Assembly: GCF_001425905.1 (NCBI RefSeq)
Contig: NZ_LMDY01000013.1
Span: 1,194 to 65,193 of the forward strand
Length of the DNA: 64,000 nucleotides
Reading direction: 5' to 3'
Origin: Methylibium sp. Root1272
GTDB lineage: Bacteria > Pseudomonadota > Gammaproteobacteria > Burkholderiales > Burkholderiaceae_C
Shown: piece by piece, positions 1-64,000 of the stretch
Layout of the letters: every line of letters begins with the position of its first letter
How positions within the stretch are numbered: the stretch's first letter is position 1
Notes under the pieces: model-generated
Told to the model about the DNA's origin: nothing
Seen by the model: the letters and a program-made list of their open reading frames with translations, nothing else
The model's database searches: none
Made by a program: the position numbers and the translations under genes

Positions 1-225
<225 letters not shown>

Positions 226-326
226 ATCGATACTGGTCTGCGCCCGGCTCGCCAGAACCAAGGCACACATCACTACCGACCGCCGAACCTTCTCGCCGCC
301 CGAAGGCCCGCAAACCCGAAGAACTG

Positions 327-400
327 TGGAGCGGGAGACGGGAATCGAACCCGCGTCATTAGCTTGGAAGGCTAGGGTTCTACCATTGAACTACTCCCGC
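327..400 (-). tRNA. tRNA-Gly (anticodon TCC)
   Basis: A 74-nt cloverleaf on the minus strand begins GCGGGAG and ends CTCCCGC plus TCCA, so CCA is encoded. The anticodon loop is CTTCCAA with anticodon TCC. The T-arm is GCGGG TTCGATT CCCGT. It is the middle gene of the tRNA-Tyr/Gly/Thr/tuf unit. Confidence 0.96.
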
Positions 401-497
401 CCTGGGAGTCGCTGCCTCGACCGGCGCAGCCAGCGCATCACACGGTTTTGAAGCCCCGAAGGACCACGACACACTCAAACGAACGAACAGTTCGCCC

Positions 498-583
498 TGG
501 TGGAGGAGGCTGGATTCGAACCAGCGTAGGCGTAAGCCAACAGATTTACAGTCTGCCCCCTTTAGCCACTCGGGCACCCCTCC
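498..583 (-). tRNA. tRNA-Tyr (anticodon GTA)
   Basis: An 86-nt class II tRNA on the minus strand. It begins GGAGGGG and ends CCTCC followed by the discriminator A and an encoded CCA. The anticodon loop CTGTAAA holds GTA, and a long variable arm lies between the anticodon and T arms. It is the first gene of the tRNA/tuf unit. Confidence 0.96.
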
Positions 584-597
584 GGGACGAGCCCGCG

Positions 598-625
598 ACT
601 ATATCACGCCAACCGCGCCTCACAA
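598..625 (-). promoter_or_regulatory. sigma-70 type promoter of the tRNA-Tyr/Gly/Thr/tuf unit
   Basis: On the minus strand a -35 TTGTGA (625-620) is separated by 16 bases from a -10 TATAGT (603-598), 15 bases upstream of the mature tRNA-Tyr 5' end. The run after the -10 is GC-rich, as in stringently controlled stable-RNA promoters. A perfect 9-bp inverted repeat (GGGACGAGC at 584-592, GCTCGTCCC at 626-634) brackets the promoter and may also act at the end of ung. Confidence 0.6.
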
Positions 626-642
626 GCTCGTCCCACCACCGA

Positions 643-1383
643 TCAGGCCCGGGAATCCGCCGGCAGCGACCAGTCGATCGGCCGTCCGGCGGCGGCCAGA
701 AAGTCCGCCGCCGCGGAGAAATGGCCGCAGCCGATGAAGGGCACCGGCGGCCGGCGCGCCGACAGCGGCGACGGATGGTTGGCCTTCCAGAGCCGATGCG
801 GTCCACCGGCCGCCGCGATCAGGCCGGCCTTGGCCTGCGCATGCGCGCCCCACAGCAGGAATGCCACCGGCAAAGGCTGCGCGGCCACGGCTTCTATCAA
901 TTTGTCAGTGAGCGCTTCCCATCCGAATTTCCAATGGCTGGCTGGCATTCCGTCTTCAACAGACAGGCTGGTGTTGAGCAGCAGCACACCGCGCCGCGCC
1001 CACGGCACCAGGCTGCCGGACGCCGGTGGGGGCTGGCCGAGGTCGCGCTGCAGTTCCTTGAAGACGTTGGCCAGGCTCGGCGGCGGCCGGACGCCGGGCG
1101 GCACCGAGAACGCCAGGCCCTCGGCTTGCCCCGGGCCGTGATACGGGTCCTGTCCGAGGATCACGACCCGCACCGAAGCCAGCGGCGTCAACGCCAGCGC
1201 GCGCAGCGGCTCGGGCGGGTAGACCGTGGCGCCGGCCTGCACCCGGCCATCTACGCGCTCGATCAGCGCGCGGCCTGTCGCGCTGCCGCGGAACGACTCC
1301 GTGACAGGCCGCCAGTCGCCGCCGACAGCGTCGAAGGACTGCCCCAGCGGCAGCGTCAGGCGCGGAGCATCCGGCGCCGCCAA
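643..1383 (-). CDS. ung: uracil-DNA glycosylase (family 1)
   Basis: Removes uracil from DNA as the first step of base-excision repair. The 246-residue protein has the family-1 motifs. GQDPYHG around residues 78-83 includes the catalytic Asp79, and HPSPLS at 203-208 supplies the catalytic His203. Length is slightly above the usual 220-230 because of a longer N-terminus. The ATG is only 8 bases past the trpC stop, so ung is very probably the distal gene of the trp operon and is read from the same transcript. The downstream end runs up to the tRNA promoter. Confidence 0.95.
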
Positions 1384-1391
1384 CCGGGACC

Positions 1392-2195
1392 TCAGCCGAA
1401 CAACGCGCCCAGCGCGGCGCCCGGATCAGGCGCGCGCATGAAGGCCTCGCCGACCAGGAAGGCGTGGACGTTCGCGTCGCGCATGCGCCGCACATCGGCC
1501 GGCGCGAGGATGCCGCTCTCGGTGATCAGCAGGCGATCGGGCGGCACCCGCGGCAGCAGGTCGAGCGTCGTGTCGAGCGTGACTTCGAAGCTGCGCAGGT
1601 TGCGGTTGTTGATGCCGACCAGCGGCGTCTTCAGTCGCAGCGCGCGGTCGAGCTCGACGCCGTCGTGCACCTCGACCAGCACCGCCATGCCGAGCGACTG
1701 CGCCACGGCCTCCAGGTCGGCCATCTGCGCATCGGCCAGGCAGGCGGCGATCAGCAGGATGCAGTCGGCGCCCATCTCGCGCGCCTCGAACACCTGGTAA
1801 TCGTCGACCATGAAGTCCTTGCGCAGCACCGGCAGCGGGCAGGCGGTCCGGGCCTGCTGCAGGTAGGCGACCGCCCCCTGGAAGAAACGCTCGTCGGTCA
1901 GCACCGACAGGCAGGCTGCGCCGTGTCGCGCATAGCTGGCAGCGATCTCGGCCGGCACGAAATGCTCGCGCAGCACGCCCTTGCTGGGGCTGGCCTTCTT
2001 GACCTCGGCGATCACCGCGGCGCGGCCCGCGGCGATCCGGCCGCGCAGGCCCCCGGCGAAGTCGCGCAGGTCGGCCCGCCGTTCGGCCGACTCGGCATCG
2101 GCGCGCAGCGACGCCAGCGAGCGCCGGCCCTTCGCGGCCGCGATCTCCTCGCGCTTCACCGCGACGATCTTCTCCAGGATGTCGCCGCCGCTCAC
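1392..2195 (-). CDS. trpC: indole-3-glycerol phosphate synthase
   Basis: Catalyses ring closure of 1-(2-carboxyphenylamino)-1-deoxyribulose 5-phosphate to indole-3-glycerol phosphate in tryptophan synthesis. The TIM-barrel motifs are visible: [12 protein letters not shown] in the first third, [24 protein letters not shown], and the phosphate-binding [10 protein letters not shown] and LITESGI regions. The start is GTG at 2195, overlapping the trpD stop in a GTGA arrangement, which fixes the start and implies translational coupling. The 267-residue length matches monofunctional proteobacterial TrpC, not the TrpC-TrpF fusion of enterics. Confidence 0.95.
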
Positions 2196-3229
2196 GCCAC
2201 GGCCCCCTTGAGCCGGCGCGTCGTCGCGACGAAGCGCTCCAGCGTCTTCGCGGCGGCACCCGAGGCCACCGCCTCGCGCGCCCTCAGCACACCGTCGGCC
2301 ACCGAGTCCGCGACATCGGCGGCATACAGCGCTGCTCCGGCATTGAGCAGCACGATGTCGCGCACCGGGCCGTCCTCGTTGGACAGCGCGCGGCGGATGC
2401 AGCCGACCGACTCGTCCTTGCTCGCGACCTTCAGCACCCGCGTGTCGTGGACCGGCAGGCCGAAGTCGCTGGGGTGCACGGTGTACTCGCGCACCTCGCC
2501 GTCCTTCAGCTCGCCGATCAGCGTCTCGCCGGACAGCGAGATCTCGTCCATGCCGTTCATGCCGTACACCACCAGCACGTGGCGCGAGCCCAGGCGCTGC
2601 AGCACGCGCACCTGGATGCCCACCAAGTCTGGGTGGAACACGCCCATCAACTGGTTCGGCGCACTCGCCGGATTGGTGAGCGGCCCGAGGATGTTGAAGA
2701 TCGTGCGCACGCCGAGTTCCTTGCGCACCGGGCCGGCGTGCTTCATCGCCGGGTGGTGATTGGGCGCGAACATGAAGCCGATGCCGGTCTCGGCCAGGCA
2801 CTCGGCCACCTGCTGCGGCGTGAGGTCGATGCTCGCGCCCAGCGCCTCCAGCACGTCGGCGCTGCCCGAGGTCGACGACACGCTGCGGCCGCCGTGCTTG
2901 GCCACACGCGCACCCGCCGCGGCCGCGACGAACATCGCCGTGGTGGAGATGTTGAAGGTGTGCGCCGCGTCGCCGCCGGTGCCGCACAGGTCGACCAGAC
3001 CGGCGGTGTCGGCCACCGCCACCGGCGTCGCGAATTCGCGCATCACGGTGGCTGCCGCGACGATCTCGCCGATCGTCTCCTTCTTGACGCGCAGGCCCAC
3101 GGCCAGCGCGGCGATCATCACCGGCGACATCTCGCCGTTCATGATGCGCCGCATCAGGTGCAGCATCTCGTCGTGGAAGATCTCGCGGTGCTCGATCGTC
3201 CGTTGCAGGGCGGCGGTGTCGGTGATCAT
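2192..3229 (-). CDS. trpD: anthranilate phosphoribosyltransferase
   Basis: Transfers phosphoribose from PRPP to anthranilate, the second step of tryptophan synthesis. The 345-residue protein has the PRPP-binding GTGGD motif at residues 83-87 followed by TFNIST, and [20 protein letters not shown]. The ATG at 3229 is chosen because family similarity begins right at this Met and a GGGAGG ribosome binding site precedes it. It sits between trpG and trpC, overlapping trpC by 4 bases. The 110-base trpG-trpD gap holds a GC-rich repeat, the only real gap in this operon. Confidence 0.95.
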
Positions 3230-3339
3230 GCGACCTCCCGCCGGGCCGTCCCAAGAGAGGTCGCCGCCCCAAGGGTCACGAAGGGGCCCGTGCGCAGCCC
3301 TTGGGGCAGCGAACGGCAGTGAGCGTGGGGGATGTTCAT
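3230..3339 (+). repeat. GC-rich intergenic repeat between trpG and trpD
   Basis: In the direction of trp transcription this begins directly after the trpG stop with a CCCCCACGCTCACTGC stretch and contains short dyads around CCAAGGG / CCCTTGG. I recognise it by sequence style as one of the dispersed palindromic repeats frequent after stop codons in Burkholderiales genomes. It resembles, but is not identical to, the other intergenic repeats in this window. The strand given is nominal. Confidence 0.5.
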
Positions 3340-3909
3340 CTAGCGCGCTCCCTCGAGGAAATTCTTCAGCATCGCGTGGCCGTGCTCGGTCAGGATCGAT
3401 TCGGGATGGAACTGCACCCCCTCGATCGGCAGCGTGCGGTGGCGCACGCCCATGATCTCGCCGTCGGGCGTCGTCGCGCTCACCGCCAGCTCGGCCGGCA
3501 GCGTCTCGCGCTCGATCGCCAGAGAGTGGTAGCGGATCACGTTGAAGCGCTCCGGCAGGTTCGCGAACACGCCGTGCCGGTCGGTCGAGATCTCGCTCGC
3601 CTTGCCGTGCATCTGCACCTGAGCCCGCACGATGCGCCCACCCAGCGCCGCACCGATCGCCTGATGCCCCAGGCACACGCCCAGGATCGGCAACCTGCCC
3701 GCGAAGTGGCGGATCGATTCGACGCAGATGCCGGCCTCGGCCGGCGAGCAGGGCCCGGGCGACAGCACCAGGCGGTCGGGCCGCAGCGCCTCGATCTCGG
3801 CGAGCGAGATCTCGTCGTTGCGGAACACCTTCACCTCCTCGCCGAGCTCGGCGAAGTACTGCACCAGGTTGAAGGTGAAGCTGTCGTAGTTGTCGATCAT
3901 CAGGAGCAT
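3340..3909 (-). CDS. trpG: anthranilate synthase component II (glutamine amidotransferase)
   Basis: Supplies ammonia from glutamine to TrpE. It is a 189-residue class I amidotransferase with nucleophile Cys79 in LGVCLGHQ and the His168/Glu170 pair in GVQFHPES. The N-terminus [15 protein letters not shown] is typical. The start is one base after the trpE stop, so the two subunits are translated together. In Burkholderiales this subunit commonly also serves para-aminobenzoate synthase; that is family knowledge, not shown here. Confidence 0.95.
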
Positions 3910-3910
3910 G

Positions 3911-5386
3911 TCAGAAGCCCTCCTCGACCAGCTCCGCCGCGCGCAGCACCGCGCGCGCCTTGTGCTCGGTTTCCTTCCACTCCAGCTCGGGCACCGAGTC
4001 GGCCACGATGCCGGCCGCCGCCTGCACGTAGAGCACGTTGTCCTTGACGATGCCGGTGCGGATCGCGATCGCCACGTCCATGTCGCCGGCGAAGCTGAGG
4101 TAGCCGCAGGCGCCGCCGTAGATGCCGCGCTGCACCGGCTCGAGCTCGTCGATGATCTCCATCGCGCGGATCTTGGGCGCACCGCTCAGCGTGCCGGCCG
4201 GGAAGGTGGCGCGCAGCACGTCCATGTTGGTGGTGCCCGGCTTCAGCAGCCCTTCGACGTTGCTGACGATGTGCATCACGTGCGAGTAGCGCTCGACCGC
4301 GAACGCCTCGGTCACCTTGACCGAACCGGTCTGCGCGATGCGGCCGATGTCGTTGCGCGCCAGGTCGATCAGCATCAGGTGCTCGGCGCGCTCCTTCGGG
4401 TCGGCCAGCAGTTCGGCCTCGATTTCGAGGTCGCGCTCCGGCGTGGCGCCCCGCGGGCGGGTGCCGGCCAGGGGACGGATGGTCAGCTTCTGGCCTTCGG
4501 GCACCTGCTCGTGGCGCACCAGGATCTCCGGCGAGGCGCCGACGATCTGGAACTCGCCCATGTCGTAGAAGTACATGTAGGGCGAAGGATTCATCGAGCG
4601 CAGCGCGCGGTACAGCGACAGCGGGCTCTCGGTGTAGCGCTTGCGCAGGCGCTGGCCGAACACGATCTGCATGCAGTCGCCGGCCGCGATGTACTCCTTG
4701 CAGCGCAGCACCGCGGCCTCGTAGTCGACGCGCGCGAACTCGCGCTCCACCGCGTGCGAGGCGCCGCGCTTCACGGCCGGCGCGGTGACGCTGTAGCGCA
4801 GCTGGTCGTTCAGCTCGGCCAGCCGCTTCTTGCCGCGGAAGTAGGCCTCGGGCTGCGACGGGTCGGCGTAGACGATCAGGTAGAGCCGACCCGAGAGGTT
4901 GTCGATGACCGCCAGCTCTTCGCACTGCAGCAGCAGGATGTCGGGCGTGCCGATGCCGCCCTCGCGCCGCGCGCCGGCGAGCTTGGGCTCCATGAAGCGC
5001 ACCGCCTCGTAGCCGAAGTAGCCGGCCAGCCCGCCGCAGAAGCGCGGCAGCCCGGGGCGCAGCGCCACCTTGAAGCGGCGCTGGTAGGCCTCGATGAAGT
5101 CGAGCGGGTTGCCGTGGTGCGTCTCGACCACCTGGCCGTCGGTCACCACCTCGCAGTGCTCGCCGGTGGCGCGCAGCAGCGTGCGCGCGGGCAGGCCGAT
5201 GAAGGAGTAGCGCCCGAAGCGCTCACCGCCCACCACCGACTCGAGCAGGAAGCTCCGCGGCCGGCCGCCGGCCAGCTTGAGGTACAGCGACAGCGGGGTT
5301 TCCAGATCGGCGAGCGCCTCGCCGATCAACGGGATTCGGTTGTGGCCCTGCTCGGCCAGGCTCTTGAATTCGAGTTCGGTGATCAC
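3911..5386 (-). CDS. trpE: anthranilate synthase component I
   Basis: Converts chorismate to anthranilate with ammonia from TrpG. With the GTG start at 5386 the protein is 491 residues. It has the N-terminal regulatory half with the tryptophan-binding LLES motif (RSFLLESV) and the C-terminal chorismate-binding half ([48 protein letters not shown]). GTG at 5386 is preferred over an ATG 90 bases upstream: GGAGGG lies at proper distance and family homology starts at [13 protein letters not shown]. The leader region upstream suggests feedback by attenuation in addition to allosteric inhibition. Confidence 0.95.
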
Positions 5387-5429
5387 GTCGGGGCCCTCCG
5401 TGGCCCAGGCCCACCCGGGAGCGGGCGGC

Positions 5430-5526
5430 CGCGCAAACAAGACATCGGGTGGCTGCAGGGGCCGGCGTGAAACCACCGGTCAGGTGCAGCGTCGCGGGTC
5501 AGCTGGCCCGGCGACGCCAGGGCCAG
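5430..5526 (-). promoter_or_regulatory. candidate trp attenuator (mutually exclusive hairpins)
   Basis: Between the leader peptide and trpE the transcript can form competing stems. One is CUGGCCC (5526-5520) with GGGCCAG (5509-5503), spanning the two Trp codons. An alternative is GCGUCGC (5517-5511) with GCGACGC (5495-5489). Downstream options are GCUGCA (5490-5485) with UGCAGC (5457-5452), or GGUGG (5477-5473) with CCACC (5452-5448). The last is followed by a moderately U-rich stretch (CGAUGUCUUGUUUGC). The overlap of these stems is what attenuation needs. The terminal U-run is weak, so a classical terminator is not proven. Confidence 0.45.
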
Positions 5527-5573
5527 GCTCCCCGGTCGTGAGACCCCGTGATGTGCTTGCGCGACATGAACAT
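5499..5573 (-). CDS. trpL: trp operon leader peptide with Trp-Pro-Trp
   Basis: A 24-codon frame, ending 112 bases before trpE, reads MFMSRKHITGSHDRGAWPWR then RRAS and stop. Trp codons at positions 17 and 19 lie inside the first stem of the hairpin set described for 5430-5526, the hallmark of a ribosome-stalling leader peptide. No Shine-Dalgarno is evident. Instead a TAGACT -10-like hexamer (5585-5580) ends 6 bases before the ATG, so the A of the ATG may itself be the transcription start (a leaderless leader). No good -35 was seen. A start at the second Met (5567) is possible. Confidence 0.6.
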   Translation of the reverse strand: MFMSRKHITGSHDRGAWPWRRRAS

Positions 5574-5582
5574 GAAGCCAGT

Positions 5583-6296
5583 CTAGCAGGCGCCACGCGC
5601 CGGAGTCCGGCCGCCGCGGGGCGCACGATCGAGCACCAGTTCATCGATCCGGTCGACATAGCCGTCCGCGTCGACACCGCGCACCGGTTCGCCGTGGTTG
5701 TAGCCGTAGGTCACCAGCACCACCGGACAGCCCGCCGCGCGCGCCGCCTGTGCGTCGTTGCTCGAATCCCCCAGCATCAGCGTCTGCGCCGGCGCCGTAC
5801 CTAGCGCGGCGCAGGTGCGCAGCAGCGGCAACGGATCGGGTTTCTTGCGCTCGAAGGCATCGCCGCCGAAGACGTGCACGAAGTGGCGCGACAGGCCCTT
5901 GCGCTCGAGCAGCGCCTGGGCAAAGGCCTGCGGCTTGTTGGTCAGGCAGGCCAGGCGCAGGCCGGCGTCGCCCAGGCGTTGCAGGCCCTCGGCGGCGCCG
6001 GGATAGACCGCGGCGTGCTCACCGTTGATCGCCGCGTAATGGTGCTGATAGCGGGCCCAGGCACTCTCGTACAAGGCTGCGGCGGCGCCCACCTGCGCCA
6101 GCGTGCGGGCGATCAGGTGCTCCGACCCCTTGCCGACGGTGCGCTCCACGAAGCCACGGTCGACCCGCGGCGACGCCAGATCACCCAGCATGAGGTCGAG
6201 CGCCACGACGAAGTCACCGAGCGTGTCGACCAGGGTGCCGTCGAGGTCGACGATCGCGGCCTCGAGCCCCTCGGGCCTGGTATGAAGCGGTGGCAA
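5583..6296 (-). CDS. gph: phosphoglycolate phosphatase, HAD family
   Basis: Dephosphorylates 2-phosphoglycolate from DNA repair or photorespiration-type chemistry. HAD motif I DLDGTLVDT starts at residue 17 (nucleophile Asp17, Asp19). Motif II CLTNKP and motif III/IV KKPDP...LMLGDSSND follow. The start shown is TTG at 6296, preceded by GAGG at good spacing, giving 237 residues close to the family norm. A longer frame from GTG at 6389 exists but adds a low-complexity N-terminus. The stop codon overlaps the -10-like hexamer ahead of the trp leader. gph next to trpE is a conserved Burkholderiales arrangement. Confidence 0.9.
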   Translation of the reverse strand: MPPLHTRPEGLEAAIVDLDGTLVDTLGDFVVALDLMLGDLASPRVDRGFVERTVGKGSEHLIARTLAQVGAAAALYESAWARYQHHYAAINGEHAAVYPGAAEGLQRLGDAGLRLACLTNKPQAFAQALLERKGLSRHFVHVFGGDAFERKKPDPLPLLRTCAALGTAPAQTLMLGDSSNDAQAARAAGCPVVLVTYGYNHGEPVRGVDADGYVDRIDELVLDRAPRGGRTPARGAC

Positions 6297-6585
6297 GTGC
6301 AGCCTCGGAGAGAAAGTCGGGACGCCATTGTGCGGGCCGCTCCCCAGCGCCGTTGTCGGCCGACAACGCCCGGCCTTGCGGCGATGCACCTCTGCGGTGC
6401 TCTGGATCAGGACAACCCGGGTATTCCGCCCGGGAGTGTTTCATTGCGGCGCAGCATTGCTTTGTTGCATCGCAACATGGAGCAATCGCACTCCGTTTCC
6501 ACAGGGTCTTCTCCAGCATGAGTAACAGGCGCCAACCCGGCACATTCGAAGCTCGAGCTTGAATCGTTCCGTTGGTCGTGTCGTC

Positions 6586-6900
6586 ATGAGCGCAGAAACC
6601 GCCCTGTTGTTTCCCCCGATCGAAAAGCCCTATCTCGTGCTCCTCGAACCCGCGTCGGGGCGGGCCGCGGCCTATGACGCCCAGAACCGCCTGCTGACCG
6701 ACAGCGCCAGCGAGCGGCTGGTGGCCTTCGCGCTGGAGCGCCACGTCCACAGCGAGTACTGGGACGACCTGAAAGACCTGGGCATGCCGCGCCAGCGGCC
6801 GAGCTGGGCGCCGGGCGACAACCTCAGCGGCTGCACGCTCTACTGGCTGCGCAACGGCTGGTCCAAGTTCCGCGACCTGCTCGACACGCCGGACGCCTGA
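6586..6900 (+). CDS. small conserved-looking protein of unknown function
   Basis: A 104-residue soluble protein starting MSAETALLFPPIEKPYLVLL. I do not recognise a family. It has an acidic, aromatic-rich C-terminal half (HSEYWDDL, WAPGDNLSGCTLYWLRNGW) and no signal peptide or membrane segment. It is plus-strand between gph and rpe, which are otherwise both minus-strand neighbours, so it interrupts a common rpe-gph order. An in-frame TTG at 6559 could extend it by nine codons. The 289 bases upstream, to the gph start, show no other gene. Confidence 0.6.
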   Translation: MSAETALLFPPIEKPYLVLLEPASGRAAAYDAQNRLLTDSASERLVAFALERHVHSEYWDDLKDLGMPRQRPSWAPGDNLSGCTLYWLRNGWSKFRDLLDTPDA

Positions 6901-6928
6901 GGCCCGCGGCGCCTGCCCCCGCGCCGGA

Positions 6929-7618
6929 TCAGGCGGCGAGCCGCGCCCGCATCGCGTCGATCACTGCCTTGTAGTCCGGCTGGCCGAAGATCGCGCTGCC
7001 GGCGACGAAGGTGTCGGCTCCAGCCTCGGCCGCGGCACGGATGTTGTCGGTCTTGATGCCACCGTCCACCTCGAGGCGGATGTCGCGGCCGCTGGCATCG
7101 ATCAGCTGGCGCACCTGAGCCAACTTCTTCAGCGTCGACGGGATGAAGCTCTGCCCGCCGAAGCCGGGGTTCACGCTCATCAGCAGCACCAGGTCGACCT
7201 TGTCGATCACCCACTCCAGCACGTCGAGCGAGGCCGCCGGGTTGAACACCAGGCCGGCCTGGCAGCCGGCGTCCCTGATCAACTGCAGCGTACGGTCCAC
7301 GTGGGTGCTGGCGTCGGGGTGGAAGCTCACCACGTCGGCGCCGGCCTTCGCGAAGGCCTGCGCCAGCGCGTCGACCGGCTGCACCATCAGGTGCACGTCG
7401 ATCGGCACGCGCACCCCGGCCGCCGTGACCGCGTGCTTGCGCAGCGCCTCGCAGACCATCGGCCCGAAGGTCAGGTTGGGCACGTAATGGTTGTCCATCA
7501 CGTCGAAGTGGATCCAGTCGGCGCCGGCGGCGATGACGTCCTTCACCTCCTCGCCCAGGCGGGCGAAGTCGGCCGACAGCAGGCTCGGGGCGATACGGCA
7601 GGTGCGGTTCTGGGACAT
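6929..7618 (-). CDS. rpe: ribulose-phosphate 3-epimerase
   Basis: Interconverts ribulose 5-phosphate and xylulose 5-phosphate in the pentose phosphate or Calvin cycles. It is a 229-residue TIM barrel with metal and catalytic residues in place: His37 and Asp39 (WIHFDVMD), His76 (IDVHLMV) and Asp185 (EVDGGIK). The phosphate-binding loops are [10 protein letters not shown] and VAGSAIFG. Start Met precedes [17 protein letters not shown], the standard family N-terminus. It is divergent from the TPR gene at 7762 across 143 bases that must hold both promoters. Confidence 0.95.
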
Positions 7619-7761
7619 GGCGGCGGTCGGTCACGGGGGTCGGCGTGCGCCGATTCTAGGGAGCGCGGTCGCCAGCCCCGTGCCCGCGCGAATCGGCATC
7701 AGCCCGCATAGCCACACACCGTCCTGCTGGCTACGCTCCGTGGCGCTCCATCACACCGCCC

Positions 7762-9369
7762 ATGCAACGCCCCGCCCTCCGCCCCGCTCGCGGCCCCAAC
7801 CCGGCCGAGATGAACGCCGTGCTCGCGCATTGCCATGCCGGCCGCTGGCCGGAAGCCGAGGCCGCGGCCTCGCGGCTGCTGAAGAGCCATCCGCAGGACG
7901 TGGCCCTGCACAACCTGCACGGCACGGCCTGCTCGGAGCAGCTCAAGCTCGACGCGGCGGCGGCGAGCTTCCGCAAGGCCGCGGCGCTGGCGCCGCAATC
8001 GGCCGAGCTGCTGTTCAACCTCGCCGCCACCTGCGGGCGCCTGGGGCGGCTCGACGAGGCCGTGGCCGCCTACCGGCGTGCCGTCGCGCTGAAGCCCGAC
8101 TTCACGGTCGCGCACTACAACCTCGGCACCGCGCTCAAGGACCTGCAGCGCCTCGACGAGGCCGCCGACAGCCTGGTCCGTGCCGTGACGCTGCAGCCGG
8201 GCTACGCGGCCGCGCACGCGAACCTCGGCGCCGTGCGCCAGGCCCAGGGCCATCTCGAAGACGCCGTCGCGTGCTATCGCACCGCGCTCGCGATCACCCC
8301 CACGGCCAGGGTGCACCTGAGCCTCGCCTCGGCGCTGCGTGCGCACGGCCTGCTCGACGCCGCGGCCGCCAGCCTGCGCGACGCGCTGGCGCTGGACCCG
8401 GCCTACGCCGACGCCCACAACAATCTCGGCGAGACGCTGTGGGACCAGGGCCGCGTCGACGACGCGCTGGCCAGCTACCGCGCCGCGCTCGGCCTGGCGG
8501 CCGCTCACCCCGAGGCCAACTACAACCTCGGCGTGCTGCTCCAGGCCGCAGGGCAATGGGGCGATGCCATCGCCTGCTTCGAGCGTTCAAGGCTGCGCGA
8601 CTGGCAGGAGCGGCGCCTCTACTGCCTGTACAAGACCGAACGCTACGACGACTTCCGCACTGCGCTCGCGCCGATGCTGGCCGCGGGCCCGCACCGCTCG
8701 CCCTTCCTCGCCACGCTGTCGGCGCACCACGCTGCGAACTTTGCCGAGCCCGACCCCTACGGCTTCTGCCGCACGCCGCTCGATTTCGTGCGGCACGGAC
8801 GCATCGACGCGCTGGCGGCGCCCGACAGCCCGCTCGTCGCCGCGCTGCTGCGCGACATCGAACATGCGGAGATCGCTGAACGCAAGCAGGGCCGCCTGCA
8901 CCACGGCATCCAGTCGGCCGGCAACCTGTTCAAGCGCCCCGAGGACTCGTTCCGCCGCCTCGCGGCGCTGATCGGGCAGGCCGTCGTCGCCTACCGCGCG
9001 CAGTGGGCCGGCGCCGATTGCGAGTACGCGCGCGCCTTCCCCGCCGAGCCCGTGTTCAGCAGCTCGTGGTACGTGAAGATGCGCCAGGGCGGCCACCTCA
9101 CCTCTCACATCCACGAGACCGGGTGGCTGAGCGGCGTGGTGTACCTGGCGCTCCCGCCGCGCGCCGAAGGCAGCGAGGACGGCTGCATCGAGTTCAGCAC
9201 CGACGGCGATGGCTATCCGCGCCGGCACGAGCGCTTTCCCCGCCGCGTGCTCGCGCCGCAGGTCGGCGACATCGTGCTGTTCCCGTCGTCGCTGTTCCAC
9301 CGCACCGTTCCCTTCAGCGCGGACGCCGACCGCGTCTGCATCGCCTTCGATATCGCGCCCGGACCCTGA
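7762..9369 (+). CDS. TPR-repeat protein fused to a 2OG-Fe(II) oxygenase domain
   Basis: The first 300 or so residues of this 535-residue protein are about seven to eight tandem tetratricopeptide repeats (recurring HYNLG, HANLG, HNNLGE, NYNLG). The C-terminal 200 residues look like the putative 2OG-Fe(II) oxygenase family often fused to TPRs. Candidate iron ligands are His449 or His451 (SHIHETGWLSG) and His513 (LFHRTVPF), with Arg524 as the likely 2-oxoglutarate contact. The substrate is unknown; protein or peptide hydroxylation is plausible because TPRs bind proteins. No signal peptide. A shorter start at Met17 cannot be excluded. apaG follows after 40 bases. Confidence 0.85.
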   Translation: MQRPALRPARGPNPAEMNAVLAHCHAGRWPEAEAAASRLLKSHPQDVALHNLHGTACSEQLKLDAAAASFRKAAALAPQSAELLFNLAATCGRLGRLDEAVAAYRRAVALKPDFTVAHYNLGTALKDLQRLDEAADSLVRAVTLQPGYAAAHANLGAVRQAQGHLEDAVACYRTALAITPTARVHLSLASALRAHGLLDAAAASLRDALALDPAYADAHNNLGETLWDQGRVDDALASYRAALGLAAAHPEANYNLGVLLQAAGQWGDAIACFERSRLRDWQERRLYCLYKTERYDDFRTALAPMLAAGPHRSPFLATLSAHHAANFAEPDPYGFCRTPLDFVRHGRIDALAAPDSPLVAALLRDIEHAEIAERKQGRLHHGIQSAGNLFKRPEDSFRRLAALIGQAVVAYRAQWAGADCEYARAFPAEPVFSSSWYVKMRQGGHLTSHIHETGWLSGVVYLALPPRAEGSEDGCIEFSTDGDGYPRRHERFPRRVLAPQVGDIVLFPSSLFHRTVPFSADADRVCIAFDIAPGP

Positions 9370-9409
9370 CACCGCCACTCGCGGCAGCCCGGTCCCTAGA
9401 ATCCGTGGC

Positions 9410-9784
9410 ATGGCACGCCCCGAGTTCACCGTCAGCGTCATCGCACGCTACCTGCCCGAGCAATCGGCCCCCGAGCAACAGGCCTACGCGTTCTCGTACT
9501 CGGTGACCATCGTCAACAGCGGCGATGTGTCCGCCCAGCTGATCGGCCGCCACTGGCTGATCACCGACGCGAGCGGCGCCCGGCAGGAAGTGCGCGGCCT
9601 GGGCGTGCTCGGCCAGCAGCCGCTGCTGCAGCCCGGTGAGCAGTTCGAGTACCAGAGCTGGGCCCGCATCGCCGCGCCGCGCGGCCAGATGCAGGGCAGC
9701 TACTACTGCATGAGCGCCGAGGCCCAGGCCTTCGAGGCCGCGATTCCGACGTTCGAGCTGTCGCAGCACTCGGCGCTGCATTGA
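9410..9784 (+). CDS. apaG: ApaG, Co2+/Mg2+ efflux-associated fold protein
   Basis: A 124-residue ApaG-family protein (FN3-like beta sandwich). Motifs are YSVTIVNSGDVSAQLIGRHW, VRGLGVLGQQPLLQPGEQF and GSYYCMSAEAQAF. ApaG affects cobalt resistance in Salmonella and is linked to dinucleoside polyphosphate metabolism through ApaH in enterics; no apaH is nearby here. The stop overlaps the TTG start of the next gene by four bases. The rpe, apaG, recombinase-family, mltA order is typical of Burkholderiales. Confidence 0.93.
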   Translation: MARPEFTVSVIARYLPEQSAPEQQAYAFSYSVTIVNSGDVSAQLIGRHWLITDASGARQEVRGLGVLGQQPLLQPGEQFEYQSWARIAAPRGQMQGSYYCMSAEAQAFEAAIPTFELSQHSALH

Positions 9785-11883
9785 CGCGGCCGCGCTTGGA
9801 CACGCCCCGCTTGCGGCGCAAGCCCACCGGCCGACGTGGCTGGGACCTCACCGCGCTGCTCAACGCGGCCGATCCGCGCGCCAGCCTGCCGGAGCGCCAC
9901 CTGTGGCTGGTGCGCCTGGTCGAATGGCTGCGCCACCCGGCGCGCACGCGCGAGGAGCTGTCCGGCGACGCCGCCGAACCGGTCTCCGAGGTCACGCTGC
10001 TGCCGCTGCGGCGGCTGAAGCACCTGCTCAACGTGCTCGACCGCAACCCCGAGCCGCGTGCCGACGTGGTCGGGCTGCTGCGCGCCTTCCGCAGCGAGAT
10101 CGACCTGGCTGCCTTGCTGGCCGACTTCGGCTTCGCGCAGCGGGTGGCCGTGTTCAGCGAGTTCGGCGACCGGATGCGCGCGCGCTTCCTGCCCGCCACG
10201 CCAGCCACCGCCGACCTCGCGCAGCTGTTCGGCCTGCTGTTCAGCGATCCGCGCGACACCGACTGGCTGGCCGCGATCGACGACGCCACGCTGGCGCGCC
10301 TGGCCGCCCTGTTCGCCGAAGCCCGGCCGGTGGCCGAGCCGCCGCTCGGCTGGCGCGCGCCGTTCTTCGACGCACTGCTGATCCTGGCCTCGCAGGTCGG
10401 CGCCACCGGCGCCACCGGCGCAGTGCGCCAGCGCATGAGCGCCGAGCTGCTGGTCGACAAGCCCTTCCGCCAGTTGCTGCGGGCGGCCGAGCGGCTGTGC
10501 GAGGCGGCCGAGACCGGCGACGAGGCGGCACTGTTGCGCGAGGCCCAGTACCTGCGCGCGCTGCTCGATGCCTGCCGCCGGGCCGCCGCCAGCGTGAGCC
10601 AGCACCTGGAGGAACACGGCGTGTCGGTCGACCTGGTGTTCCAGGTCGACCAGCTGCGCGCGCGCACCGTGCGCATCGAGGCGCTGCTGGCCTGTGCGCT
10701 GGCGCCGGCCGGCTCGCGCGAGCGCGAGCTGGTGCACCTGGTGGCCGGCCTGGCCCGCGTGGCGTCCGAGCGGCGCAGCATCCGCGCGCTGTTCGCGCGC
10801 CAGTACTCGATGCTGGCGCGCAAGGTCGCCGAGCGCAGCGCCGAGACCGGCGAGCATTACATCACCCGCACCCGCGGCGAGTGGTGGGCGATGCTGCGCA
10901 AGGCGCTCGGTGGCGGGGCGGTGCTGGCCGGCACCACCTTCCTGAAGTTCTTCGTGCTCGCGCTCGGGCTGTCGGCCTTCTGGGCCGGCTTCGGCGCAGG
11001 GCTCAACTACGCGGCGAGCTTCGTGCTCATCTACCTGCTGCACTGGACCGTGGCCACCAAGCAGCCGGCGATGACCGCACCGGCCATGGCCGCGAAGCTC
11101 GACGACGTCGGCAACGACGCGGCCCTGGAGGACTTCGTCGACGAGGTCGCGCACCTGATCCGCTCGCAGGCCGCCGGCATCGTGGGCAACCTGGCCATGG
11201 TGGCGCCGGTGGTGCTGGGCGTGCAGTGGCTCGCGAAGCAGGCCTTCGGCGCGCCGCTGGTCGGCGTGCTGGACGCCGAGCACGTGCTGAACAGCCTCAC
11301 GCTGCTCGGGGCCACACCGTTCTACGCGGCCTTCACCGGCGTGCTGCTGTTCGCCTCCAGCCTGTTCGGCGGCTGGGCCGAGAACTGGTTCGTGCTGCAC
11401 CAGCTCGACAGCGCGATCCGCTGGAACCCGCGCATCCTCTCGCGGCTGGGCGCGCCGCGCGCCGAGCGCTGGTCGCGCTGGTGGCGCGCCAACATCTCGG
11501 GCCTGGTGGCCAACATCTCGCTCGGCCTGATGCTCGGCATCGTGCCGGTGCTCGCCACCTTCTTCGCGCTGCCGCTGGACGTGCGCCACGTGACGCTGTC
11601 GACCGGGCAGATCGCCGCGGCGCTCGGTGCGCTCGGGATGCAGGCGCTGCAGGAGCCGGCGTTCTGGTGGTGCGTCGCCGCGATCCCGCTGACCGGTGCG
11701 CTGAACCTCGGCGTGAGCTTCTTCCTGGCGTTCAAGGTGGCGATGCGATCGCGCGGCATCCGCGTGGCCGACCGCTCGCGCATCTACGCCGCGCTGCGGC
11801 GCCGCCTGCGCACCCGCTTCATCAGTTTCCTGCTGCCACCCCGCGGCACCGCGCGGGCCGGCGAGCCTCGTGAAAACACGTGA
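9781..11883 (+). CDS. 'site-specific recombinase' Gcr-family membrane protein
   Basis: A 700-residue member of the family annotated as site-specific recombinase (Gcr, PF10136). The N-terminal half is soluble and Leu/Arg-rich. The C-terminal half has several hydrophobic segments, for example around residues 375-430, 460-490, 515-540, 580-610 and 640-665, so it should be an integral membrane protein. No tyrosine- or serine-recombinase catalytic signature is visible, and the historical name may be misleading. The start is TTG at 9781, overlapping the apaG stop (TTGA), which implies coupled translation. Confidence 0.85.
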   Translation: MTRPRLDTPRLRRKPTGRRGWDLTALLNAADPRASLPERHLWLVRLVEWLRHPARTREELSGDAAEPVSEVTLLPLRRLKHLLNVLDRNPEPRADVVGLLRAFRSEIDLAALLADFGFAQRVAVFSEFGDRMRARFLPATPATADLAQLFGLLFSDPRDTDWLAAIDDATLARLAALFAEARPVAEPPLGWRAPFFDALLILASQVGATGATGAVRQRMSAELLVDKPFRQLLRAAERLCEAAETGDEAALLREAQYLRALLDACRRAAASVSQHLEEHGVSVDLVFQVDQLRARTVRIEALLACALAPAGSRERELVHLVAGLARVASERRSIRALFARQYSMLARKVAERSAETGEHYITRTRGEWWAMLRKALGGGAVLAGTTFLKFFVLALGLSAFWAGFGAGLNYAASFVLIYLLHWTVATKQPAMTAPAMAAKLDDVGNDAALEDFVDEVAHLIRSQAAGIVGNLAMVAPVVLGVQWLAKQAFGAPLVGVLDAEHVLNSLTLLGATPFYAAFTGVLLFASSLFGGWAENWFVLHQLDSAIRWNPRILSRLGAPRAERWSRWWRANISGLVANISLGLMLGIVPVLATFFALPLDVRHVTLSTGQIAAALGALGMQALQEPAFWWCVAAIPLTGALNLGVSFFLAFKVAMRSRGIRVADRSRIYAALRRRLRTRFISFLLPPRGTARAGEPRENT

Positions 11884-11896
11884 GGGCGTGTGAGCC

Positions 11897-12064
11897 TCAG
11901 GCTGGCGGCGGCAGCGTGGGCGGATCGCCCGCCGATCGCGCTGGCGCTTCGTCTTCCGGCGGCGCGGTGCGCTCGCCGCCGCGGCGACCCGAGAACATCG
12001 TCCACCAGACGATGAAGACCAAGCAGGCCAGCGCGGCCAGTGCCTCCAGCAGAAGGAGTCCCAT
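11897..12064 (-). CDS. small single-pass membrane protein, unknown
   Basis: A 55-codon frame with an N-terminal hydrophobic helix (residues 2-23, LLLLEALAALACLVFIVWWT) followed by FSGRRGGE and a Pro/Ala/Asp-rich cytoplasmic-type tail. The IVWWTMFSGRR signature looks like a conserved small protein of related bacteria, but I cannot name it. Its ATG shares the CATG palindrome with the divergent mltA ATG. No strong ribosome binding site was seen, so it remains tentative. Confidence 0.5.
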   Translation of the reverse strand: MGLLLLEALAALACLVFIVWWTMFSGRRGGERTAPPEDEAPARSAGDPPTLPPPA

Positions 12065-13244
12065 GTTCGTGAAGAAGATCCTGGCGCCACGGTGGCTGTT
12101 GGCCGGGATGGTAGGCGCACTGGCCGCCTGCAGCACGCCGCTGCCACCCGGCCCGAGCCCGGCCCCGACCTCGCCGCCGGCGGCACCGGTCCCGGCAGCC
12201 CCCGCTGGCACGGGTCTGCCGCCGGTGCTGCGCGAGAACGCGCGCTGGCAACCGGTGCCGTGGAGCGACCTGCCCGGCTGGGAGGCCGACGCCACGGTGC
12301 GCGCCTGGCCGGCGCTGCTGGCCGGCTGCGCGAAGCCGGCCCCCGGCTGGGCCGCCGCCTGCGCCAGCGCCAAGGCGCTCGACGCGCCCGACGACACCCG
12401 CGTGCGTGCCTGGCTGCAGCGCACGCTGACGCCCTACCGCGTCACCGCGCTCGACGGTCGCGGCGACGGCCTCGCGACCGGCTACTTCGAGCCGCTGGTC
12501 GCCGCTTCGCGCCAGCGCAGCAGGAGCCACGGCGTGCCGCTCTACGCCGCGCCGCCGAACCTGGCGCTGCGCAAGCCCTGGTACACGCGCGCCGAGATCG
12601 AGACGCTGCCGGCGGCGCGCGCCGCCCTGAAGGGACGCGAGATCGCCTGGGTCGCCGATCCGCTGGACGCGTTGCTGCTGCAGGTGCAGGGCTCGGGCCG
12701 GCTCGCGATCACCGAGCCCGACGGCCGCCGGCAGACCGTGCGGCTCGCCTACGGCGGCCACAACGACCAGCCCTACCAGTCGGTCGGCCGCTGGCTGGTC
12801 GAGCGCGGTGCGTTCACGCTGGAGCAGGCCTCGTGGCCGGCGATCAAGGCCTGGGCGAGAGCCAACCCCGGCCGCGTGTCCGAGATGCTGGCCGCGAACC
12901 CGCGCTACGTGTTCTTTCGCGAGGAGCCGCTGACCGATCCGTCGATCGGCGCGGTCGGCGCGCAGGGCGTGCCGCTGACGCCGGGCCGCTCGATCGCGGT
13001 CGATCCGCGGGCCATCCCCTACGGCACGCCGGTGTGGCTCGACACCACCGAGCCACAGCCCTGGAGCCCGACGCCGCCGCCGCCGCGGCCGCTGCAGCGC
13101 CTGGTGCTGGCCCAGGACACCGGCAGCGCCATCACCGGCGCGGTGCGCGCCGACTACTACTGGGGCTGGGCCGAGGGCGCCGAGGACCGCGCCGGCCGCA
13201 TGAAGCAGCCGCTGCGGATGTGGGTGCTGTGGCCGCGGCCCTGA
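12063..13244 (+). CDS. mltA: membrane-bound lytic murein transglycosylase A
   Basis: Cleaves the MurNAc-GlcNAc bond of peptidoglycan to give 1,6-anhydro ends. It has a lipoprotein signal peptide with lipobox LAAC at Cys23. A Pro-rich linker is followed by the MltA domain (GYFEPLVAASR, VAWVADPLDALLLQVQGSGRL) and a C-terminal 3D domain with the Asp motif (QDTGSAITGAVRADYYWG). The 393-residue length is normal. AAGGAG is close to the ATG, and a GTG two codons later has better spacing, so the true start may be 12069. Confidence 0.93.
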   Translation: MFVKKILAPRWLLAGMVGALAACSTPLPPGPSPAPTSPPAAPVPAAPAGTGLPPVLRENARWQPVPWSDLPGWEADATVRAWPALLAGCAKPAPGWAAACASAKALDAPDDTRVRAWLQRTLTPYRVTALDGRGDGLATGYFEPLVAASRQRSRSHGVPLYAAPPNLALRKPWYTRAEIETLPAARAALKGREIAWVADPLDALLLQVQGSGRLAITEPDGRRQTVRLAYGGHNDQPYQSVGRWLVERGAFTLEQASWPAIKAWARANPGRVSEMLAANPRYVFFREEPLTDPSIGAVGAQGVPLTPGRSIAVDPRAIPYGTPVWLDTTEPQPWSPTPPPPRPLQRLVLAQDTGSAITGAVRADYYWGWAEGAEDRAGRMKQPLRMWVLWPRP

Positions 13245-13260
13245 GCGGCCCGCGAGTGCC

Positions 13261-14544
13261 TCAGGACAGCATCGACTCCGCCATCGCCTCGTCGGCCCGG
13301 GCCGGTACCGACCGGCGCGCCTCGATCTGCTCGGCCAGGTAGAGCGCGTCGCGCGCCACGCCGGAGAAGCGGCCCGAGCCCCAGGTGTGCAGCCAGGGCA
13401 GGCCGATGAAGTAGAGCCCCGGCAGCGCGGTCACGCCGCGCACGTGGCCGGGCTGCCCGCGGCCGTTGAACACCGGCGCGTCGAGCCAGCTGAAGTCGGG
13501 CGAGAAACCGATGCACCAGATGACGGCACCGATGCCGGACTCGCGCAGCGACAACCGCGTGCGCTCGGCCGCCGGCTCCCACACCGGCCGGTAGGCCGAC
13601 GGCGGCGGCGCGTCGAGGCCGGCCTTCTCGATGTGCTTGTCGATCGCGGCGTTGATGCCGTTGTAGATGCGGTCGGCGTGGTCGAGGTTGGCGCGCAGGT
13701 CGGGGTTGAAGTGCAGCGTGTCGCCCTCCAGGCCGTTCAGCAGCCCGTATAGCTCCATGCCCTCGCTGGCGAACTTGCGCAGATCGATGTCGCGCCCGCC
13801 GTCGCGGCCGGTGACGTAGTGGTTGGTGTTGTCGCGCACGCCCTCGCGCAGCGGGTGCTCGTGCACCGGCATGTCGTAGTAGCCCATGTCGGCCAGCCAG
13901 TCCACCACGTCCTTGCCGCGGTAGAAGCGCGCGCAGCGCGGCGCGTCGCCGGTCGCCATCACCACCTCGCGACCGGCCAGGTGCAGGTCCTCGGCGATCT
14001 GCGCGCCCGACTGGCCGTTACCCACCACCAGCACCTTGCCGGGCGGCAGCGCCTGCGCATTGCGGTACTGCTCGGAGTGGATCTGCAGCAGCTCGCGCGG
14101 CAGCCGCTCGGCCAGCCGCGGGATGATGGGCTGGTGGTAGCCGCCCGAGGCCACCACCACCTGGTCGGCGCTGTAGTGGCCCTGCGAGGTGGCGATCTCG
14201 AAACCGCCGCCGGCGCGCGGCGCGGCGCGCTGCACCGTCAGGCCGCTGCGCACCGGCGCGTCCACATGCTTCACGAAGCCGTCGAGGTACTCGATGATCT
14301 CGTCCTTCTTCATGAAGCCGTGCGGGTCGCTGCCGGCGTACTCCCAGCCTGGCAGCTTGCACTGCCAGTTGGGCGTGACGAGGCAGAAGCTGTCCCAGCG
14401 CTGCGTGCGCCAGGCGTGCAGCGGCGAGCGCTTCTCGAGCACGACGTGGTCGATGCCGCGCTGCTTCAGGTAGTAGCTCAGCGACAGGCCGGCCTGGCCG
14501 CCGCCGACGATGGCGACGCTGTGGTGTTCTGCGGTGGGGTTCAT
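13261..14544 (-). CDS. flavin-dependent oxidoreductase of the Nit1C cluster (MSMEG_0569 type)
   Basis: A 427-residue flavoprotein monooxygenase-like enzyme. GGGQAGL at residues 14-20 binds FAD, and a second nucleotide-binding motif VVGNGQSGAQIAEDL lies mid-protein. It belongs to the MSMEG_0569 family, found almost only in nitrilase Nit1C clusters, and is the last gene of the cluster here. Substrate unknown; by context it probably oxidises a product of the nitrilase/radical SAM steps. The start ATG has AAGGA upstream, 23 bases after the preceding small gene. Confidence 0.88.
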   Translation of the reverse strand: MNPTAEHHSVAIVGGGQAGLSLSYYLKQRGIDHVVLEKRSPLHAWRTQRWDSFCLVTPNWQCKLPGWEYAGSDPHGFMKKDEIIEYLDGFVKHVDAPVRSGLTVQRAAPRAGGGFEIATSQGHYSADQVVVASGGYHQPIIPRLAERLPRELLQIHSEQYRNAQALPPGKVLVVGNGQSGAQIAEDLHLAGREVVMATGDAPRCARFYRGKDVVDWLADMGYYDMPVHEHPLREGVRDNTNHYVTGRDGGRDIDLRKFASEGMELYGLLNGLEGDTLHFNPDLRANLDHADRIYNGINAAIDKHIEKAGLDAPPPSAYRPVWEPAAERTRLSLRESGIGAVIWCIGFSPDFSWLDAPVFNGRGQPGHVRGVTALPGLYFIGLPWLHTWGSGRFSGVARDALYLAEQIEARRSVPARADEAMAESMLS

Positions 14545-14567
14545 GGCGTGGGTCCTTCTTGCTCGGG

Positions 14568-14852
14568 TCAGGCTTCGTCGAAGCGCAGCACTTCCACCTC
14601 GGCCTGCGCGTCGAAGCGTTCGGCGGTGGCCTCGATCTGCGCCAGCTGGTCCATCGCCATCGAACAGGCGTAGCCGAACTTGGCACGCACGCGCTCGGAG
14701 GCGATGTGCAGCGCCTCGCGGCTGCGGGCCAGGAACTCCGGCAGCGGGTAGGCACTGCCGGGCACGAGGTAGTCCTTGATCACCAGCGACGGCGAGTAGC
14801 AGCGCGTCTCGCTGCGGTCGGGCCAGCGCAGGTGGAAATGCATCGCGGGCAT
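14568..14852 (-). CDS. small nitrogen-starvation-type protein (MSMEG_0570 family)
   Basis: A 94-residue cytoplasmic protein beginning MPAMHFHLRWPDRSETRCYS and rich in Ala/Glu in its C-terminal helix. The family (MSMEG_0570) has no known biochemical activity and is a marker of Nit1C clusters. The fold looks compact, without signal or membrane segments. It lies 26 bases after the glycosyltransferase and 23 before the flavoprotein, in the same transcription unit. Confidence 0.85.
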   Translation of the reverse strand: MPAMHFHLRWPDRSETRCYSPSLVIKDYLVPGSAYPLPEFLARSREALHIASERVRAKFGYACSMAMDQLAQIEATAERFDAQAEVEVLRFDEA

Positions 14853-14878
14853 GGGGCAAATCTCCAGGAAACGTGAGG

Positions 14879-16144
14879 TCAGGAAACGACAGGGGCGGCG
14901 TCCATCGCGGCCGGTTCGGTGGGCACCGCCGCGGCGAGCGGCAAGCCGTGGCCGACCAGCGCCCGCATCGCGCGGTACAGCGCGACGTGGCGCGCGGCGC
15001 TGGCCGTCCAGCTGTAGCGCCGGCAGACCTCGGGCACGGCCCGGGCCAACGCCTCGGCGCGCCCCGGTTCGCAGGACCGCGCCATCGCGTCGGCGATCGA
15101 CAGCGGGTTCAGCGGGTCGGCCCAGCAGGCCTCGCCGTGCTGCTCGTCGGCCGGCAGGTATTCGGTGAACGGCGCCTGGCGCGACACCACCACCGGCGTG
15201 CCGCAGGCCAGCGCCTCCAGCACCACCAGGCCGAAGCCTTCGCGCAGCGAGGCCATCACCAGCACGTCGGCGGCGCGGAACAGCGCCGGCATCTCGTCGT
15301 CGGCGACGGTGCCGGTGATCACCACGTCGGCCCCCGGCCCGACGCGCAGGCCGCTGGCGGCCAGCGCCTCGGTGAACTCTCGCGCGTAGCGGTCGTGGTC
15401 GAGCAGGCTGGCACCGCCGGCGATGACCAGCTGCGCCTGGGGTTGCCGCGCGCGCAGGGCCGCGAAGGCCTGCAGCACACGCACCGTGTTCTTGCGCTCT
15501 TCGATGCCGCCCACCGCCAGATAGACCGGCGCGCCGTGGGAGGCGCCGGCGCGCAGCCCGTAGCGGCGCCGGACGCGCGCATCGGCGGCGCCGGGCTGGC
15601 GGCCATAGCGCCGCAGGTCGACGCCGTTGTGCACCAGCGCCGCCGCGACGCCGTGCTCGCGCTGCAGGATGTCGCACCAGGTCTGGCTGACGCACAACAC
15701 CTGGCGCGCCTGCAGGAAGGCACGCTGCTGCCAGGCCATCACGCGCGCGTCGTCGAAGTGGTCGAGGTGGTGCACGGTGCGCACGAAGCCGTCGATCAGC
15801 CCGCGTTCCTGCAGCGTCGCCAGTGCATTGCCGCCGATGCCGTCCTGCGCATGCAGCACGTCGTAGCCGCGCGACGTCACCCGCGGCGCGAGATGGTCGA
15901 TGCAGGCGTCGCGGCGCGACGCGACCATGCTCGCCAGGTCGGCCGGCGCCGGCGCCACCGGCACCAGTTCGACCGCGCAGCGCGGCGTGCGGAACAGCGC
16001 CTGCCCGGGCAGCGCCGGCGCCATCACCGTCACCTCGTGGCCTGCCTCGTGCAAGGCATCGGCCAGTTCCAGCGTGTGGATGACGCCACCGCGCGGATGG
16101 ACCGAATGGGTCAGCAGGCCGATGCGCAGGCGACGGTTAGACAT
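14879..16144 (-). CDS. GT4-type glycosyltransferase of the Nit1C cluster (MSMEG_0565 type)
   Basis: A 421-residue GT-B fold retaining glycosyltransferase. The N-terminus RIGLLTHSVHPRGGVIHTLELADAL is the acceptor domain. The C-terminal EGFGLVVLEALACGTPVVVS is the nucleotide-sugar binding EX7E motif of GT4. Its presence argues that the cluster makes or modifies a small molecule rather than just hydrolysing a nitrile. The start overlaps the end of the AIR-synthase-like gene by eight bases. Confidence 0.88.
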   Translation of the reverse strand: MSNRRLRIGLLTHSVHPRGGVIHTLELADALHEAGHEVTVMAPALPGQALFRTPRCAVELVPVAPAPADLASMVASRRDACIDHLAPRVTSRGYDVLHAQDGIGGNALATLQERGLIDGFVRTVHHLDHFDDARVMAWQQRAFLQARQVLCVSQTWCDILQREHGVAAALVHNGVDLRRYGRQPGAADARVRRRYGLRAGASHGAPVYLAVGGIEERKNTVRVLQAFAALRARQPQAQLVIAGGASLLDHDRYAREFTEALAASGLRVGPGADVVITGTVADDEMPALFRAADVLVMASLREGFGLVVLEALACGTPVVVSRQAPFTEYLPADEQHGEACWADPLNPLSIADAMARSCEPGRAEALARAVPEVCRRYSWTASAARHVALYRAMRALVGHGLPLAAAVPTEPAAMDAAPVVS

Positions 16145-17165
16145 GGGCCGGCTCCCGCGGCCCGACGGCCCGCGCGCCGATGAAGGGCTGCGCCGTCAGG
16201 TCCCACAGCAGCGTGCTCGCCTCGCCGTCGCGCAGATGCAACTGCGGGTTCGCCGTGACCTCGCCGACCGCGGCGCAGGCGATGCCCTGCGACTCGAAAT
16301 GCCGCGCCACCGCGGCCGCCTGCGCCGGCCGCACGCTGAACACGAAGCCGAAGCTCGGAAAGGACTGCAGCCAGCGCAGCAGCGGCACGCCGGGCGGGCG
16401 CGGGATCGCCTGCACGTCGATCACGCCGCCGACCCGCGAGCACTCCAGCAGCATCAGCGCCGTGCCCACGGCGCCGGCCATGCTGATGTCCTTGGCCGCG
16501 TCGCACAGGCCGCTCTCGGCCAACGCCGGCAGCAGCTCGATGTCGGCGCGCAGCCGCTCGGCCGGCGCGCCGGTCGACGCGTCCCAGTAGGGGTTGGGCT
16601 CCTGGTAGGCGCCGCGCAGGTCGATCGCCATCACCAGGGTGTCGCCGGGGCGGGCGTTGAAGCTCGTCAGCAGCGTCTTCGCGCGGCCCAGGATCGCCAC
16701 GGCGAGCTGCCCGCCGGCCGCCTGGTTGTTGCTGTGCCCGCCGACGATCGGCACGCCGTAGCGCTGCGACGCGGCCGCCAGGCCCTCGAGCACCTGCCGG
16801 CCCGGCGCCATGCCGCGGCTCCACAGCGCGTCGACCACGGCGATCGGACGCCCGCCCATCGCACAGATGTCGCTCACGTTCACCATCACGCCGCAGTAGC
16901 CGGCGAACCAGGGCATGCGCTGCACGAAGTCGTCGACGAAGCCCTCGATCGCGAACAGCAGGTAGCCACCGTCGCCATCGGGGATCGCCGCGCAGTCGTC
17001 GCCGACGCCGACCGCCTGGCCCAGCGCCGCGGTGCCGCCGGGCAGCGCGGCCGACAGCGCGGACACCACGTCGCTGATGTCGCGCTTGTGCGCGAAGCCG
17101 CGCCCGCGCAGCAGCGCCGAGGCGAGCCCGTCGAGCCCGTCCTGGCCCCGCATTCCGTCGTCCAT
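16137..17165 (-). CDS. AIR synthase-like protein of the Nit1C cluster (Sll0787 type)
   Basis: A 342-residue PurM/ThiL/SelD superfamily ATP-binding protein. Motifs are VGVGDDCAAIPDG near the N-terminus, VNVSDICAMGGRPI and IVGGHSNNQAAGGQLAVAILG, which fit the Mg-ATP site of this fold. These enzymes phosphorylate or activate oxygen or nitrogen atoms with ATP; the substrate here is unknown. It is always found with the nitrilase and radical SAM genes of Nit1C clusters. It begins 13 bases after the acyltransferase stop and overlaps the glycosyltransferase start. Confidence 0.88.
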   Translation of the reverse strand: MDDGMRGQDGLDGLASALLRGRGFAHKRDISDVVSALSAALPGGTAALGQAVGVGDDCAAIPDGDGGYLLFAIEGFVDDFVQRMPWFAGYCGVMVNVSDICAMGGRPIAVVDALWSRGMAPGRQVLEGLAAASQRYGVPIVGGHSNNQAAGGQLAVAILGRAKTLLTSFNARPGDTLVMAIDLRGAYQEPNPYWDASTGAPAERLRADIELLPALAESGLCDAAKDISMAGAVGTALMLLECSRVGGVIDVQAIPRPPGVPLLRWLQSFPSFGFVFSVRPAQAAAVARHFESQGIACAAVGEVTANPQLHLRDGEASTLLWDLTAQPFIGARAVGPREPAHV

Positions 17166-17178
17166 GCCGGCGTCCTCG

Positions 17179-17751
17179 TCAGGCGCGGGCCCGGCTCTGC
17201 GCCACGTAGCCGGTCAGCGGATCGTGGCAGGGCGGGTACTGCGCCAGGTCGGCCTGCATCAGGCAGTGCGGGCGGCCGTGCAGCGCCTCGTCCTTCAGCC
17301 AATGCCAGTGCAGCTTCTCGAACAGCGCGCGGTTCTGCGCCTGCACGTGCGCCAGGAAAAGCCGCGCGCCACGCGCGTGCGCGCTGCTCACCGCCAGCCG
17401 GATCAGCGTCGCACCGAGCCGGCCGTGGCTGCGGAAGGCCGGGTGCACCGCGAGGCGCGAGCCCCACCACACGCCGTCGTCGCCCTCGTTCAGGCCGGGG
17501 TGGATGCGCACGGTGCCGACCACCTGGTCGCTCATGCCGCCCACGCAGGACAGCGCCACCAGCGGCTGCGCATGCGCATCGATCGCGTCGATGTCATCGC
17601 CGCCGCCGAACAGGCCCTGCTCGATGCAGAACACCAGGCGGCGCAGGCGCCGCGCCTCGTTGATCTCCCAGGCGCCGTCGGCCCACTTGACGCGGAACTC
17701 GCAGGGGGTGAAGGCCAGCGGCAGGTCGCACACCACGTCCAGGGTCAGCAT
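17179..17751 (-). CDS. GNAT N-acyltransferase of the Nit1C cluster (MSMEG_0567/Sll0786 type)
   Basis: A 190-residue GNAT acetyltransferase-like protein. The core is VGTVRIHPGLNEGDDGVWWG and LAVHPAFRSHGRLGATLIRL, with the acetyl-CoA loop as R-x-x-G-R-L-G. It probably acylates an amine made in the pathway. The ATG at 17751 is preferred over an in-frame GTG four codons upstream because GGAGG sits at good distance. It is separated from the radical SAM stop by 127 bases that hold a repeat. Confidence 0.85.
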   Translation of the reverse strand: MLTLDVVCDLPLAFTPCEFRVKWADGAWEINEARRLRRLVFCIEQGLFGGGDDIDAIDAHAQPLVALSCVGGMSDQVVGTVRIHPGLNEGDDGVWWGSRLAVHPAFRSHGRLGATLIRLAVSSAHARGARLFLAHVQAQNRALFEKLHWHWLKDEALHGRPHCLMQADLAQYPPCHDPLTGYVAQSRARA

Positions 17752-17769
17752 GACCACCTCCACTCACAA

Positions 17770-17878
17770 GCCCATCGCGCAAGCACGCCGGCCCCCGCCG
17801 GCAGCCGCCGCGGGTCCGGCTCCGCCGGTCCGCCAGCGGCGCCCCCTGGGGGGAGCGGCGCAGCCGCAACGGGGGGGT
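17770..17878 (-). repeat. intergenic GC-rich palindromic repeat, copy A
   Basis: Directly downstream of the radical SAM stop in the direction of transcription. It shares with 20050-20138 the ends GCCCATCGCGCA and GCAACGGGGG, a CGCGGGTCCGGCTC core, and a CCCCT...AGGGG dyad with GAGCGGCGC. Two diverged copies within 2.5 kb in the same operon mark it as a dispersed element. It can fold into GC-rich hairpins but lacks a U-run. Confidence 0.75.
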
Positions 17879-19015
17879 TCATGATTCGTACACGGAGAGA
17901 GACGAGCACGCCCCGCACTTGCCGCAACCCGCCTTGATGTCGCTCGAGCGCAGGCGCCCGGCGCTGACCATCGCGCCCAGCGGCTCCAGCACCGACTTCA
18001 TGAACTCGGGGCTCGGCGCCGGGTGGTCCTCGAGCGGCGTGCCGCTGATCGGCACGAAGGGCACGACGAAGGGGTAGACACCCAGCGCCACCAGCTTCTC
18101 GGCGATCGAGAGGATGGCCTCGCGCGTGTCGCCCAGGCCGGCCAGGATGTAGGTCGACACCTGGCCGCGGCCGAACACGCCGACCGCCGCCTCGAAGCTC
18201 TCCAGGTAGCGCTCGACCGGCACCGTGGCCTTGCCCGGCATGATGCGTTCGCGCAGCTCGGGCGTCACCACCTCGAGGTGCATGCCCAGCGTGTCGATGC
18301 CGGCGGCCTTCATGCGCACGAACCACTGGTCGGTGTCCGGCGGCTCGCACTGCGCCTGGATCGGCAGGTCGACCGCCGCACGGATCGCGAAAGCGCTGTC
18401 GCACAGCACCTGCGCGCCGCGGTCGGGCGTGGGCGGGGTGCCGGTGGTCATGACCATGTGCTTCACGCCGTCGAGCAGCACCGCGGCGCGCGCCACCTCG
18501 GCGAGCTGCTCGGGCGTCTTGTGCGCCACCGTGCGGCCGGCCGCGAGGCTCTGGCCGATCGCGCAGAACTTGCAGGTCTTGCGGCGGCTCTCGTAGCGGA
18601 TGCAAGTCTGCAGCACCGTGGTGGCCAGCACGTCCGAGCCGTGCAACGTGGCGATGTGCGGATAGGGCACGCCGTCGAAGGTCTGCAGCGCATAGAAGCG
18701 CGGCGCCTTCGGGAAGGCGATGCGCGCGATCGGGATGCTGCCGCGCGTCAGCCGGCTCGTGCCACTGGCGTCGGGCGCCTCGGCGACGAACGGGGAAGCC
18801 CAGGCGCCCTGGGTGTGCACCGGCACCATGATCGTGTGGCCATCGACCATGACCGCCTTGTGGTCCGACGGCCCCGCGCCGCCGCGACGGCTGGCCACGC
18901 CGGCATTCGGCGAGCCCGGATCAGCCAGCCGCAACCCGAAGGACTGCAGCTCGGTCATCAACTGGCGGCTCTCCGGCGACAAGGTCGGTGCGGGGCCGAG
19001 GGTCGTGGTGCTCAT
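17879..19015 (-). CDS. radical SAM protein of the Nit1C cluster (MSMEG_0568 type)
   Basis: A 378-residue radical SAM enzyme. The [4Fe-4S] cysteines are Cys138, Cys148 and Cys151, that is C-x9-C-x2-C rather than the canonical C-x3-C-x2-C. This spacing is characteristic of the MSMEG_0568 family as I recall it. A C-terminal Cys triad (364, 367, 370 in GCGKCGAC) may hold an auxiliary cluster. The reaction is unknown. The first 95 bases overlap the 3' end of the nitrilase gene in another frame. The product probably acts on the nitrilase product or a precursor. Confidence 0.88.
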
Positions 19016-19997
19016 GGGCGGAACTCCGGAGGGCCGCGGTAACGGCGGGAATAGCGGGGGTGGCCGGCATCGGCATCGAGGTCGTGGCCGGACGGTCGTT
19101 GATCAGCAGGCTCAGCAGCTCGGGGCGCGCGTAGTGGCCCACCGAATCCATCATGCGTTTGCGCTTGGCGATCAGCGCCATGTCGAGGTCGGCATAGACG
19201 AGGCCCTCGCCCTCGGTCAGCGGGGTGCACAGGTCCTTGCCCTCGGGCGAGACGATCGCGGTGTGGCAGCCGCCGCGCAGTGCCTTCTGCAGGCCCGGGT
19301 CGGGCGTGATGGACGCGATCTGCGCGTCGGTCAGCCAGCCGGTGGCGTTGACGACGAAGCAGCCCGACTCCAGCGCGTGGTGGCGGATCGTCACCGCCAT
19401 CTGGTCGGCGAAGATCTGCCCGACCATCGAGCCGGGGAACTGGGCGCAGTGGATCTCCTCGTGCTGTGTCATCAGCGCGTAGCGCGCCAGCGGGTTGTAG
19501 TGCTCCCAGCAGGCCAGCGCACCGATGCGGCCGACCGCGCTGTCGACCACCTTCAGGCCGGCGCCGTCGCCCTGGCCCCAGACCATGCGCTCGTGGTAGG
19601 TCGGGGTGATCTTGCGGCGCTTCAGGATCAGCGCGCCGTCGGCATCGAACACCAGCTGGGTGTTGTAGAGGCTGCCGTGGTCGAGCTCGTTGACGCCGAG
19701 CACGACGACGATGCCGCGTGCGCGGGCCCGCTCGGCGACCGCCTGCGTGACCGGGCCGGGCACCACCACCGCGTGCTCCATCAGCCGCAGGTGCGGCGCA
19801 CCCTGCAGCACCGGCGGCAGCACGAACGAGAAGTAGGGGTAGTAGGGGACGAAGGTCTCGGGGAACACCACCAGCTGCGCCCCCTGCGCGGCCGCCTCGT
19901 CGACGGCCGCGAGCACGCGCTCGAGCGTGCCCGCGGGCCGCTCGAGGTCGGGCGCGATCTGGACCGCGGCAGCGCGGACGGTGCGAGGGGAACTCAT
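18921..19997 (-). CDS. nitC: nitrilase of the Nit1C cluster (Nit6803/NitC type)
   Basis: Hydrolyses a nitrile to the acid and ammonia. NitC of Pseudomonas fluorescens NCIMB 11764 is required for growth on cyanide, and Synechocystis Nit6803 is a close family relative. The catalytic triad is visible: Glu47 (FPETF), Lys129 ([11 protein letters not shown]) and Cys163 ([10 protein letters not shown]). The 358-residue frame is longer than needed for the fold. Its last 31 or so residues, from about [10 protein letters not shown], are encoded inside the start of the radical SAM gene and are probably a disordered tail. The ATG at 19997 is followed by [15 protein letters not shown], the normal start. 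Confidence 0.92.
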
Positions 19998-20049
19998 CTC
20001 AGGATCTCCATGACGGTTCGACGAGAAGCCGGGCGCAGGCCGAGGCACG

Positions 20050-20138
20050 GCCCATCGCGCAGACGCCGCGGGTCCGGCTCTGCCGGCCCGCCAGCGTCGT
20101 CCCCTCGAGGGGGAGCGGCGCGGCCGCAACGGGGGTGG
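20050..20138 (-). repeat. intergenic GC-rich palindromic repeat, copy B
   Basis: Shorter relative of the repeat at 17770-17878, again starting immediately after a stop codon (of the small gene at 20139) and ending about 50 bases before the nitrilase ATG. It contains the perfect dyad CCCCTCGAGGGG. Its position between the first two cistrons could affect mRNA processing or stability. Confidence 0.75.
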
Positions 20139-20621
20139 TCAAAGTGTCCAGGTGTCCAGGATGAAGGCGTTGGACTTGCGGTGCAGCAGGATGATGTCCA
20201 GCACGTCCAGCGGGCTGATCGGGCGGATGCCTTCGATCAGCGCGCCTTCGCCATGGCCGTACAGCGCCTGCAGCGCGAAGCGGCAGGCGTAGACCTTGCC
20301 GCCCTCGCTCATGAACTTGGCGATCTGGTTGTTGAAGTTCTGGTGGCCGGGGAAGGCCTCGTCGCCGAGCGTCGGGAAGCCGCGCTTGACGCCCAGCGTG
20401 ACGCCCGGGCCGTAGAGCAGCACCGAGGTCTCGAAGCCCTTGCGCTGCAGGCGCGTGGCCTGCAGCAGGTTGACGAAGCCGATCGACCCTTCGAAGGCGA
20501 CGGTGTGGAAGGTGACGAGCGCCTTCTCGCCGGGCTCGGCCTTCACGTCCTCGAAGACCTTCTCTTCGTAATCGACGAGGAACTCGCCTTTCTCGTTGGC
20601 GGGGCGGGTGACTTTGGGCAT
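20139..20621 (-). CDS. nitrogen starvation response protein of the Nit1C cluster (MSMEG_0572/Sll0783 type)
   Basis: First gene of the Nit1C operon: a 160-residue cytoplasmic protein beginning [20 protein letters not shown], with a DsrE/F-like hydrophobic core ([44 protein letters not shown]). The family's Synechocystis member Sll0783 responds to nitrogen starvation; its chemistry is unknown. The ATG at 20621 has a usable upstream AACGGAG-like site. The promoter candidate at 20699-20714 would give a leader of about 70 bases. Confidence 0.9.
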
Positions 20622-20698
20622 GGCGTACTCCGTTGGCAGTTGACGGGGATCCGTGAGGAAGACGGAAGAGCGAGCGGTGCTGCGCGCCCCGCTCTCTT

Positions 20699-20714
20699 TG
20701 CACGCGGTGTGCCA
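20699..20714 (-). promoter_or_regulatory. candidate sigma-54 (-24/-12) promoter of the Nit1C operon
   Basis: On the minus strand the bases from 20714 to 20699 read TGGCACACCGCGTGCA. The invariant GG and GC are separated by exactly ten bases, as in TGGCACG-N4-TTGCA, with one mismatch in each element. It lies 78 bases ahead of the first ATG of the operon. RpoN control fits a nitrogen-scavenging cluster; Pseudomonas Nit1C clusters carry a sigma-54 activator, NitA. No enhancer-binding protein gene is in the window. Confidence 0.6.
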
Positions 20715-20740
20715 CGCCGACCGCGCGGCGCGGCGCGTTG

Positions 20741-20968
20741 ATGCGATCAAGTTGCGATCAAAGCGCAGGCATGCGGCCGCCGTTGCCGGCAACTTTTTTG
20801 CGACCCCGCCCGACGGTGGCGATGCCCCTTATCTGCTCCAGGGCATGCGCACCGGCGTGAGGCGGCGCGATGCGATCAATGCCTCCGATCAACGGGGCTC
20901 GGCGCACCGCCGCTGGGCGCCATCGGCGGTGCCGTGCGCCCCGGTGATGGCATGAACGATGCAATCAA
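20741..20968 (+). promoter_or_regulatory. five direct repeats of a GCGATCAA-type motif (candidate MocR operators)
   Basis: The shared control region carries ATGCGATCAA at 20741-20750, TTGCGATCAA at 20752-20761, ATGCGATCAA at 20870-20879, CTCCGATCAA at 20883-20892 and ATGCAATCAA at 20959-20968, all in one orientation. The first two lie 11 bases apart, the middle two 13. MocR/GabR regulators bind direct repeats, and the divergent gene at 21046 encodes one. The rest of 20622-21045 (424 bases) shows no gene. Confidence 0.6.
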
Positions 20969-21045
20969 TGGCGGCAAGGGACTGCCTGCCCGTCCCTCGA
21001 TGTCCTCCGGGTCTCCCCCTCCCATTTTTCCTCCCCTCCCCGCCC

Positions 21046-22443
21046 ATGGCCACCGCCAAACCCATGCAGCACTGGCTGCGCCGACTCGAGGGCAGCGACC
21101 GGCCCGCCTACCTGCTGATCGCCGACCTGATCGCCGAGGATTTGCGAACCGGCCGGCTCGGCGCGCAGGAGCGCCTGCCGACGCTGCGCCAGCTGGCCGA
21201 CAGCCTGCGGCTCAACTACACGACGGTGGCGCGCGCCTACGGCGAGGCGCGCAAGCGCGGGCTGATCGACTCGCGCCCCGGCATGGGCACCTACGTGCGC
21301 GGCCGCAGCCCGGCCGTGCCGCTGCGCGGCGGCAGCGGCGCGGAGATGACGATGAACCTGCCGCCCGAACCGGAGGACACGGCGCTGGTCGAGCGCCTGC
21401 GCGAGAGCGCCCGCGACCTGATGGCCCGCACCGACCTGTACGCGCTGATGCGCTACCAGGACTTCGGCGGCGCGCCCGAGGACAAGGACGCCGCGGTCCA
21501 GTGGCTGCGCCACCGTCTGCCGGACTGCAGCGCCGAGCGCGTGCTGGTCTGCCCCGGCATCCACAGCGCGCTGGCCGCGCTGGTGTCGCAGCTGGCACGG
21601 CCCGGCGAGCTGGTGTGCGTGGAGTCGCTCACCTACCCGGGCATCAAGGCGATCGCCACCCAGCTCGGTGTGCAGCTGCACGCGCTGGCGCTCGACGACG
21701 AGGGTCCGAGCGCGGCCGATTTCGAACAGGCCTGCAAGACCCTCAAGCCCAAGGCGCTGTACTGCAACCCGACGCTGCTGAACCCGACCACGTTGACGAC
21801 CTCGAAGCGACGGCGCGAGGCGCTGGCCGACATCGCGCTGCGCTACAGCGTGCCGATCATCGAGGACGACGCCTACTCGATGCTGCCGCGCGAGGTACCG
21901 CCGCCGCTGGCGCTGCTGGCGCCGGAGCTCACCTACTACGTCACCGGTTTCAGCAAGTGCCTCGGCGCGGGCCTGCGCACCGCCTACGTCAGCGCGCCCA
22001 GCGAGCGCCAGGCGCAGCGGCTGGCCGGCGCACTGCGGGCCACCACGGTGATGGCGTCGCCGGTGACCAATGCGCTGGCCACCCGCTGGGTCGTCGACGG
22101 CAGCGCGCAGGCGATGCTGCAGGCGATCCGCAACGAGTCGATCGCCAGGCAGGCGATGGCGGCCCGCCACCTGGCGCGCCACGCGGTGCAGGCGCAGCCG
22201 GAAGGCTTCCACCTCTGGCTGCCGCTGTCGTCGTCGTGGAGCACGGTGGAGTTCGCGTCCTACCTGCGCACCCAGGGCGTCGGCGTGGTGGCCAGCGCCG
22301 CGTTCTCGACCGACGGGGACCCGCCGGACGCGGTGCGCATCTGCCTCGGCGGCCCACTGACGCGCGACGACTGCGACGCCGCGCTGCGGCTGATCGCCGA
22401 CACCCTGGACCATCCGCTGCATCCGCATGCCACCGTGATGTAG
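21046..22443 (+). CDS. MocR/PdxR-type transcriptional regulator (GntR HTH plus aminotransferase domain)
   Basis: A 465-residue regulator. Residues 15-85 form a GntR winged helix-turn-helix (GRLGAQERLPTLRQLADSLR, TVARAYGEARKRGLI). The rest is a fold-type I PLP aminotransferase domain, with Asp274 (EDDAY) and PLP-lysine Lys304 (TGFSKCLGAGLR) intact. It is divergent from the Nit1C operon and probably controls it in response to an amino compound or PLP adduct. ATG at 21046 fits the family start; an upstream in-frame start would add a Pro-rich segment without homology. Confidence 0.88.
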   Translation: MATAKPMQHWLRRLEGSDRPAYLLIADLIAEDLRTGRLGAQERLPTLRQLADSLRLNYTTVARAYGEARKRGLIDSRPGMGTYVRGRSPAVPLRGGSGAEMTMNLPPEPEDTALVERLRESARDLMARTDLYALMRYQDFGGAPEDKDAAVQWLRHRLPDCSAERVLVCPGIHSALAALVSQLARPGELVCVESLTYPGIKAIATQLGVQLHALALDDEGPSAADFEQACKTLKPKALYCNPTLLNPTTLTTSKRRREALADIALRYSVPIIEDDAYSMLPREVPPPLALLAPELTYYVTGFSKCLGAGLRTAYVSAPSERQAQRLAGALRATTVMASPVTNALATRWVVDGSAQAMLQAIRNESIARQAMAARHLARHAVQAQPEGFHLWLPLSSSWSTVEFASYLRTQGVGVVASAAFSTDGDPPDAVRICLGGPLTRDDCDAALRLIADTLDHPLHPHATVM

Positions 22444-22495
22444 GACGGCAGAGCGGCGCCCGGGGCGCTCCGCGTGGCGCCGTCACAATGCGGCC

Positions 22496-23410
22496 ATGCC
22501 CGAGCTCCTCCGCTACTGGCTCGACGTAGGCCGCCGCGCCGCCCATTACTGGCTGGACAGCCAGGCCTTCGTCTACGCCGCGGCGCTGGCCTTCTTCACG
22601 GTGTTCTCGATCGCGCCGGTCGTCATCGTCGCGATCACCGTCATCGGCCTGGTGCTGGGCGAGCAGGCGGCACAGGGGCAGCTGATGGCGCAGCTCGAGT
22701 CGGTGATCGGCGCGCAGGCCGCCGGCTTCGTGCAGACCGCCGTGGCCGGCGCCCGCTTCGAGCGCAACGGCCTGTGGCCCACGCTGCTGGGCTTCGGCCT
22801 GATCCTGCTGGGCGCCACCACGGTGTTCGCGCAGTTGCAGAAGTCGCTCAACGCGATCTGGTCGGTCGCGCCCAGCCCGACGCGCAACACGGTGCTGCTG
22901 CTGGTCAAGAGCCGCGTGCTGTCGCTCGCGGTGGTGCTGGCGATCGGCTTCGTGCTGCTGGTCTCGCTGCTGCTCAGCGTGGCGGTGCGTGCGGTGATGG
23001 TGTTCGCCGAGACCTGGCTGCCGGTGCCGGCGTGGTCGCTGGGCCTGCTCGACATCGCCCTGTCGCTCGGGGTGGTGACGCTGCTGTTCGCCGCGATGTT
23101 CCGCATCCTGCCCGACGTGGTGCTGGCCTGGCGCGACGTGTGGATGGGCGCCGCCGTCACCGCGGGGCTGTTCACGGTCGGGCGCACGCTGATCGCGCTC
23201 TACCTCACCCACACCGCCACCGGCTCGGCCTACGGCGCGGCCGGCTCGCTGGTGCTGCTGCTGGTGTGGGTCAACTACTCGTCGCTGATCCTGCTGTTCG
23301 GCGCCGCGTTCACCCGGGCCCACCTCGAAGCGCGGGGGCGCCCGATCCTGCCGCGTGCCACGGCGATGGCGGTGCAGCGCGAGCTGGTCGCGCGCCCGCC
23401 CGGCGCGTAA
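22496..23410 (+). CDS. YihY/BrkB-family inner membrane protein
   Basis: A 304-residue polytopic membrane protein, once mis-annotated as ribonuclease BN. Six hydrophobic segments are visible, the first around AALAFFTVFSIAPVVIVAIT (residues 28-48), then about 90-110, 135-165, 180-210, 215-235 and 245-275. The family motif GSAYGAAGSLVLLLVWVNYS is clear. Function unproven; proposed as a transporter or barrier-related protein. It starts 52 bases after the regulator and may be cotranscribed with it. Confidence 0.9.
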   Translation: MPELLRYWLDVGRRAAHYWLDSQAFVYAAALAFFTVFSIAPVVIVAITVIGLVLGEQAAQGQLMAQLESVIGAQAAGFVQTAVAGARFERNGLWPTLLGFGLILLGATTVFAQLQKSLNAIWSVAPSPTRNTVLLLVKSRVLSLAVVLAIGFVLLVSLLLSVAVRAVMVFAETWLPVPAWSLGLLDIALSLGVVTLLFAAMFRILPDVVLAWRDVWMGAAVTAGLFTVGRTLIALYLTHTATGSAYGAAGSLVLLLVWVNYSSLILLFGAAFTRAHLEARGRPILPRATAMAVQRELVARPPGA

Positions 23411-23446
23411 GCTGCTTGGTGTGCGCCACTCGAACAGGAGCGACAC

Positions 23447-23917
23447 ATGACACCGAACCCGACGACCCCCAAGCGGCCCGCACGCCGTCGCGGCCGCACC
23501 GATGTCGCACGGCGCGCGCTGCTGCTCGCGGCATGCGCCGCCGCGCTGGCCCTGCCGGCGATCGCGCGCGCGCAGGCGCAGCAGCCCGCCGCGCCGAAGG
23601 TCGACCTCGAGACAGCGCGCGCCGCCGCGGCCGCGGGCCAGGCCTTGCTGATCGACATCCGCGAGCCCGACGAGCACGCGGCGACCGGCGTCGCGCCGGG
23701 CGCGCTGCGCCTGCCGCTGAGCCAGATCAAGGAGCGCCAGTCGGAGATCCCGCGCGACCCGGCCCGGCCGGTGCTGCTGATCTGCCGCACGCAGAACCGC
23801 TCCAGCAAGCTGGCCACGATGCTGCAGGCGCAGGGCTATACCAACGTGCGCTATGTGGACGGCGGCATGAAGGAGTGGACCGAGCGCCACTTCCCGACCG
23901 AGATGCCGCCCCGCTGA
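23447..23917 (+). CDS. exported rhodanese-domain sulfurtransferase
   Basis: Single-domain rhodanese of 156 residues with an N-terminal signal sequence (Arg-rich then LLLAACAAALALPAIARAQA, cleavage near residue 43). A Tat-like RR precedes the hydrophobic stretch, though the consensus is poor. The rhodanese domain runs from residue 52 to 150, with catalytic Cys113 in the loop CRTQNRS. Rhodaneses can convert cyanide to thiocyanate using thiosulfate. Located between a nitrilase cluster and cyanase, a cyanide-related role is attractive but inferred. AGGAG lies upstream of the ATG. Confidence 0.88.
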   Translation: MTPNPTTPKRPARRRGRTDVARRALLLAACAAALALPAIARAQAQQPAAPKVDLETARAAAAAGQALLIDIREPDEHAATGVAPGALRLPLSQIKERQSEIPRDPARPVLLICRTQNRSSKLATMLQAQGYTNVRYVDGGMKEWTERHFPTEMPPR

Positions 23918-23948
23918 ACGCGGGGCGTCCGCAGGCGACGCCGGTTCG

Positions 23949-24422
23949 TCAGAGACCCAGCTCGCTCAGCCCCGCGTGATCGTCGGGGCGCCGCCCGAGC
24001 GGCCACTTGAAGAGGCGCTGGCCCTCGGCGATCGGCAGGTCGTTGATGCTCGCGTAGCGGCGCGCCATCAGACCCTGCGGCGTGAACTCCCAGTTCTCGT
24101 TGCCGTAGCTGCGGAACCACTGGCCCGAGTCGTCGCGCCACTCGTAGGCGAAGCGCACCGCGATGCGCGGGCCGTCGCACGCCCATAGCTCCTTGATCAG
24201 CCGGTAGTCCAGCTCCCGGGCCCACTTTCGCTGCAGGAAGGCGCGCACCTGTTCGCGGCCGAACGGGAACTCGCTGCGGTTGCGCCAGCGCGTGTCCTCG
24301 GTGTAGACGCGCACCACGACATCGGGGTCGCGGGTGTTCCAGGCGTCCTCGGCCATGCGCACCTTCTGGCGTGCGGTCTCCACCGTGAACGGGGGGACGG
24401 GCGGGCGGGTCTCTGAAGTCAT
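23949..24422 (-). CDS. SnoaL-like protein, DUF1348 (NTF2 fold)
   Basis: A 157-residue cytoplasmic protein with the DUF1348 pattern: a helical N-terminus with [26 protein letters not shown], then [22 protein letters not shown] and [23 protein letters not shown]2-fold proteins make a cone-shaped pocket used for binding or catalysis. No activity is established for this family. The gene is 16 bases downstream of cyanase on the same strand, so it looks like the last gene of the cyanate operon. Confidence 0.85.
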
Positions 24423-24438
24423 GAAGCAGATCCTGCCG

Positions 24439-24882
24439 TCAGTAGGTTTTATAGGGCAGGAACTTGCCGCTCATCGTGATGCTGACCCGGTCGCCGGCGG
24501 GGTGGGGCTCGCGCTGCAGGTCCATCTTGAAGTCGATCGCGCTCATGATGCCGTCGCCGAACTCCTCGTGGATCAGCTCCTTGAAGGTCGTGCCGTACAC
24601 ATTGACGAGTTCGTAGAAGCGGTAGATCAGCGGATCGCTCGGCACAGTGGTCGGCAGCGAGCCCTTGTAGGGCACCACCATCAGCCACTTCTGCTCGGCG
24701 TCGCTGAGGCCGAAGATCTCGCCGACGATGCCGGCCTGCTCCTTCGTCAGCGTCATCTGGCCGAGGCAGGCGGCCGTCGTCCATTCCTTGCTGAGGCCGA
24801 CCTTGGCGGCGATATCGGACCACTTCAGGCCCTTGGCCACCTTGGTGGCGACGATCTTTTCGGTGACTTCGAGACGGCTCAT
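24439..24882 (-). CDS. cynS: cyanate hydratase (cyanase)
   Basis: Decomposes cyanate with bicarbonate to ammonia and two CO2 through carbamate. The 147-residue protein has all catalytic residues: Arg88 and Glu91 ([11 protein letters not shown]) and Ser114 (GIMSAIDF), matching Arg96, Glu99 and Ser122 of the E. coli enzyme. The N-terminal helical domain ([15 protein letters not shown]) is also typical. It lies 71 bases after the ABC ATPase gene in an apparent operon with the transporter. No carbonic anhydrase (cynT) is adjacent, unlike in E. coli. Confidence 0.96.
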
Positions 24883-24953
24883 GGCGTGCTCCGGTGGGGT
24901 GGGACAGAGGGAGGGGTGATCGAGGGCGTGCGTGGACGAGTGGATGACATCGC

Positions 24954-25880
24954 TCACACCACTCGCTGCAGCGGCACTCGGTTCGGCGAGGCCACGCCGG
25001 TGACCAGCGCGGCGGGTTCGGTATCGGCCTCCGGCGAGGCATCGACGCCCGGATGCACCTCGGGCGGAAACGCCGGCGCACGACCGTGCGCCAGGTCCTT
25101 CGAGCGCGCGACGAGGAAGTCGACCAGGTGGTTGCGGATACGGTAGTACTGCGGGTCGTGGTGCAACGTGGCGCGCTGGCGGTCGCGCGGCATGGTGTTG
25201 CGCACGATCTCCGCCACGCGCGCCTGCGGGCCGTTGCTCATCAGCAGGATCCTGTCGGCCAGCAGGATGGCCTCGTCGACGTCGTGCGTGATCATGAAGA
25301 CGGTCTGGTGCGTCTCGGCGCAGATCTTCAGCAGTTCGTCCTGGATGCTGCCGCGCGTCAGCGCGTCGAGCGCACCGAAGGGTTCGTCGAGCAGCAGCAT
25401 CTTGGGCTCGATCGCGAAGGCGCGCGCGATGCCCACGCGCTGCTTCATGCCGCCCGACAGCGCCGCCGGCTTCTTGTCGATGGCGTGCCCCAGGCCGACC
25501 ATCGTCACGTACTTCTCGACCTGTGCGTCGACCTGGGGTGCGGTCCAGTCGGGCCACTTGCTGCGCACCGCGAAGGCAATGTTGCGGCGCACGCTGAGCC
25601 AGGGCATCAGCGCATGGCCCTGGAACACCACGCCACGCTCCAGGCTCGGTCCGGCGACCTCGCGGCCGTCCATGAACACATGGCCGGCGCTGGCCTGCTC
25701 CAGGCCTGCGAGCACGTTGAGGATGGTGGTCTTGCCGCAGCCGCTGTGGCCGATGATGCAGACGAACTCACCCTTCGCAATGCCGAAATTCACGCCGTCG
25801 AACACCGGTTCGGTGGACCCGGGGTAGGTCTTGGCCAGGCCCTCGATCTTGAGGAAGGGGGTGGGTGAGTTCATGGGCAT
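24954..25880 (-). CDS. cyanate/nitrate-type ABC transporter, ATP-binding protein
   Basis: A 308-residue ATPase of the NrtD/SsuB/TauB group. Walker A is GHSGCGKTT near residues 44-52, the Q-loop is in VVFQGHALMPWL, the signature is LSGGMKQRVGIARA, Walker B is MLLLDEPFGALD, and the H-loop is ITHDVDEA. A C-terminal tail of about 50 residues after the core is Pro/Ala-rich. Placement beside cynS favours cyanate as substrate, though nitrate or bicarbonate cannot be excluded. The start is ATG at 25880, or 25874 two codons later; no strong ribosome binding site was seen. Confidence 0.9.
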   Translation of the reverse strand: MPMNSPTPFLKIEGLAKTYPGSTEPVFDGVNFGIAKGEFVCIIGHSGCGKTTILNVLAGLEQASAGHVFMDGREVAGPSLERGVVFQGHALMPWLSVRRNIAFAVRSKWPDWTAPQVDAQVEKYVTMVGLGHAIDKKPAALSGGMKQRVGIARAFAIEPKMLLLDEPFGALDALTRGSIQDELLKICAETHQTVFMITHDVDEAILLADRILLMSNGPQARVAEIVRNTMPRDRQRATLHHDPQYYRIRNHLVDFLVARSKDLAHGRAPAFPPEVHPGVDASPEADTEPAALVTGVASPNRVPLQRVV

Positions 25881-25920
25881 GGGCCGGTCTTGCGCATCTG
25901 GCTTGCTTGCACCGAGCACG

Positions 25921-26270
25921 CAAGGGTGAGGCTGAGGCCGCGGTCGCTTCGCTGGGGTACCAGAGGCGCGCCCGCGGCCTCAGCCTCACCCTTGCCAGAC
26001 GCACCGTGCGTTGCAGTGGTCGAATCCCTCGGCTGCATCCAGGCCCGAGGGCGGTGGCCTGCGCGGGCGCCTCTGCGCCGGCGAGCAGCGCAGTGCAGCG
26101 AGGGGCAGTCCGCCGCCGGGCGGCGGACCGGCGAGAAGGCTCTATGCCGTGCCGCGTCCAGCGGCGCGGCGGAGTCATCGCAGCCGCCCTCGCGGAGCGA
26201 GCAGCGCAGCGAACCTTCGCCGGCAGGCGAAGGCGGCGCAGTGAAGCTCGCGCAGGCCACCGCCCTCGGG
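25921..26270 (+). repeat. nested fold-back element inside the cyanate transporter operon
   Basis: The 426-base gap between the permease and ATPase genes holds two perfect inverted repeats. A 23-bp pair starting CAAGGGTGAGGCTGAGGCCG (25921-25943) matches 25972-25994. A 22-bp pair starting CCCGAGGGCGGTGGCCTGCG (26044-26065) matches 26249-26270. Inside the second lie smaller hairpins such as GTCCGCCG / CGGCGGAC and TTCGCC / GGCGAA. No convincing gene is present on either strand. The strand given is nominal. Confidence 0.75.
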
Positions 26271-26306
26271 CCGCACGCCGAAGCGGCCCGCGAACAACGA
26301 AGGAGG

Positions 26307-27191
26307 TCAATCCACATACGTCACCGCCTTCTGCGCCCGCGCGAACAGCAGATCCAGCAGCATGCCGACCACGCCGATCACCAGGATCGCGAAGATCACG
26401 TTGGTGAGCGACAGATTGTTCCACTCGTTCCACACGAAGTAGCCGATGCCGGTGCCGCCCACCAGCATCTCGGCGGCCACGATCACCAGCCAGGCGATGC
26501 CCATGCTGATGCGCATGCCCGTCAGGATGGTGGGCGCCGCGGCCGGGAGGATCACCTCGAAGGCCTTGCGCAGCGGGCTCACCTCCAGCGTCTTGGCCAC
26601 GTTGAGCCATTCGCGCCGTACGCCGGCCACGCCGAAGGCGGTGTTGATCAGCATCGGCCAGACCGAGCAGATGAAGATCACGAAGATGCCGCTGATCGAC
26701 GAGTCCTTGATCGTGTAGAGCGCCAGCGGCATCCAGGCCAGCGGCGAGATCGGCTTGAGCACCTGGATGAAGGGATCGAGCGCGCGATAGACCAGCGGGC
26801 TCATGCCGATCAGGAAGCCCAGCGGGATCGCGACCAGCGCCGCCAGCGCGAAGCCCAGCCCCACGCGACCCAGCGAATAGGCGAGCTGCAGGCCGATGCC
26901 CTTGTCGTTCGGGCCGTTGTCATAGAACGGATGCGACAGGTGCTCGACCACCTTGCTGCCCAGCTGGGCCGGCGTCGGGAAACCCGAGCGACCGGCGGTC
27001 GAGCCGGCCTTGGCGCCCGGGTCCTTGCCCAGCAGGCGGGCGTACTCGATCTGCTCGGCCGTCATCGCTGCGGCCGGCGCCTTGCTGCCCGCCGCCGGCC
27101 GCGTGGCGAGCTGCCACACGATCAGCAGCAGCGCGAGGATCAGCGCGGACAGCAGGCCGGCGCGCAGGTTGAGCGAACGAGCTCCGTTCAT
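26307..27191 (-). CDS. cyanate/nitrate-type ABC transporter, permease
   Basis: A 294-residue binding-protein-dependent permease of the NrtB/TauC group. It has an N-terminal membrane anchor (residues 11-30), a periplasmic stretch, then five further membrane segments. The EAA-like cytoplasmic loop VAKTLEVSPLRKAFEVILPA couples to the ATPase. It begins 15 bases after the binding-protein stop, in the order binding protein, permease, ATPase. The final segment ends LFARAQKAVTYVD. Confidence 0.92.
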   Translation of the reverse strand: MNGARSLNLRAGLLSALILALLLIVWQLATRPAAGSKAPAAAMTAEQIEYARLLGKDPGAKAGSTAGRSGFPTPAQLGSKVVEHLSHPFYDNGPNDKGIGLQLAYSLGRVGLGFALAALVAIPLGFLIGMSPLVYRALDPFIQVLKPISPLAWMPLALYTIKDSSISGIFVIFICSVWPMLINTAFGVAGVRREWLNVAKTLEVSPLRKAFEVILPAAAPTILTGMRISMGIAWLVIVAAEMLVGGTGIGYFVWNEWNNLSLTNVIFAILVIGVVGMLLDLLFARAQKAVTYVD

Positions 27192-27206
27192 GGCCGTCCG
27201 GTCCGC

Positions 27207-28601
27207 TCAGGTGCGCTTGATCGCGAAGCTGCCGATGTAGGGCTCGGGCTGCTCGGGGTCGAACACCTTGCCCATGATGGTGAACTTCGGGTACGCGCCG
27301 TCGGGCACCTTCTGGTCGAGCTGCTTCATCGTCTTCCTGGCGTCGGTCAGCAGGAACACCTTCTCGGCGATCTGCCTGTAGTTCACGTCGCCCTTCACGT
27401 AACCCCAGCGCTTCATCTGCGTGAGCATCCACACCGCCATGCTCTGCCAGGGGATGGGGTCGAAGTCGGCGCGGTCGGGCACGTTCCTCACGTTGCCCAG
27501 GCCGTCGGCGAACTTGCCGGTCAGCACTTGCGTCACCACCGTCTCGGGCTGGTTCAGGTAGGCCTGCGGAGAGATCACCTTGGCGATCAGCTCGCGGTTC
27601 TCGGGCTTGCGCGCCATCGCCGCGGCGGTGAGCACCGCGCGGTACAGCGCCGCGAAGGTGTTGGGGTTCTGCTGGATGAACTCGGTGCTGGTGCCGAAGG
27701 CGCAGCAGGGGTGGCCGTTCCACAGCTCCTTGGTCAGCAGGTGCAGGAAGCCCACCTCCTCGAACACCGCACGCTGGTTGAAGGGGTCCGGGCCGAGGTA
27801 GCCGTCGATGTTGCCGGCGCGCAGGTTGGCCACCATCTCCGGCGGCGGCACCACGCGGATCTGGATGTCGCGGTCCGGGTCCAGCCCGGCCTCTGCCACG
27901 TAGTAGCGCAGCAGGAAGTTGTGCATCGAGTACTCGAACGGCACCGCGAACTTGAAGCCCTTCCACTGCTTCGGGTCGCGCTTGTCCTTGTGCTTGTTCG
28001 CCAGCGTGATGGCCTGGCCGTTGGTGTTCTGGATCGTCGCCACGTTCATCGGCGTGGCGTTGGAGCCCACGCCCATGCTGATGGCCAGCGGCATCGGGCT
28101 CAGGAAGTGCGTGGCGTCGTACTCCTTGTTGAGCATCTTGTCGCGGATCAGCGCCCAGCCGGCCGTCTTGACCACCTGCACGTTGAGGCCCTGCTTCGAA
28201 TAGAAGCCCAGCGGGTGGGCCATGATCAGCGGTGTGGCGCAGGTGATCGGGATGAAGCCGATCTTCAGGTCCTTCTTCTCCGGCGCGCCGGCCGCCTGGG
28301 CCAGGGCCTGCAGCGGCGCGATCGGCAGCACGCTGGCGATCGCCGCCATGGCCGTACCCTTGCCCACGGCGCGCAGGAAGCGGCGCCGCACCGCGTCCTG
28401 CGGGAACAGCGCCTTCACCAGCGTGGCCTCGACGAAGGCATTCGAGTAGGCCTCGAATTCGGCCGTCTCGCTGCGACGGCGCAGCTCGGCGCCGGCATCC
28501 TCGGCCGCGTGCTCGGCGGCAGATCCGTGGCGGCCGCAACTGCACCGCATCAGCAGCGGCCGGTCGGCGTCGTACGGGTCGATATCGCGCGCGTCACTCA
28601 T
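27207..28601 (-). CDS. cyanate/nitrate-type ABC transporter, substrate-binding protein
   Basis: A 464-residue NrtA/CmpA-family binding protein. A Tat-type signal (RRRFLRAVGKG at residues 72-82, then AAIASVLPIAPLQALAQA) lies unusually far from the ATG. It is preceded by about 70 residues with a Cys pair and Gly/His (MRCSCGRHGS, Cys20 and Cys22). The mature domain starts at KKDLKIGFIPITCATPLIMA. It is first gene of the operon running to cynS. GTG/ATG alternatives closer to the Tat motif were not found, so the long N-terminus appears genuine. Confidence 0.9.
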   Translation of the reverse strand: MSDARDIDPYDADRPLLMRCSCGRHGSAAEHAAEDAGAELRRRSETAEFEAYSNAFVEATLVKALFPQDAVRRRFLRAVGKGTAMAAIASVLPIAPLQALAQAAGAPEKKDLKIGFIPITCATPLIMAHPLGFYSKQGLNVQVVKTAGWALIRDKMLNKEYDATHFLSPMPLAISMGVGSNATPMNVATIQNTNGQAITLANKHKDKRDPKQWKGFKFAVPFEYSMHNFLLRYYVAEAGLDPDRDIQIRVVPPPEMVANLRAGNIDGYLGPDPFNQRAVFEEVGFLHLLTKELWNGHPCCAFGTSTEFIQQNPNTFAALYRAVLTAAAMARKPENRELIAKVISPQAYLNQPETVVTQVLTGKFADGLGNVRNVPDRADFDPIPWQSMAVWMLTQMKRWGYVKGDVNYRQIAEKVFLLTDARKTMKQLDQKVPDGAYPKFTIMGKVFDPEQPEPYIGSFAIKRT

Positions 28602-28683
28602 CAGGGCACCCCTTGCGTTGTGGCTCGGAACCGATGCTAGGGACGCCGCGCGCCGCGCGCGATCGTGCGCGGCGGGGATGTTT

Positions 28684-28701
28684 TGTAGGGGTGGCACTAC
28701 A
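28684..28701. promoter_or_regulatory. dyad upstream of the cyanate operon (candidate operator)
   Basis: TGTAG-N8-CTACA lies in the 135-base gap upstream of the binding-protein gene and downstream of the protease gene. The 5-bp arms are perfect. A possible -10, TAGCAT, lies at 28638-28633 on the minus strand, 35 bases before the ATG. A LysR-type or similar regulator would fit, but none is encoded next to the operon. Confidence 0.35.
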
Positions 28702-28736
28702 CGGCAGGTCCCGCCACGGCGGACGCCGCAGCGGGC

Positions 28737-29798
28737 CTACTGCAGGCGCAACTCCAGGTAGGCCTGCTCGCGGAACACGGTCAGCGTCGTGCCGCTGACC
28801 GAGCGCCAGGCCAGCAGTGCCCGCGCCAGGTCACCGCTGTGCCCGATGGGTCGGCCGTTCATGCCAACGATGATGTCGCCCACCTGCAGGCCGATGCGCT
28901 CGGCCAGCGAGTCCAGGCCCACCACGCCGACGCGCGCGCCGGACGCATAGGCCCGGCGCGCGTCCAGCGCGACGAAGGGCGCCACGTCGTCGAACTCGGC
29001 GCCCAGCCGCGGCCGGGCGACCCGGCCCTGGTCGCGCAGCTCGCCGACGATCTGCATCACGATCTCGATCGGGATCGACAGGCTCACGCCGCCGGAGCCC
29101 TCGGAGCCGACGACGGTGCGGGTGTTCATGCCGACGATCGCGCCGCTGCTGTCGAGCAGCGGCCCGCCCGAGTTGCCCGGGTTGAGGGCGAGATCGCTCT
29201 GGATGAACAGCAGCTCCTGGTCCTCTGCGAAATGACGGTCGGTCCCGCCGACGATGCCGGCCACCACCGAGCGGTTCAGGCCATAGGGTTCGCCCACCGC
29301 GAGCACCCAGTCGCCCGGCCGCAGCGCCGCCGAACGGCCGTGCGGCGGCGGCTCCGGCAGCACGAGCGGCACGCGCAGCAGCGCGATGTCGGCCATCTCG
29401 TCCTCGCCCACCAGCGTGGCGGCGACGATGCGCCGGTCGGGCAGCCTGACCGCGATGCGCTCGCTGCCGGCCACCGCATGCGAGGCGGTGACGATCAGGC
29501 CCTCGGCGCCGGAGATGACGAACCCGGCCCCGATGCGATCGGCCACGCGCTCCGCGCCGACGCGGCGCCATGCCTCGGGCGTCTGCAGTTCGGCGGCCGA
29601 GTAGGCCAGGCCGACACCGAACACGCCCACCGCCGCTGACAGGCCTTGCCGCAGGGCCGGCGCAAAGCTCGCCGGCGCCAGGCGCGGCGGCTCCGTTGCG
29701 GGCGGCTTCAGGCTGGCACAGGCCGTCAACCCGACCGCGCAGGCCGCCGCGATCCCCGCCGCCCTGACGGGGCACCACCGGCTCGCCGCGCCAGTCAC
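28737..29798 (-). CDS. HtrA/DegP-like serine protease lipoprotein with PDZ domain
   Basis: An S1C-type trypsin-fold protease of 353 residues. A lipobox (VGLTAC, Cys27) follows a signal peptide. The catalytic triad is His107 (TASHAV), Asp137 (MADIALL) and Ser210 (NPGNSGGP). A single C-terminal PDZ domain covers about residues 245-345 (LAERIGLQVGDIIVGMNGRP). It likely acts on misfolded envelope proteins. The GTG start at 29798 gives a normal signal-peptide length and avoids overlap with the DksA-type gene 28 bases upstream; an ATG at 29852 is possible. It closes a minus-strand unit with that gene. Confidence 0.85.
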   Translation of the reverse strand: MTGAASRWCPVRAAGIAAACAVGLTACASLKPPATEPPRLAPASFAPALRQGLSAAVGVFGVGLAYSAAELQTPEAWRRVGAERVADRIGAGFVISGAEGLIVTASHAVAGSERIAVRLPDRRIVAATLVGEDEMADIALLRVPLVLPEPPPHGRSAALRPGDWVLAVGEPYGLNRSVVAGIVGGTDRHFAEDQELLFIQSDLALNPGNSGGPLLDSSGAIVGMNTRTVVGSEGSGGVSLSIPIEIVMQIVGELRDQGRVARPRLGAEFDDVAPFVALDARRAYASGARVGVVGLDSLAERIGLQVGDIIVGMNGRPIGHSGDLARALLAWRSVSGTTLTVFREQAYLELRLQ

Positions 29799-29826
29799 CG
29801 GGCGCGCGACCGTGGATCGCCGCCGC

Positions 29827-30216
29827 TCATGAACAGACCGCGCGCCCGGCATGCTGCGCATGCTCGTGCTCGCAATCCTCACAGCGGCCGGCCTGTGGCC
29901 GCTCGATCAGGCGCGCCGGCTCGATGGGCGCGCCGCATTCGACGCAATGGCCGTAGCGCCCGGTCTCGAACCGGGCGAGCGCCGCGCGCACCTCGCCGAG
30001 CACGACCGCATCGGGCCGCGGCGCGGCGGGCTCGGCGGCCGCCGCACCATCGCACAGGCGGGTGGTGATCGTCTCGGCCATGTCGACCAGACGGCGCTCC
30101 AGGTCGATCAGGCGGTGCCGCAGCAGGCTGCGTGTCGGTTCCCGGAGCCCGGCGGGGCCGACGCCGCGAGGCGCGCCGGAGCCAACCGTCCGAAGAGTCG
30201 TCAGCATCGGGCTCAT
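29827..30216 (-). CDS. DksA/TraR-type zinc-finger protein
   Basis: A 129-residue protein with a C-terminal C4 zinc finger (Cys91, Cys94, Cys112, Cys115: HCVECGAPIE and RCEDCEHE). A long N-terminal helical region contains LRHRLIDLERRLVDM. The coiled-coil tip acidic residues of true DksA are not evident. It is probably a TraR-like regulator that binds RNA polymerase, or a stress protein. GGAGG precedes the ATG. The upstream region carries an FNR-type box exactly 41.5 bases from a predicted start. Confidence 0.85.
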   Translation of the reverse strand: MSPMLTTLRTVGSGAPRGVGPAGLREPTRSLLRHRLIDLERRLVDMAETITTRLCDGAAAAEPAAPRPDAVVLGEVRAALARFETGRYGHCVECGAPIEPARLIERPQAGRCEDCEHEHAQHAGRAVCS

Positions 30217-30266
30217 GGTGTGTGCCTCCGAGAGCTTGCGCGCGCCCCGTGCGCGGCGTTCGGGCC

Positions 30267-30308
30267 ACTCTAGCCAGCGCACCCGCACCACGGCTTGCGC
30301 TGGGTCAA
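30267..30308 (-). promoter_or_regulatory. FNR/ANR-type class II promoter of the DksA-like gene
   Basis: The box TTGCG-CTGG-GTCAA (30295-30308, a degenerate TTGAT-N4-ATCAA) is centred at 30301.5. On the minus strand a -10 TAGAGT (30272-30267) predicts a start near 30260, placing the box at -41.5, the class II FNR activation position. Confidence 0.55.
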
Positions 30309-30398
30309 GCACGCCGACGGGAGGCCGACGCGCTCTAGGGCCTGCGCAGCTCGGGCGCGAGCCCTCCGGTAGCGTTAACAGGCCCTAAGCCTCTCCGC

Positions 30399-30440
30399 TT
30401 GATCCTGGACAAGGCCGGGCGCTGGCGCGACTCCTAGACT
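30399..30440 (+). promoter_or_regulatory. FNR/ANR-type class II promoter of uspA
   Basis: The box TTGAT-CCTG-GACAA (30399-30412) matches TTGAT-N4-ATCAA at nine of ten half-site bases and is centred at 30405.5. A -10 TAGACT at 30435-30440 predicts a start near 30447, again putting the box at -41.5. The universal stress gene starts at 30478. Confidence 0.65.
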
Positions 30441-30477
30441 GGAACGAACGCAGGGCTTCCGACCGAGGCACCCTCTC

Positions 30478-30921
30478 ATGTTCAAGCACCTTCTGGTTCC
30501 CGTCGACGGCAGCGCGCTGTCCGACCGCGCGATGCAGGCGAGCATCGACTTCGCCCGCCAGCTCGGTGCGTCGATCACGGCCTTCATCGCCGAGCCGCCC
30601 GCACCGCCGGTGGGCTCGACCCACAGTGCGGCCCGCTACCTGCGCGAACTGGAGTCGCATGCCCAGGTCGCGGCCGAGCATGCGCGCGGCGTGCTGTCGG
30701 CGTTCGAGCGGCGCGCCAGCGACGCCGGCATCCCGTTCGAAGGCTTCTTCGCGCAGGCCCACGAGATCGACGCCGCCATCGCGGATGCCGCCCGCCAGCG
30801 CGGCTGCGACCTGATCGTGATGGTGACGCACGGACGCGGCCTGTTCGGCGAGTGGCTGTTCGGCTCGCAGACCCGGGGCGTCATGGTGCGCAGCAAGCTG
30901 CCGCTGCTGATGCTTCATTGA
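30478..30921 (+). CDS. universal stress protein, UspA family
   Basis: A 147-residue single-domain UspA protein. The N-terminus MFKHLLVPVDGSALSDRAM is typical and the ATP-binding-type loop is HGRGLFGEWLFGSQTRGVM near the C-terminus. It probably helps survival under energy or oxygen limitation, which fits the FNR-type box upstream. It starts a plus-strand pair with the second DksA-like gene 18 bases downstream. Confidence 0.93.
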   Translation: MFKHLLVPVDGSALSDRAMQASIDFARQLGASITAFIAEPPAPPVGSTHSAARYLRELESHAQVAAEHARGVLSAFERRASDAGIPFEGFFAQAHEIDAAIADAARQRGCDLIVMVTHGRGLFGEWLFGSQTRGVMVRSKLPLLMLH

Positions 30922-30939
30922 AACCCGAGGACCCTCCGC

Positions 30940-31308
30940 ATGAACACCCGACCCTGCGCGGACCTCCGCGACGACCTGCTGGCCCGCGAGGCCCGGCTGC
31001 GTGACGAAGTACGGGCTCACCGCGCCCGACTGCTCGAGCCCGCCGCGGCCACCGGCAACACCTTCGTCGCCGGCAACGAAGGTGCGGCGGCCGACGCCGA
31101 CGACGAGCTCGAGATCACGCTGATCAGCCACTGGCAGCGCGAACTCGACGAGGTGAGCGCCGCGCTGCAGCGGCTGAACACCGGCACCTACGGTCACTGC
31201 GAAGGCTGCGGCGAACCGATCGGTCTGCCGCGGCTGCGCGCGCTGCCCGAGGCCCGCCACTGCCTGGCCTGCCAGGAGCGGACCGACCGGGCGACCCATC
31301 GCAGCTGA
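30940..31308 (+). CDS. second DksA/TraR-type zinc-finger protein
   Basis: A 122-residue paralogue of the protein at 29827, with the zinc finger Cys87, Cys90, Cys108, Cys111 (HCEGCGEPIG and HCLACQERTD) preceded by YG in both. The N-terminal 70 residues are helical with a central acidic stretch (EGAAADADDELEIT) that may mimic the DksA coiled-coil tip. It sits 18 bases after uspA, so the two should share the FNR-type promoter. Confidence 0.88.
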   Translation: MNTRPCADLRDDLLAREARLRDEVRAHRARLLEPAAATGNTFVAGNEGAAADADDELEITLISHWQRELDEVSAALQRLNTGTYGHCEGCGEPIGLPRLRALPEARHCLACQERTDRATHRS

Positions 31309-31323
31309 CGGGCTGCCGGCGGC

Positions 31324-32568
31324 TCACCACCACGCGACAGCCCAGGCGAGCGCCAGGCTGACGATCAGCGCCAGCGCGACGCGCAGCGCATAGGCGCGGC
31401 CCCCGGCCACCACCGCCACACCGCAGCGCGTCAGCGTGTTGGCGCTGACGGCGAGCAGCACGCCGTGCAGCAAGGTCTCGGTCGGCAGTTCGCCCGCCGC
31501 GTGCAGCGCGGCCAGCGACGCGACCGGCGCATGCGCATCGACCAGCGCAGCAAGCACCACGCTCAGCTCGAGGCCGACATCGCCGTAATGACGCTGCGCG
31601 TTGCCCACCAGCAGCGCGACGACGCCGAGCGTCAGTGCCACCGCGAGGGCTTCTCGCGGTCGCAGCGCGCTGCGCGGCGGGCCCGTCGGGGGTTCGTGCA
31701 GCGCCCCGGCCGTGCGCAGCGACAGCAGCCCGACCGCCAGCGCGCCCGCCGCGCCGGCCAGCGCGGGCAGCAGCAGGGCCGCCGCGGCCGGCGGCGACAG
31801 CAGGGCACTGATCAGCAGCGCCTGCAGCCAGGTGGCCACGCCGGACAGCGCCGCGCCACCGGCCAGCAACACCGCCTGCTCGGGCCGCTCACGAGCCCGT
31901 CCGCCGAGCGAGGCCACCGTGGCGGTGCTGGACACGAAGCCCGACACCAGCCCGGCCGCCAGCACGCCACCGCGCGGCCCCAGCGCGCGCAGCGCGACCT
32001 GTCCGGCGGCCTGCATCGCCAGGATCAGCAGCACCAGCGCGGCCAGCGGGCGGGGATCGATCCCGCCCAGCACATCGAGCGGGCGCGCCGGGATCAGGGG
32101 CAGCACGATCAGCGCCAGCGCCGTCAGCAGCAGGCCATCGTGCAGTTCCTGCTCGCTGAGCAGTTGGGTCGCGAAGCGGTGCAGGCGCTCGCGCGCCGCC
32201 AGCAGCACTGCCAGGCCGGCACCACAGGCCGCCCCGAGCGCCGGCGAGAGGACCGACTGGACGCCGATCAGGTAGGTGGTGAACAGCGCCAGCTCGGTGG
32301 TCAGGCCCGGGTCGCGAGAACGGCTCTTCGCATACGACAGCGCGGCCAGCCCGGCCACCAGCAAGGCGCCGGCGATCACCAGCCCCGGCACCGGCAACCA
32401 CTGGGCCAGGCCCCCAGTGGCGGCCGCGACGGCAAAGCTGCGCAGGCCCGCGGCCTCGCGGTCGGCGCCACGGCCCTTGCGGCGCTCGCGTTCGATGCCG
32501 ATCAGCAGGCCGGCGCCGAGCGCCACCGCGAGCCCGAGGGTGCCGTCCGGCAGCGTGACCCCGCTCAC
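31324..32568 (-). CDS. MgtC/SapB family membrane protein with DUF4010
   Basis: A 414-residue polytopic membrane protein. The MgtC/SapB N-terminal domain (GLAVALGAGLLIGIERERRKG, EAAGLRSFAVAAATGGLA) covers residues 1-140, and a DUF4010 domain follows with GLVSGFVSSTATVASLGGRA. About 11-12 membrane segments are visible. Function unproven; MgtC relatives act in Mg2+ limitation and acid survival. The GTG start overlaps the stop of the metallo-hydrolase gene by four bases, so the two form one unit. Confidence 0.88.
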   Translation of the reverse strand: MSGVTLPDGTLGLAVALGAGLLIGIERERRKGRGADREAAGLRSFAVAAATGGLAQWLPVPGLVIAGALLVAGLAALSYAKSRSRDPGLTTELALFTTYLIGVQSVLSPALGAACGAGLAVLLAARERLHRFATQLLSEQELHDGLLLTALALIVLPLIPARPLDVLGGIDPRPLAALVLLILAMQAAGQVALRALGPRGGVLAAGLVSGFVSSTATVASLGGRARERPEQAVLLAGGAALSGVATWLQALLISALLSPPAAAALLLPALAGAAGALAVGLLSLRTAGALHEPPTGPPRSALRPREALAVALTLGVVALLVGNAQRHYGDVGLELSVVLAALVDAHAPVASLAALHAAGELPTETLLHGVLLAVSANTLTRCGVAVVAGGRAYALRVALALIVSLALAWAVAWW

Positions 32569-33920
32569 AGGTCCAGCGCCGCGCCGTGTTCCGGGACCGA
32601 CACGCGCCAGCCCAGCTCGTCCTGGATGCGCAGCCGCAGCGTGTCGGCCGCCGCCGGCTCGCCGTGGACCACGAAACAGCGCTCAGGAGGCGACTCGAAG
32701 CCGCGCAGCCAGTCCATCAGCCCGTCGGCATCGGCATGGCCGGAGATGCCCTCGAGGTGGCTCACGGTGGCCTTCACCGCGATGTACTCGCCGTGGATCT
32801 TGACCTCGCGCGCACCGCCCACCAGCGCCGCGCCGCGCGTGCCGCCGACCTGGAAGCCGGGGAACACGATGTGGTTGCGCGGGTTCGGCGCCAGCGCCTT
32901 CAGGTGGTGCAGCACGCGCCCGCCGGTGGCCATGCCGCTGGCCGAGATGATGACCTTGGGCCAGCGCTGGCGCGTCAGGCGCTCGGACGCCTCGGGCCCG
33001 GCGACCAGCGTCACGTCGTCGGTCAGCGTGGCGGCCTCGCGGGGCGTGATGCGCAGCAGCTTGCGGTGGCGCTGGTAGAGCACGGTCGCGGTGGTCGCCA
33101 TCGGGCTGTCCAGGAACACCGGCAGGTCGGCCGGCAGCTCGCCGGCCGCCTTGAGCCGCTGCAGCACGAGCAGCAGCGCCTGCGCACGGCCGACGGCGAA
33201 CGAGGGCAGCAGTACGCTGCCGCCGCGCCGCACCGTGGCGCGGACGATCTCGCCCAGGTGCGCCTGCACGTCGTCGCGCGGATGGCGGCGGTTGCCGTAG
33301 GTCGACTCGATCAGCAGCACGTCGGCCTGCGCCACGCGGCCCGGCGCGGGCATCAGCAGGTCGTCGCCGCGACCGAGATCGCCCGAGAACACCAGCGTGC
33401 GGCCGTTCGCGCGCACGCTCACCGACATCGCCCCCAGCAGGTGGCCGGCGGGCGTGAACTCGATGCGGGCATCGCCGACGCGCACCCCGCGCCCGGCCGG
33501 GGCCACGCCGATGCGGGCGATGGCGCGCTTGGCGTCGGCCACGCCGTACAGCGGCAGGGCCGGCGCGTGGCGCGACCAGCCGCCGCGGTTGGCGCGGCGC
33601 GCGTCCTCCTCCTGCAGGTGGGCGCTGTCGAGCAGCAGCACCTCGGCGAGGTCGCGCGTGGCGGCAGAGGCGTACACCGGGCCCTTGAAGCCCTGCTTCA
33701 CCAGCACCGGCAGCCAACCGCAGTGGTCGAGGTGGGCGTGGCTCAGCACGACCGCGTCGATCTGCGCCGGCAGCACCGCCAGCGGCGCCCAGTTGCGCTC
33801 GCGCAGCGTCTTGTAGCCCTGGAACAGGCCGCAGTCGAGCAGCACGCGCGCGCCGCCCATCTCGACCAGGTGCTTCGAGCCGGTGACGGTGTCGGCAGCG
33901 CCGAGGAAGGTGAGCTTCAT
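32565..33920 (-). CDS. beta-CASP metallo-beta-lactamase fold RNase/exonuclease
   Basis: A 451-residue MBL-fold protein with RNA specificity (beta-CASP) domain. Zinc motif HAHLDH is at residues 61-66, TPAGHLLGA and FSGDLGRGD follow, then the beta-CASP insert (LPSFAVGRAQ, FLDSPMA) and C-terminal HGEPAAADTLR. Bacterial homologues are YSH1/CPSF73-like nucleases of uncertain role. ATG at 33920 fits the conserved start MKLTFLGAADTVTGSKH. An FNR-type box lies 87 bases upstream, so this unit may belong to the same regulon as uspA. Confidence 0.9.
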   Translation of the reverse strand: MKLTFLGAADTVTGSKHLVEMGGARVLLDCGLFQGYKTLRERNWAPLAVLPAQIDAVVLSHAHLDHCGWLPVLVKQGFKGPVYASAATRDLAEVLLLDSAHLQEEDARRANRGGWSRHAPALPLYGVADAKRAIARIGVAPAGRGVRVGDARIEFTPAGHLLGAMSVSVRANGRTLVFSGDLGRGDDLLMPAPGRVAQADVLLIESTYGNRRHPRDDVQAHLGEIVRATVRRGGSVLLPSFAVGRAQALLLVLQRLKAAGELPADLPVFLDSPMATTATVLYQRHRKLLRITPREAATLTDDVTLVAGPEASERLTRQRWPKVIISASGMATGGRVLHHLKALAPNPRNHIVFPGFQVGGTRGAALVGGAREVKIHGEYIAVKATVSHLEGISGHADADGLMDWLRGFESPPERCFVVHGEPAAADTLRLRIQDELGWRVSVPEHGAALDL

Positions 33921-34006
33921 GCGTGTCGGTGGCCCGCGGGCCGGTGCATCGGACACACTGCACTCTGGCACAGCCGGCGCGCAACGGCGCCACGACTCGC
34001 TGGCGG

Positions 34007-34020
34007 CTGACCTGGATCAA
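34007..34020. promoter_or_regulatory. FNR/ANR-type box upstream of the metallo-hydrolase/MgtC unit
   Basis: CTGAC-CTGG-ATCAA matches TTGAT-N4-ATCAA at eight of ten half-site bases. The only downstream start on either side is the minus-strand gene at 33920. A possible extended -10 (TGCCAGAGT, 33970-33962) would place the box near -58, not at a standard class I position, so its role is less certain than the two boxes near 30.3 kb. Confidence 0.45.
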
Positions 34021-34057
34021 GCTCACGCTCCGTCGCCGGCCGCTCGGCCGCGCGCCG

Positions 34058-34738
34058 TCACACCTGCATCAGCTCCTGCCGCACCGCGTACAGCGCCAGC
34101 TCCACGTCGTTGCGCACGCCGGTCTTCTCGAGGATGCGGGCGCGGTAGGTGCTCACCGTGTTGGACGACAGCACCAGCTGCTCGGCGATCTCGCCGACGC
34201 TCTTGCCGGCGGCGAGCAGACCGAACACCTGGTACTCGCGGTGCGACAGGCGCTCGTGCAGCGGCGCTTCGTCGTCGCCGACGCCACCCTTCCTGCTGCC
34301 GATACCGGCCCCCACCGCGCCCGCCAGCTGCTCGGCGACGCTGGGCGTGATGAAGAGCTTGCCCTGCGCCACCCTGCGGATGGCGTCGATCATCTGCTCG
34401 CTGTCGGCGCTCTTGTTCAGGTAGCCGGCCGCGCCGAGCTTGAGGCTGCGCACCGCGTACTGCCGGTCGGGATAGGTGCTGAGCATGAGGACCGGCAGCC
34501 TGGGGAACTCGGCCTTCAGCGACTTCAGCACGTCGAGCCCGTCACGCTGCGGCATCGCGATGTCGAGCAGCACCACATCGGGCGGCGTGCCGGCGGCGGC
34601 GCCGGCACGCACCAGGGCCATCGCATCGGGGCCGTTGCCGGCCTCGCCGGCCAGCGCGATGTCGCCGGCGTCGGCCAGGATCTGCTTGATGCCCTGGCGC
34701 ACGATCACATGGTCGTCGCAGATGACCACGCGGATCAT
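34058..34738 (-). CDS. NarL/FixJ-family response regulator
   Basis: A 226-residue two-component regulator. The receiver domain has acidic DD at 8-9, phospho-acceptor Asp59 (VVLLDIAMP) and Lys in LNKSAD. The C-terminal LuxR-type helix-turn-helix is LSHREYQVFGLLAAGKSVGE followed by IAEQLVLSSNTVSTYRARI. The ATG overlaps the stop of the sensor kinase gene (ATGA), so the pair is translationally coupled. Target genes are unknown; by proximity, the stress block or itself. Confidence 0.93.
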   Translation of the reverse strand: MIRVVICDDHVIVRQGIKQILADAGDIALAGEAGNGPDAMALVRAGAAAGTPPDVVLLDIAMPQRDGLDVLKSLKAEFPRLPVLMLSTYPDRQYAVRSLKLGAAGYLNKSADSEQMIDAIRRVAQGKLFITPSVAEQLAGAVGAGIGSRKGGVGDDEAPLHERLSHREYQVFGLLAAGKSVGEIAEQLVLSSNTVSTYRARILEKTGVRNDVELALYAVRQELMQV

Positions 34739-35967
34739 GGCCGCTCCTCGAGCGCGAGCGGCATCACCAGCCGCACCAGCGTGCCCTGGCCGGGCGCACT
34801 GTCGATCGTGAGGCGCCCGCCGAAGTGCGCCGCGCGCTCGCGCATGCCCATCACGCCGTAGCTGCGCGGGTCGTTCAACGCCTCGGGGGTGGTGCCGACG
34901 CCGTCGTCGCGCACGTCGAGGTAGAGCACCGGCGCGGGCGGCGCATCGACCGCGATGCGGATGCCGACGCGCCGTGCCTTCGCGTGGCGCGCGATGTTCG
35001 ACAGCAGCTCCTGGAAGATGCGGAACACCGCGATCGCCAGCCCGCCCTCGGGCGGCGCGACGCCGGCGGCCACGTGGACCTGGATGTCGGCCTCCAGCTC
35101 GGCGCTCTCCAGCCACTCCTGGGCCTGCCACTCCAGCGCGGCCCACAGGCCCTGGTGGTCGAGGATGCTGGGCCGCAGGTCGGTGATGATGCGACCGACC
35201 TTGTCGACCGCGGTGTCGATCAGCGCCCCCATGCCTTCGCACTTGGCGGCCAGCGGCAGGCGGTCGGTGACGCGCTTCTCGAGCCAGTTGACATCCATCT
35301 TCAGGGCCACCAGCAGCGAGCCGAGCTCGTCGTGGATCTCGCGCGCGATGCGGGTGCGCTCCTCTTCTCGCACCGTCTCCAGGTAGGCCGAGAGCTGGCG
35401 TCGCTGCGCGAGCGCGTCGCTCAGCGCGCGGGTGCGCTCGGCGACGCGCTGCTCCAGCCGGTCATTCGTGCGTTCGAGTTCGCGCTTGGCGCGCACCAGC
35501 TGCTCCTCGGCCTGCTTGCGCGCGGTGATGTCGACGAAGGTGACCACCGCACCCACCACCACGCCGGCCTCGACGATGGGATAGGACGAGTACTCGGCCT
35601 GGAAGGGGCTGCCGTCGGCGCGCCACAGCACCTCGTGGTCGATGCGGCACGGCAGCCCGCGACGGAAGGCGTTGAAGATCGGGCAGTCGGCCTCGGGGTA
35701 GTGCGCGCCGTCGCCGTGCGAGTGATGAATCAGCGCGTGCATGTTGCGGCCGAGCACCTCTTCGGTGCGGTAGCCCAGGGACTGGGCGGCGGCGCGGTTC
35801 ACGAAGGTGCAGCAGCCGTCGATGTCGATGCCGAAGATGCCGTCGCCGGTCGATTCGAGCAGCAGCGTGAGACGGTCCTGCCACGGCGTGCCGTCGTGGC
35901 GCGGCACTGCCCGCGGCGACGCCGGGGCGGGCAGCAGGGCGGCAGGTTCGTGCGAACAGACGTGCAT
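34735..35967 (-). CDS. PAS-domain histidine kinase (HisKA_3 type)
   Basis: A 410-residue cytoplasmic sensor kinase. A PAS domain spans about residues 30-150 (FVNRAAAQSLGYRTEEVLGR; HHSHGDGAHYPEADCPI; FVDITARK). A coiled linker follows, then HisKA_3 with phospho-acceptor His212 (REIHDELGSLL) and an HATPase_c domain (FRIFQELLSNIARHAKA; VRDDGVG). No membrane segment, so it senses an internal signal, possibly redox or a small ligand bound by PAS. It is the partner of the regulator at 34058. Confidence 0.93.
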   Translation of the reverse strand: MHVCSHEPAALLPAPASPRAVPRHDGTPWQDRLTLLLESTGDGIFGIDIDGCCTFVNRAAAQSLGYRTEEVLGRNMHALIHHSHGDGAHYPEADCPIFNAFRRGLPCRIDHEVLWRADGSPFQAEYSSYPIVEAGVVVGAVVTFVDITARKQAEEQLVRAKRELERTNDRLEQRVAERTRALSDALAQRRQLSAYLETVREEERTRIAREIHDELGSLLVALKMDVNWLEKRVTDRLPLAAKCEGMGALIDTAVDKVGRIITDLRPSILDHQGLWAALEWQAQEWLESAELEADIQVHVAAGVAPPEGGLAIAVFRIFQELLSNIARHAKARRVGIRIAVDAPPAPVLYLDVRDDGVGTTPEALNDPRSYGVMGMRERAAHFGGRLTIDSAPGQGTLVRLVMPLALEERP

Positions 35968-36121
35968 GCGCGACGTGGCGCAAGCCGTGTGCCACCGATC
36001 GAAGCGGGCCGCAAGGGTTTGCCCGCCTGCCCGCGCGGTGTTGCAAGAGCTTGCCGACAGGCGCCACGTCTGGGGCTATCCTCGATCGACGTGATGCTCC
36101 GGCCCCCGGCCGACCGTCGAG

Positions 36122-37615
36122 ATGCCCGCTGTTCCTGCCGCCCGCGCCAAGAACGACGCCGATCGTGTGGCCCACCTGCGCCGCTTCGAGATCCTCGACA
36201 GCCTGCCCGAGGGCGCCTACGACGACATCGTGGCGCTGGCCTCGCAGCTTTGCGGCACGCCGATCGCGCTGATCTCGCTGGTCGACGCCGAGCGCCAGTG
36301 GTTCAAGGCCCGCGTCGGTCTCGACGCGCAGGAAACCCCGCGCGACCTGGCCTTCTGCGACCATGCCCTGCTGCAGCCGGACACGGTGTTCACGATCCCC
36401 GACGCCCACGCCGACCCGCGCTTCGCCGACAACCCACTGGTCACCGGGCCGCCGCACATCCGCTTCTATGCCGGTGCGCCCATCCTCGTGGAGGGCGGGC
36501 TGCCGATGGGCACGGTGTGCGTGATCGACACGCAGCCGCGCGTGCTGGCGCCGGCCCAGGCCACGGCGCTGCGGGCCCTGGCGCGGCAGACCGCGGCGCT
36601 GCTAGCGCTGCGCGAGCGCACGCGCGTGGCGCAGCAGCAGGCGATCGAACTGGCACAGGCCACCGCCGAGGCGCAGCGCGAGCGGCAGCGCAGCGCGGAG
36701 CTGCTGGACCTGGTGCTGCGCGGCGGCAACCTCGGCCTCTGGGACATGGACGTGCCCACCAGCGCCTGGACCGCGAACGCGCGCGAGCGCGAGATGCTGG
36801 GCCATGCCGCCGACGAGGCCGGGCCGCGCACCACCGACTGGCGCACGCTGATCCATCCCGACGACTGGCCCCAGGTGCTGGCCGCGCTGCAGGCCCACCT
36901 GGGCGGTAGCGCGCCGGCCTTCCAGTGCGAGCACCGCATGCGGCACCGCGCGGGCCACTGGATTTGGGTGCAGAGCCATGCGGTGGTCGTCGACCGCAGC
37001 GCGGCCGGGCATCCGCTGCGCGTGGTCGGCACGCACCGCGACGTGACACGCCGCAAGGAGGCCGAGGCCGAGATCGAGCTGGCCCATGCGCGGCTGCAGC
37101 AGCTGTCGACGACCGATGCGCTGACCGGGGTGGGCAATCGGCGCCACTTCGACGACTGCCTGGCACGCGAGTGGTCGCGCAGCGCGCGGGCGCGCCAGCC
37201 GCTGGCGCTGCTGATGATCGACATCGACCACTTCAAGCTCTACAACGACCGCTACGGCCACCCCGCCGGCGACGAGTGCCTGCGTCGCGTGGCCGAGGTC
37301 ATCACCGCCTGCGTCCGGCGCGGCGGCGAGATCGTGGCACGCTACGGCGGCGAGGAGTTCGCGGTGCTGCTGCCGGGCACGCCGATCGACGGCGCGCGCG
37401 CCGTCGCGCAGCGCTGCCTGCAGGCGCTGAACAATGCCGCGATCGAGCACCTGGCCTCGCCGACGGCCGGCGTGGTGACGCTGAGCATCGGCGTGGCCGC
37501 GCGGGTGGCGGGCAAGTCGATCGAGCCCGGCACGCTCGCCGACGCGGCGGACGCCGCGCTCTACGAGGCCAAGCGTGGCGGCCGGGCCCGGCTGGCCGTC
37601 GACACCGCGGGCTGA
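36122..37615 (+). CDS. GAF-PAS-GGDEF diguanylate cyclase
   Basis: A 497-residue cytoplasmic protein that should make cyclic di-GMP. A GAF domain covers about residues 20-165 (FYAGAPILVEGGLPMGTVCVID). A PAS domain covers about 195-315 (WDMDVPTSAWTANAREREML; VVGTHRDVTRRKEAE). GGDEF covers about 328-495, with active site GGEEF at 409-413. The inhibitory I-site position holds RGGE (400-403) instead of RxxD, so product inhibition may be weakened. No EAL domain. It stands divergent from the sensor kinase across 154 bases. Confidence 0.92.
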   Translation: MPAVPAARAKNDADRVAHLRRFEILDSLPEGAYDDIVALASQLCGTPIALISLVDAERQWFKARVGLDAQETPRDLAFCDHALLQPDTVFTIPDAHADPRFADNPLVTGPPHIRFYAGAPILVEGGLPMGTVCVIDTQPRVLAPAQATALRALARQTAALLALRERTRVAQQQAIELAQATAEAQRERQRSAELLDLVLRGGNLGLWDMDVPTSAWTANAREREMLGHAADEAGPRTTDWRTLIHPDDWPQVLAALQAHLGGSAPAFQCEHRMRHRAGHWIWVQSHAVVVDRSAAGHPLRVVGTHRDVTRRKEAEAEIELAHARLQQLSTTDALTGVGNRRHFDDCLAREWSRSARARQPLALLMIDIDHFKLYNDRYGHPAGDECLRRVAEVITACVRRGGEIVARYGGEEFAVLLPGTPIDGARAVAQRCLQALNNAAIEHLASPTAGVVTLSIGVAARVAGKSIEPGTLADAADAALYEAKRGGRARLAVDTAG

Positions 37616-37634
37616 GCGCGGCGGGCCCATGCGA

Positions 37635-38345
37635 TCAGGGCAGCGTGACGCGCATCTGCACCACGTAGCGCCGCTCGCGCGCGATCTCGGCGCTGGACAG
37701 CACGCCACGTTCACTGCGGCGCTCGCTGCCGCCGTCGCTGGCGACGGTGACCCACTCGCCGAGCGGCAGTTGCACCGTGGTCAGCAGGCCGGCGCGGTCG
37801 ATGCTGCCCTCGGGCTGCGGCTGGCCCCGGAAGTCGTAGCGCGAGGACATGCCACCCGAAGCCAGCGCACTGGCCTCGGTGCGAACCTCCACCGTGACCG
37901 GTGAACCGCCGCCGGGCCAGCGCGGCCGCACCGCGACGCTGCGCCCGGTGTCGACATAGCTGCTGCCGGCGATCGCGCCGGGGCCGCCGGGCGTCCACAC
38001 CACTTCCAGCCAGGTCAGCGGCACCGACGCGCCGACGTTCAGCAGGCCCTGCCCGCCGTTGAGCACGAGCAGCCGGTGCTGCGCGTCGCTCGATCTGTCG
38101 CCGCTGCGCGATTCGAGCGTGACGCCAGCGCGGCCGGACACCTGGCCGTCGGGCCCGACCGTCACCGCCCCCGAGCGCAGGCCGCCGCCACTGGCGGTGA
38201 AGCTGGACTCGTCGCCCTGGCGCACCTCGACCAGCAGGTTGCGCTGCGGCAGCGCGGCGGTCGGTGGCGCCGCGGCCACGATGCCGGGCCACGCCAGGGC
38301 GGCCAGGCCGAGCGCACACAGAAAGGCAGGCAGGGAACGAGACAT
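37635..38345 (-). CDS. exported protein of unknown function
   Basis: A 236-residue protein with a clear Sec signal peptide (LPAFLCALGLAALAWPGIVA, cleavage near residue 25). The mature part is Gly/Ser/Val-rich with beta-strand character: RNLLVEVRQGDESS, GQVSGRAGVTLESRS and HRLLVLNGGQGLLNVGAS. The style recalls short secretin-associated domains, but I cannot assign a family. It is convergent with the diguanylate cyclase gene, ending 19 bases from it. Confidence 0.65.
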   Translation of the reverse strand: MSRSLPAFLCALGLAALAWPGIVAAAPPTAALPQRNLLVEVRQGDESSFTASGGGLRSGAVTVGPDGQVSGRAGVTLESRSGDRSSDAQHRLLVLNGGQGLLNVGASVPLTWLEVVWTPGGPGAIAGSSYVDTGRSVAVRPRWPGGGSPVTVEVRTEASALASGGMSSRYDFRGQPQPEGSIDRAGLLTTVQLPLGEWVTVASDGGSERRSERGVLSSAEIARERRYVVQMRVTLP

Positions 38346-38386
38346 GCCCAGAGCTTAGTACGCCATGGGCGAAGTGGTCCTCGCGC

Positions 38387-38803
38387 CTACCTGCTGCGCC
38401 GCGGCGCCGGGACCGCAGGCCGCGGTGCGTGGCGGGCGAGCAGCGCTGCCAGCGCCTCGGGATCGCTTTGCGCCAAGGCCTCGACAGCCGCCGACGCCGC
38501 CTCGCGCCGCTCCCGCCGCTGCCGGTCCTTGATCGTCTCCACCTCGGCGGCCAGCGTCCGCAGGCATTGCAGCGCGGCCTGCGCCTGCGCCGCGTGCTCG
38601 GGCGGGGCGTCGGGCTGCTGTCCGAGCACCACCTCGCTCAGCCAGCCGAGCTGCTTGCCGTAGCTGGCGACGTCGAACACCGCGCGCTCGATGTCGGCGT
38701 CGCCGGCCGTCGGGCGGATTCCGCTGAAGAGGTCCTGCGTGACCGCGCCGCTCAGCGGAAAGTGAAGTTGCGGTGCCCAGTGGAGCCAGAACCAGGGAAA
38801 CAT
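38387..38803 (-). CDS. small protein of unknown function, helical C-terminus
   Basis: 138 residues starting MFPWFWLHWAPQLHFPLSGA. The aromatic N-terminus is followed by a helical, Ala/Glu/Arg-rich region that could form a coiled coil (EVETIKDRQRRERREAASAA). The ATG at 38803 is chosen over the ATG two codons upstream because GGAGG is six bases ahead of it. I do not recognise the family. It lies 58 bases downstream of the MOSC gene on the same strand. Confidence 0.6.
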   Translation of the reverse strand: MFPWFWLHWAPQLHFPLSGAVTQDLFSGIRPTAGDADIERAVFDVASYGKQLGWLSEVVLGQQPDAPPEHAAQAQAALQCLRTLAAEVETIKDRQRRERREAASAAVEALAQSDPEALAALLARHAPRPAVPAPRRSR

Positions 38804-38861
38804 GGGCATCCTCCTCGATGGTCGTCGTCCGCGTGCGGGCGGGCGCCGCATCGGCGCCCGT

Positions 38862-39407
38862 TCAGGTCGGGGCGAGCTCGCACACCACCGCGTCGCCCAG
38901 GCGCAGCATGCCACCGACCAGCACCCGCGCGGTGACGCCGCCATGGCCCCGCACCGCGTTGTAGCCGCCGGGACCGAGGGCCTCCTCCATGCGCGAGCAG
39001 GGTTCGCACGGCCCGGAGACTTCGATCAACACGTCGGCGCCGATGCGCAGGCGCAGCGGCTGGTCGCGGAACAGCGTGCGCGCAGCCAGCAGGTTCAGGC
39101 CCGACACCACGAGGTTGCGGCGCAGCGCGTCCGCCGTCGTCACCGGCCGTCCCGCCAGTGCGGCGATGACCGGCAGGTGTTCGGCCTGCAGCAGCGTGAC
39201 CTGGCGCTTGCCGCCGAGGCCGCGCCCCGCCGCGCTGCGATCACCCTGCAAACCGAGGCCGGCGAGCGCCTGCACGGACGCCACCGACTGCACCGTCGCG
39301 CGACGCTGCGGGCGCAGCAGGATGGCGTCGAGCCGTCCCGGTTGCGCGTGGCGTCGCGTCAGCTCGCGCAGCGACGGGGCCAGCGACGCCGCGGCCGCTT
39401 CGCTCAC
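38862..39407 (-). CDS. MOSC-domain protein
   Basis: A 181-residue MOSC (molybdenum cofactor sulfurase C-terminal) domain protein. Motifs are [44 protein letters not shown] and [11 protein letters not shown], with Cys residues in the last (the putative sulfur-transfer site). MOSC proteins handle activated sulfur or Mo-cofactor-linked reductions such as YiiM. The GTG start overlaps the stop of the upstream DUF1304 gene (GTGA). Confidence 0.88.
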
Positions 39408-39766
39408 CGGCCGGCCAGCCACAGCAGCGCCAGCCCGACCGCCGCCGGCAGCGCCTGCACGTAGAGGATCTTGCGGCTGGCGGTGGCTGCGCCGTAAAGC
39501 CCCGCGACCAGCACGCACAGCAGGAAGAAGACCTTCACGCCGCTGCCGGCGGCGCCCAGGCTCAGGCCCCAGAACAGGCCGGCGGCGAGGAAGCCGTTGT
39601 AGAGCCCCTGGTTCGCGGCCAGCACCTTGGACGCCGCCGCCGCTTGCGGTGTCTGTCCGAAGGCGCGCCAGCCGGCCGGCTTGTCCCACAGGAACATCTC
39701 CAGCACGAGGATGTAGACGTGCAGCAGCGCGACAAGCGCCACCACGGTGTCGGCGAGCAGGGCCAT
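39404..39766 (-). CDS. DUF1304 inner membrane protein
   Basis: A 120-residue membrane protein with four hydrophobic helices, at about residues 5-25, 55-75, 78-98 and 100-118. The DUF1304 pattern is [22 protein letters not shown] and [16 protein letters not shown]. Function unknown. Translationally coupled to the MOSC gene downstream. Confidence 0.88.
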
Positions 39767-39860
39767 GAGTGCGTCTCCTGAAGAAGGGTGGCAGACCGGT
39801 ACGCCGGCCGGGGCCGCACGCGGCCCGATGATGCCGCGCGGCGGGCGCGCCGGCGATCGG

Positions 39861-39942
39861 CTCTCAAGGAAACGCCGGGCCGCCCCAAGTTTCCTTGAGA
39901 GCCGCGGGGGGCGGGCTGGGCGCAGCCCGGCCCTGGGGGTGC
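39861..39942 (-). repeat. intergenic repeat with 13-bp hairpin, copy C
   Basis: Perfect inverted repeat CTCTCAAGGAAAC (39861-39873) and GTTTCCTTGAGAG (39889-39901), followed by a GGCGGGCTGGGCGCAG... CCCTGGGGG segment that abuts the stop codon of the Lrp-type gene. It is about 90 percent identical to 45217-45298 by eye. It folds well but has no U-run, so it is not a classical terminator. Confidence 0.8.
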
Positions 39943-40536
39943 TCAGTGGCGCCCGGCGCGCTCCAGGTGCTGCAGCGGCAGCGCGGCGCCGGCCTTCACC
40001 TCGCCGAGCGAGAAGCTGGTGTGCAGGTCCTTGAAGTTGGGCAGGTTCAGCAGCGTCTCCAGCGCGAGCGCGGAGAAGGCGTCCAGGTCGGTCGTCATCA
40101 CCTGCAGTTCGAAGGTGCCCGAGCCGCTGATGTAGTGGCAGGCGATGACCTGCGGGATGCGGCGGATCGCCTCCTCCAGCGCGCGCGTGGCCGCGGCGGT
40201 GTTGCGCTCGGCGTCGACGCGCACGAAGGCCAGCACGCCCAGGCCGATCTTGCGGCGGTCGATCTCGGCGCGGTAGCCGCGGATGTAGCCCTGCGTCTCC
40301 AGCCACTTCACGCGCCGCCAGGTCGGCGCGGTCGACAGGCCGATGCGCGCCGCCAGCTCGGCGTTCGACAGGCGCGCGTCCTGCTGCAGCGCGCCGAGGA
40401 TCGCGACGTCGTAGCGGTCGAGCGCGGCGTGCGGCGCATCGCCGCTCGCCGGGTCCGCCAGGGCCTCCGCGGGCGCCGGCCGGGCCAGCGATCGGGCGAT
40501 TCGGGTTTGCCCTGAAGTCGGCTTTTTCGATGCCAT
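39943..40536 (-). CDS. Lrp/AsnC-family transcriptional regulator
   Basis: A 197-residue regulator with a 45-residue low-complexity N-terminal extension. The AsnC helix-turn-helix follows (LDRYDVAILGALQQDARLSN, ELAARIGLS, APTWRRVKWLE), then a RAM ligand-binding domain (ACHYISGSGTFELQVMTTDL). It is divergent from the indolepyruvate ferredoxin oxidoreductase gene, so it probably controls that gene in response to an aromatic or branched amino acid. ATG at 40536 is followed by a Lys/Ser-rich start. Confidence 0.9.
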   Translation of the reverse strand: MASKKPTSGQTRIARSLARPAPAEALADPASGDAPHAALDRYDVAILGALQQDARLSNAELAARIGLSTAPTWRRVKWLETQGYIRGYRAEIDRRKIGLGVLAFVRVDAERNTAAATRALEEAIRRIPQVIACHYISGSGTFELQVMTTDLDAFSALALETLLNLPNFKDLHTSFSLGEVKAGAALPLQHLERAGRH

Positions 40537-40560
40537 TTCTTTCTTTCTGAGCTTCTTTGA

Positions 40561-40573
40561 GCAACAACGTTGC
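40561..40573. promoter_or_regulatory. palindrome in the Lrp-type/oxidoreductase control region
   Basis: GCAAC-AAC-GTTGC, a perfect 5-bp dyad, lies 25 bases from the Lrp-type ATG and about 170 bases upstream of the oxidoreductase ATG. It could be an autoregulatory operator; the known AsnC consensus is only loosely comparable. Confidence 0.35.
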
Positions 40574-40740
40574 CGCAAGCATGCCCCAGAGGGCACACAA
40601 AGAAAAGACATCCCCCCACGCTTTGCCTACACTGGCCGCAACGCCGCCGGTGACCGCGCCGGCAGCGGCGTGCGGCTCCGGGCGTCACGAGCGCCCGGGG
40701 CCGCAGCACCCTCCCCGCCGCCAGCTGGAGCCTCGACGCC

Positions 40741-43700
40741 ATGAACGCGCCCCTTCCCGAGTCGATCCGTCTCGCCCTCGAGACGGTCACGCTCGACGAC
40801 AAATACGCCCTCGAAACCGGGCAGGCCTTCATGAGCGGCGTGCAGGCGCTGGTGCGGCTGCCGATGCTGCAGCAGCAGCGCGATGCCGCCGCCGGACTGG
40901 ACACCGCGGGCTTCGTCAGCGGCTACCGCGGCTCGCCGCTGGGCGGCTACGACCAGGCGCTGTGGGCGGCGAAGAAGCACCTCGCGGCCCACCAGGTGGT
41001 GTTCCAGCCGGGCGTCAACGAGGAACTGGCCGCGACCGCGGTGTGGGGCACCCAGCAACTCGCCCTGTACCCGCAGAGCAGGAAGCACGACGGCGTGTTC
41101 GGCATCTGGTACGGCAAGGGCCCGGGCGTGGACCGCTGCTCCGATGTCTTCAAGCACGCCAACATGGCGGGCACCGCGAAGCACGGCGGCGTGATCGCGA
41201 TCGCCGGCGACGACCACATCGCCAAGAGCAGCACCGCCGCGCACCAGAGCGACCACATCTTCAAGGCCTGCGGGCTGCCGCTGTTCTTCCCGGCGAGCGT
41301 GCAGGAGATCCTCGACATGGGGCTGCACGCCTTCGCGATGAGCCGCTTCTCCGGTGTGTGGGCGGGCATGAAGACCATCCAGGAAGTGGTGGAGTCGTCC
41401 GCGTCGATCTCGGTCGACCCCGATCGCGTGAACATCGTGCTGCCGGAGGATTTCCCGATGCCCGCCGGCGGCCTGCACATCCGCTGGCCCGACGCGCCGC
41501 TGGAGCAGGAAGCGCGGCTGATGAACCACAAGTGGTACGCGGCGCTGGCCTACGTGCGCGCGAACCGGCTCAACCACACGGTGATCGACTCGCCGCACGC
41601 GCGGCTCGGGCTGATCGCCAGCGGCAAGGCCTACAACGACACGCGCCAGGCGCTGCACGACCTGGGCCTCGACGACGCGGCCTGCCGCCGCCTCGGCATC
41701 CGCCTGCACAAGGTGGGCGTGGTGTGGCCGCTGGAGGCCACGATCACGCGCGAGTTCGCCACCGGGCTGCAGGAGATCCTGGTGATCGAGGAGAAGCGCC
41801 AGGTCATCGAGTACCAGCTGAAGGAAGAGCTCTACAACTGGCGTGCCGACGTGCGGCCCAACGTGCTGGGCAAGTTCGACGAATCGGAGGGCGACCTGTC
41901 GGGCGGCGAGTGGAGCCAGCCCAACCCCAGCGGCAACTGGCTGCTGCGCGCCCAGGCCGACCTGACGCCGGCGATCATCGCCCGCGCGATCGGCAAGCGG
42001 CTGCTCAAGCTCGGCGGGCTCGATGGCGACACGCGCGCTCACGTCGAGGCGCGGCTGGCGCTGATCGACGCGAAGGAGCGCGCGCTGGCCGCGAACACGC
42101 AGGACACCGGCGATCGCGCACCGTGGTTCTGCAGCGGTTGCCCGCACAACACCAGCACGCGCGTGCCCGAGGGCTCGCGCGCGGTGGCCGGCATCGGCTG
42201 CCACTACATGACGGTGTGGATGGACCGCAGCACCACCACCTTCTCTCAGATGGGCGGCGAGGGCGTGAGCTGGGTCGGTCAGGCGCCGTTCACCACCGAC
42301 CGCCACGTGTTCGCCAACCTCGGCGACGGCACCTACTACCACTCGGGCCTGCTGGCGGTGCGCCAGAGCATCGCGGCGAAGGTGAACATCACCTACAAGA
42401 TCCTGTTCAACGACGCAGTCGCGATGACCGGCGGCCAGCCGGTCGACGGCACGCTGCACGTGCCCGAGATGACGCGCGAACTCGACGCCGAGGGCGCGAA
42501 GCGCATCGTCGTCGTGACCGACGAGCCGCGCAAGTACGACGGCGTCACCGGCCTCGCGCCGGGCGTGACGGTGAAGCACCGCGACGAGCTCGACGCGGTG
42601 CAGCGCGAGTTGCGCGAGCTGCCCGGCTGCACCATCCTCATCTACGACCAGACCTGCGCCACCGAGAAGCGGCGCCGCCGCAAGCGCGGCACGATGGCCA
42701 CGCCGGCCGAGACGGTGGTGATCAACGAGCTGGTGTGCGAGGGCTGCGGCGACTGCTCGGTGCAGAGCAACTGCCTGTCGGTCGAGCCGGTGGAGACGCC
42801 GTTCGGCCGCAAGCGCCGCATCAACCAGAGCAGCTGCAACAAGGACTACTCCTGCCTGAAGGGCTTCTGCCCGAGCTTCGTGACGGTGACCGGCGGCACG
42901 CCGAAGAAGCCGCAGCGCGACGCCTCGCACGACCCGCACCGCGGCCCACCGCTGCCGGAGCCGGTGCTGCCGGTGGCCGAGACCGCCTGGGGCATCGTGG
43001 TCGCCGGCGTCGGCGGCACCGGTGTCATCACGATCGGCCAGCTGCTGGGCATGGCGGCCCACCTCGAAGGCAAGGGCATCGTGACGCAGGACGCCGCCGG
43101 GCTGGCGCAGAAGGGCGGCGCGACCTGGAGCCACATCCAGATCGCCAACCGGCCCGAGGCCATCTACTGCACCAGGGTCGGCACCGCCGAGGCCGACCTG
43201 GTGATCGCCTGCGACCCGATCGTCGCGGCCAAGAAGGACACGCTCGCAGTGATGCGCGAGGGCCGCACCCACGTGGCGCTGAACACCCACGGTGCGCCGA
43301 CCGCCGCCTTCGTCGGCAACCCCGACTGGCAGTTCCAGGGCGGCCGCTGCGAGACGGTGATCGAGCAGGCCTGTGGCGGCGCCGCGCAGGTGGGCAGGTT
43401 CGACGCCGACCGGTTGGCGACCGCGTTGCTGGGCGATGCGATCTACACCAACCCGCTGATGCTGGGCTATGCGTGGCAGAAGGGCTGGGTGCCGCTGAGC
43501 CAGGCTGCGCTGCTGCGCGCGATCGAGCTCAACGGCGTGCAGGTCGAGCTGAACAAGGCCGCGTTCGCCTGGGGCCGGCGTGCCGCCCACGACCTGGCCG
43601 CGGTGCAGGCCCTCACCGCCACGGCGCAGGTGATCGCCTTCGTGAAGAAGCCCGCGCTGGACGAGCTGCTGGCCACGCGCGTCGACTTCCTCACCGGCTA

Positions 43701-44301
43701 CCAGAACGCGGCCTACGCGCAGACCTACCGCGCCTTCGTCGACAAGGTGCGCGCCGCCGAGGCGCCGCTGAAGTCGACCCGGCTCGCCGAGACGGTGGCG
43801 CGCTACCTGTTCAAGCTGATGGCCTACAAGGACGAGTACGAGGTGGCGCGCCTGCACGTCGACCCGGCCTTCCACGCGAAGATCGCCGCGCAGTTCGACG
43901 GCGAGGTGAAGCTGGGCTACCACCTGGCGCCGCCGGGGCTGGCGAAGAAGAACGCCCGGGGCGAGCCGCTGAAGCGGCGCTACGGCCCGTGGATGCTGAG
44001 CGCCTTCCGGCTGCTCGCACGGCTCAAGGGCCTGCGCGGCACCGGTTTCGATCCCTTCGGCCGGACCGAGGAGCGCCGCACCGAGCGCGCGCTGATCGAC
44101 GAGTACCGCGCCTGCATCGACGAGTTGCTGGCAACGCTGGACCCGCAGCGGCTCGCGCTGGCGGTCGAGATCGCGGCGATCCCGGAGGACATCCGCGGCT
44201 ACGGCCACGTGAAGGCCCGGCACCTGGTAGCCGCACGGGCGAAGTGGAGCGGCCTGATGGTGCAGTGGCGTGCCGGGCCGGCGCAACGCACGGCGGCCTG
44301 A
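40741..44301 (+). CDS. indolepyruvate ferredoxin oxidoreductase, fused alpha-beta type
   Basis: Oxidatively decarboxylates aryl-pyruvates (or branched 2-oxo acids) to acyl-CoA with reduced ferredoxin in amino-acid breakdown. The 1186-residue single chain contains the pyrimidine-binding and TPP domains (GYRGSPLGGYDQAL; NLGDGTYYHSGLLAVRQ). A ferredoxin-like region at about residues 660-710 is Cys-rich (CEGCGDCSVQSNC; CLKGFCPSF). The gamma-type domain (VAGVGGTGVITIGQLLGMAA; DAAGLAQKGGATWSHIQI) lies C-terminal. Length is normal for the fused betaproteobacterial form. It is divergent from the Lrp-type regulator. Confidence 0.95.
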   Translation: MNAPLPESIRLALETVTLDDKYALETGQAFMSGVQALVRLPMLQQQRDAAAGLDTAGFVSGYRGSPLGGYDQALWAAKKHLAAHQVVFQPGVNEELAATAVWGTQQLALYPQSRKHDGVFGIWYGKGPGVDRCSDVFKHANMAGTAKHGGVIAIAGDDHIAKSSTAAHQSDHIFKACGLPLFFPASVQEILDMGLHAFAMSRFSGVWAGMKTIQEVVESSASISVDPDRVNIVLPEDFPMPAGGLHIRWPDAPLEQEARLMNHKWYAALAYVRANRLNHTVIDSPHARLGLIASGKAYNDTRQALHDLGLDDAACRRLGIRLHKVGVVWPLEATITREFATGLQEILVIEEKRQVIEYQLKEELYNWRADVRPNVLGKFDESEGDLSGGEWSQPNPSGNWLLRAQADLTPAIIARAIGKRLLKLGGLDGDTRAHVEARLALIDAKERALAANTQDTGDRAPWFCSGCPHNTSTRVPEGSRAVAGIGCHYMTVWMDRSTTTFSQMGGEGVSWVGQAPFTTDRHVFANLGDGTYYHSGLLAVRQSIAAKVNITYKILFNDAVAMTGGQPVDGTLHVPEMTRELDAEGAKRIVVVTDEPRKYDGVTGLAPGVTVKHRDELDAVQRELRELPGCTILIYDQTCATEKRRRRKRGTMATPAETVVINELVCEGCGDCSVQSNCLSVEPVETPFGRKRRINQSSCNKDYSCLKGFCPSFVTVTGGTPKKPQRDASHDPHRGPPLPEPVLPVAETAWGIVVAGVGGTGVITIGQLLGMAAHLEGKGIVTQDAAGLAQKGGATWSHIQIANRPEAIYCTRVGTAEADLVIACDPIVAAKKDTLAVMREGRTHVALNTHGAPTAAFVGNPDWQFQGGRCETVIEQACGGAAQVGRFDADRLATALLGDAIYTNPLMLGYAWQKGWVPLSQAALLRAIELNGVQVELNKAAFAWGRRAAHDLAAVQALTATAQVIAFVKKPALDELLATRVDFLTGYQNAAYAQTYRAFVDKVRAAEAPLKSTRLAETVARYLFKLMAYKDEYEVARLHVDPAFHAKIAAQFDGEVKLGYHLAPPGLAKKNARGEPLKRRYGPWMLSAFRLLARLKGLRGTGFDPFGRTEERRTERALIDEYRACIDELLATLDPQRLALAVEIAAIPEDIRGYGHVKARHLVAARAKWSGLMVQWRAGPAQRTAA

Positions 44302-44323
44302 GCGCGCCAGAGGACTCGCGGGC

Positions 44324-45202
44324 ATGTCGGTCCGGCCGCAGCCATTCGCGGCGATCGAAGACGCACAACGGCACGACGCGCACTCGCGCCTGCCCTTCCA
44401 CCTGGGCGGTCAGCCGGTGGGCTCGGTGGCCCGCGGTGCGCTCGCGGCGCTGCAGGCGCAGGCACCCTGGCTGGAGGTGCACGACGGGCGGCTGAGCACC
44501 GCGCTGCGCGACGAGGCGCTCGACGCCGCGTTCGCCGTCACGCACGCGGCGCTGCGCGAGTGCGGCCTGGTCACCGGCTGGCGCGACGAGACCTACGCCA
44601 TCGTGCCGGTCTACGGCGCGCCGGCGCTCGCGCTGATCGAGCGCGCGGCGGCGCGCTTCTGGGGCACGCTGACCTTCGGCGCGCATGCCAACGGCTACGT
44701 CGCCGGCCCCGATGGCCGCCCGAGCCACCTGTGGATCGCCCGGCGCTCGCCGCACAAGCCCACCGACGCAGGCAAGTTCGACAACCTGATCGGCGGTGGC
44801 GTGCCGCACGGCCAGACGCCGTTCGAGACGCTGGTGCGCGAAGGCTGGGAAGAAGCGGGCCTGGCCGCCGACCTCGTGCGCCGGGCCACGCGCGGCCGGG
44901 TCATCGACCTGCGGCGCACGCTGCCCGACTGCGCCGGCCACGGCCTGCAGCGCGAGCAGGTGTTCGTCTACGACCTGGCGCTGCCGGCCGGCCTGCAGCC
45001 GCGCAACCAGGACGGCGAGGTCGCCGAACTGCAGTTGCTGCCGGTGGCGGAGGCGCTGGAACTGGCGGCCGGCGACACGATGACGGTCGATGCCGCGCTG
45101 GTGACGCTGGATTTCGCGCTGCGCTGGAGGCTGGTCGACGCGCACGAGCATGCCGCGCTCACGGCGCGCGCGGCCGGGCTGTTCGGCGCGATGCCGGACT
45201 GA
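44324..45202 (+). CDS. DUF4743/Nudix hydrolase
   Basis: A 292-residue protein: N-terminal DUF4743 (residues 5-120) and C-terminal Nudix domain (130-270), the layout of thiamine-pyrophosphate-type Nudix proteins such as fungal and plant TPK-associated forms. The Nudix box is GGVPHGQTPFETLVREGWEE (158-177) followed by AG; the first Glu of GX5E is Gln164, while REGWEE is intact. It starts 22 bases after the TPP-dependent oxidoreductase stop, a context that fits removal of damaged thiamine diphosphate, though this is inference. Confidence 0.88.
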   Translation: MSVRPQPFAAIEDAQRHDAHSRLPFHLGGQPVGSVARGALAALQAQAPWLEVHDGRLSTALRDEALDAAFAVTHAALRECGLVTGWRDETYAIVPVYGAPALALIERAAARFWGTLTFGAHANGYVAGPDGRPSHLWIARRSPHKPTDAGKFDNLIGGGVPHGQTPFETLVREGWEEAGLAADLVRRATRGRVIDLRRTLPDCAGHGLQREQVFVYDLALPAGLQPRNQDGEVAELQLLPVAEALELAAGDTMTVDAALVTLDFALRWRLVDAHEHAALTARAAGLFGAMPD

Positions 45203-45216
45203 GCAGGCGCGGCGCG

Positions 45217-45298
45217 CTCTCAAGGAAACGTCGGGCCGCCCCAGGTTTCCTTGACCCCCGCGGGGGGCGGGCTGGGCGCAGACCGGCCCTGGGGGTGC
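45217..45298 (-). repeat. intergenic repeat, copy D
   Basis: Second copy of the repeat at 39861-39942, again ending at the stop codon of a minus-strand gene (phospholipase A). The left arm CTCTCAAGGAAAC is intact, but the right arm reads GTTTCCTTGACCC, so the hairpin is shortened to ten pairs. The two copies flank the oxidoreductase/Nudix segment, about 5.3 kb apart, in the same orientation. Confidence 0.8.
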
Positions 45299-46381
45299 TC
45301 AGAACTCGAACAGCGTGAGCCCCAGCCCGAGGCTGGTCTGGCGGAAGTTGTAGTCGAGCAGCGTCTCGCCGTAGCCGCTGAAGAGTTGCACGTACCAGCG
45401 CAGTGCGCGCGGGCTGGACGGGTCGACCGGGTAGGTCCAGTCGAGCTGCACCGCGCCGCGCTTGAAGTCGCGGAAGTTGGTGCGCCACAGCAGCGCGGTG
45501 GTGGCGCGCCCGGGTGTCCAGTTCAGCGTGATGTCGCCGCGGCCGCGGTAGCTGGTGAGGTCGGGGTTGTCGTCGTCGCTGGCGTCCTCGCTCACGCGGC
45601 GGTTCAGGCGCATCGTGATCGACACGTCGTCGCGCTCGAAACCCGCGCCGGCATAGAAGCGGTTCCAGCTGCGCGACAGGGGCACGGTCTGCCCGTTCGA
45701 CTGGTGGGCGAAGGCGACCATGCCGTAGCGCCACTGCCAGCCCCAGGGCAGCGCACGCAGGCCCTCGGGCACCGGCACGACGTACATCACCTCCGGCTCG
45801 TAGTCGCTGCTGCGGAAGGGCGCGGAATCGCCCTTGTTGTAGAGCTGCCAGAGCGACTGCTGCGTGTAGCCGACCCAGAGGTCGGCGCCGGGCAGCAGCA
45901 CGTTCTGCGCGACCTTGGTCCGCAGCGAAAGCTGGAACTTGGCCTCGATCTTCTTGTAGTCGGCCAGCTGCGCGCTGTGCCCCGGCGCCGGGCTGGTCGG
46001 GTGGGTGTTGATGCGGGTGGTCACGTGCACCGGCAGCAGGAAGTTAGGCCGGTAGCCGGTGAAGTTGAAGGTGCCACGCTTGTCGGCCTCGTCGAGTTCC
46101 CAGTACTTGGACAGGAAACTCGGCGACGGCGTCGGCGGGCCCTGCAGGCCGGTTCCGGCGATGGGCGCCGCCGGCCGCGACACGACGTCGGGCGTGCGAC
46201 CCGCCGGCACCGCCGGCACCACTGCGGCATCGCGGCCCGCCAGGCGGTCGTAGCAGGCCAGGCGCAGGCCGTCGTCGGTGAGCGCCGCGCAGTCGGCCAG
46301 CGTCTGCGGCGCCTCGTCCTGTGCCAGCGCGGCAGCGCAGGTCAAGGCCGGCAGCAGGACGGTCAATGCGGTCAACTTCAT
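45299..46381 (-). CDS. pldA: outer membrane phospholipase A
   Basis: Hydrolyses phospholipids in the outer leaflet of the outer membrane to keep lipid asymmetry. The 360-residue protein has a signal peptide (cleavage after residue 20), a 70-residue N-terminal extension with a conserved Cys pair (LADCAALTDDGLRLACYDRL), and the OMPLA barrel. The active-site motif AHQSNGQ supplies catalytic His226 and Ser228. Alternating strands end in the aromatic residue F, as outer-membrane proteins require. Confidence 0.93.
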   Translation of the reverse strand: MKLTALTVLLPALTCAAALAQDEAPQTLADCAALTDDGLRLACYDRLAGRDAAVVPAVPAGRTPDVVSRPAAPIAGTGLQGPPTPSPSFLSKYWELDEADKRGTFNFTGYRPNFLLPVHVTTRINTHPTSPAPGHSAQLADYKKIEAKFQLSLRTKVAQNVLLPGADLWVGYTQQSLWQLYNKGDSAPFRSSDYEPEVMYVVPVPEGLRALPWGWQWRYGMVAFAHQSNGQTVPLSRSWNRFYAGAGFERDDVSITMRLNRRVSEDASDDDNPDLTSYRGRGDITLNWTPGRATTALLWRTNFRDFKRGAVQLDWTYPVDPSSPRALRWYVQLFSGYGETLLDYNFRQTSLGLGLTLFEF

Positions 46382-46574
46382 CGGGGGTCGGCTTCGCGGT
46401 TCGGTTCGGGTCGGCAGGGCCGGCCGATTCTGCGGGACAGCCCTCGTCCCGGCGGTGCCGCGGGGCTTGCCGCATCAAACTCTTGCATTTTTTGAAGTAT
46501 CGCGACAAGCCCTGTGAACTTGCGGGGCTCAAACACTCACTACAGTCCGTGCACTTCGACGCCCCGCTTCCCGC

Positions 46575-47135
46575 ATGAGCACACCGACCGTCAGTCCCCG
46601 CTACACCGGCACCGCGATCGCCCTGCACTGGCTGCTGGCGCTGGCCATCCTGGGCAGCATGGGCTTCGGCTGGTACATGAGCGACCTGCCGTTCTCGCCG
46701 CAGCGCCTGAAGTTCTACAACTGGCACAAGTGGGCCGGCGTCACCATCCTCACGCTGTCCTTGCTGCGCCTGCTGTGGCGCCTGACTCACCGCCCCCCGG
46801 CGCTGCCGGCGACGATCGTCACCGCGATGCCGTCGTGGCAGCTGCGGGCCTATCACGCGACCCACCACCTGATGTACCTGCTGTTCTTCGCGGTGCCGCT
46901 GGTCGGCTGGGCGTACAGCTCGATGGCCGGCTTCCCGATCGTGTGGTTCGGCGTGCTGCCGCTGCCCGACTTCGTGCCGGTCGACAAGGAACTGGCCAAG
47001 CTGGTCAAGCCCTTCCACGCGATCCTGGCCTACACGCTGCTGGCGCTGGTGGTGCTGCACGTGGCGGCCGCACTGAAGCACCATTTCATCGACCGCGACG
47101 GCCTGCTGACCCGCATGCGGCCGGGCCGCGCCTGA
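46575..47135 (+). CDS. cytochrome b561-type membrane protein
   Basis: A 186-residue four-helix di-haem cytochrome b561 (bacterial YodB/CybB type). Candidate axial histidines are His18 (ALHWLLALA), His51 (YNWHKWAG), and two in the C-terminal half (YHATHHLMYLLF; LVVLHVAAALKHH). It likely moves electrons between the quinone pool and a periplasmic acceptor. It starts 31 bases before the first of three YceI genes, and b561-YceI neighbourhoods are recurrent. The 193-base upstream gap to pldA holds its promoter. Confidence 0.92.
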   Translation: MSTPTVSPRYTGTAIALHWLLALAILGSMGFGWYMSDLPFSPQRLKFYNWHKWAGVTILTLSLLRLLWRLTHRPPALPATIVTAMPSWQLRAYHATHHLMYLLFFAVPLVGWAYSSMAGFPIVWFGVLPLPDFVPVDKELAKLVKPFHAILAYTLLALVVLHVAAALKHHFIDRDGLLTRMRPGRA

Positions 47136-47166
47136 TGGACCGATCGATCGACCCCGAGGACCCTGC

Positions 47167-47757
47167 ATGATCCGAAGCCGCTTTCCCCTCCCCCTGGTGG
47201 CGCTGGCCGCCGCCACCCTGGTGACCATGGCGCTCCCGGTGCGAGCCCAGACCCCCGTCGCGAAGCTGCTGCCCGCGCAGAGCGAGATCGGCTTCGTCAG
47301 CAAGCAGATGGGCGTGCCGGTGCAGGGCCAGTTCAAGAAGTTCGATGCCCAGGTCGCCTTCGATCCGAAGAAGCCCGAGACCGGCAAGATCGCCTTCGCG
47401 ATCGACACCGGCAGCGCCACGATCGGCGACCGCGACACCGATGCCGAGATGAAGAAGGGCGACTGGTTCGACACGGCCAAGTTCCCGCAGGCGACCTTCC
47501 AGTCGTCCGCGATCAAGTCGCTGGGCGGCGGCAAGTTCGAGGTGGCCGGCAAGCTCGCGATCAAGGGCAGCAGCCGCGACGTGCTGGTGCCGGTCACGCT
47601 GACACAGGCCGGCGGCACCAGCACCGCCACCGGCGCCTTCGCCATCAAGCGCCTGGAATTCAAGATCGGCGCCGGCGACTGGGGCGACACCTCGATGGTC
47701 GCCGACGAAGTGCAGGTGAAGTTCAAGCTCGCGCTGACCGGCGTGGGCGCGCTGTGA
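47167..47757 (+). CDS. YceI-family periplasmic lipocalin-like protein, first of three
   Basis: A 196-residue exported protein; the signal peptide ends near ALPVRAQ (residue 28). The YceI barrel motifs are SEIGFVSKQMGVPVQGQFKK, DWFDTAKFPQATFQSS and the strand pattern of LTLKGSSRDV-type. YceI proteins bind polyisoprenoids, probably quinones. It differs most from the two copies downstream (TATGAFAIKRLEFKIGAGDW at the C-terminus). Directly downstream of the b561 gene, likely in one operon. Confidence 0.93.
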   Translation: MIRSRFPLPLVALAAATLVTMALPVRAQTPVAKLLPAQSEIGFVSKQMGVPVQGQFKKFDAQVAFDPKKPETGKIAFAIDTGSATIGDRDTDAEMKKGDWFDTAKFPQATFQSSAIKSLGGGKFEVAGKLAIKGSSRDVLVPVTLTQAGGTSTATGAFAIKRLEFKIGAGDWGDTSMVADEVQVKFKLALTGVGAL

Positions 47758-47821
47758 CCGGCGCGCCCTCCGCGTCCTCCTTTCCGACCGTTCCTCAACC
47801 CTCCCCTTTCAGGACCCCAGA

Positions 47822-48397
47822 ATGAAGAAGCAACTTCTCGCCGCCGCCGCCACCGTCCTCGCCTGCTTCGCCGGTGCGGCCCAGGCCCAGAGCGCGAGCT
47901 ACGCGATCGATCCCGGCCACACCTTCGTGACCTTCGAGGTGCTGCACTTCGGCACCTCCACCGCGCGCGGCCGCTTCGACAAGAAGGAAGGCACGGTGGC
48001 GTTCGACCGGGCCGGCAAGACCGGCAAGGTCGACATCACCATCGACATGGCCTCCATCAACACCGGCGTGGCGGGGTTCAACACCCACCTGAGCGGCAAG
48101 GACTTCTTCAACGCGGCCGAGTTCCCGACCGCGAAGTTCACGTCCGACAAGTTCAGCTTCGCCGGCGACAAGGTGAGCGAGGTGAGCGGCACGCTCACGC
48201 TGCTGGGCAAGAGCAACCCGGTCACGCTGAAGGCGGCCAACTTCAACTGCTACGAGAACCCGCGCCTCAAGCGCGAGGTCTGCGGCGGCGACTTCGAGAC
48301 CACGATCCTGCGCAGCCAGTACGGCATGGGCTACGGCCTGCCGAACATCCCCGACAGCGTGCGCCTGACGGTGCAGATCGAGGCCGTCAAGCAGTAA
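47822..48397 (+). CDS. YceI-family periplasmic protein, second of three
   Basis: A 191-residue exported protein with signal peptide MKKQLLAAAATVLACFAGAA and the YceI domain: YAIDPGHTFVTFEVLHFGTS, INTGVAGFNTHLSGKDFFNA, EFPTAKFTSDKF, and CYENPRLKREVCGGDFETTI. The Cys pair in the last segment is shared with the third copy only, suggesting a disulfide. It lies 64 bases after the first copy and probably binds an isoprenoid quinone. Confidence 0.94.
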   Translation: MKKQLLAAAATVLACFAGAAQAQSASYAIDPGHTFVTFEVLHFGTSTARGRFDKKEGTVAFDRAGKTGKVDITIDMASINTGVAGFNTHLSGKDFFNAAEFPTAKFTSDKFSFAGDKVSEVSGTLTLLGKSNPVTLKAANFNCYENPRLKREVCGGDFETTILRSQYGMGYGLPNIPDSVRLTVQIEAVKQ

Positions 48398-48450
48398 GTA
48401 AGGTACGGCGGGGACCGCGCACGGCCCCCGCTCTTGCGCACAATCGGCGC

Positions 48451-49053
48451 ATGCGTGTCCTGACCGCCGCTGTCGCCTGCTTCACCCTCCTGCTGGCGGG
48501 TCTGGCCCTCGTGGCCACGCCAGCGGCGGCCGAACCGGCGCGCTACACGCTCGACCCGGCGCACAGCTGGGTGCAGTTCGAGCTGTCGCACTTCGGCACC
48601 TCGACGATCCGCGGGCGGCTGGGGCCGGCCGAGGGCAGCGTCAGCCTCGACCGCAGCGCGGGCCGCGGCGAGATCGGCGTGACGATCCCGATGGCCGCGG
48701 TCAGCACCGGCCTCGCGATGTTCGACAGGCACCTGCGCGACGGCGAACTGCTGTCCACCACCGAGCACCCGACCGCCTGGTTCGTCTCGCGCGACCTGCG
48801 CTTCGACGCCGACCGGCTCACGGAGCTGCGCGGCGAGCTGACGCTGCGCGGCGTGAGCCGCGGCCTGACGCTCACCGCCGTCCGCTTCGCGTGCTACCGC
48901 CATCCGGTGCTGCAGCGCGAAGTCTGCGGCGGTGACTTCGAGGGTCGCTTGAGGCGCAGCGACTTCGGCATCGACTACGGCCTGCCCTTCGTGCGGGACG
49001 AGGTGACGCTGCGGGTGCAGGTGGAAGGCGTGCGCGGCGATCCGGCGCCCTGA
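48451..49053 (+). CDS. YceI-family periplasmic protein, third of three
   Basis: A 200-residue exported YceI paralogue. Parallel motifs to the second copy are YTLDPAHSWVQFELSHFGTS, VSTGLAMFDRHLRDGELL and CYRHPVLQREVCGGDFEGRL. The signal peptide ends near TPAAAEPA (residue 29). It lies 53 bases after the second copy; high similarity between these two points to a local duplication, with the first copy older. Confidence 0.94.
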   Translation: MRVLTAAVACFTLLLAGLALVATPAAAEPARYTLDPAHSWVQFELSHFGTSTIRGRLGPAEGSVSLDRSAGRGEIGVTIPMAAVSTGLAMFDRHLRDGELLSTTEHPTAWFVSRDLRFDADRLTELRGELTLRGVSRGLTLTAVRFACYRHPVLQREVCGGDFEGRLRRSDFGIDYGLPFVRDEVTLRVQVEGVRGDPAP

Positions 49054-49181
49054 ATCGGGCCGGTCCTGCTGCAGGGCGCCCCCCTCGACGGTGGGAGGGC
49101 CAAAGTCGCACACTCGCGAGAACATCGCGACCGCGCCACGCACCCCGCGCCTGCGCCCTGCCCCTTGCGAGGATCTCCGCC

Positions 49182-50498
49182 ATGACGACCCCAGCCACCC
49201 CCTGCCGCGGCCCGCGCCGGCGGCCCGTTCCGATCGCTGTCGCGCTGGTGCTGTGCAGCGTCGCAGCCGTCGCCCAGCAACCGCCCGCCAAGGGGCCGTC
49301 GAAGCCACCGGTCGCGCAGGCCTGGATCGACGTCGCCACCTTCAGCGGCATGGGGGCCGGTCTCGGCGGCATCGGCGCCGGCGGCGGCAACAACCCGTTG
49401 TCGGCGCTGGGCGGCCTGTTCGGTGTGGGCGGCGGCAGCAACGTGCCCTTCCTGTCGACGCAATCCGGCGGCAGCGGTGGCCGCTACGTGGACGTCACGC
49501 TCGCGACGCGCGCCAACCCGCAGCTGGCCGAGGGCACGCAGGCGGTCCCGCCCGGGCTGCAGATCGGTCCGGTGCTCAAGCTGCTGTCACCGAAGGACGC
49601 GAAGCCGGCGCCCGGCGACGATGGCGACGAGCGCGTCGAGGAGCCGTCCGAGAAGCCCAAGGGCCGGCTGCTGCTGTACTGGGGCTGTGGCGACACCGTG
49701 CGCGCCGGCCAGCCGCGCGTGCTCGACGTGGCCAAGCTCAAGCCCGAGGACGTGGCCAAGTTCTTCATCTCCCGCCGCGCCACGCAGCGCGGCGCGCACA
49801 GCGCCACCGGCCGGCCGCACTGGCCCAACCCGAGCGAGGGCAAGCGCGTGCCCGACGGCGGCTCGCTGGTCGGCGAGCACGAGTTCAAGGGCCAGGGTGT
49901 GCCCGAAGGCTTCAAGTTCGCGATCGCTGCCGCCACCGACCTGATGCCCGCACTCGCGCTGACCACCGCCGACAAGGCCGGCGCCACCGCCCTCGAATGG
50001 AATGCGCTGCCGACCGCGCGCGGCTACTTCGCCGGCGCCTTCGCCGGCAAGGGCGAGCAGGCCGACGGCGCCAGCGAGATGGTGATCTGGACCTCGAGCG
50101 AGCTGCCCGACACCGGCTTCGGCCTGTTCGACTACCAGACCAATTCGGCGGTCGAGCGCTGGGTCAAGGAACGCGTGCTGCTCGCGCCGTCGACCACCCG
50201 CTGCACCGTGCCCAAGGGCGTGCTGCCGGCCGAAGGCTCCTTCCTGCGGCTGATCGCCTACGGCCCCGAGCTCAACCTCGCGCACCCGCCGCGCCCGGCC
50301 GACCCCAAGGCGGTGTGGGAACCGCAGTGGGCGGTGAAGCTGCGCATCAAGTCGATGACCACCGCGATGCCGGGCATGCCCTCGATGGGCGACGTGATGA
50401 AGGGCGAGGGCGGCAGCACGCCCGCCTCGCCGCAACCGGCCGAGGACAAGAAGAAGCCCGGCGCGCTCGATCTGCTGCGCGGCGTGCTCGGCCGCTGA
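49182..50498 (+). CDS. exported protein of unknown function
   Basis: A 438-residue protein with a signal peptide (VPIAVALVLCSVAAVAQQ), then a Gly-rich stretch (FSGMGAGLGGIGAGGGNNPL) and a largely beta, Pro-rich body. GRLLLYWGCGDTVRAGQPRV, LALTTADKAGATALEWNALP and DTGFGLFDYQTNSAVERWVK look family-specific, but I cannot name the family. It ends MGDVMKGEGGS plus a Lys-rich tail. It precedes the RavA-like gene by 22 bases. Confidence 0.75.
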   Translation: MTTPATPCRGPRRRPVPIAVALVLCSVAAVAQQPPAKGPSKPPVAQAWIDVATFSGMGAGLGGIGAGGGNNPLSALGGLFGVGGGSNVPFLSTQSGGSGGRYVDVTLATRANPQLAEGTQAVPPGLQIGPVLKLLSPKDAKPAPGDDGDERVEEPSEKPKGRLLLYWGCGDTVRAGQPRVLDVAKLKPEDVAKFFISRRATQRGAHSATGRPHWPNPSEGKRVPDGGSLVGEHEFKGQGVPEGFKFAIAAATDLMPALALTTADKAGATALEWNALPTARGYFAGAFAGKGEQADGASEMVIWTSSELPDTGFGLFDYQTNSAVERWVKERVLLAPSTTRCTVPKGVLPAEGSFLRLIAYGPELNLAHPPRPADPKAVWEPQWAVKLRIKSMTTAMPGMPSMGDVMKGEGGSTPASPQPAEDKKKPGALDLLRGVLGR

Positions 50499-50520
50499 GC
50501 ACCACCGTCAGAATGGGGCC

Positions 50521-51918
50521 ATGGATGCCAACGCCCTTGCTCTCGACCCGGCGCGGCTGCGCGCGCTGATCACCCGGCTCGAACACGGCCTGCTCGAGCG
50601 CGAGGACGCGGTGCGGCTCGCGCTGCTGGCCGCCCTGGCCGGCGAGCACGTGCTGCTGATCGGCCCGCCCGGCACCGCGAAGAGCGCGTTGGCGCGGCGG
50701 TTGCAGCACGCCTTCGACGGTGCGCGCTGGTTCGAGCGGCTGCTGACGCGCTTCTCGGTGCCGGAAGAGCTGTTCGGCCCGCTGTCGTTGAAGGCGCTGG
50801 AGGACGACCGCTACGAGCGCCTGACCGAGGGTTACCTGCCGACCGCCGGCATCGCCTTCCTCGATGAGGTGTTCAAGGCCAACTCGGCGATCCTGAACGC
50901 GCTGCTGACGCTGCTGAACGAGCGCGAGTTCGACAACGGCCGCGAGCGCCTGCACACCCCACTGGTGTGCGTGGTCGGCGCGACCAACGAGGTGCCGGCC
51001 GAAGAATCGCTGCAGGCCTTCTACGACCGTTTCCTGCTGCGCGTGCCGGTGCGGCCGGTCAGCGATGCCGGCTTCGCTGCACTGCTGACGCTGGACGACG
51101 CCGTGCCGGACGCCGCCCGGCCGATCACGCCCGCCGAGCGCAAAGGCCTGGCCGTGGCGCGCGACGCGGTGGCGATGGAGAGCGAGGTGCTGGACGCGCT
51201 GGCGGAAGCTCGCCGCTTCGTGCGCGAGCAGGCGATCACGGTGTCGGACCGCCGTTGGCGCCAGACCGTCGGGCTGCTGAAAACCGCCGCGGCGAGCAGC
51301 GGACGCAGCGCGGTGTCGCGCATCGACCTGTGGCTGCTGCCGTACTGCCTGGCCGAGCAGCCGGCCCAGCTCGGCGCGCTGACCGACTGGGTGCACGCGA
51401 CGCTGCTCGGCGCGCAGCCGCTCGAGGCCGCGTGGCTCACGCGTGCGATCGAGGCCTTCGAGCAGCAGTTCGGCATCGAGTGCCAGCCGCGCCAGGACGA
51501 CGGCGAAAGCGGCAAGATGGCGCTGGCCCATGCGATCGGCGGCGTGGAACAGGGCCCCGGCGTGGCCCGGCTGGTGACGGCGTCGCTGGAGGCGCGGATG
51601 CAGCCGCGCTACGGTGCGCGCCACATCGCCGCCCGGGTGGCGCAGCTCGACGAGCTGCTGGCGCGCGCCGATGTCCACCTTCAGCCGCTGCGCACCCGCG
51701 CCGCGGCGATGGACGAGGCCCTGCGCCAGGCGCTGTGGCTGCCGCCGGCCCTGGCGGCACGGATCGCGGCGGCCCACGCGGCCTCGGTGCAGACGATGGA
51801 CGTGCTGGTTGCACGGCTGCAGGCGGTGCGGGCCGACTTCGCGGCGCTGCCGGTCGATGACACCGCCGCCGGCGCGGCGCCTGCACCGGTGCGCTGGAGC
51901 GAAGCGGCCGCGGCCTGA
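50521..51918 (+). CDS. MoxR-family AAA+ ATPase, RavA-like
   Basis: A 465-residue AAA+ ATPase. Walker A is GPPGTAKS (48-55), Walker B is GIAFLDEVFK, the sensor is VVGATNEVPAEESLQAF, and the arginine-finger region is FYDRFLLRVPV. As in RavA of E. coli (498 residues) a long C-terminal region follows the AAA core. RavA forms hexamers that work with the VWA protein ViaA on respiratory or inducible-stress complexes. The VWA gene follows after 15 bases. Confidence 0.92.
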   Translation: MDANALALDPARLRALITRLEHGLLEREDAVRLALLAALAGEHVLLIGPPGTAKSALARRLQHAFDGARWFERLLTRFSVPEELFGPLSLKALEDDRYERLTEGYLPTAGIAFLDEVFKANSAILNALLTLLNEREFDNGRERLHTPLVCVVGATNEVPAEESLQAFYDRFLLRVPVRPVSDAGFAALLTLDDAVPDAARPITPAERKGLAVARDAVAMESEVLDALAEARRFVREQAITVSDRRWRQTVGLLKTAAASSGRSAVSRIDLWLLPYCLAEQPAQLGALTDWVHATLLGAQPLEAAWLTRAIEAFEQQFGIECQPRQDDGESGKMALAHAIGGVEQGPGVARLVTASLEARMQPRYGARHIAARVAQLDELLARADVHLQPLRTRAAAMDEALRQALWLPPALAARIAAAHAASVQTMDVLVARLQAVRADFAALPVDDTAAGAAPAPVRWSEAAAA

Positions 51919-51933
51919 GGATCCGAGGCCCGC

Positions 51934-53415
51934 ATGGACCCGCGCCTCGCGGCCGTCGATCGGCCCTACGACCGGCTCGACGCCCTGCCGCGCGAGCTGT
52001 GGCTGCCGACGCTGATCAGCGCGGTGGGTCGCAGCGAGGCACGGCTGGAGCATGTGCACGGCTGGCTCTGCGCGCTGGAGGCCGGCGAGCTGCCCGCCGC
52101 CGCGCTCGATTTCGCCGATCCCGAGGCGCTGCGGCCGCTGCGGCAGGCGATCGGCGAGCTGGGCCTGCACGACCTGGCGCGTGGCGTGCCGGCCGCGGCC
52201 CAGCAGGTGCTGCGCACGGCGCTGTGGCATCTCGACCGGTTGATCGACCGGCCGGCCGACGCGCCGCGCGACGCCGCGATCGCCGAGATGGTGGAAGCCT
52301 TCCGCGCCGAGTGGACCCTGCTGCGCGCCGACTGGGAGCACCTGCTCGCGCTGCTGCAGGACCTGGGCGAGCTCGCGACACTGCGCCGGGACGCGCTGCA
52401 CGGCCGGCTCGCGCGGCACGAGTGGCACGAGGCCCAGCAACTGGCGGCGCTGCTGACGCGCAACCCGGCGCTGGTGGCGCTGATCGCCGCGCTCGGCCGA
52501 GGCCTGCCGCGCGAGGCGCCGCCGCAGCCGGCACCCAGCGTGCCCGGCCGCGCGCGCGTGCTCGGCCACCTGGTCGAGACGCGCCTGCCCGACGCGCCGG
52601 GCGAGATCCTCGGCGTGCGCCCGGGGCGCAACCTGGCACGCATGCTGCCGTCCGAGGCGGCGCAGCTGCGCCACCCGCTGCTGCACAAGCTGTGGCGCGC
52701 GCGGCTGGCCGAGGCGCGGCTGATGGTGTGGGACGAAGAGGCCGTGCTGTTCGACCAGCGACCGGGCGGCGCCACGCCCCTGCGCGCGGCGCCGCAGGTC
52801 GAGCAGCCCCCGATGGAGCGCGGCCCGATGCTGGTGTGCATCGACACCTCGGGGTCGATGCGCGGCGCGCCGGAGCAACTGGCCAAGGCGGTGGTGCTGC
52901 AGGCGGCGCGCACCGCGCACCGCGAGCGGCGGCCCTGCCGGCTGATCGCCTTCGGCGGCGCCGGCGAGCTGCTGATGCACGAACTGGCGCTGACGCCGAC
53001 CGGGCTGGACGCGCTGCTCGACTTCATCGGCCAGGCCTTCGACGGCGGCACCGACCTGGCCGCCCCTCTTGCACACGCGGTGACTGCGGTCCATCAGGCG
53101 CCATGGCGACAGGCCGACCTGCTGCTGGTCAGCGACGGCGAGTTCGGCTGCACGCCGGCCACGCTGGCGCTGCTCGACACCGCACGGCAGCACCACGGCC
53201 TGCGCGTGCAGGGCGTGCTGGTCGGCGACCGCGAGACCATGGGCCTGCTGGAGGTCTGCGACGCCATCCACTGGGTGCGCGACTGGCGCCGCTACGCGCC
53301 GGACCCGCGGAGCGCCTACGCCGACGGCCACTCGCCGGTGCACAGCAAGAGCCTCACGGCGCTCTACTTCCCCAACGCGCTGAGCGAACGCGCGAAGCGC
53401 AACCTGCAGGTCTGA
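51934..53415 (+). CDS. VWA-domain protein, ViaA-like
   Basis: A 493-residue protein: a long helical N-terminal part, then a von Willebrand A domain with MIDAS motif DTSGSM at about residue 305 (MLVCIDTSGSMRG), TDLAAPLAHA, and LLLVSDGEFG. The length and partner gene match ViaA, which stimulates the RavA ATPase. The C-terminus ends YFPNALSERAKRNLQV. Part of the RavA/ViaA operon. Confidence 0.92.
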   Translation: MDPRLAAVDRPYDRLDALPRELWLPTLISAVGRSEARLEHVHGWLCALEAGELPAAALDFADPEALRPLRQAIGELGLHDLARGVPAAAQQVLRTALWHLDRLIDRPADAPRDAAIAEMVEAFRAEWTLLRADWEHLLALLQDLGELATLRRDALHGRLARHEWHEAQQLAALLTRNPALVALIAALGRGLPREAPPQPAPSVPGRARVLGHLVETRLPDAPGEILGVRPGRNLARMLPSEAAQLRHPLLHKLWRARLAEARLMVWDEEAVLFDQRPGGATPLRAAPQVEQPPMERGPMLVCIDTSGSMRGAPEQLAKAVVLQAARTAHRERRPCRLIAFGGAGELLMHELALTPTGLDALLDFIGQAFDGGTDLAAPLAHAVTAVHQAPWRQADLLLVSDGEFGCTPATLALLDTARQHHGLRVQGVLVGDRETMGLLEVCDAIHWVRDWRRYAPDPRSAYADGHSPVHSKSLTALYFPNALSERAKRNLQV

Positions 53416-53593
53416 GCCCGCCCGGAACGTGGTGCGGTTCACGCCGCTGCGGGCCGCATCGTGTCGCTTTGTAAAAGGCGCTGCACCCGCCCGGCTTCGG
53501 TCACGGAGGGCACACGCAGCCCCAACACACTGGTGCTCCGCATCGTGGCCGCTCGCGCGACCACGCCGATCACCACCGTGTCCTGGGGCGCCC

Positions 53594-55357
53594 ATGTCCA
53601 CACCCCGCTCACCGAGAGCGCGCCGCCTTGCCGTCCTCACCGCGCTGTGTGCCGCCACGGCCCTACTGGCTGCCTGCGGCGGCGGTGGTGGTGGTGGCAG
53701 CAGCAGCACCGATGACGGAGCGACCGGCGGCAGCGCCGCCCCACCCGTGCCGCCACCCTCCGGTGCGCCGGGCAACACGCCCACCACCACGCTGGATGCG
53801 ACCCGACTCGCACACCAGGCCAGCTTCGGCCCGACCGAGGCGCTGGTGGCCGACATCCGCGCACGCGGCACGAGCAACTGGCTCGCCGCGCAGATGACCA
53901 CGGCCAGCTCGCGCTACACGCGCGGCGGCAACGGCGACGTTCACCAGTGGACCGGCAGCGGCAACTACTGCGACGGCCGCAGCACCAACTGCTGGCGCGA
54001 CAGCTTCTCGAGCCAGCCGCTGCTGTGGGACTTCTACCGCAACGCCGTCGGCGGCGCCGACCAGTTGCGCCAGCGGGTGGCCTTCGCGCTGCAGAAGATC
54101 GTGGTGGTGTCGAACCTGGAGGTCGAAGGGACCTACGGGATGCGCTACTACTACAACACGCTGCTCGACAACGCCTTCGGCAACTACCGGCAGGTGCTGA
54201 AGAAGGTCGCGCTGTCGCCCCTGATGGGCGACTACCTGAACAACGCCAACAACGACAAGGCGGCACCGAACGAGAACTTCGCGCGCGAGCTGCTGCAGCT
54301 GTTCGCGATCGGCACCTGCGAGCTCAACGCCAACGGCACGCTCAAGGGCGGCGCCTGCGCGCCGACCTACGGCAACGAGACGGTGCGCAACTACGCCTAC
54401 GCGCTGACCGGCTGGACCTACCCGGCCGGCGGCAGCACCGCCTGGGGCTGCTGGCCGCAGAACACCCATTGCCGCTACTACGCCGGCGACATGGTGCCGG
54501 TGGCGCAGTACCACGACACGCTGGAGCGCGCGCTGCTGTCGGGCGTCACGGTGCCCGCGGGCAGCACCGCCGACCAGGCCCTCGAGGCGGTGCTCGACAG
54601 CCTGATGCAGCACCCGAACATGGCTCCGTTCATCGGCCGCCAGCTGATCCAGCAGCTGGTCGGCAGCAACCCGTCGGCGGCCTACGTGAGCCGCGTCGCG
54701 GCCGCCTTCAACGCCGGTCGCCACCAGGGCTTCGGCAGTGGCCAGCGCGGCGACCTCGCCGCCACCGTGGCCGCCGTGCTGCTGGACGCCGAGGCCCGCA
54801 CGGAGGCCCCGGCCCGCAGCGCCGGCAAGTTGCGCGAGCCGGTGCTGCACTTCACCGGCGTGCTGCGCGCGCTGGGCGGCCGCACCGACGGCGACGCGCT
54901 GGGCTGGTGGTGGGGCGAGACGATGCGCCAGCACGTGTTCCGCCCGCCTTCGGTGTTCAACTACTTCCCGCCCGACTACCCGCTGCCCGGCGTGGCCGGC
55001 CTGAAGGCGCCGGAGTTCGGCATCCACAACGCCAACACCTCGCTGGAGCGGCTGAACTACCTGACCTACCTGCTGTGGTGGGGTGGCTCGGCGGCCAGTG
55101 CCGACGTGCCCGGCGCACTGGGAACCCGCGTCGACCTGCAGCCCTACACCAGCGACGCGGCCGATGCCGCGAAGCTGGTCGACCGCCTCTCGACGCTGGC
55201 GCTGGGCGCGCGACTGCCGAGCGCCGCGCGCGCGCAGGTGATCGCGGCGGTCGAGGCCTACACGAGCCAGAACGACTCGCAGAACTGGGCCACCAACCGC
55301 GTGCGCCAGGCCGCCTACCTGGTGTTCGGCTCGCCGAACTACCAGGTGCAACGCTGA
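53594..55357 (+). CDS. DUF1800 exported protein (lipoprotein-like)
   Basis: A 587-residue protein. The start [20 protein letters not shown] gives a lipoprotein signal with Cys28 (LLAAC), followed by a Gly/Ser linker. The DUF1800 body is [63 protein letters not shown] and [15 protein letters not shown]1800 and DUF1501 genes nearly always occur together, in this order. The 31-base gap to the DUF1501 gene indicates one operon. Confidence 0.9.
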
Positions 55358-55388
55358 CGGCCCCTGGCCCTCGCCTCGGAGAACCTCG

Positions 55389-56840
55389 ATGACAGATCAC
55401 CCCAAGATCTCGATGGCGCGCCGCCGCTGGCTGCAGCGCTCGGCGCTCGGCGTGGCCGGCGCGTTCGGCACCGGCTCGCTGGTCAACCTGCTGTCGGCCA
55501 CGCGGCCGGCCTTCGCGGCCGACTACAAGGCCCTGGTCTGCGTGTTCCTTTACGGCGGCAACGACGGGCTGAACATGGTGGTGCCGAGCGACGCCACCCG
55601 CCACGGCCAGTACAGCGCGGTGCGCGCCGGCCTGGCGCTGCCGCGTGGCAGCCTGGTCGAGCTGACCGGCAGCGACTACGGCCTGCACCCGGCGATGACG
55701 GCCCTGGCCCCGGCCTGGGCTGCAGGCCAGCTGGCGCCGGTGTTCAACGTCGGCCCGCTGGTGCAACCGCTGACCAAGGCGCAGTTCCGCGCGTTGCCCG
55801 ACAGCTCACCGTCGCTGCCGGACAGCCTGTTCTCGCATTCCGACCAGCAGATCCTGTGGGAGACCGGCACCGGCGATGCGCTGACGCGCACCGGCTGGGG
55901 CGGCCGCGCCGCCGACGCGCTGGCCACCGCCAACCCGGTGATCTCGGTCGGCGGCAACGGCCGCTTCGGCTTGTCGGCATTGCAGGGCCCGCTGGTGCTG
56001 CCCGGTCCCGGCGCCACCTTCGGTGCCAACGGCCTGCAGCCGAGCGACCTGCAATGGGCACCGAACGCTGCGCGCAAGGCGGCCCTCGATGCGCTGTACG
56101 CGCCCACCGCGGTCGATGCGCTGGACAGCGACCTGGCCGGCAGCTACGCGCGCCAGCAGCGCGACGCCTTCGCGGTGTCGGCACGGCTGGGAACCATCGT
56201 CGCAGCACAACCCGGCGGCGGCTCGACCGCGATCGACGCGGGCTTCGCGCCGGTCATCGCCAGTGGTCGCGTCAGCGGCGGCCTGGCGCAGCAGCTCTAC
56301 CAGGTGGCCAAGCTGATCGAGGCGAACGCCACCGTGCAGGGCAGCCGGCAGATCTTCTTCGCGCAGCTCGGCGGCTTCGACACCCACGGCAACCAGGTCG
56401 TCGGCGGCGACCCGCTGAGCGGCGACCACGCACGCCTGATGAAATCACTGGCCGACGCGCTGGCCGCCTTCAACGCGGCGATGAACAACCTGGGCATGGG
56501 CAGCCAGGTGACCACCTTCACGCAGAGCGATTTCGGCCGCACCTTCAAGCCGAACAACAGCCTCGGCACCGACCACGCCTGGGGCAACCACCACCTGGTG
56601 ATGGGCGGTGCGGTGCGCGGCAACGCGACCTACGGCAGCTACCCGACACTGGCGCTGGGAGGGCCCGACGACGTGGGCCAGGACAGCTGGGAACTGCAGG
56701 GCCGCTGGATCCCGACCACGTCGGTCGACCAGTACGCCGCCACGCTGCTGAAGTGGTTCGACGCCACCGACGGCCAGCTCGACACCGTGCTGCCGAACCT
56801 GGCCAACTTCGGCAGCGCCCGCAACCTGGGCTTCGTCTGA
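55389..56840 (+). CDS. DUF1501 exported protein (alkaline-phosphatase-superfamily-like)
   Basis: A 483-residue protein. A Tat-type signal has [20 protein letters not shown] and ends near RPAFA (residue 40). The DUF1501 body is [30 protein letters not shown] and [20 protein letters not shown], with DHAWGNHH. The metal-like Asp/His pattern recalls sulfatase/phosphatase folds. Always paired with DUF1800; the pair's role is unknown. The stop lies two bases from the end of a convergent small gene. Confidence 0.92.
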
Positions 56841-56841
56841 G

Positions 56842-57021
56842 CTAGCGGGACGGTCGGCGTACGCCGGCCTGCTTGTCGAAGGCGGCCGGCGGCAGCGTGA
56901 GGTCCAGCCCCCAGGCGGTGCCGCAATCGGCCGGGTCCTCCGGCGGGCGAACGACGTGCTGCTCGGCGCGGGGCAGATGCCAGCGCAGCAACCATTGTTT
57001 CCACCAGCGAGCCAGGTTCAT
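56842..57021 (-). CDS. small protein of unknown function
   Basis: A 59-codon frame starting MNLARWWKQWLLRWHLPRAE. The Trp/Arg-rich N-terminus suggests membrane association or nucleic-acid binding; the second half (DCGTAWGLDLTLPPAAFDKQ) looks structured. Codon use is like its neighbours. It converges on the DUF1501 gene with a one-base gap. No homology can be claimed, so this is tentative. Confidence 0.4.
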   Translation of the reverse strand: MNLARWWKQWLLRWHLPRAEQHVVRPPEDPADCGTAWGLDLTLPPAAFDKQAGVRRPSR

Positions 57022-57120
57022 GCGCGCAGTCTGCGCGGCTGCCGCCCGAACCAGCGCCGGAATTGCAGGGCATAAACCGCCCTTTGCCGCGGGCACGGCC
57101 TGCGGTCGCGACGGGACGGC

Positions 57121-58695
57121 TTAGGCGTCGCGCTGCGGCTCGGCACGGCCGGCCTCGACGACGAAGGCCGCCTGGGTGTGCACGCGCGCATCGGCCGCCA
57201 CCGGGAAGGCGGTGGCGCGCAGCTCGGCGTGCAGCCGCTGCGGCGTGAGGTCGAGCAGCATGTAGCCGCGCTCGTCGCTGCGCGCATGCAGCAGGTCGGG
57301 GTTGCTGCTGCGCATCAGCGCCGTCGCGGTGTCGGACAGGCCGCGCGAGGTGAGTGAGCTGGTGGCGAACTCGCTGGCGACCACCGCCGAGCGCGGATCG
57401 CCGAGGTCGGCGCGCAGGCGCGCGGCCACGTGGCGGTGCACGTCGCCGCCGAGGCAGACCACGTTGCCTTGCGGCTGCTCAGCGATCGCCCGCATCAGGC
57501 GTGCGCGCGCCTGCGGGTAGCCGTCCCAGCCGTCGCTGAAGAAGCTGCGGCCCAGCGGCGTGTCGATGCCACTGGGCGCGATCTGCGTGCCCTGGGCCAG
57601 CAGCCGCCAGCCGCGCCGGCTGGCGGCGAGCTGCTCGCCGATCCAGTGTTCCTGCGCCGCGCCGAACACCGTGGCCGACTCGTCGCCGAGCGACTCGCAC
57701 TGCGTCAGGATGCGTCCGCCGGCGACGCCGGGCGGGTTGCAGGGCTGCAGCGAGCGGTACTGGCGGTTGTCCAGCGTCCACAGGTCGGCGAGCCGGCCCC
57801 AGCGGTAGTGCTCGTGGATGCGCATCTGCGCACCGACTGGCGCGCTGCGCGGCGACACCGGCATGTGCTCGAAATAGGCCTTGTAGGCGGCGGCGCGCAG
57901 TTGCAGGAAGTCCGCCGCGCTGCGCGCCGGGTCCCGTGAGGCGTCGGCGGCGTAGTCGTTCTCGACCTCGTGGTCGTCCCAGGTCAGCACCCAGGGATGG
58001 GCGGCATGCGCAGCGCGCAGTGCGGCGTCGAGCTTGTAGGTCACGTGGCGCTGGCGGAAGCCCTCCAGCGTGGTGGGTTGCGCCGCTTCGTGCGGTCTCA
58101 GCCGCAGGCGCGCGTTGCTCGATTCGTAGACGTAGTCGCCGACGAACAGCACCAGGTCGAGGTCGCGCGCGGCGATCTCGCGGTGCAGCGTGAACTCGCC
58201 CTGCTCGTAGTGCTGGCAGGACGCCAGCGCGATGCGCAGGCGGCCGACCTCGGCATCGGGCGCCGGCGCGGTGCGGGTGCGGCCGAGCGGGCTGGTCGCC
58301 TCGCCGGCGTGGAAGCGGTAGAAGTAGTGCCGGTCGCTCGGCAGCCCCGTCACCTCGAGATGCACGCTGTGCGCATGCTCGGGCCGGGCCCAGGTCACGC
58401 CGGTGCGCCGCTCGATCGAGAAGCCCTCGTCCTCGGCCAGTTCCCAGCGCACCGCGATCGGCGCGTCGGGAAGGCCCCCATCGGGTTCGCGCGGCCGAGG
58501 TGCCAGCCGGGTCCACAGCACCACGCCGTCGGGCGCCGGCATGCCACTGGCGACGCCGAGCGTGAAGGGATCGTCGCCACCGGTGAGCGTCTCGACGCGC
58601 TCGCCGCTGCGGCCGGCGCCGGGGCTGAACAGCGTGCCGAGCGCCAGCGCGGCCGCGTGGCGCCCGAGGCGATCGAGGAAGTCACGGCGCGACAT
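57121..58695 (-). CDS. PhoD-type alkaline phosphatase, Tat-exported
   Basis: A 524-residue PhoD-like phosphatase/phosphodiesterase. The Tat motif SRRDFLDRLGR is at the very N-terminus. Domain motifs are FTLGVASGMPAPDGVVLWTR (N-terminal domain), ASCQHYEQGEFTLHREIAAR, LVLFVGDYVYES, WDDHEVENDYAAD and VCLGGDVHRHVAARL, covering the metal ligands. It releases phosphate from phosphomonoesters or diesters in the periplasm. No Pho box was recognised upstream. Confidence 0.92.
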   Translation of the reverse strand: MSRRDFLDRLGRHAAALALGTLFSPGAGRSGERVETLTGGDDPFTLGVASGMPAPDGVVLWTRLAPRPREPDGGLPDAPIAVRWELAEDEGFSIERRTGVTWARPEHAHSVHLEVTGLPSDRHYFYRFHAGEATSPLGRTRTAPAPDAEVGRLRIALASCQHYEQGEFTLHREIAARDLDLVLFVGDYVYESSNARLRLRPHEAAQPTTLEGFRQRHVTYKLDAALRAAHAAHPWVLTWDDHEVENDYAADASRDPARSAADFLQLRAAAYKAYFEHMPVSPRSAPVGAQMRIHEHYRWGRLADLWTLDNRQYRSLQPCNPPGVAGGRILTQCESLGDESATVFGAAQEHWIGEQLAASRRGWRLLAQGTQIAPSGIDTPLGRSFFSDGWDGYPQARARLMRAIAEQPQGNVVCLGGDVHRHVAARLRADLGDPRSAVVASEFATSSLTSRGLSDTATALMRSSNPDLLHARSDERGYMLLDLTPQRLHAELRATAFPVAADARVHTQAAFVVEAGRAEPQRDA

Positions 58696-58866
58696 GAGGC
58701 GGCCGATTGTGCCCAGCGTCCGTGAAATTCCGGTGGCAGTCCAGGCTGCGTTTCGTCACGACTTCCCTAACTTGGCGGCTTGGCCGCGACCGCCCGATCG
58801 CCTAACCTCGGCCCGCGGGCTGCGGCCCGCTTCATGCTTGTCGCATTCCGTCCTTCGACTCTCGCC

Positions 58867-59091
58867 ATGACCCGCACCTCTCTGCAAGCCATCACCTGGG
58901 GCACGGTCAGCGCCGCCGTGGTCAGCGCGATGCTGCTCGCTGCAGCCGGCGACGACGCGTCCGAATGGCGCTTCGAGCCGCCGAGCGCGGGCGGGCGCCC
59001 GGCCTCGCTCGGTCGAAGTGGCGCGGCGGAGCGCCTGCAGCCGGCGCAGCCGCCGAACGAGCGTTCGTCGCAGGCCGTCGCGCCGCGCTGA
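58867..59091 (+). CDS. small exported or anchored protein of unknown function
   Basis: A 74-codon frame with a hydrophobic N-terminus (SLQAITWGTVSAAVVSAMLL) and a hydrophilic tail rich in Pro/Gln/Ala. It is divergent from the phosphatase gene across 171 bases. ATG at 58867 is preferred over an in-frame ATG further up that adds a Leu/Pro/Arg segment. No ribosome binding site stands out. Function unknown. Confidence 0.45.
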   Translation: MTRTSLQAITWGTVSAAVVSAMLLAAAGDDASEWRFEPPSAGGRPASLGRSGAAERLQPAQPPNERSSQAVAPR

Positions 59092-59121
59092 GCGCCCGTC
59101 GGCTGCCGGCGCGCTCCTTCG

Positions 59122-60060
59122 TCAGCGATCCAGCGCCTGCGCGGCGCCGCGCGCCAGGGCCGCTCCCACCTCGTCCAGCCGCGCGGCGCGCACCGGCAAG
59201 CCGCTGTCGCCCCCCAGCTTCCACTGGTGCCAGTGCAGCGCCACCTCGATGCCGATGTCGGGTCGCAGGCACAGCAGTTCACCCTGCGCCAGCCGCTCGC
59301 GCACCTGCAGCTCCGGCACCACGCCAATGCCCCAACCCAGGGCGGCGGCCCGCACATAGGCCTCCGACGAGGGCACGAAGCGCTCTTCCAGCCGCGGCGA
59401 GCGCACACCGAAGGCCCGCGACACCCACTGTGTCTGCGTGTCGTCCTTTCGGTTGAACACCAGGAAGGGCACGCGAGCGAAATTGCCGCGGTGCAGGCCG
59501 TCGGCCGCGTCGCCGCCCAGCTCGCGTGCCACGAAGCCGGGGCTGGCCACCGCGATGTAGCGCATCACGCCGAGCGGCTCGACGCGGCAGCCGCGCAGCG
59601 CCTGCGGCACGGTCGACACGCAACCCAGCACCTGGCCCTGGCGCAACCACTCGTGGGTGAAGTCCTGGTCGTCGACGATCAGCTCCAGCCCGAAGCCATC
59701 CCTCAGGCCTTGCTGGACCAGCTCATCCAGTGCCGGCAGCACCCAGGTCGCCAGGCTGTCGGCATTGACCGCGATCGGCAGGCGGGCCTGCGACTGCATG
59801 CGCTCGCCGAGCTCGCGGGCGACGTCGGCGCGCATCGCCTGCAGCTGGCGCGCGAAGCGCAGCAGCACCTTGCCCGGCTCGGTCAGCCGCAACGGCCGGG
59901 CGCGGACCACCAGCAACTGGCCGACCTGGGATTCGAGCGCCCGCAGCCGCTGAGACACCGCCGACTGCGTGATCGACAGGCGCTGCGCCGCGCGCTCGAA
60001 GCTGCCGTCGTCGGCCAGCGCGGCCAGGCAATCGAGCGCAGCGGGGTCGAGATTCTGCAT
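59122..60060 (-). CDS. argP: LysR-family regulator ArgP/IciA
   Basis: A 312-residue LysR regulator. The winged helix-turn-helix is LDCLAALADDGSFERAAQRL followed by SITQSAVSQRLRALE. The effector domain has family-typical MRYIAVASPGFVARE and NRKDDTQTQWVSR. ArgP controls lysine/arginine-responsive export; here the divergent gene at 60156 encodes a LysE/ArgO exporter, which supports the assignment. A dyad between the two genes is a candidate operator. Confidence 0.93.
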   Translation of the reverse strand: MQNLDPAALDCLAALADDGSFERAAQRLSITQSAVSQRLRALESQVGQLLVVRARPLRLTEPGKVLLRFARQLQAMRADVARELGERMQSQARLPIAVNADSLATWVLPALDELVQQGLRDGFGLELIVDDQDFTHEWLRQGQVLGCVSTVPQALRGCRVEPLGVMRYIAVASPGFVARELGGDAADGLHRGNFARVPFLVFNRKDDTQTQWVSRAFGVRSPRLEERFVPSSEAYVRAAALGWGIGVVPELQVRERLAQGELLCLRPDIGIEVALHWHQWKLGGDSGLPVRAARLDEVGAALARGAAQALDR

Positions 60061-60086
60061 ATCCTTGGCGCGGTCGTCGGATCAGT

Positions 60087-60100
60087 ATTACTAATGTAAT
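60087..60100. promoter_or_regulatory. candidate ArgP operator dyad
   Basis: ATTAC-TAAT-GTAAT is a perfect interrupted palindrome in the 95-base argP/argO gap, the most AT-rich spot for many kilobases. It lies 26 bases from the argP ATG and 55 from the exporter ATG, where a LysR-type box would be expected. Confidence 0.5.
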
Positions 60101-60155
60101 GCCAATAACTTGAATCACACTTCACCCTGAGGCAGGCGCTGGCCACAATCTCGGC

Positions 60156-60809
60156 ATGCTGTCCACCGGCCTCCTGCTCGATCCTGCCGTGCCCGCCGCG
60201 CTGCTGCAGGGCGCGCTGATGATGGGTGGTCTGATCGTCGCGATCGGCGCGCAGAACGCGCTGGTGCTGCGCCAGGGCGTTCTGCGCGCACACGTGCTGC
60301 CGGTGGTGCTGCTGTGCACGCTGTCCGACTGGCTGCTGGTGGCGCTGGGGGTGTTCGGTCTCGGCGCGCTGATCGCCGCGCAGCCGCTGCTGCTGGAGGG
60401 CTTCCGCTACGGCGGCGCGGCCTTCCTCGCCGCCTACGGCTGGCGCGCCGCGCGCCAGGCCTGGCAAGGCACGGCCGCCGGGCTGCAGCTCGCGGGCAGC
60501 GGCGGCTCGCTCGGCGGCGCGCTGACGACCACGCTCGCGCTCACCTACCTGAATCCGCACGTCTATCTGGACACCGTGGTGCTGGTCGGCGGCGTCGGCG
60601 CACAGCATGCCGGCGCGGCTCGGCTGGGCTTCGTCGCCGGGGCCTGGCTGGCGTCGGCGGCGTGGTTCGCGCTGCTCGGTTTCGGGGCGGTCGGCGCGGC
60701 GCGCTTCTTGCGCCGGCCCGCCGCATGGCGAGCGATCGATGCGCTCGTCGCGGTGGTGATGTGGGCAGTCGCGGCGCAGCTGCTGCTGACGCCCCTGAAG
60801 CAGACTTGA
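60156..60809 (+). CDS. argO: LysE/ArgO-family amino acid exporter
   Basis: A 217-residue, six-helix exporter of basic amino acids. N-terminal motif GGLIVAIGAQNALVLRQGVL is the LysE-family signature; LTYLNPHVYLDTVVLVGG is the second. It should prevent toxic build-up of arginine or lysine. Divergent from argP. A D-amino-acid dehydrogenase gene starts 17 bases downstream. Confidence 0.93.
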   Translation: MLSTGLLLDPAVPAALLQGALMMGGLIVAIGAQNALVLRQGVLRAHVLPVVLLCTLSDWLLVALGVFGLGALIAAQPLLLEGFRYGGAAFLAAYGWRAARQAWQGTAAGLQLAGSGGSLGGALTTTLALTYLNPHVYLDTVVLVGGVGAQHAGAARLGFVAGAWLASAAWFALLGFGAVGAARFLRRPAAWRAIDALVAVVMWAVAAQLLLTPLKQT

Positions 60810-60826
60810 TGCATGAGGAGTTCGCC

Positions 60827-62161
60827 ATGAAAGTCATCGTCCTGGGCGCCGGCATCATCGGCGTCAGCACCGCCTGGTACCTGCTCGAGCAGGGGCACGA
60901 GGTCACGGTCGTCGACCGCCAGCCCGACGCCGCGCTGGAGACCAGCTTCGCCAACGGTGCGCAGATCTCGGTCAGCTTCTGCGAGCCCTGGGCCAACGCC
61001 GACGCGCCGCTCAAGGTGCTGAAGTGGCTGGCGCGCGACGACTCGCCGCTGCTGTTCCGCCCCAAGCTGGATCCCTGGCAATGGCGCTGGGGCCTGAGCT
61101 TCCTGACGCAGTGCACCGATGGCGCTTTCGAGCGTAACGTGCAGCAGCTCGTCGCGCTGGGCCGCTACAGCCACGAGTCGCTGAAGGGCTTGGTGGCGCA
61201 GACCGGCATCGAGTACCACCGGCTCGAGCGCGGCATCCTGCACTTCTTCAGCAGCCAGAAGGACTTCGAGGGCGGTGCGACCGGCGCCGAGCTGATGCGC
61301 CGCCACGGCGTCGACCGCCGCGTGCTGTCGCGCGACGAGGTGCTGCGCATCGAACCGGCCCTGGCGACCTATGGCCCGCGCATCGCCGGCGGCACCTATA
61401 CGCCGAGCGACGAATCGGGCGATGCGCGCGTGTTCACGCAGGAACTGGCGAAGCGCTGCGCCGCGCGCGGCGCGGTCTTCCTCTACGGCCAGGCGATCGA
61501 CGGCCTGGACCGGGAAGGCGACCGGCTGAGCACAGTGCGCATCCGCGATCTCGCCTCGCAGCAGCCGCGCACGCTGAAGGCCGACGCCTTCGTCGCGGCG
61601 CTCGGCTCCTACACCGCGCCGCTGCTGCGCCCGCTCGGCGTGCACCTCAACATCTACCCGGCCAAGGGCTACTCGGCGACGCTGAAGCTGCGCCAGCCGG
61701 AGCGCGCCAGCGTGGTCAGCATGATCGACGACGCGCGCAAGATCGCCGTCTCACGGCTGGGCGACGAGGTCCGCATCGCCGGCACCGCCGAGCTGGCCGG
61801 CTACGACACCGGCCTCGACAGCCCCACCTCGCGCGTGCGCTGCCAGGCGCTGGTGCGGCGCTACGAAGAGCTGTTCCCCGGCGTGGCCGACCTGTCCGAA
61901 CCGAACTTCTGGGCCGGCCTGCGGCCCAGCACGCCGACCAATATTCCCTACATCGGCCGCAGCCGCATCGCGAACCTGTGGGTCAACGCCGGTCACGGCA
62001 CGCTGGGCTGGACGCATGGCGCGGGCTCGGGCCGTGCGCTGGCCGAGCTGATCAGCGGCAAGCGCCCCGCGCTCGAGTTCGGCTTCTACGGCGAGCGCGG
62101 CACCGGCATCGCCCGGGCCGGCACTCGCCGCGCCGCCACGGCGGCGCCTTCTCGAGCCTGA
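60827..62161 (+). CDS. dadA: D-amino acid dehydrogenase (FAD, DadA type)
   Basis: A 444-residue FAD-dependent dehydrogenase that oxidises D-amino acids to 2-oxo acids, passing electrons to the respiratory chain. The Rossmann motif VLGAGIIGVSTAWYLLEQG is at the N-terminus, and the DAO C-terminal region WAGLRPSTPTNIPYIG with GHGTLGWTHGAGSG is intact. AGGAG sits six bases before the ATG. Directly after argO, so an ArgP-linked basic D-amino-acid role is possible. A C-terminal Arg/Ala tail follows the core. Confidence 0.93.
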   Translation: MKVIVLGAGIIGVSTAWYLLEQGHEVTVVDRQPDAALETSFANGAQISVSFCEPWANADAPLKVLKWLARDDSPLLFRPKLDPWQWRWGLSFLTQCTDGAFERNVQQLVALGRYSHESLKGLVAQTGIEYHRLERGILHFFSSQKDFEGGATGAELMRRHGVDRRVLSRDEVLRIEPALATYGPRIAGGTYTPSDESGDARVFTQELAKRCAARGAVFLYGQAIDGLDREGDRLSTVRIRDLASQQPRTLKADAFVAALGSYTAPLLRPLGVHLNIYPAKGYSATLKLRQPERASVVSMIDDARKIAVSRLGDEVRIAGTAELAGYDTGLDSPTSRVRCQALVRRYEELFPGVADLSEPNFWAGLRPSTPTNIPYIGRSRIANLWVNAGHGTLGWTHGAGSGRALAELISGKRPALEFGFYGERGTGIARAGTRRAATAAPSRA

Positions 62162-62209
62162 CGCGCCGACCGCACCACGCGCCCGACCGCGGCGGCAGAA
62201 TCGTGGTCC

Positions 62210-62479
62210 ATGGTCAGCGTCACGTTCACGGCCCACCTGCAGCGGCATGTCGATTGCCCGCGGCACGTGCTGCGGGCCGCGACGCTGGCCGAAGCCCTCG
62301 AGCAGGTGTTCAAGACCAGCCCGCGGGCGCGCGGCTACCTGCTCGACGACCAGGGCGCCTTGCGCGCCCACGTCGCGGTGTTCATCGACGGGCAGCGGGC
62401 GCGGGATCGGCAGCACCTGAGCGACGCGCTGCGCCCCGATGCCGACGTGCACGTGCTGCAGGCGCTGACCGGCGGCTGA
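62210..62479 (+). CDS. MoaD/ThiS-like ubiquitin-fold protein ending in GG
   Basis: An 89-residue beta-grasp protein. It begins MVSVTFTAHLQRHVDCPRHV, has a central LAEALEQVFKTSPRARGYLL and AVFIDGQRARD, and ends with Thr-Gly-Gly. The exposed C-terminal GG is what sulfur carriers and ubiquitin-like modifiers need for adenylation or thiocarboxylation. No E1-like activating enzyme gene is nearby. It is followed after 36 bases by a beta-propeller gene. Confidence 0.85.
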   Translation: MVSVTFTAHLQRHVDCPRHVLRAATLAEALEQVFKTSPRARGYLLDDQGALRAHVAVFIDGQRARDRQHLSDALRPDADVHVLQALTGG

Positions 62480-62515
62480 GCGTGCGCCGCGTTGGCTGAT
62501 GACAAGGAGGGCTTC

Positions 62516-63613
62516 ATGCCGTCGAACCGCCTCTGGGTCGCCACCCGCAAGGGTTTGCTGGGCTGGCACCGCGACGTCACCGGCGGGTGGCAGCCGAACG
62601 CCGCCCCGGCCTTCCTCGGCGACCCGGTCAGCCAGGTCCTGCACGACCCGCGCGACGGCGCGTTGTACGCGGCGCTGAACCTCGGCCATTTCGGCTGCAA
62701 GCTGCACCGCAGCGACGATGGCGGCAGCCGCTGGCAGGAACTGGCCGCACCCGCCTATCCGGCCAAGCCCGACGGCGACGACGACCCGGTGCCCTGGGAT
62801 CTGAAACTGATCTGGAGCCTCGCCGCCGGCGGGCCTGAACAGCCCGGCGTGCTATGGGCCGGCACCATCCCGGGCGGCCTGTTCCGCTCCGAAGACCGGG
62901 GCGCGAGCTGGCGACTGGTCGAGTCGCTGTGGCAACGCCCCGAGCGCCGCGGCTGGTTCGGCGGCGGCTACGACCACCCGGGCATCCACAGCGTGCTGGT
63001 CGACCCGCGCGACAGCCGGCGCCTGCTGCTCGGGATCTCGTGCGGCGGCGTCTGGCGCAGCGATGACGAGGGCGCGAGCTGGACTCTGTCGGCGCAGGGC
63101 ATGCGCGCGGCCTTCATGCCGCCCGACCAGGCCCATGAACAGAACATCCAGGACCCGCACCGCGTGGTGCTATGCCGCGCCGCACCGGACACGCTGTGGG
63201 CGCAGCATCACAACGGCATCTTCGTCAGCCACGACGGCGCGCGCAGCTGGCAGGAGATCGCAGAGGCCGGCCCGTCGGTGTTCGGCTTCGCGGTTGCCGT
63301 CCACCCGCTGCAACCCGCGACCGCCTGGTTCGTGCCGGCCGTGAAGGACGAGTGCCGGGTGCCGGTCGACGGCCGACTGGTGGTGACCCGCACCCGCGAT
63401 GGCGGCGCGAGCTTCGAGACGCTGACGCGCGGGCTGCCGCCGCCGCCCGCCTACGACCTGGTCTACCGCCATGCGCTCGGGGTCGACGCCAGCGGCGAGC
63501 GCCTCGCGATGGCGTCCACCAGCGGCAACCTCTGGCTCAGCGAGAACGGCGGCGACGAGTGGCAATGCCTGTCCACCCACCTGCCGCCGGTGAGCGCGCT
63601 CGCGTTCGATTGA
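62516..63613 (+). CDS. BNR/exo-alpha-sialidase-like beta-propeller protein
   Basis: A 365-residue cytoplasmic beta-propeller. BNR/Asp-box repeats are visible: HRSDDGGSRWQEL, FRSEDRGASWRLV, WRSDDEGASWTLS, FVSHDGARSWQEI, TRTRDGGASFETL and WLSENGGDEWQCL. The family is annotated as sialidase-like or VPS10-like, but catalysis is unproven and no signal peptide is present. GGAGG precedes the ATG. The neighbouring GG-ending MoaD-like gene makes a two-gene unit. Confidence 0.88.
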   Translation: MPSNRLWVATRKGLLGWHRDVTGGWQPNAAPAFLGDPVSQVLHDPRDGALYAALNLGHFGCKLHRSDDGGSRWQELAAPAYPAKPDGDDDPVPWDLKLIWSLAAGGPEQPGVLWAGTIPGGLFRSEDRGASWRLVESLWQRPERRGWFGGGYDHPGIHSVLVDPRDSRRLLLGISCGGVWRSDDEGASWTLSAQGMRAAFMPPDQAHEQNIQDPHRVVLCRAAPDTLWAQHHNGIFVSHDGARSWQEIAEAGPSVFGFAVAVHPLQPATAWFVPAVKDECRVPVDGRLVVTRTRDGGASFETLTRGLPPPPAYDLVYRHALGVDASGERLAMASTSGNLWLSENGGDEWQCLSTHLPPVSALAFD

Positions 63614-63799
63614 ACGCAGCGGCTGGACCTCCCCCCGAACCCCTACGTTATGGGGATGGGTGTGCAATGCCGCGACTCCTACAGTTTCCCCACCCGCTGT
63701 CACACGGAACAAGGATGCGCGTGCCGGCGCCACAGCGATCACCCTTCGCGGCGCGGCACGGTCCAACAGTCCCAACGATGTCCTTTCCCAAGGACTTGC

Positions 63800-63831
63800 C
63801 AGCCCACCCTCCCCGGTGGGCTGTTTTTTTT
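63800..63831 (+). terminator. intrinsic terminator
   Basis: A perfect 8-bp stem (AGCCCACC at 63801-63808 with GGTGGGCT at 63815-63822), a C-rich loop, and eight T residues at 63824-63831 on the plus strand. It terminates plus-strand transcription about 190 bases after the beta-propeller gene. It works in one direction only: the T-run overlaps the stop of the minus-strand LysR gene. Confidence 0.88.
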
Positions 63832-64000
63832 CAGGGATCGAAACCCGGCGCCATCGCAGCGCGCAGGTGCTCGACCAGCGAGCGCACGGCCCGTGGCACC
63901 TGGGCGCTGAAGGGTCTCAGCGCATAGATCGCGTCGCCGAAGAAGCCGATCGGCCGCCACTCGGGCAGCACCTCGCGCAGCCGACCGGCCTTTACCGCCG
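63831..64000 (-). CDS. LysR-family regulator, C-terminal part only
   Basis: About 55 residues, cut by the right edge. The reading is AVKAGRLREVLPEWRPIGFF, then GDAIYALRPFSAQVPRAVRS, ending FDP and stop. This matches the end of a LysR substrate-binding domain, where a conserved Tyr-Ala-Leu and a Pro-Arg helix close the second lobe. The regulated gene is outside the window. Confidence 0.85.
   Translation of the reverse strand, partial: AVKAGRLREVLPEWRPIGFFGDAIYALRPFSAQVPRAVRSLVEHLRAAMAPGFDP

Follow-up and report, generated by a model that had tools for sequence, protein, structure and literature searches.

Helically phased repeats suggest that a MocR-type regulator may shape a proposed NtrC loop at the sigma-54 promoter of a Nit1C operon

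The Nit1C operon in the window (the whole 64-kb stretch of DNA analysed here) is preceded by a real -24/-12 sigma-54 promoter element, and the direct repeats upstream of this element look as though they sit on fixed faces of the helix across many bacteria. From these comparisons we consider it probable that NtrC activates the promoter, and that the divergently encoded MocR-type protein serves as a ligand-gated architectural modulator inside the NtrC loop. The original prediction concerned the promoter element and its possible activators. Operator repeats, NtrC boxes and phasing were absent from it, and the helical phasing is what is new here.

Sigma-54 promoter element and gene neighbourhood

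Leftward from 20621 runs a Nit1C cluster that encodes eight proteins, each scoring above the cut-off of its curated family (Table 1). The divergent regulator contains a GFSKCLGAGLR stretch, which we take to be the PLP-binding lysine site of MocR proteins. Its top NCBIfam match is EhuR, the ectoine MocR, and this identity was rejected because the score of 402 bits falls below the curated cut-off of 480. About 2 kb past mocR, a cyanase and a nitrate-type ABC transporter (by context a cyanate transporter) occupy 24442-28697 on the minus strand; cyanide- and cyanate-related nitrogen assimilation genes adjoin in the window. Between mocR and this cyanase operon lies a gene for a rhodanese-like protein with an apparent signal sequence (23447-23917, plus strand). 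A promoter design common to the nit and cyanate operons was rejected, as no convincing -24/-12 element was found upstream of the latter.

Table 1. Features of the nit locus, in window coordinates
Feature	Position	Strand	Remark
-24/-12 sigma-54 promoter element TGGCACACCGCGTGCA	20699..20714	-	conserved position upstream of nitB
nitB, MSMEG_0572/Sll0783 family	20139..20621	-	TIGR04044, 285 bits
nitC, Nit6803-family nitrilase	18921..19997	-	TIGR04048, 582 bits; start chosen by reading
MSMEG_0568-family radical SAM protein	17879..19015	-	TIGR04043
MSMEG_0567/Sll0786-family N-acetyltransferase	17179..17763	-	TIGR04045
sll0787-family AIR synthase-like protein	16137..17165	-	TIGR04049
MSMEG_0565-family glycosyltransferase	14879..16144	-	TIGR04047
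MSMEG_0570-family protein	14568..14852	-	TIGR04042
MSMEG_0569-family flavin-dependent oxidoreductase	13261..14562	-	TIGR04046
Divergent MocR-type regulator (GntR-type and aminotransferase-like domains)	21046..22443	+	NCBIfam
Proximal candidate MocR-type operator TTGATCGCA-AC-TTGATCGCA, 11-nt step	20742..20761	-	about -73 to -54
A-tract AAAAAA in presumed loop	20794..20799	-	counted across loci
NtrC-box-like site CGCCTCACGCCGGTGCG	20848..20864	-	about -176 to -160; left half degenerate
Distal candidate MocR-type pair TTGATCGGAGGCA-TTGATCGCA, 13-nt step	20871..20892	-	about -204 to -183
Second, weaker NtrC-box-like site CGCCCAGCGGCGGTGCG	20903..20919	-	about -231 to -215; score 8.7
Single half-site TTGATTGCA near mocR start	20960..20968	-	putative autoregulation

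The exact GG-N10-GC match predicted before the operon is present at its place on the minus strand. TGGCACACCGCGTGCA begins with T at 20714 and ends with A at 20699, and exactly 10 bases separate GG (20713-20712) from GC (20701-20700). It differs at two weakly conserved positions from TGGCACG-N4-TTGCA, which we take to be the consensus. The end of the element is separated by 77 bases from the nitB ATG (20621), and the usual offset from a -24/-12 element would place the transcription start at about 20688. When both strands of the window were scored against the consensus, TGGCACACCGCGTGCA was one of 2 sites reaching 6.0 or more; the other was TGGCACACGGCTTGCG at 35994-35979 (minus strand). A plain consensus scan allowing 3 mismatches gave 235 matches in the window against a chance mean of 334, that is, fewer, and the window sequence by itself is thus weak evidence for the element.

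A chance match is ruled out by conservation across Nit1C loci. A site scoring at least 5.0 within 130 nt of nitB was found in 87 of 108 loci. For the same 108 loci the opposite strand gave a count of 2, the complement 0 and shuffled sequences a mean of 0.5. A looser cut of 4 raised the count to 89, hereafter the sigma-54 loci. The schemes used for sigma-54 and NtrC sites were built from assumed consensus sequences, and the controls were scored with the identical scheme. RpoN is encoded once in the genome (443 bits), and the Nit1C operon is expected to have a sigma-54-dependent promoter, rpoN dependence and the start site being predictions from the sequence.

The 108 loci comprised 80 from GTDB (the best 80 of at least 456 confirmed relatives), 14 from the order (NitB in 15 of 399 genomes, own genome included), 3 from the class (369 genomes, of which 6 had NitB, counting the own genome; two weak matches dropped), 10 plasmid stretches (out of 515 plasmid records with NitB) and the window. 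Rows L010 (the own locus again) and L108 and L109 (27-30% identity) were dropped. This sample follows similarity to the window's NitB and contains no Pseudomonas locus. Non-redundant sets were made by a simple shared-word rule; L016/L084 and L082/L161, identical or nearly so, are collapsed in the set of 66 loci used below. The 19 loci scored as lacking a sigma-54 site were nine from cyanobacteria, two from Methylobacter, one from Rhodococcus, one from Acidisoma (L088), five alphaproteobacterial plasmid loci and L014, whose element at 133 nt lies past the 130-nt limit, with a repeat-to-element spacing of 37 by eye.

MocR-type regulators, TTGATYGCA repeats and their helical spacing

Of the 108 loci, 93 proved to have a relative of the window's MocR, encoded away from nitB in seven of the 93. 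Among the 89 sigma-54 loci, it was encoded beside nitB in 79 (in L024 in the same direction) and elsewhere in the genome in 7. None was found in the remaining 3, by a search of the whole genome for L107 and of the fetched stretch alone for L094 and L156. A sigma-54 activator is the neighbour in two of these 3, L094 and L156 (the latter on an Acinetobacter plasmid); as NitA-type controls, the two amount to one clear case (L156) and one locus with a neighbouring enhancer-binding protein (L094). Judged from this sample, which follows NitB similarity, the MocR arrangement is widespread and no quirk of this genome.

TTGATYGCA is likely the MocR operator. Of the 89 sigma-54 loci, 74 carry a TTGATYGCA-N2-TTGATYGCA pair (18 positions, at most 3 mismatched) a short way upstream of the -24 element, and every one of these 74 has a MocR relative, with 43-85% identity to that of the window. 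The regulator is encoded beside nitB in 68 and elsewhere in the genome in 6 (L020, L026, L030, L031, L032, L035), and the link between MocR and the repeats is therefore not based on adjacency alone. Repeats were found in none of the three sigma-54 loci for which the search for MocR was negative (L094, L107, L156). Twelve of the 86 sigma-54 loci with a MocR relative have no canonical proximal pair, and some of the twelve carry a variant repeat with a 12-nt step. MocR identity in these loci (47-53%) overlaps that in five pair-bearing loci (43-52%), and it gives no clean split between loci with and without the canonical pair. In the 4.2-Mb genome the exact pair is unique and one further copy has 3 mismatches; a broad MocR regulon in this genome is unsupported by these counts. 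The window locus has what defines a MocR-regulated divergon, namely an adjacent divergent regulator of GntR/aminotransferase type and direct repeats that co-occur with it. The half-site TTGATTGCA suggests possible autoregulation of mocR.

Some loci depart from this gene order. In L026, L030, L031, L032 and L035 (four of them Methyloversatilis), mocR lies about 8 kb from nitB, past the end of the operon, if the contigs correspond, and the nitB promoter retains the repeats despite the distant mocR. Nit1C is common on Klebsiella plasmids, which account for 374 of the 515 plasmid records with NitB, and in one K. oxytoca plasmid locus MocR is accompanied by a sigma-54 site and by a pair of repeats carrying 2 mismatches. 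Five alphaproteobacterial plasmid loci (L154, L155, L157, L158, L159) have MocR by tblastn and no sigma-54 element near nitB. In four of them the annotation places a PLP-dependent aminotransferase family protein next to nitB, and several carry ATTGTATGCA-like repeats close to the start, some 440 bp upstream of nitB. In these plasmid loci the promoter with which MocR works seems to be of a different type. MocR thus has no general need of sigma-54, and its partnership with sigma-54 was either gained or lost.

Proximal spacing is counted from the first base of the proximal pair down to the -24 T, with the best match per locus taken in a scan of 20-130 bp. The 74 loci gave 36 bp (29 loci), 37 (35), 46 (2), 47 (3), 48 (4) and 49 (1), with 47 bp in the window. 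A second candidate with at most 3 mismatches occurred at 25 or 126 bp in 4 of the 74, and in L013 it scored equal to the best. A distal pair with a 13-nt step (at most 2 mismatches, scan of 60-199 bp) is present in 37 of the 74 loci. Its spacing from the proximal pair is 100-102 bp (3 loci), 111-113 (6), 120-121 (2), 130-132 (22), 141-142 (2) or 164-165 (2), clusters that lie about one helical turn apart. For 33 non-redundant loci the Rayleigh R reached 0.82 near 10.25 bp (0.81 at 10.5 bp), and 0 of 5000 random draws, uniform over 95-170 bp, came as high; the distinct distal values alone gave an R of 0.78, reached by 2 of 5000 draws. When the distal scan was widened to 40-259 bp, another 13-step pair scoring at least as well turned up in 9 of the 37 loci, closer to mocR, at 219, 230-231 or 241 bp. 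Spacing class changed at least 6 times (proximal) and at least 9 times (distal) on a MocR tree of 74 rows, which was made with FastTree and has some weak branches, the distal classes having been labelled after the clusters were seen. The spacings differ by whole helical turns; if they are read correctly, evolution would in effect have carried out a natural insertion experiment.

NtrC-box-like sites and the likely activator

Sigma-54 RNA polymerase requires an ATP-driven enhancer-binding protein, and MocR is unable to supply that function. Opening of the promoter by MocR alone was rejected on known biochemistry and on the absence of any AAA+ family among the 25 of 44 matches listed for it. A Sigma54_activat profile search found no enhancer-binding protein encoded in the 64-kb window. 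The sole match inside the window (22.9 bits, at about 50614) reads as a MoxR/RavA-type ATPase, and the idea of a hidden enhancer-binding protein was rejected on this reading. The claim that no sigma-54 activator lies near the operon is thus borne out, and the adjacent NitA that marks NitA-type clusters is missing at the window locus. The genome encodes 17 strong Sigma54_activat proteins, and NtrC is encoded elsewhere in it, above the curated cut-off and, by reading, downstream of glnA and ntrB. It had been proposed that either NtrC acts from elsewhere and MocR modulates, or that the partnership is an unusual one. The former is the better supported alternative, with ntrC in the genome and NtrC-box-like sites in most MocR-type loci examined, and NtrC is most likely the activator. 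The original prediction had also regarded the missing local activator as unusual. This part did not hold, since the MocR arrangement is the common one among the fetched loci. Its statement that Pseudomonas Nit1C clusters use the sigma-54 activator NitA agrees with the available parts of the literature, in which the nitABCDEFGH clusters usually come with a divergently encoded sigma-54-dependent regulator (PMC11049912, PMC5333837).

The window's two NtrC-like boxes lie about 150 and 205 bp upstream; they are degenerate and weak (scores 9.1 and 8.7) and would not stand out alone. Sites were scored with tolerance against TGCACY-N5-GGTGCA, which we take to be the NtrC box consensus. Box-like sites 70-330 bp upstream of the element are found in 58 of the 66 non-redundant loci, compared to 5 of 66 in the complement and a mean of 13.2 after shuffling; when MocR half-sites were masked, 55 of 66 remained against 4 of 66 in the control. 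When 33 loci were aligned, most had GGTGC at either of two adjacent distances from the distal pair, and several other loci have a box at the place matching CGCCCAGCGGCGGTGCG. In three loci of Burkholderiaceae type (L092, L098, L099) a pair of boxes is spaced by 33 bp, and in two of the three one box is a near-perfect palindrome. Distances from the boxes to the -24 element cluster near 129, 139, 150, 161, 172, 183, 194, 205 and 216 bp, and the best site per locus gave an R of 0.69 at 10.75 bp, with 0 of 3000 draws as high.

As a positive control, the glnK-amtB promoter of the genome has GGCACCGCAGGAGTGCC upstream of a sigma-54-like site, TGGCACAGAACCTGCT; the glnA promoter has GGTGCG elements and no clear palindrome. 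Genome-wide, TGCAYY-N5-GGTGCR with at most 1 mismatch matches 294 places versus 71 for the reversed control, which makes the pattern too loose to single out targets. Since ntrC is in the genome and boxes stand upstream of the promoter across relatives, we predict that the nit promoter belongs to the NtrC regulon and is induced by nitrogen limitation.

An A-tract also lies in the presumed loop of the window (Table 1). A or A-T runs within 85 bp above the proximal pair occur in 32 of the 66 non-redundant loci, in 25 of these 32 at 66-77 bp above the -24 element, compared to a shuffle mean of 3.9 and to 18 of 66 in nitB coding sequence. In 44 loops with a G+C of at least 0.55, the numbers were 15 versus 7 in nitB coding sequence. 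The A-tract may act as an intrinsic bend, which we regard as a lead, not a result.

Proposed mechanism, its rivals and its meaning

From what is seen in the sequence, namely the conserved sigma-54 element, the association of MocR with the repeats, the phased spacings, the enrichment of NtrC boxes and the presence of rpoN and ntrC, we infer a mechanism in which the binding of NtrC and MocR to their sites, the looping, the ligand and the sign of the MocR effect are all conjectural. Sigma-54 RNA polymerase would transcribe the operon from the element at 20714-20699. NtrC, active in nitrogen starvation, would bind the boxes about 150 and 205 bp upstream and contact the polymerase by DNA looping. 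MocR would bind two sets of direct TTGATYGCA repeats, one directly upstream of the -24 element and the other beside the NtrC boxes, and would thereby be placed within or at the ends of the NtrC loop. Binding of a ligand by MocR, which we guess to be perhaps a nitrile- or cyanide-derived amino compound, would alter the probability or geometry of looping, and the operon would respond to nitrogen starvation and substrate together. We lean slightly toward co-activation by MocR, because the proximal site is clear of the promoter core and the described MocR divergons are mostly positively regulated. A more specific version, which we offer tentatively and would sooner doubt than rely on, is that MocR forms head-to-tail dimers that link the distal repeats with the proximal ones into a ligand-gated loop presenting NtrC to the sigma-54 polymerase. 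MocR would then be a dedicated, helix-phased co-regulator of a sigma-54 enhancer, conserved in many betaproteobacteria, in some gammaproteobacteria and perhaps, through a variant operator, in some alphaproteobacteria.

The strongest rival, to which we give somewhat less than an even chance, is that MocR is a plain repressor or quencher that blocks or hinders the NtrC-activated sigma-54 promoter until ligand releases it. Only one nitrilase-linked MocR with genetic tests was found; it comes from P. pseudoalcaligenes and acts on a different cluster, the cio/nit4 genes, as their putative repressor (PMC8567248, available in part). Moreover, the effect on expression of proteins bound inside a sigma-54 loop is reported to depend on how they are arranged, and some arrangements between an NtrC-type enhancer and its promoter can quench it (PMC4740811, in part). 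However, the gap between the proximal pair and the -24 GG amounts to 28 bases in the window and to 17-18 bases in loci of the commonest class, which makes simple occlusion of the core unlikely. The targets of MocR divergons are described as positively regulated in the accessible part of PMC5320631. Quenching inside the loop would still be architectural, and the repressor differs from our reading mainly in sign.

The other rivals question the proteins assigned to the sites, or the meaning of the spacings. It seems unlikely that an enhancer-binding protein other than NtrC drives the promoter and owns the GGTGCR elements. Another of the 17 strong enhancer-binding proteins in the genome could act, and the degenerate boxes of the window speak against NtrC, but the better boxes fit GCACY-N5-GGTGC, presumably the NtrC consensus, and look like that of the glnK promoter in this genome. 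That one box type recurs across loci also suits a widespread regulator such as NtrC, although a sigma-54-interacting regulator adjoins in the Acinetobacter plasmid locus and Pseudomonas clusters use NitA (PMC11049912, in part). We think it improbable that the repeats are bound by a factor other than MocR and that the neighbourhood is coincidental. Characterised MocR direct repeats step by two to three turns (PMC5320631, in part), more than the 11 and 13 nt seen here, but MocR relatives are present in 74 of 74 repeat loci, including 6 where they are not adjacent, none of the 3 sigma-54 loci without a MocR found carries the repeats, and the exact pair occurs once in 4.2 Mb. That the phased spacings are merely inherited sequence devoid of function is very hard to credit. 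The loci are related, and the modal classes of 36-37 and 130-132 bp dominate; however, 66 of the 74 loci were left after collapsing similar upstream regions, and the repeated changes of spacing class on the MocR tree (at least 6 proximal, at least 9 distal) land near whole turns.

NtrC activation modulated by MocR would have a parallel in astC, where ArgR is an auxiliary metabolite-responsive regulator at an NtrC/sigma-54 promoter. Both would combine a global nitrogen activator with a local regulator at a sigma-54 promoter, but ArgR is unrelated to the MocR of the nit locus. The NitA-type clusters of Pseudomonas have the same kinds of structural genes as the window, as far as the available parts of PMC11049912 and PMC5333837 go; in those clusters the neighbour is itself a sigma-54 activator, whereas here it is a MocR. 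The Acinetobacter plasmid locus, as a NitA-type example, has the -24/-12 element and lacks the TTGATYGCA pairs.

Phased looping has been described for other sigma-54 enhancers, in the part of PMC4740811 available. These are predicted to tolerate indels of 10-11 bp and not of 5-6 bp, 61 Vibrio qrr enhancers fit this tolerance, and natural qrr enhancers have loop lengths that differ by about 11 bp. Loop lengths thus step by about one helical turn in the Vibrio qrr/LuxO and synthetic enhancers, as the site spacings do at nit promoters. No second regulator's sites are identified in the qrr loops (same source), whereas the presumed nit loops contain operator-like sites of a candidate second regulator. 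As for MocR, its divergons are characterised by positively regulated targets, autorepression and direct-repeat operators (PMC5320631, in part). The GabR, TauR, PdxR and EutR divergons share the divergent gene order and the direct-repeat operators with the nit locus, but their repeats step two or three turns, compared to about one at nit, where a sigma-54 promoter is the target. The main text of this MocR survey does not contain the string 'nitril'. The available portions of PMC5491218, on the NtrC regulon of a Burkholderia, and those of PMC9249168, PMC1199592 and PMC6627978, contain nothing on a MocR at a sigma-54 nit promoter. Nor did the literature on MocR with sigma54, RpoN, NtrC or nitrilase, seen in part and including few subscription papers, contain such a case, and none was found that pairs nit1C with NtrC, again with few subscription papers covered. 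A prior description elsewhere is possible.

We know of no MocR protein that acts at a sigma-54 promoter. If our reading is right, the nit promoters would hold a natural, widely conserved metabolite sensor built into a sigma-54 loop. They would provide a test case for the integration of two signals on one DNA loop, in which the tuning of enhancer looping by a second regulator is directly testable. The candidate operator named here may be used to seek the MocR ligand. For Nit1C, and with it the assimilation of cyanide and nitrile nitrogen, this would provide a concrete model of two-signal control in bacteria without NitA.
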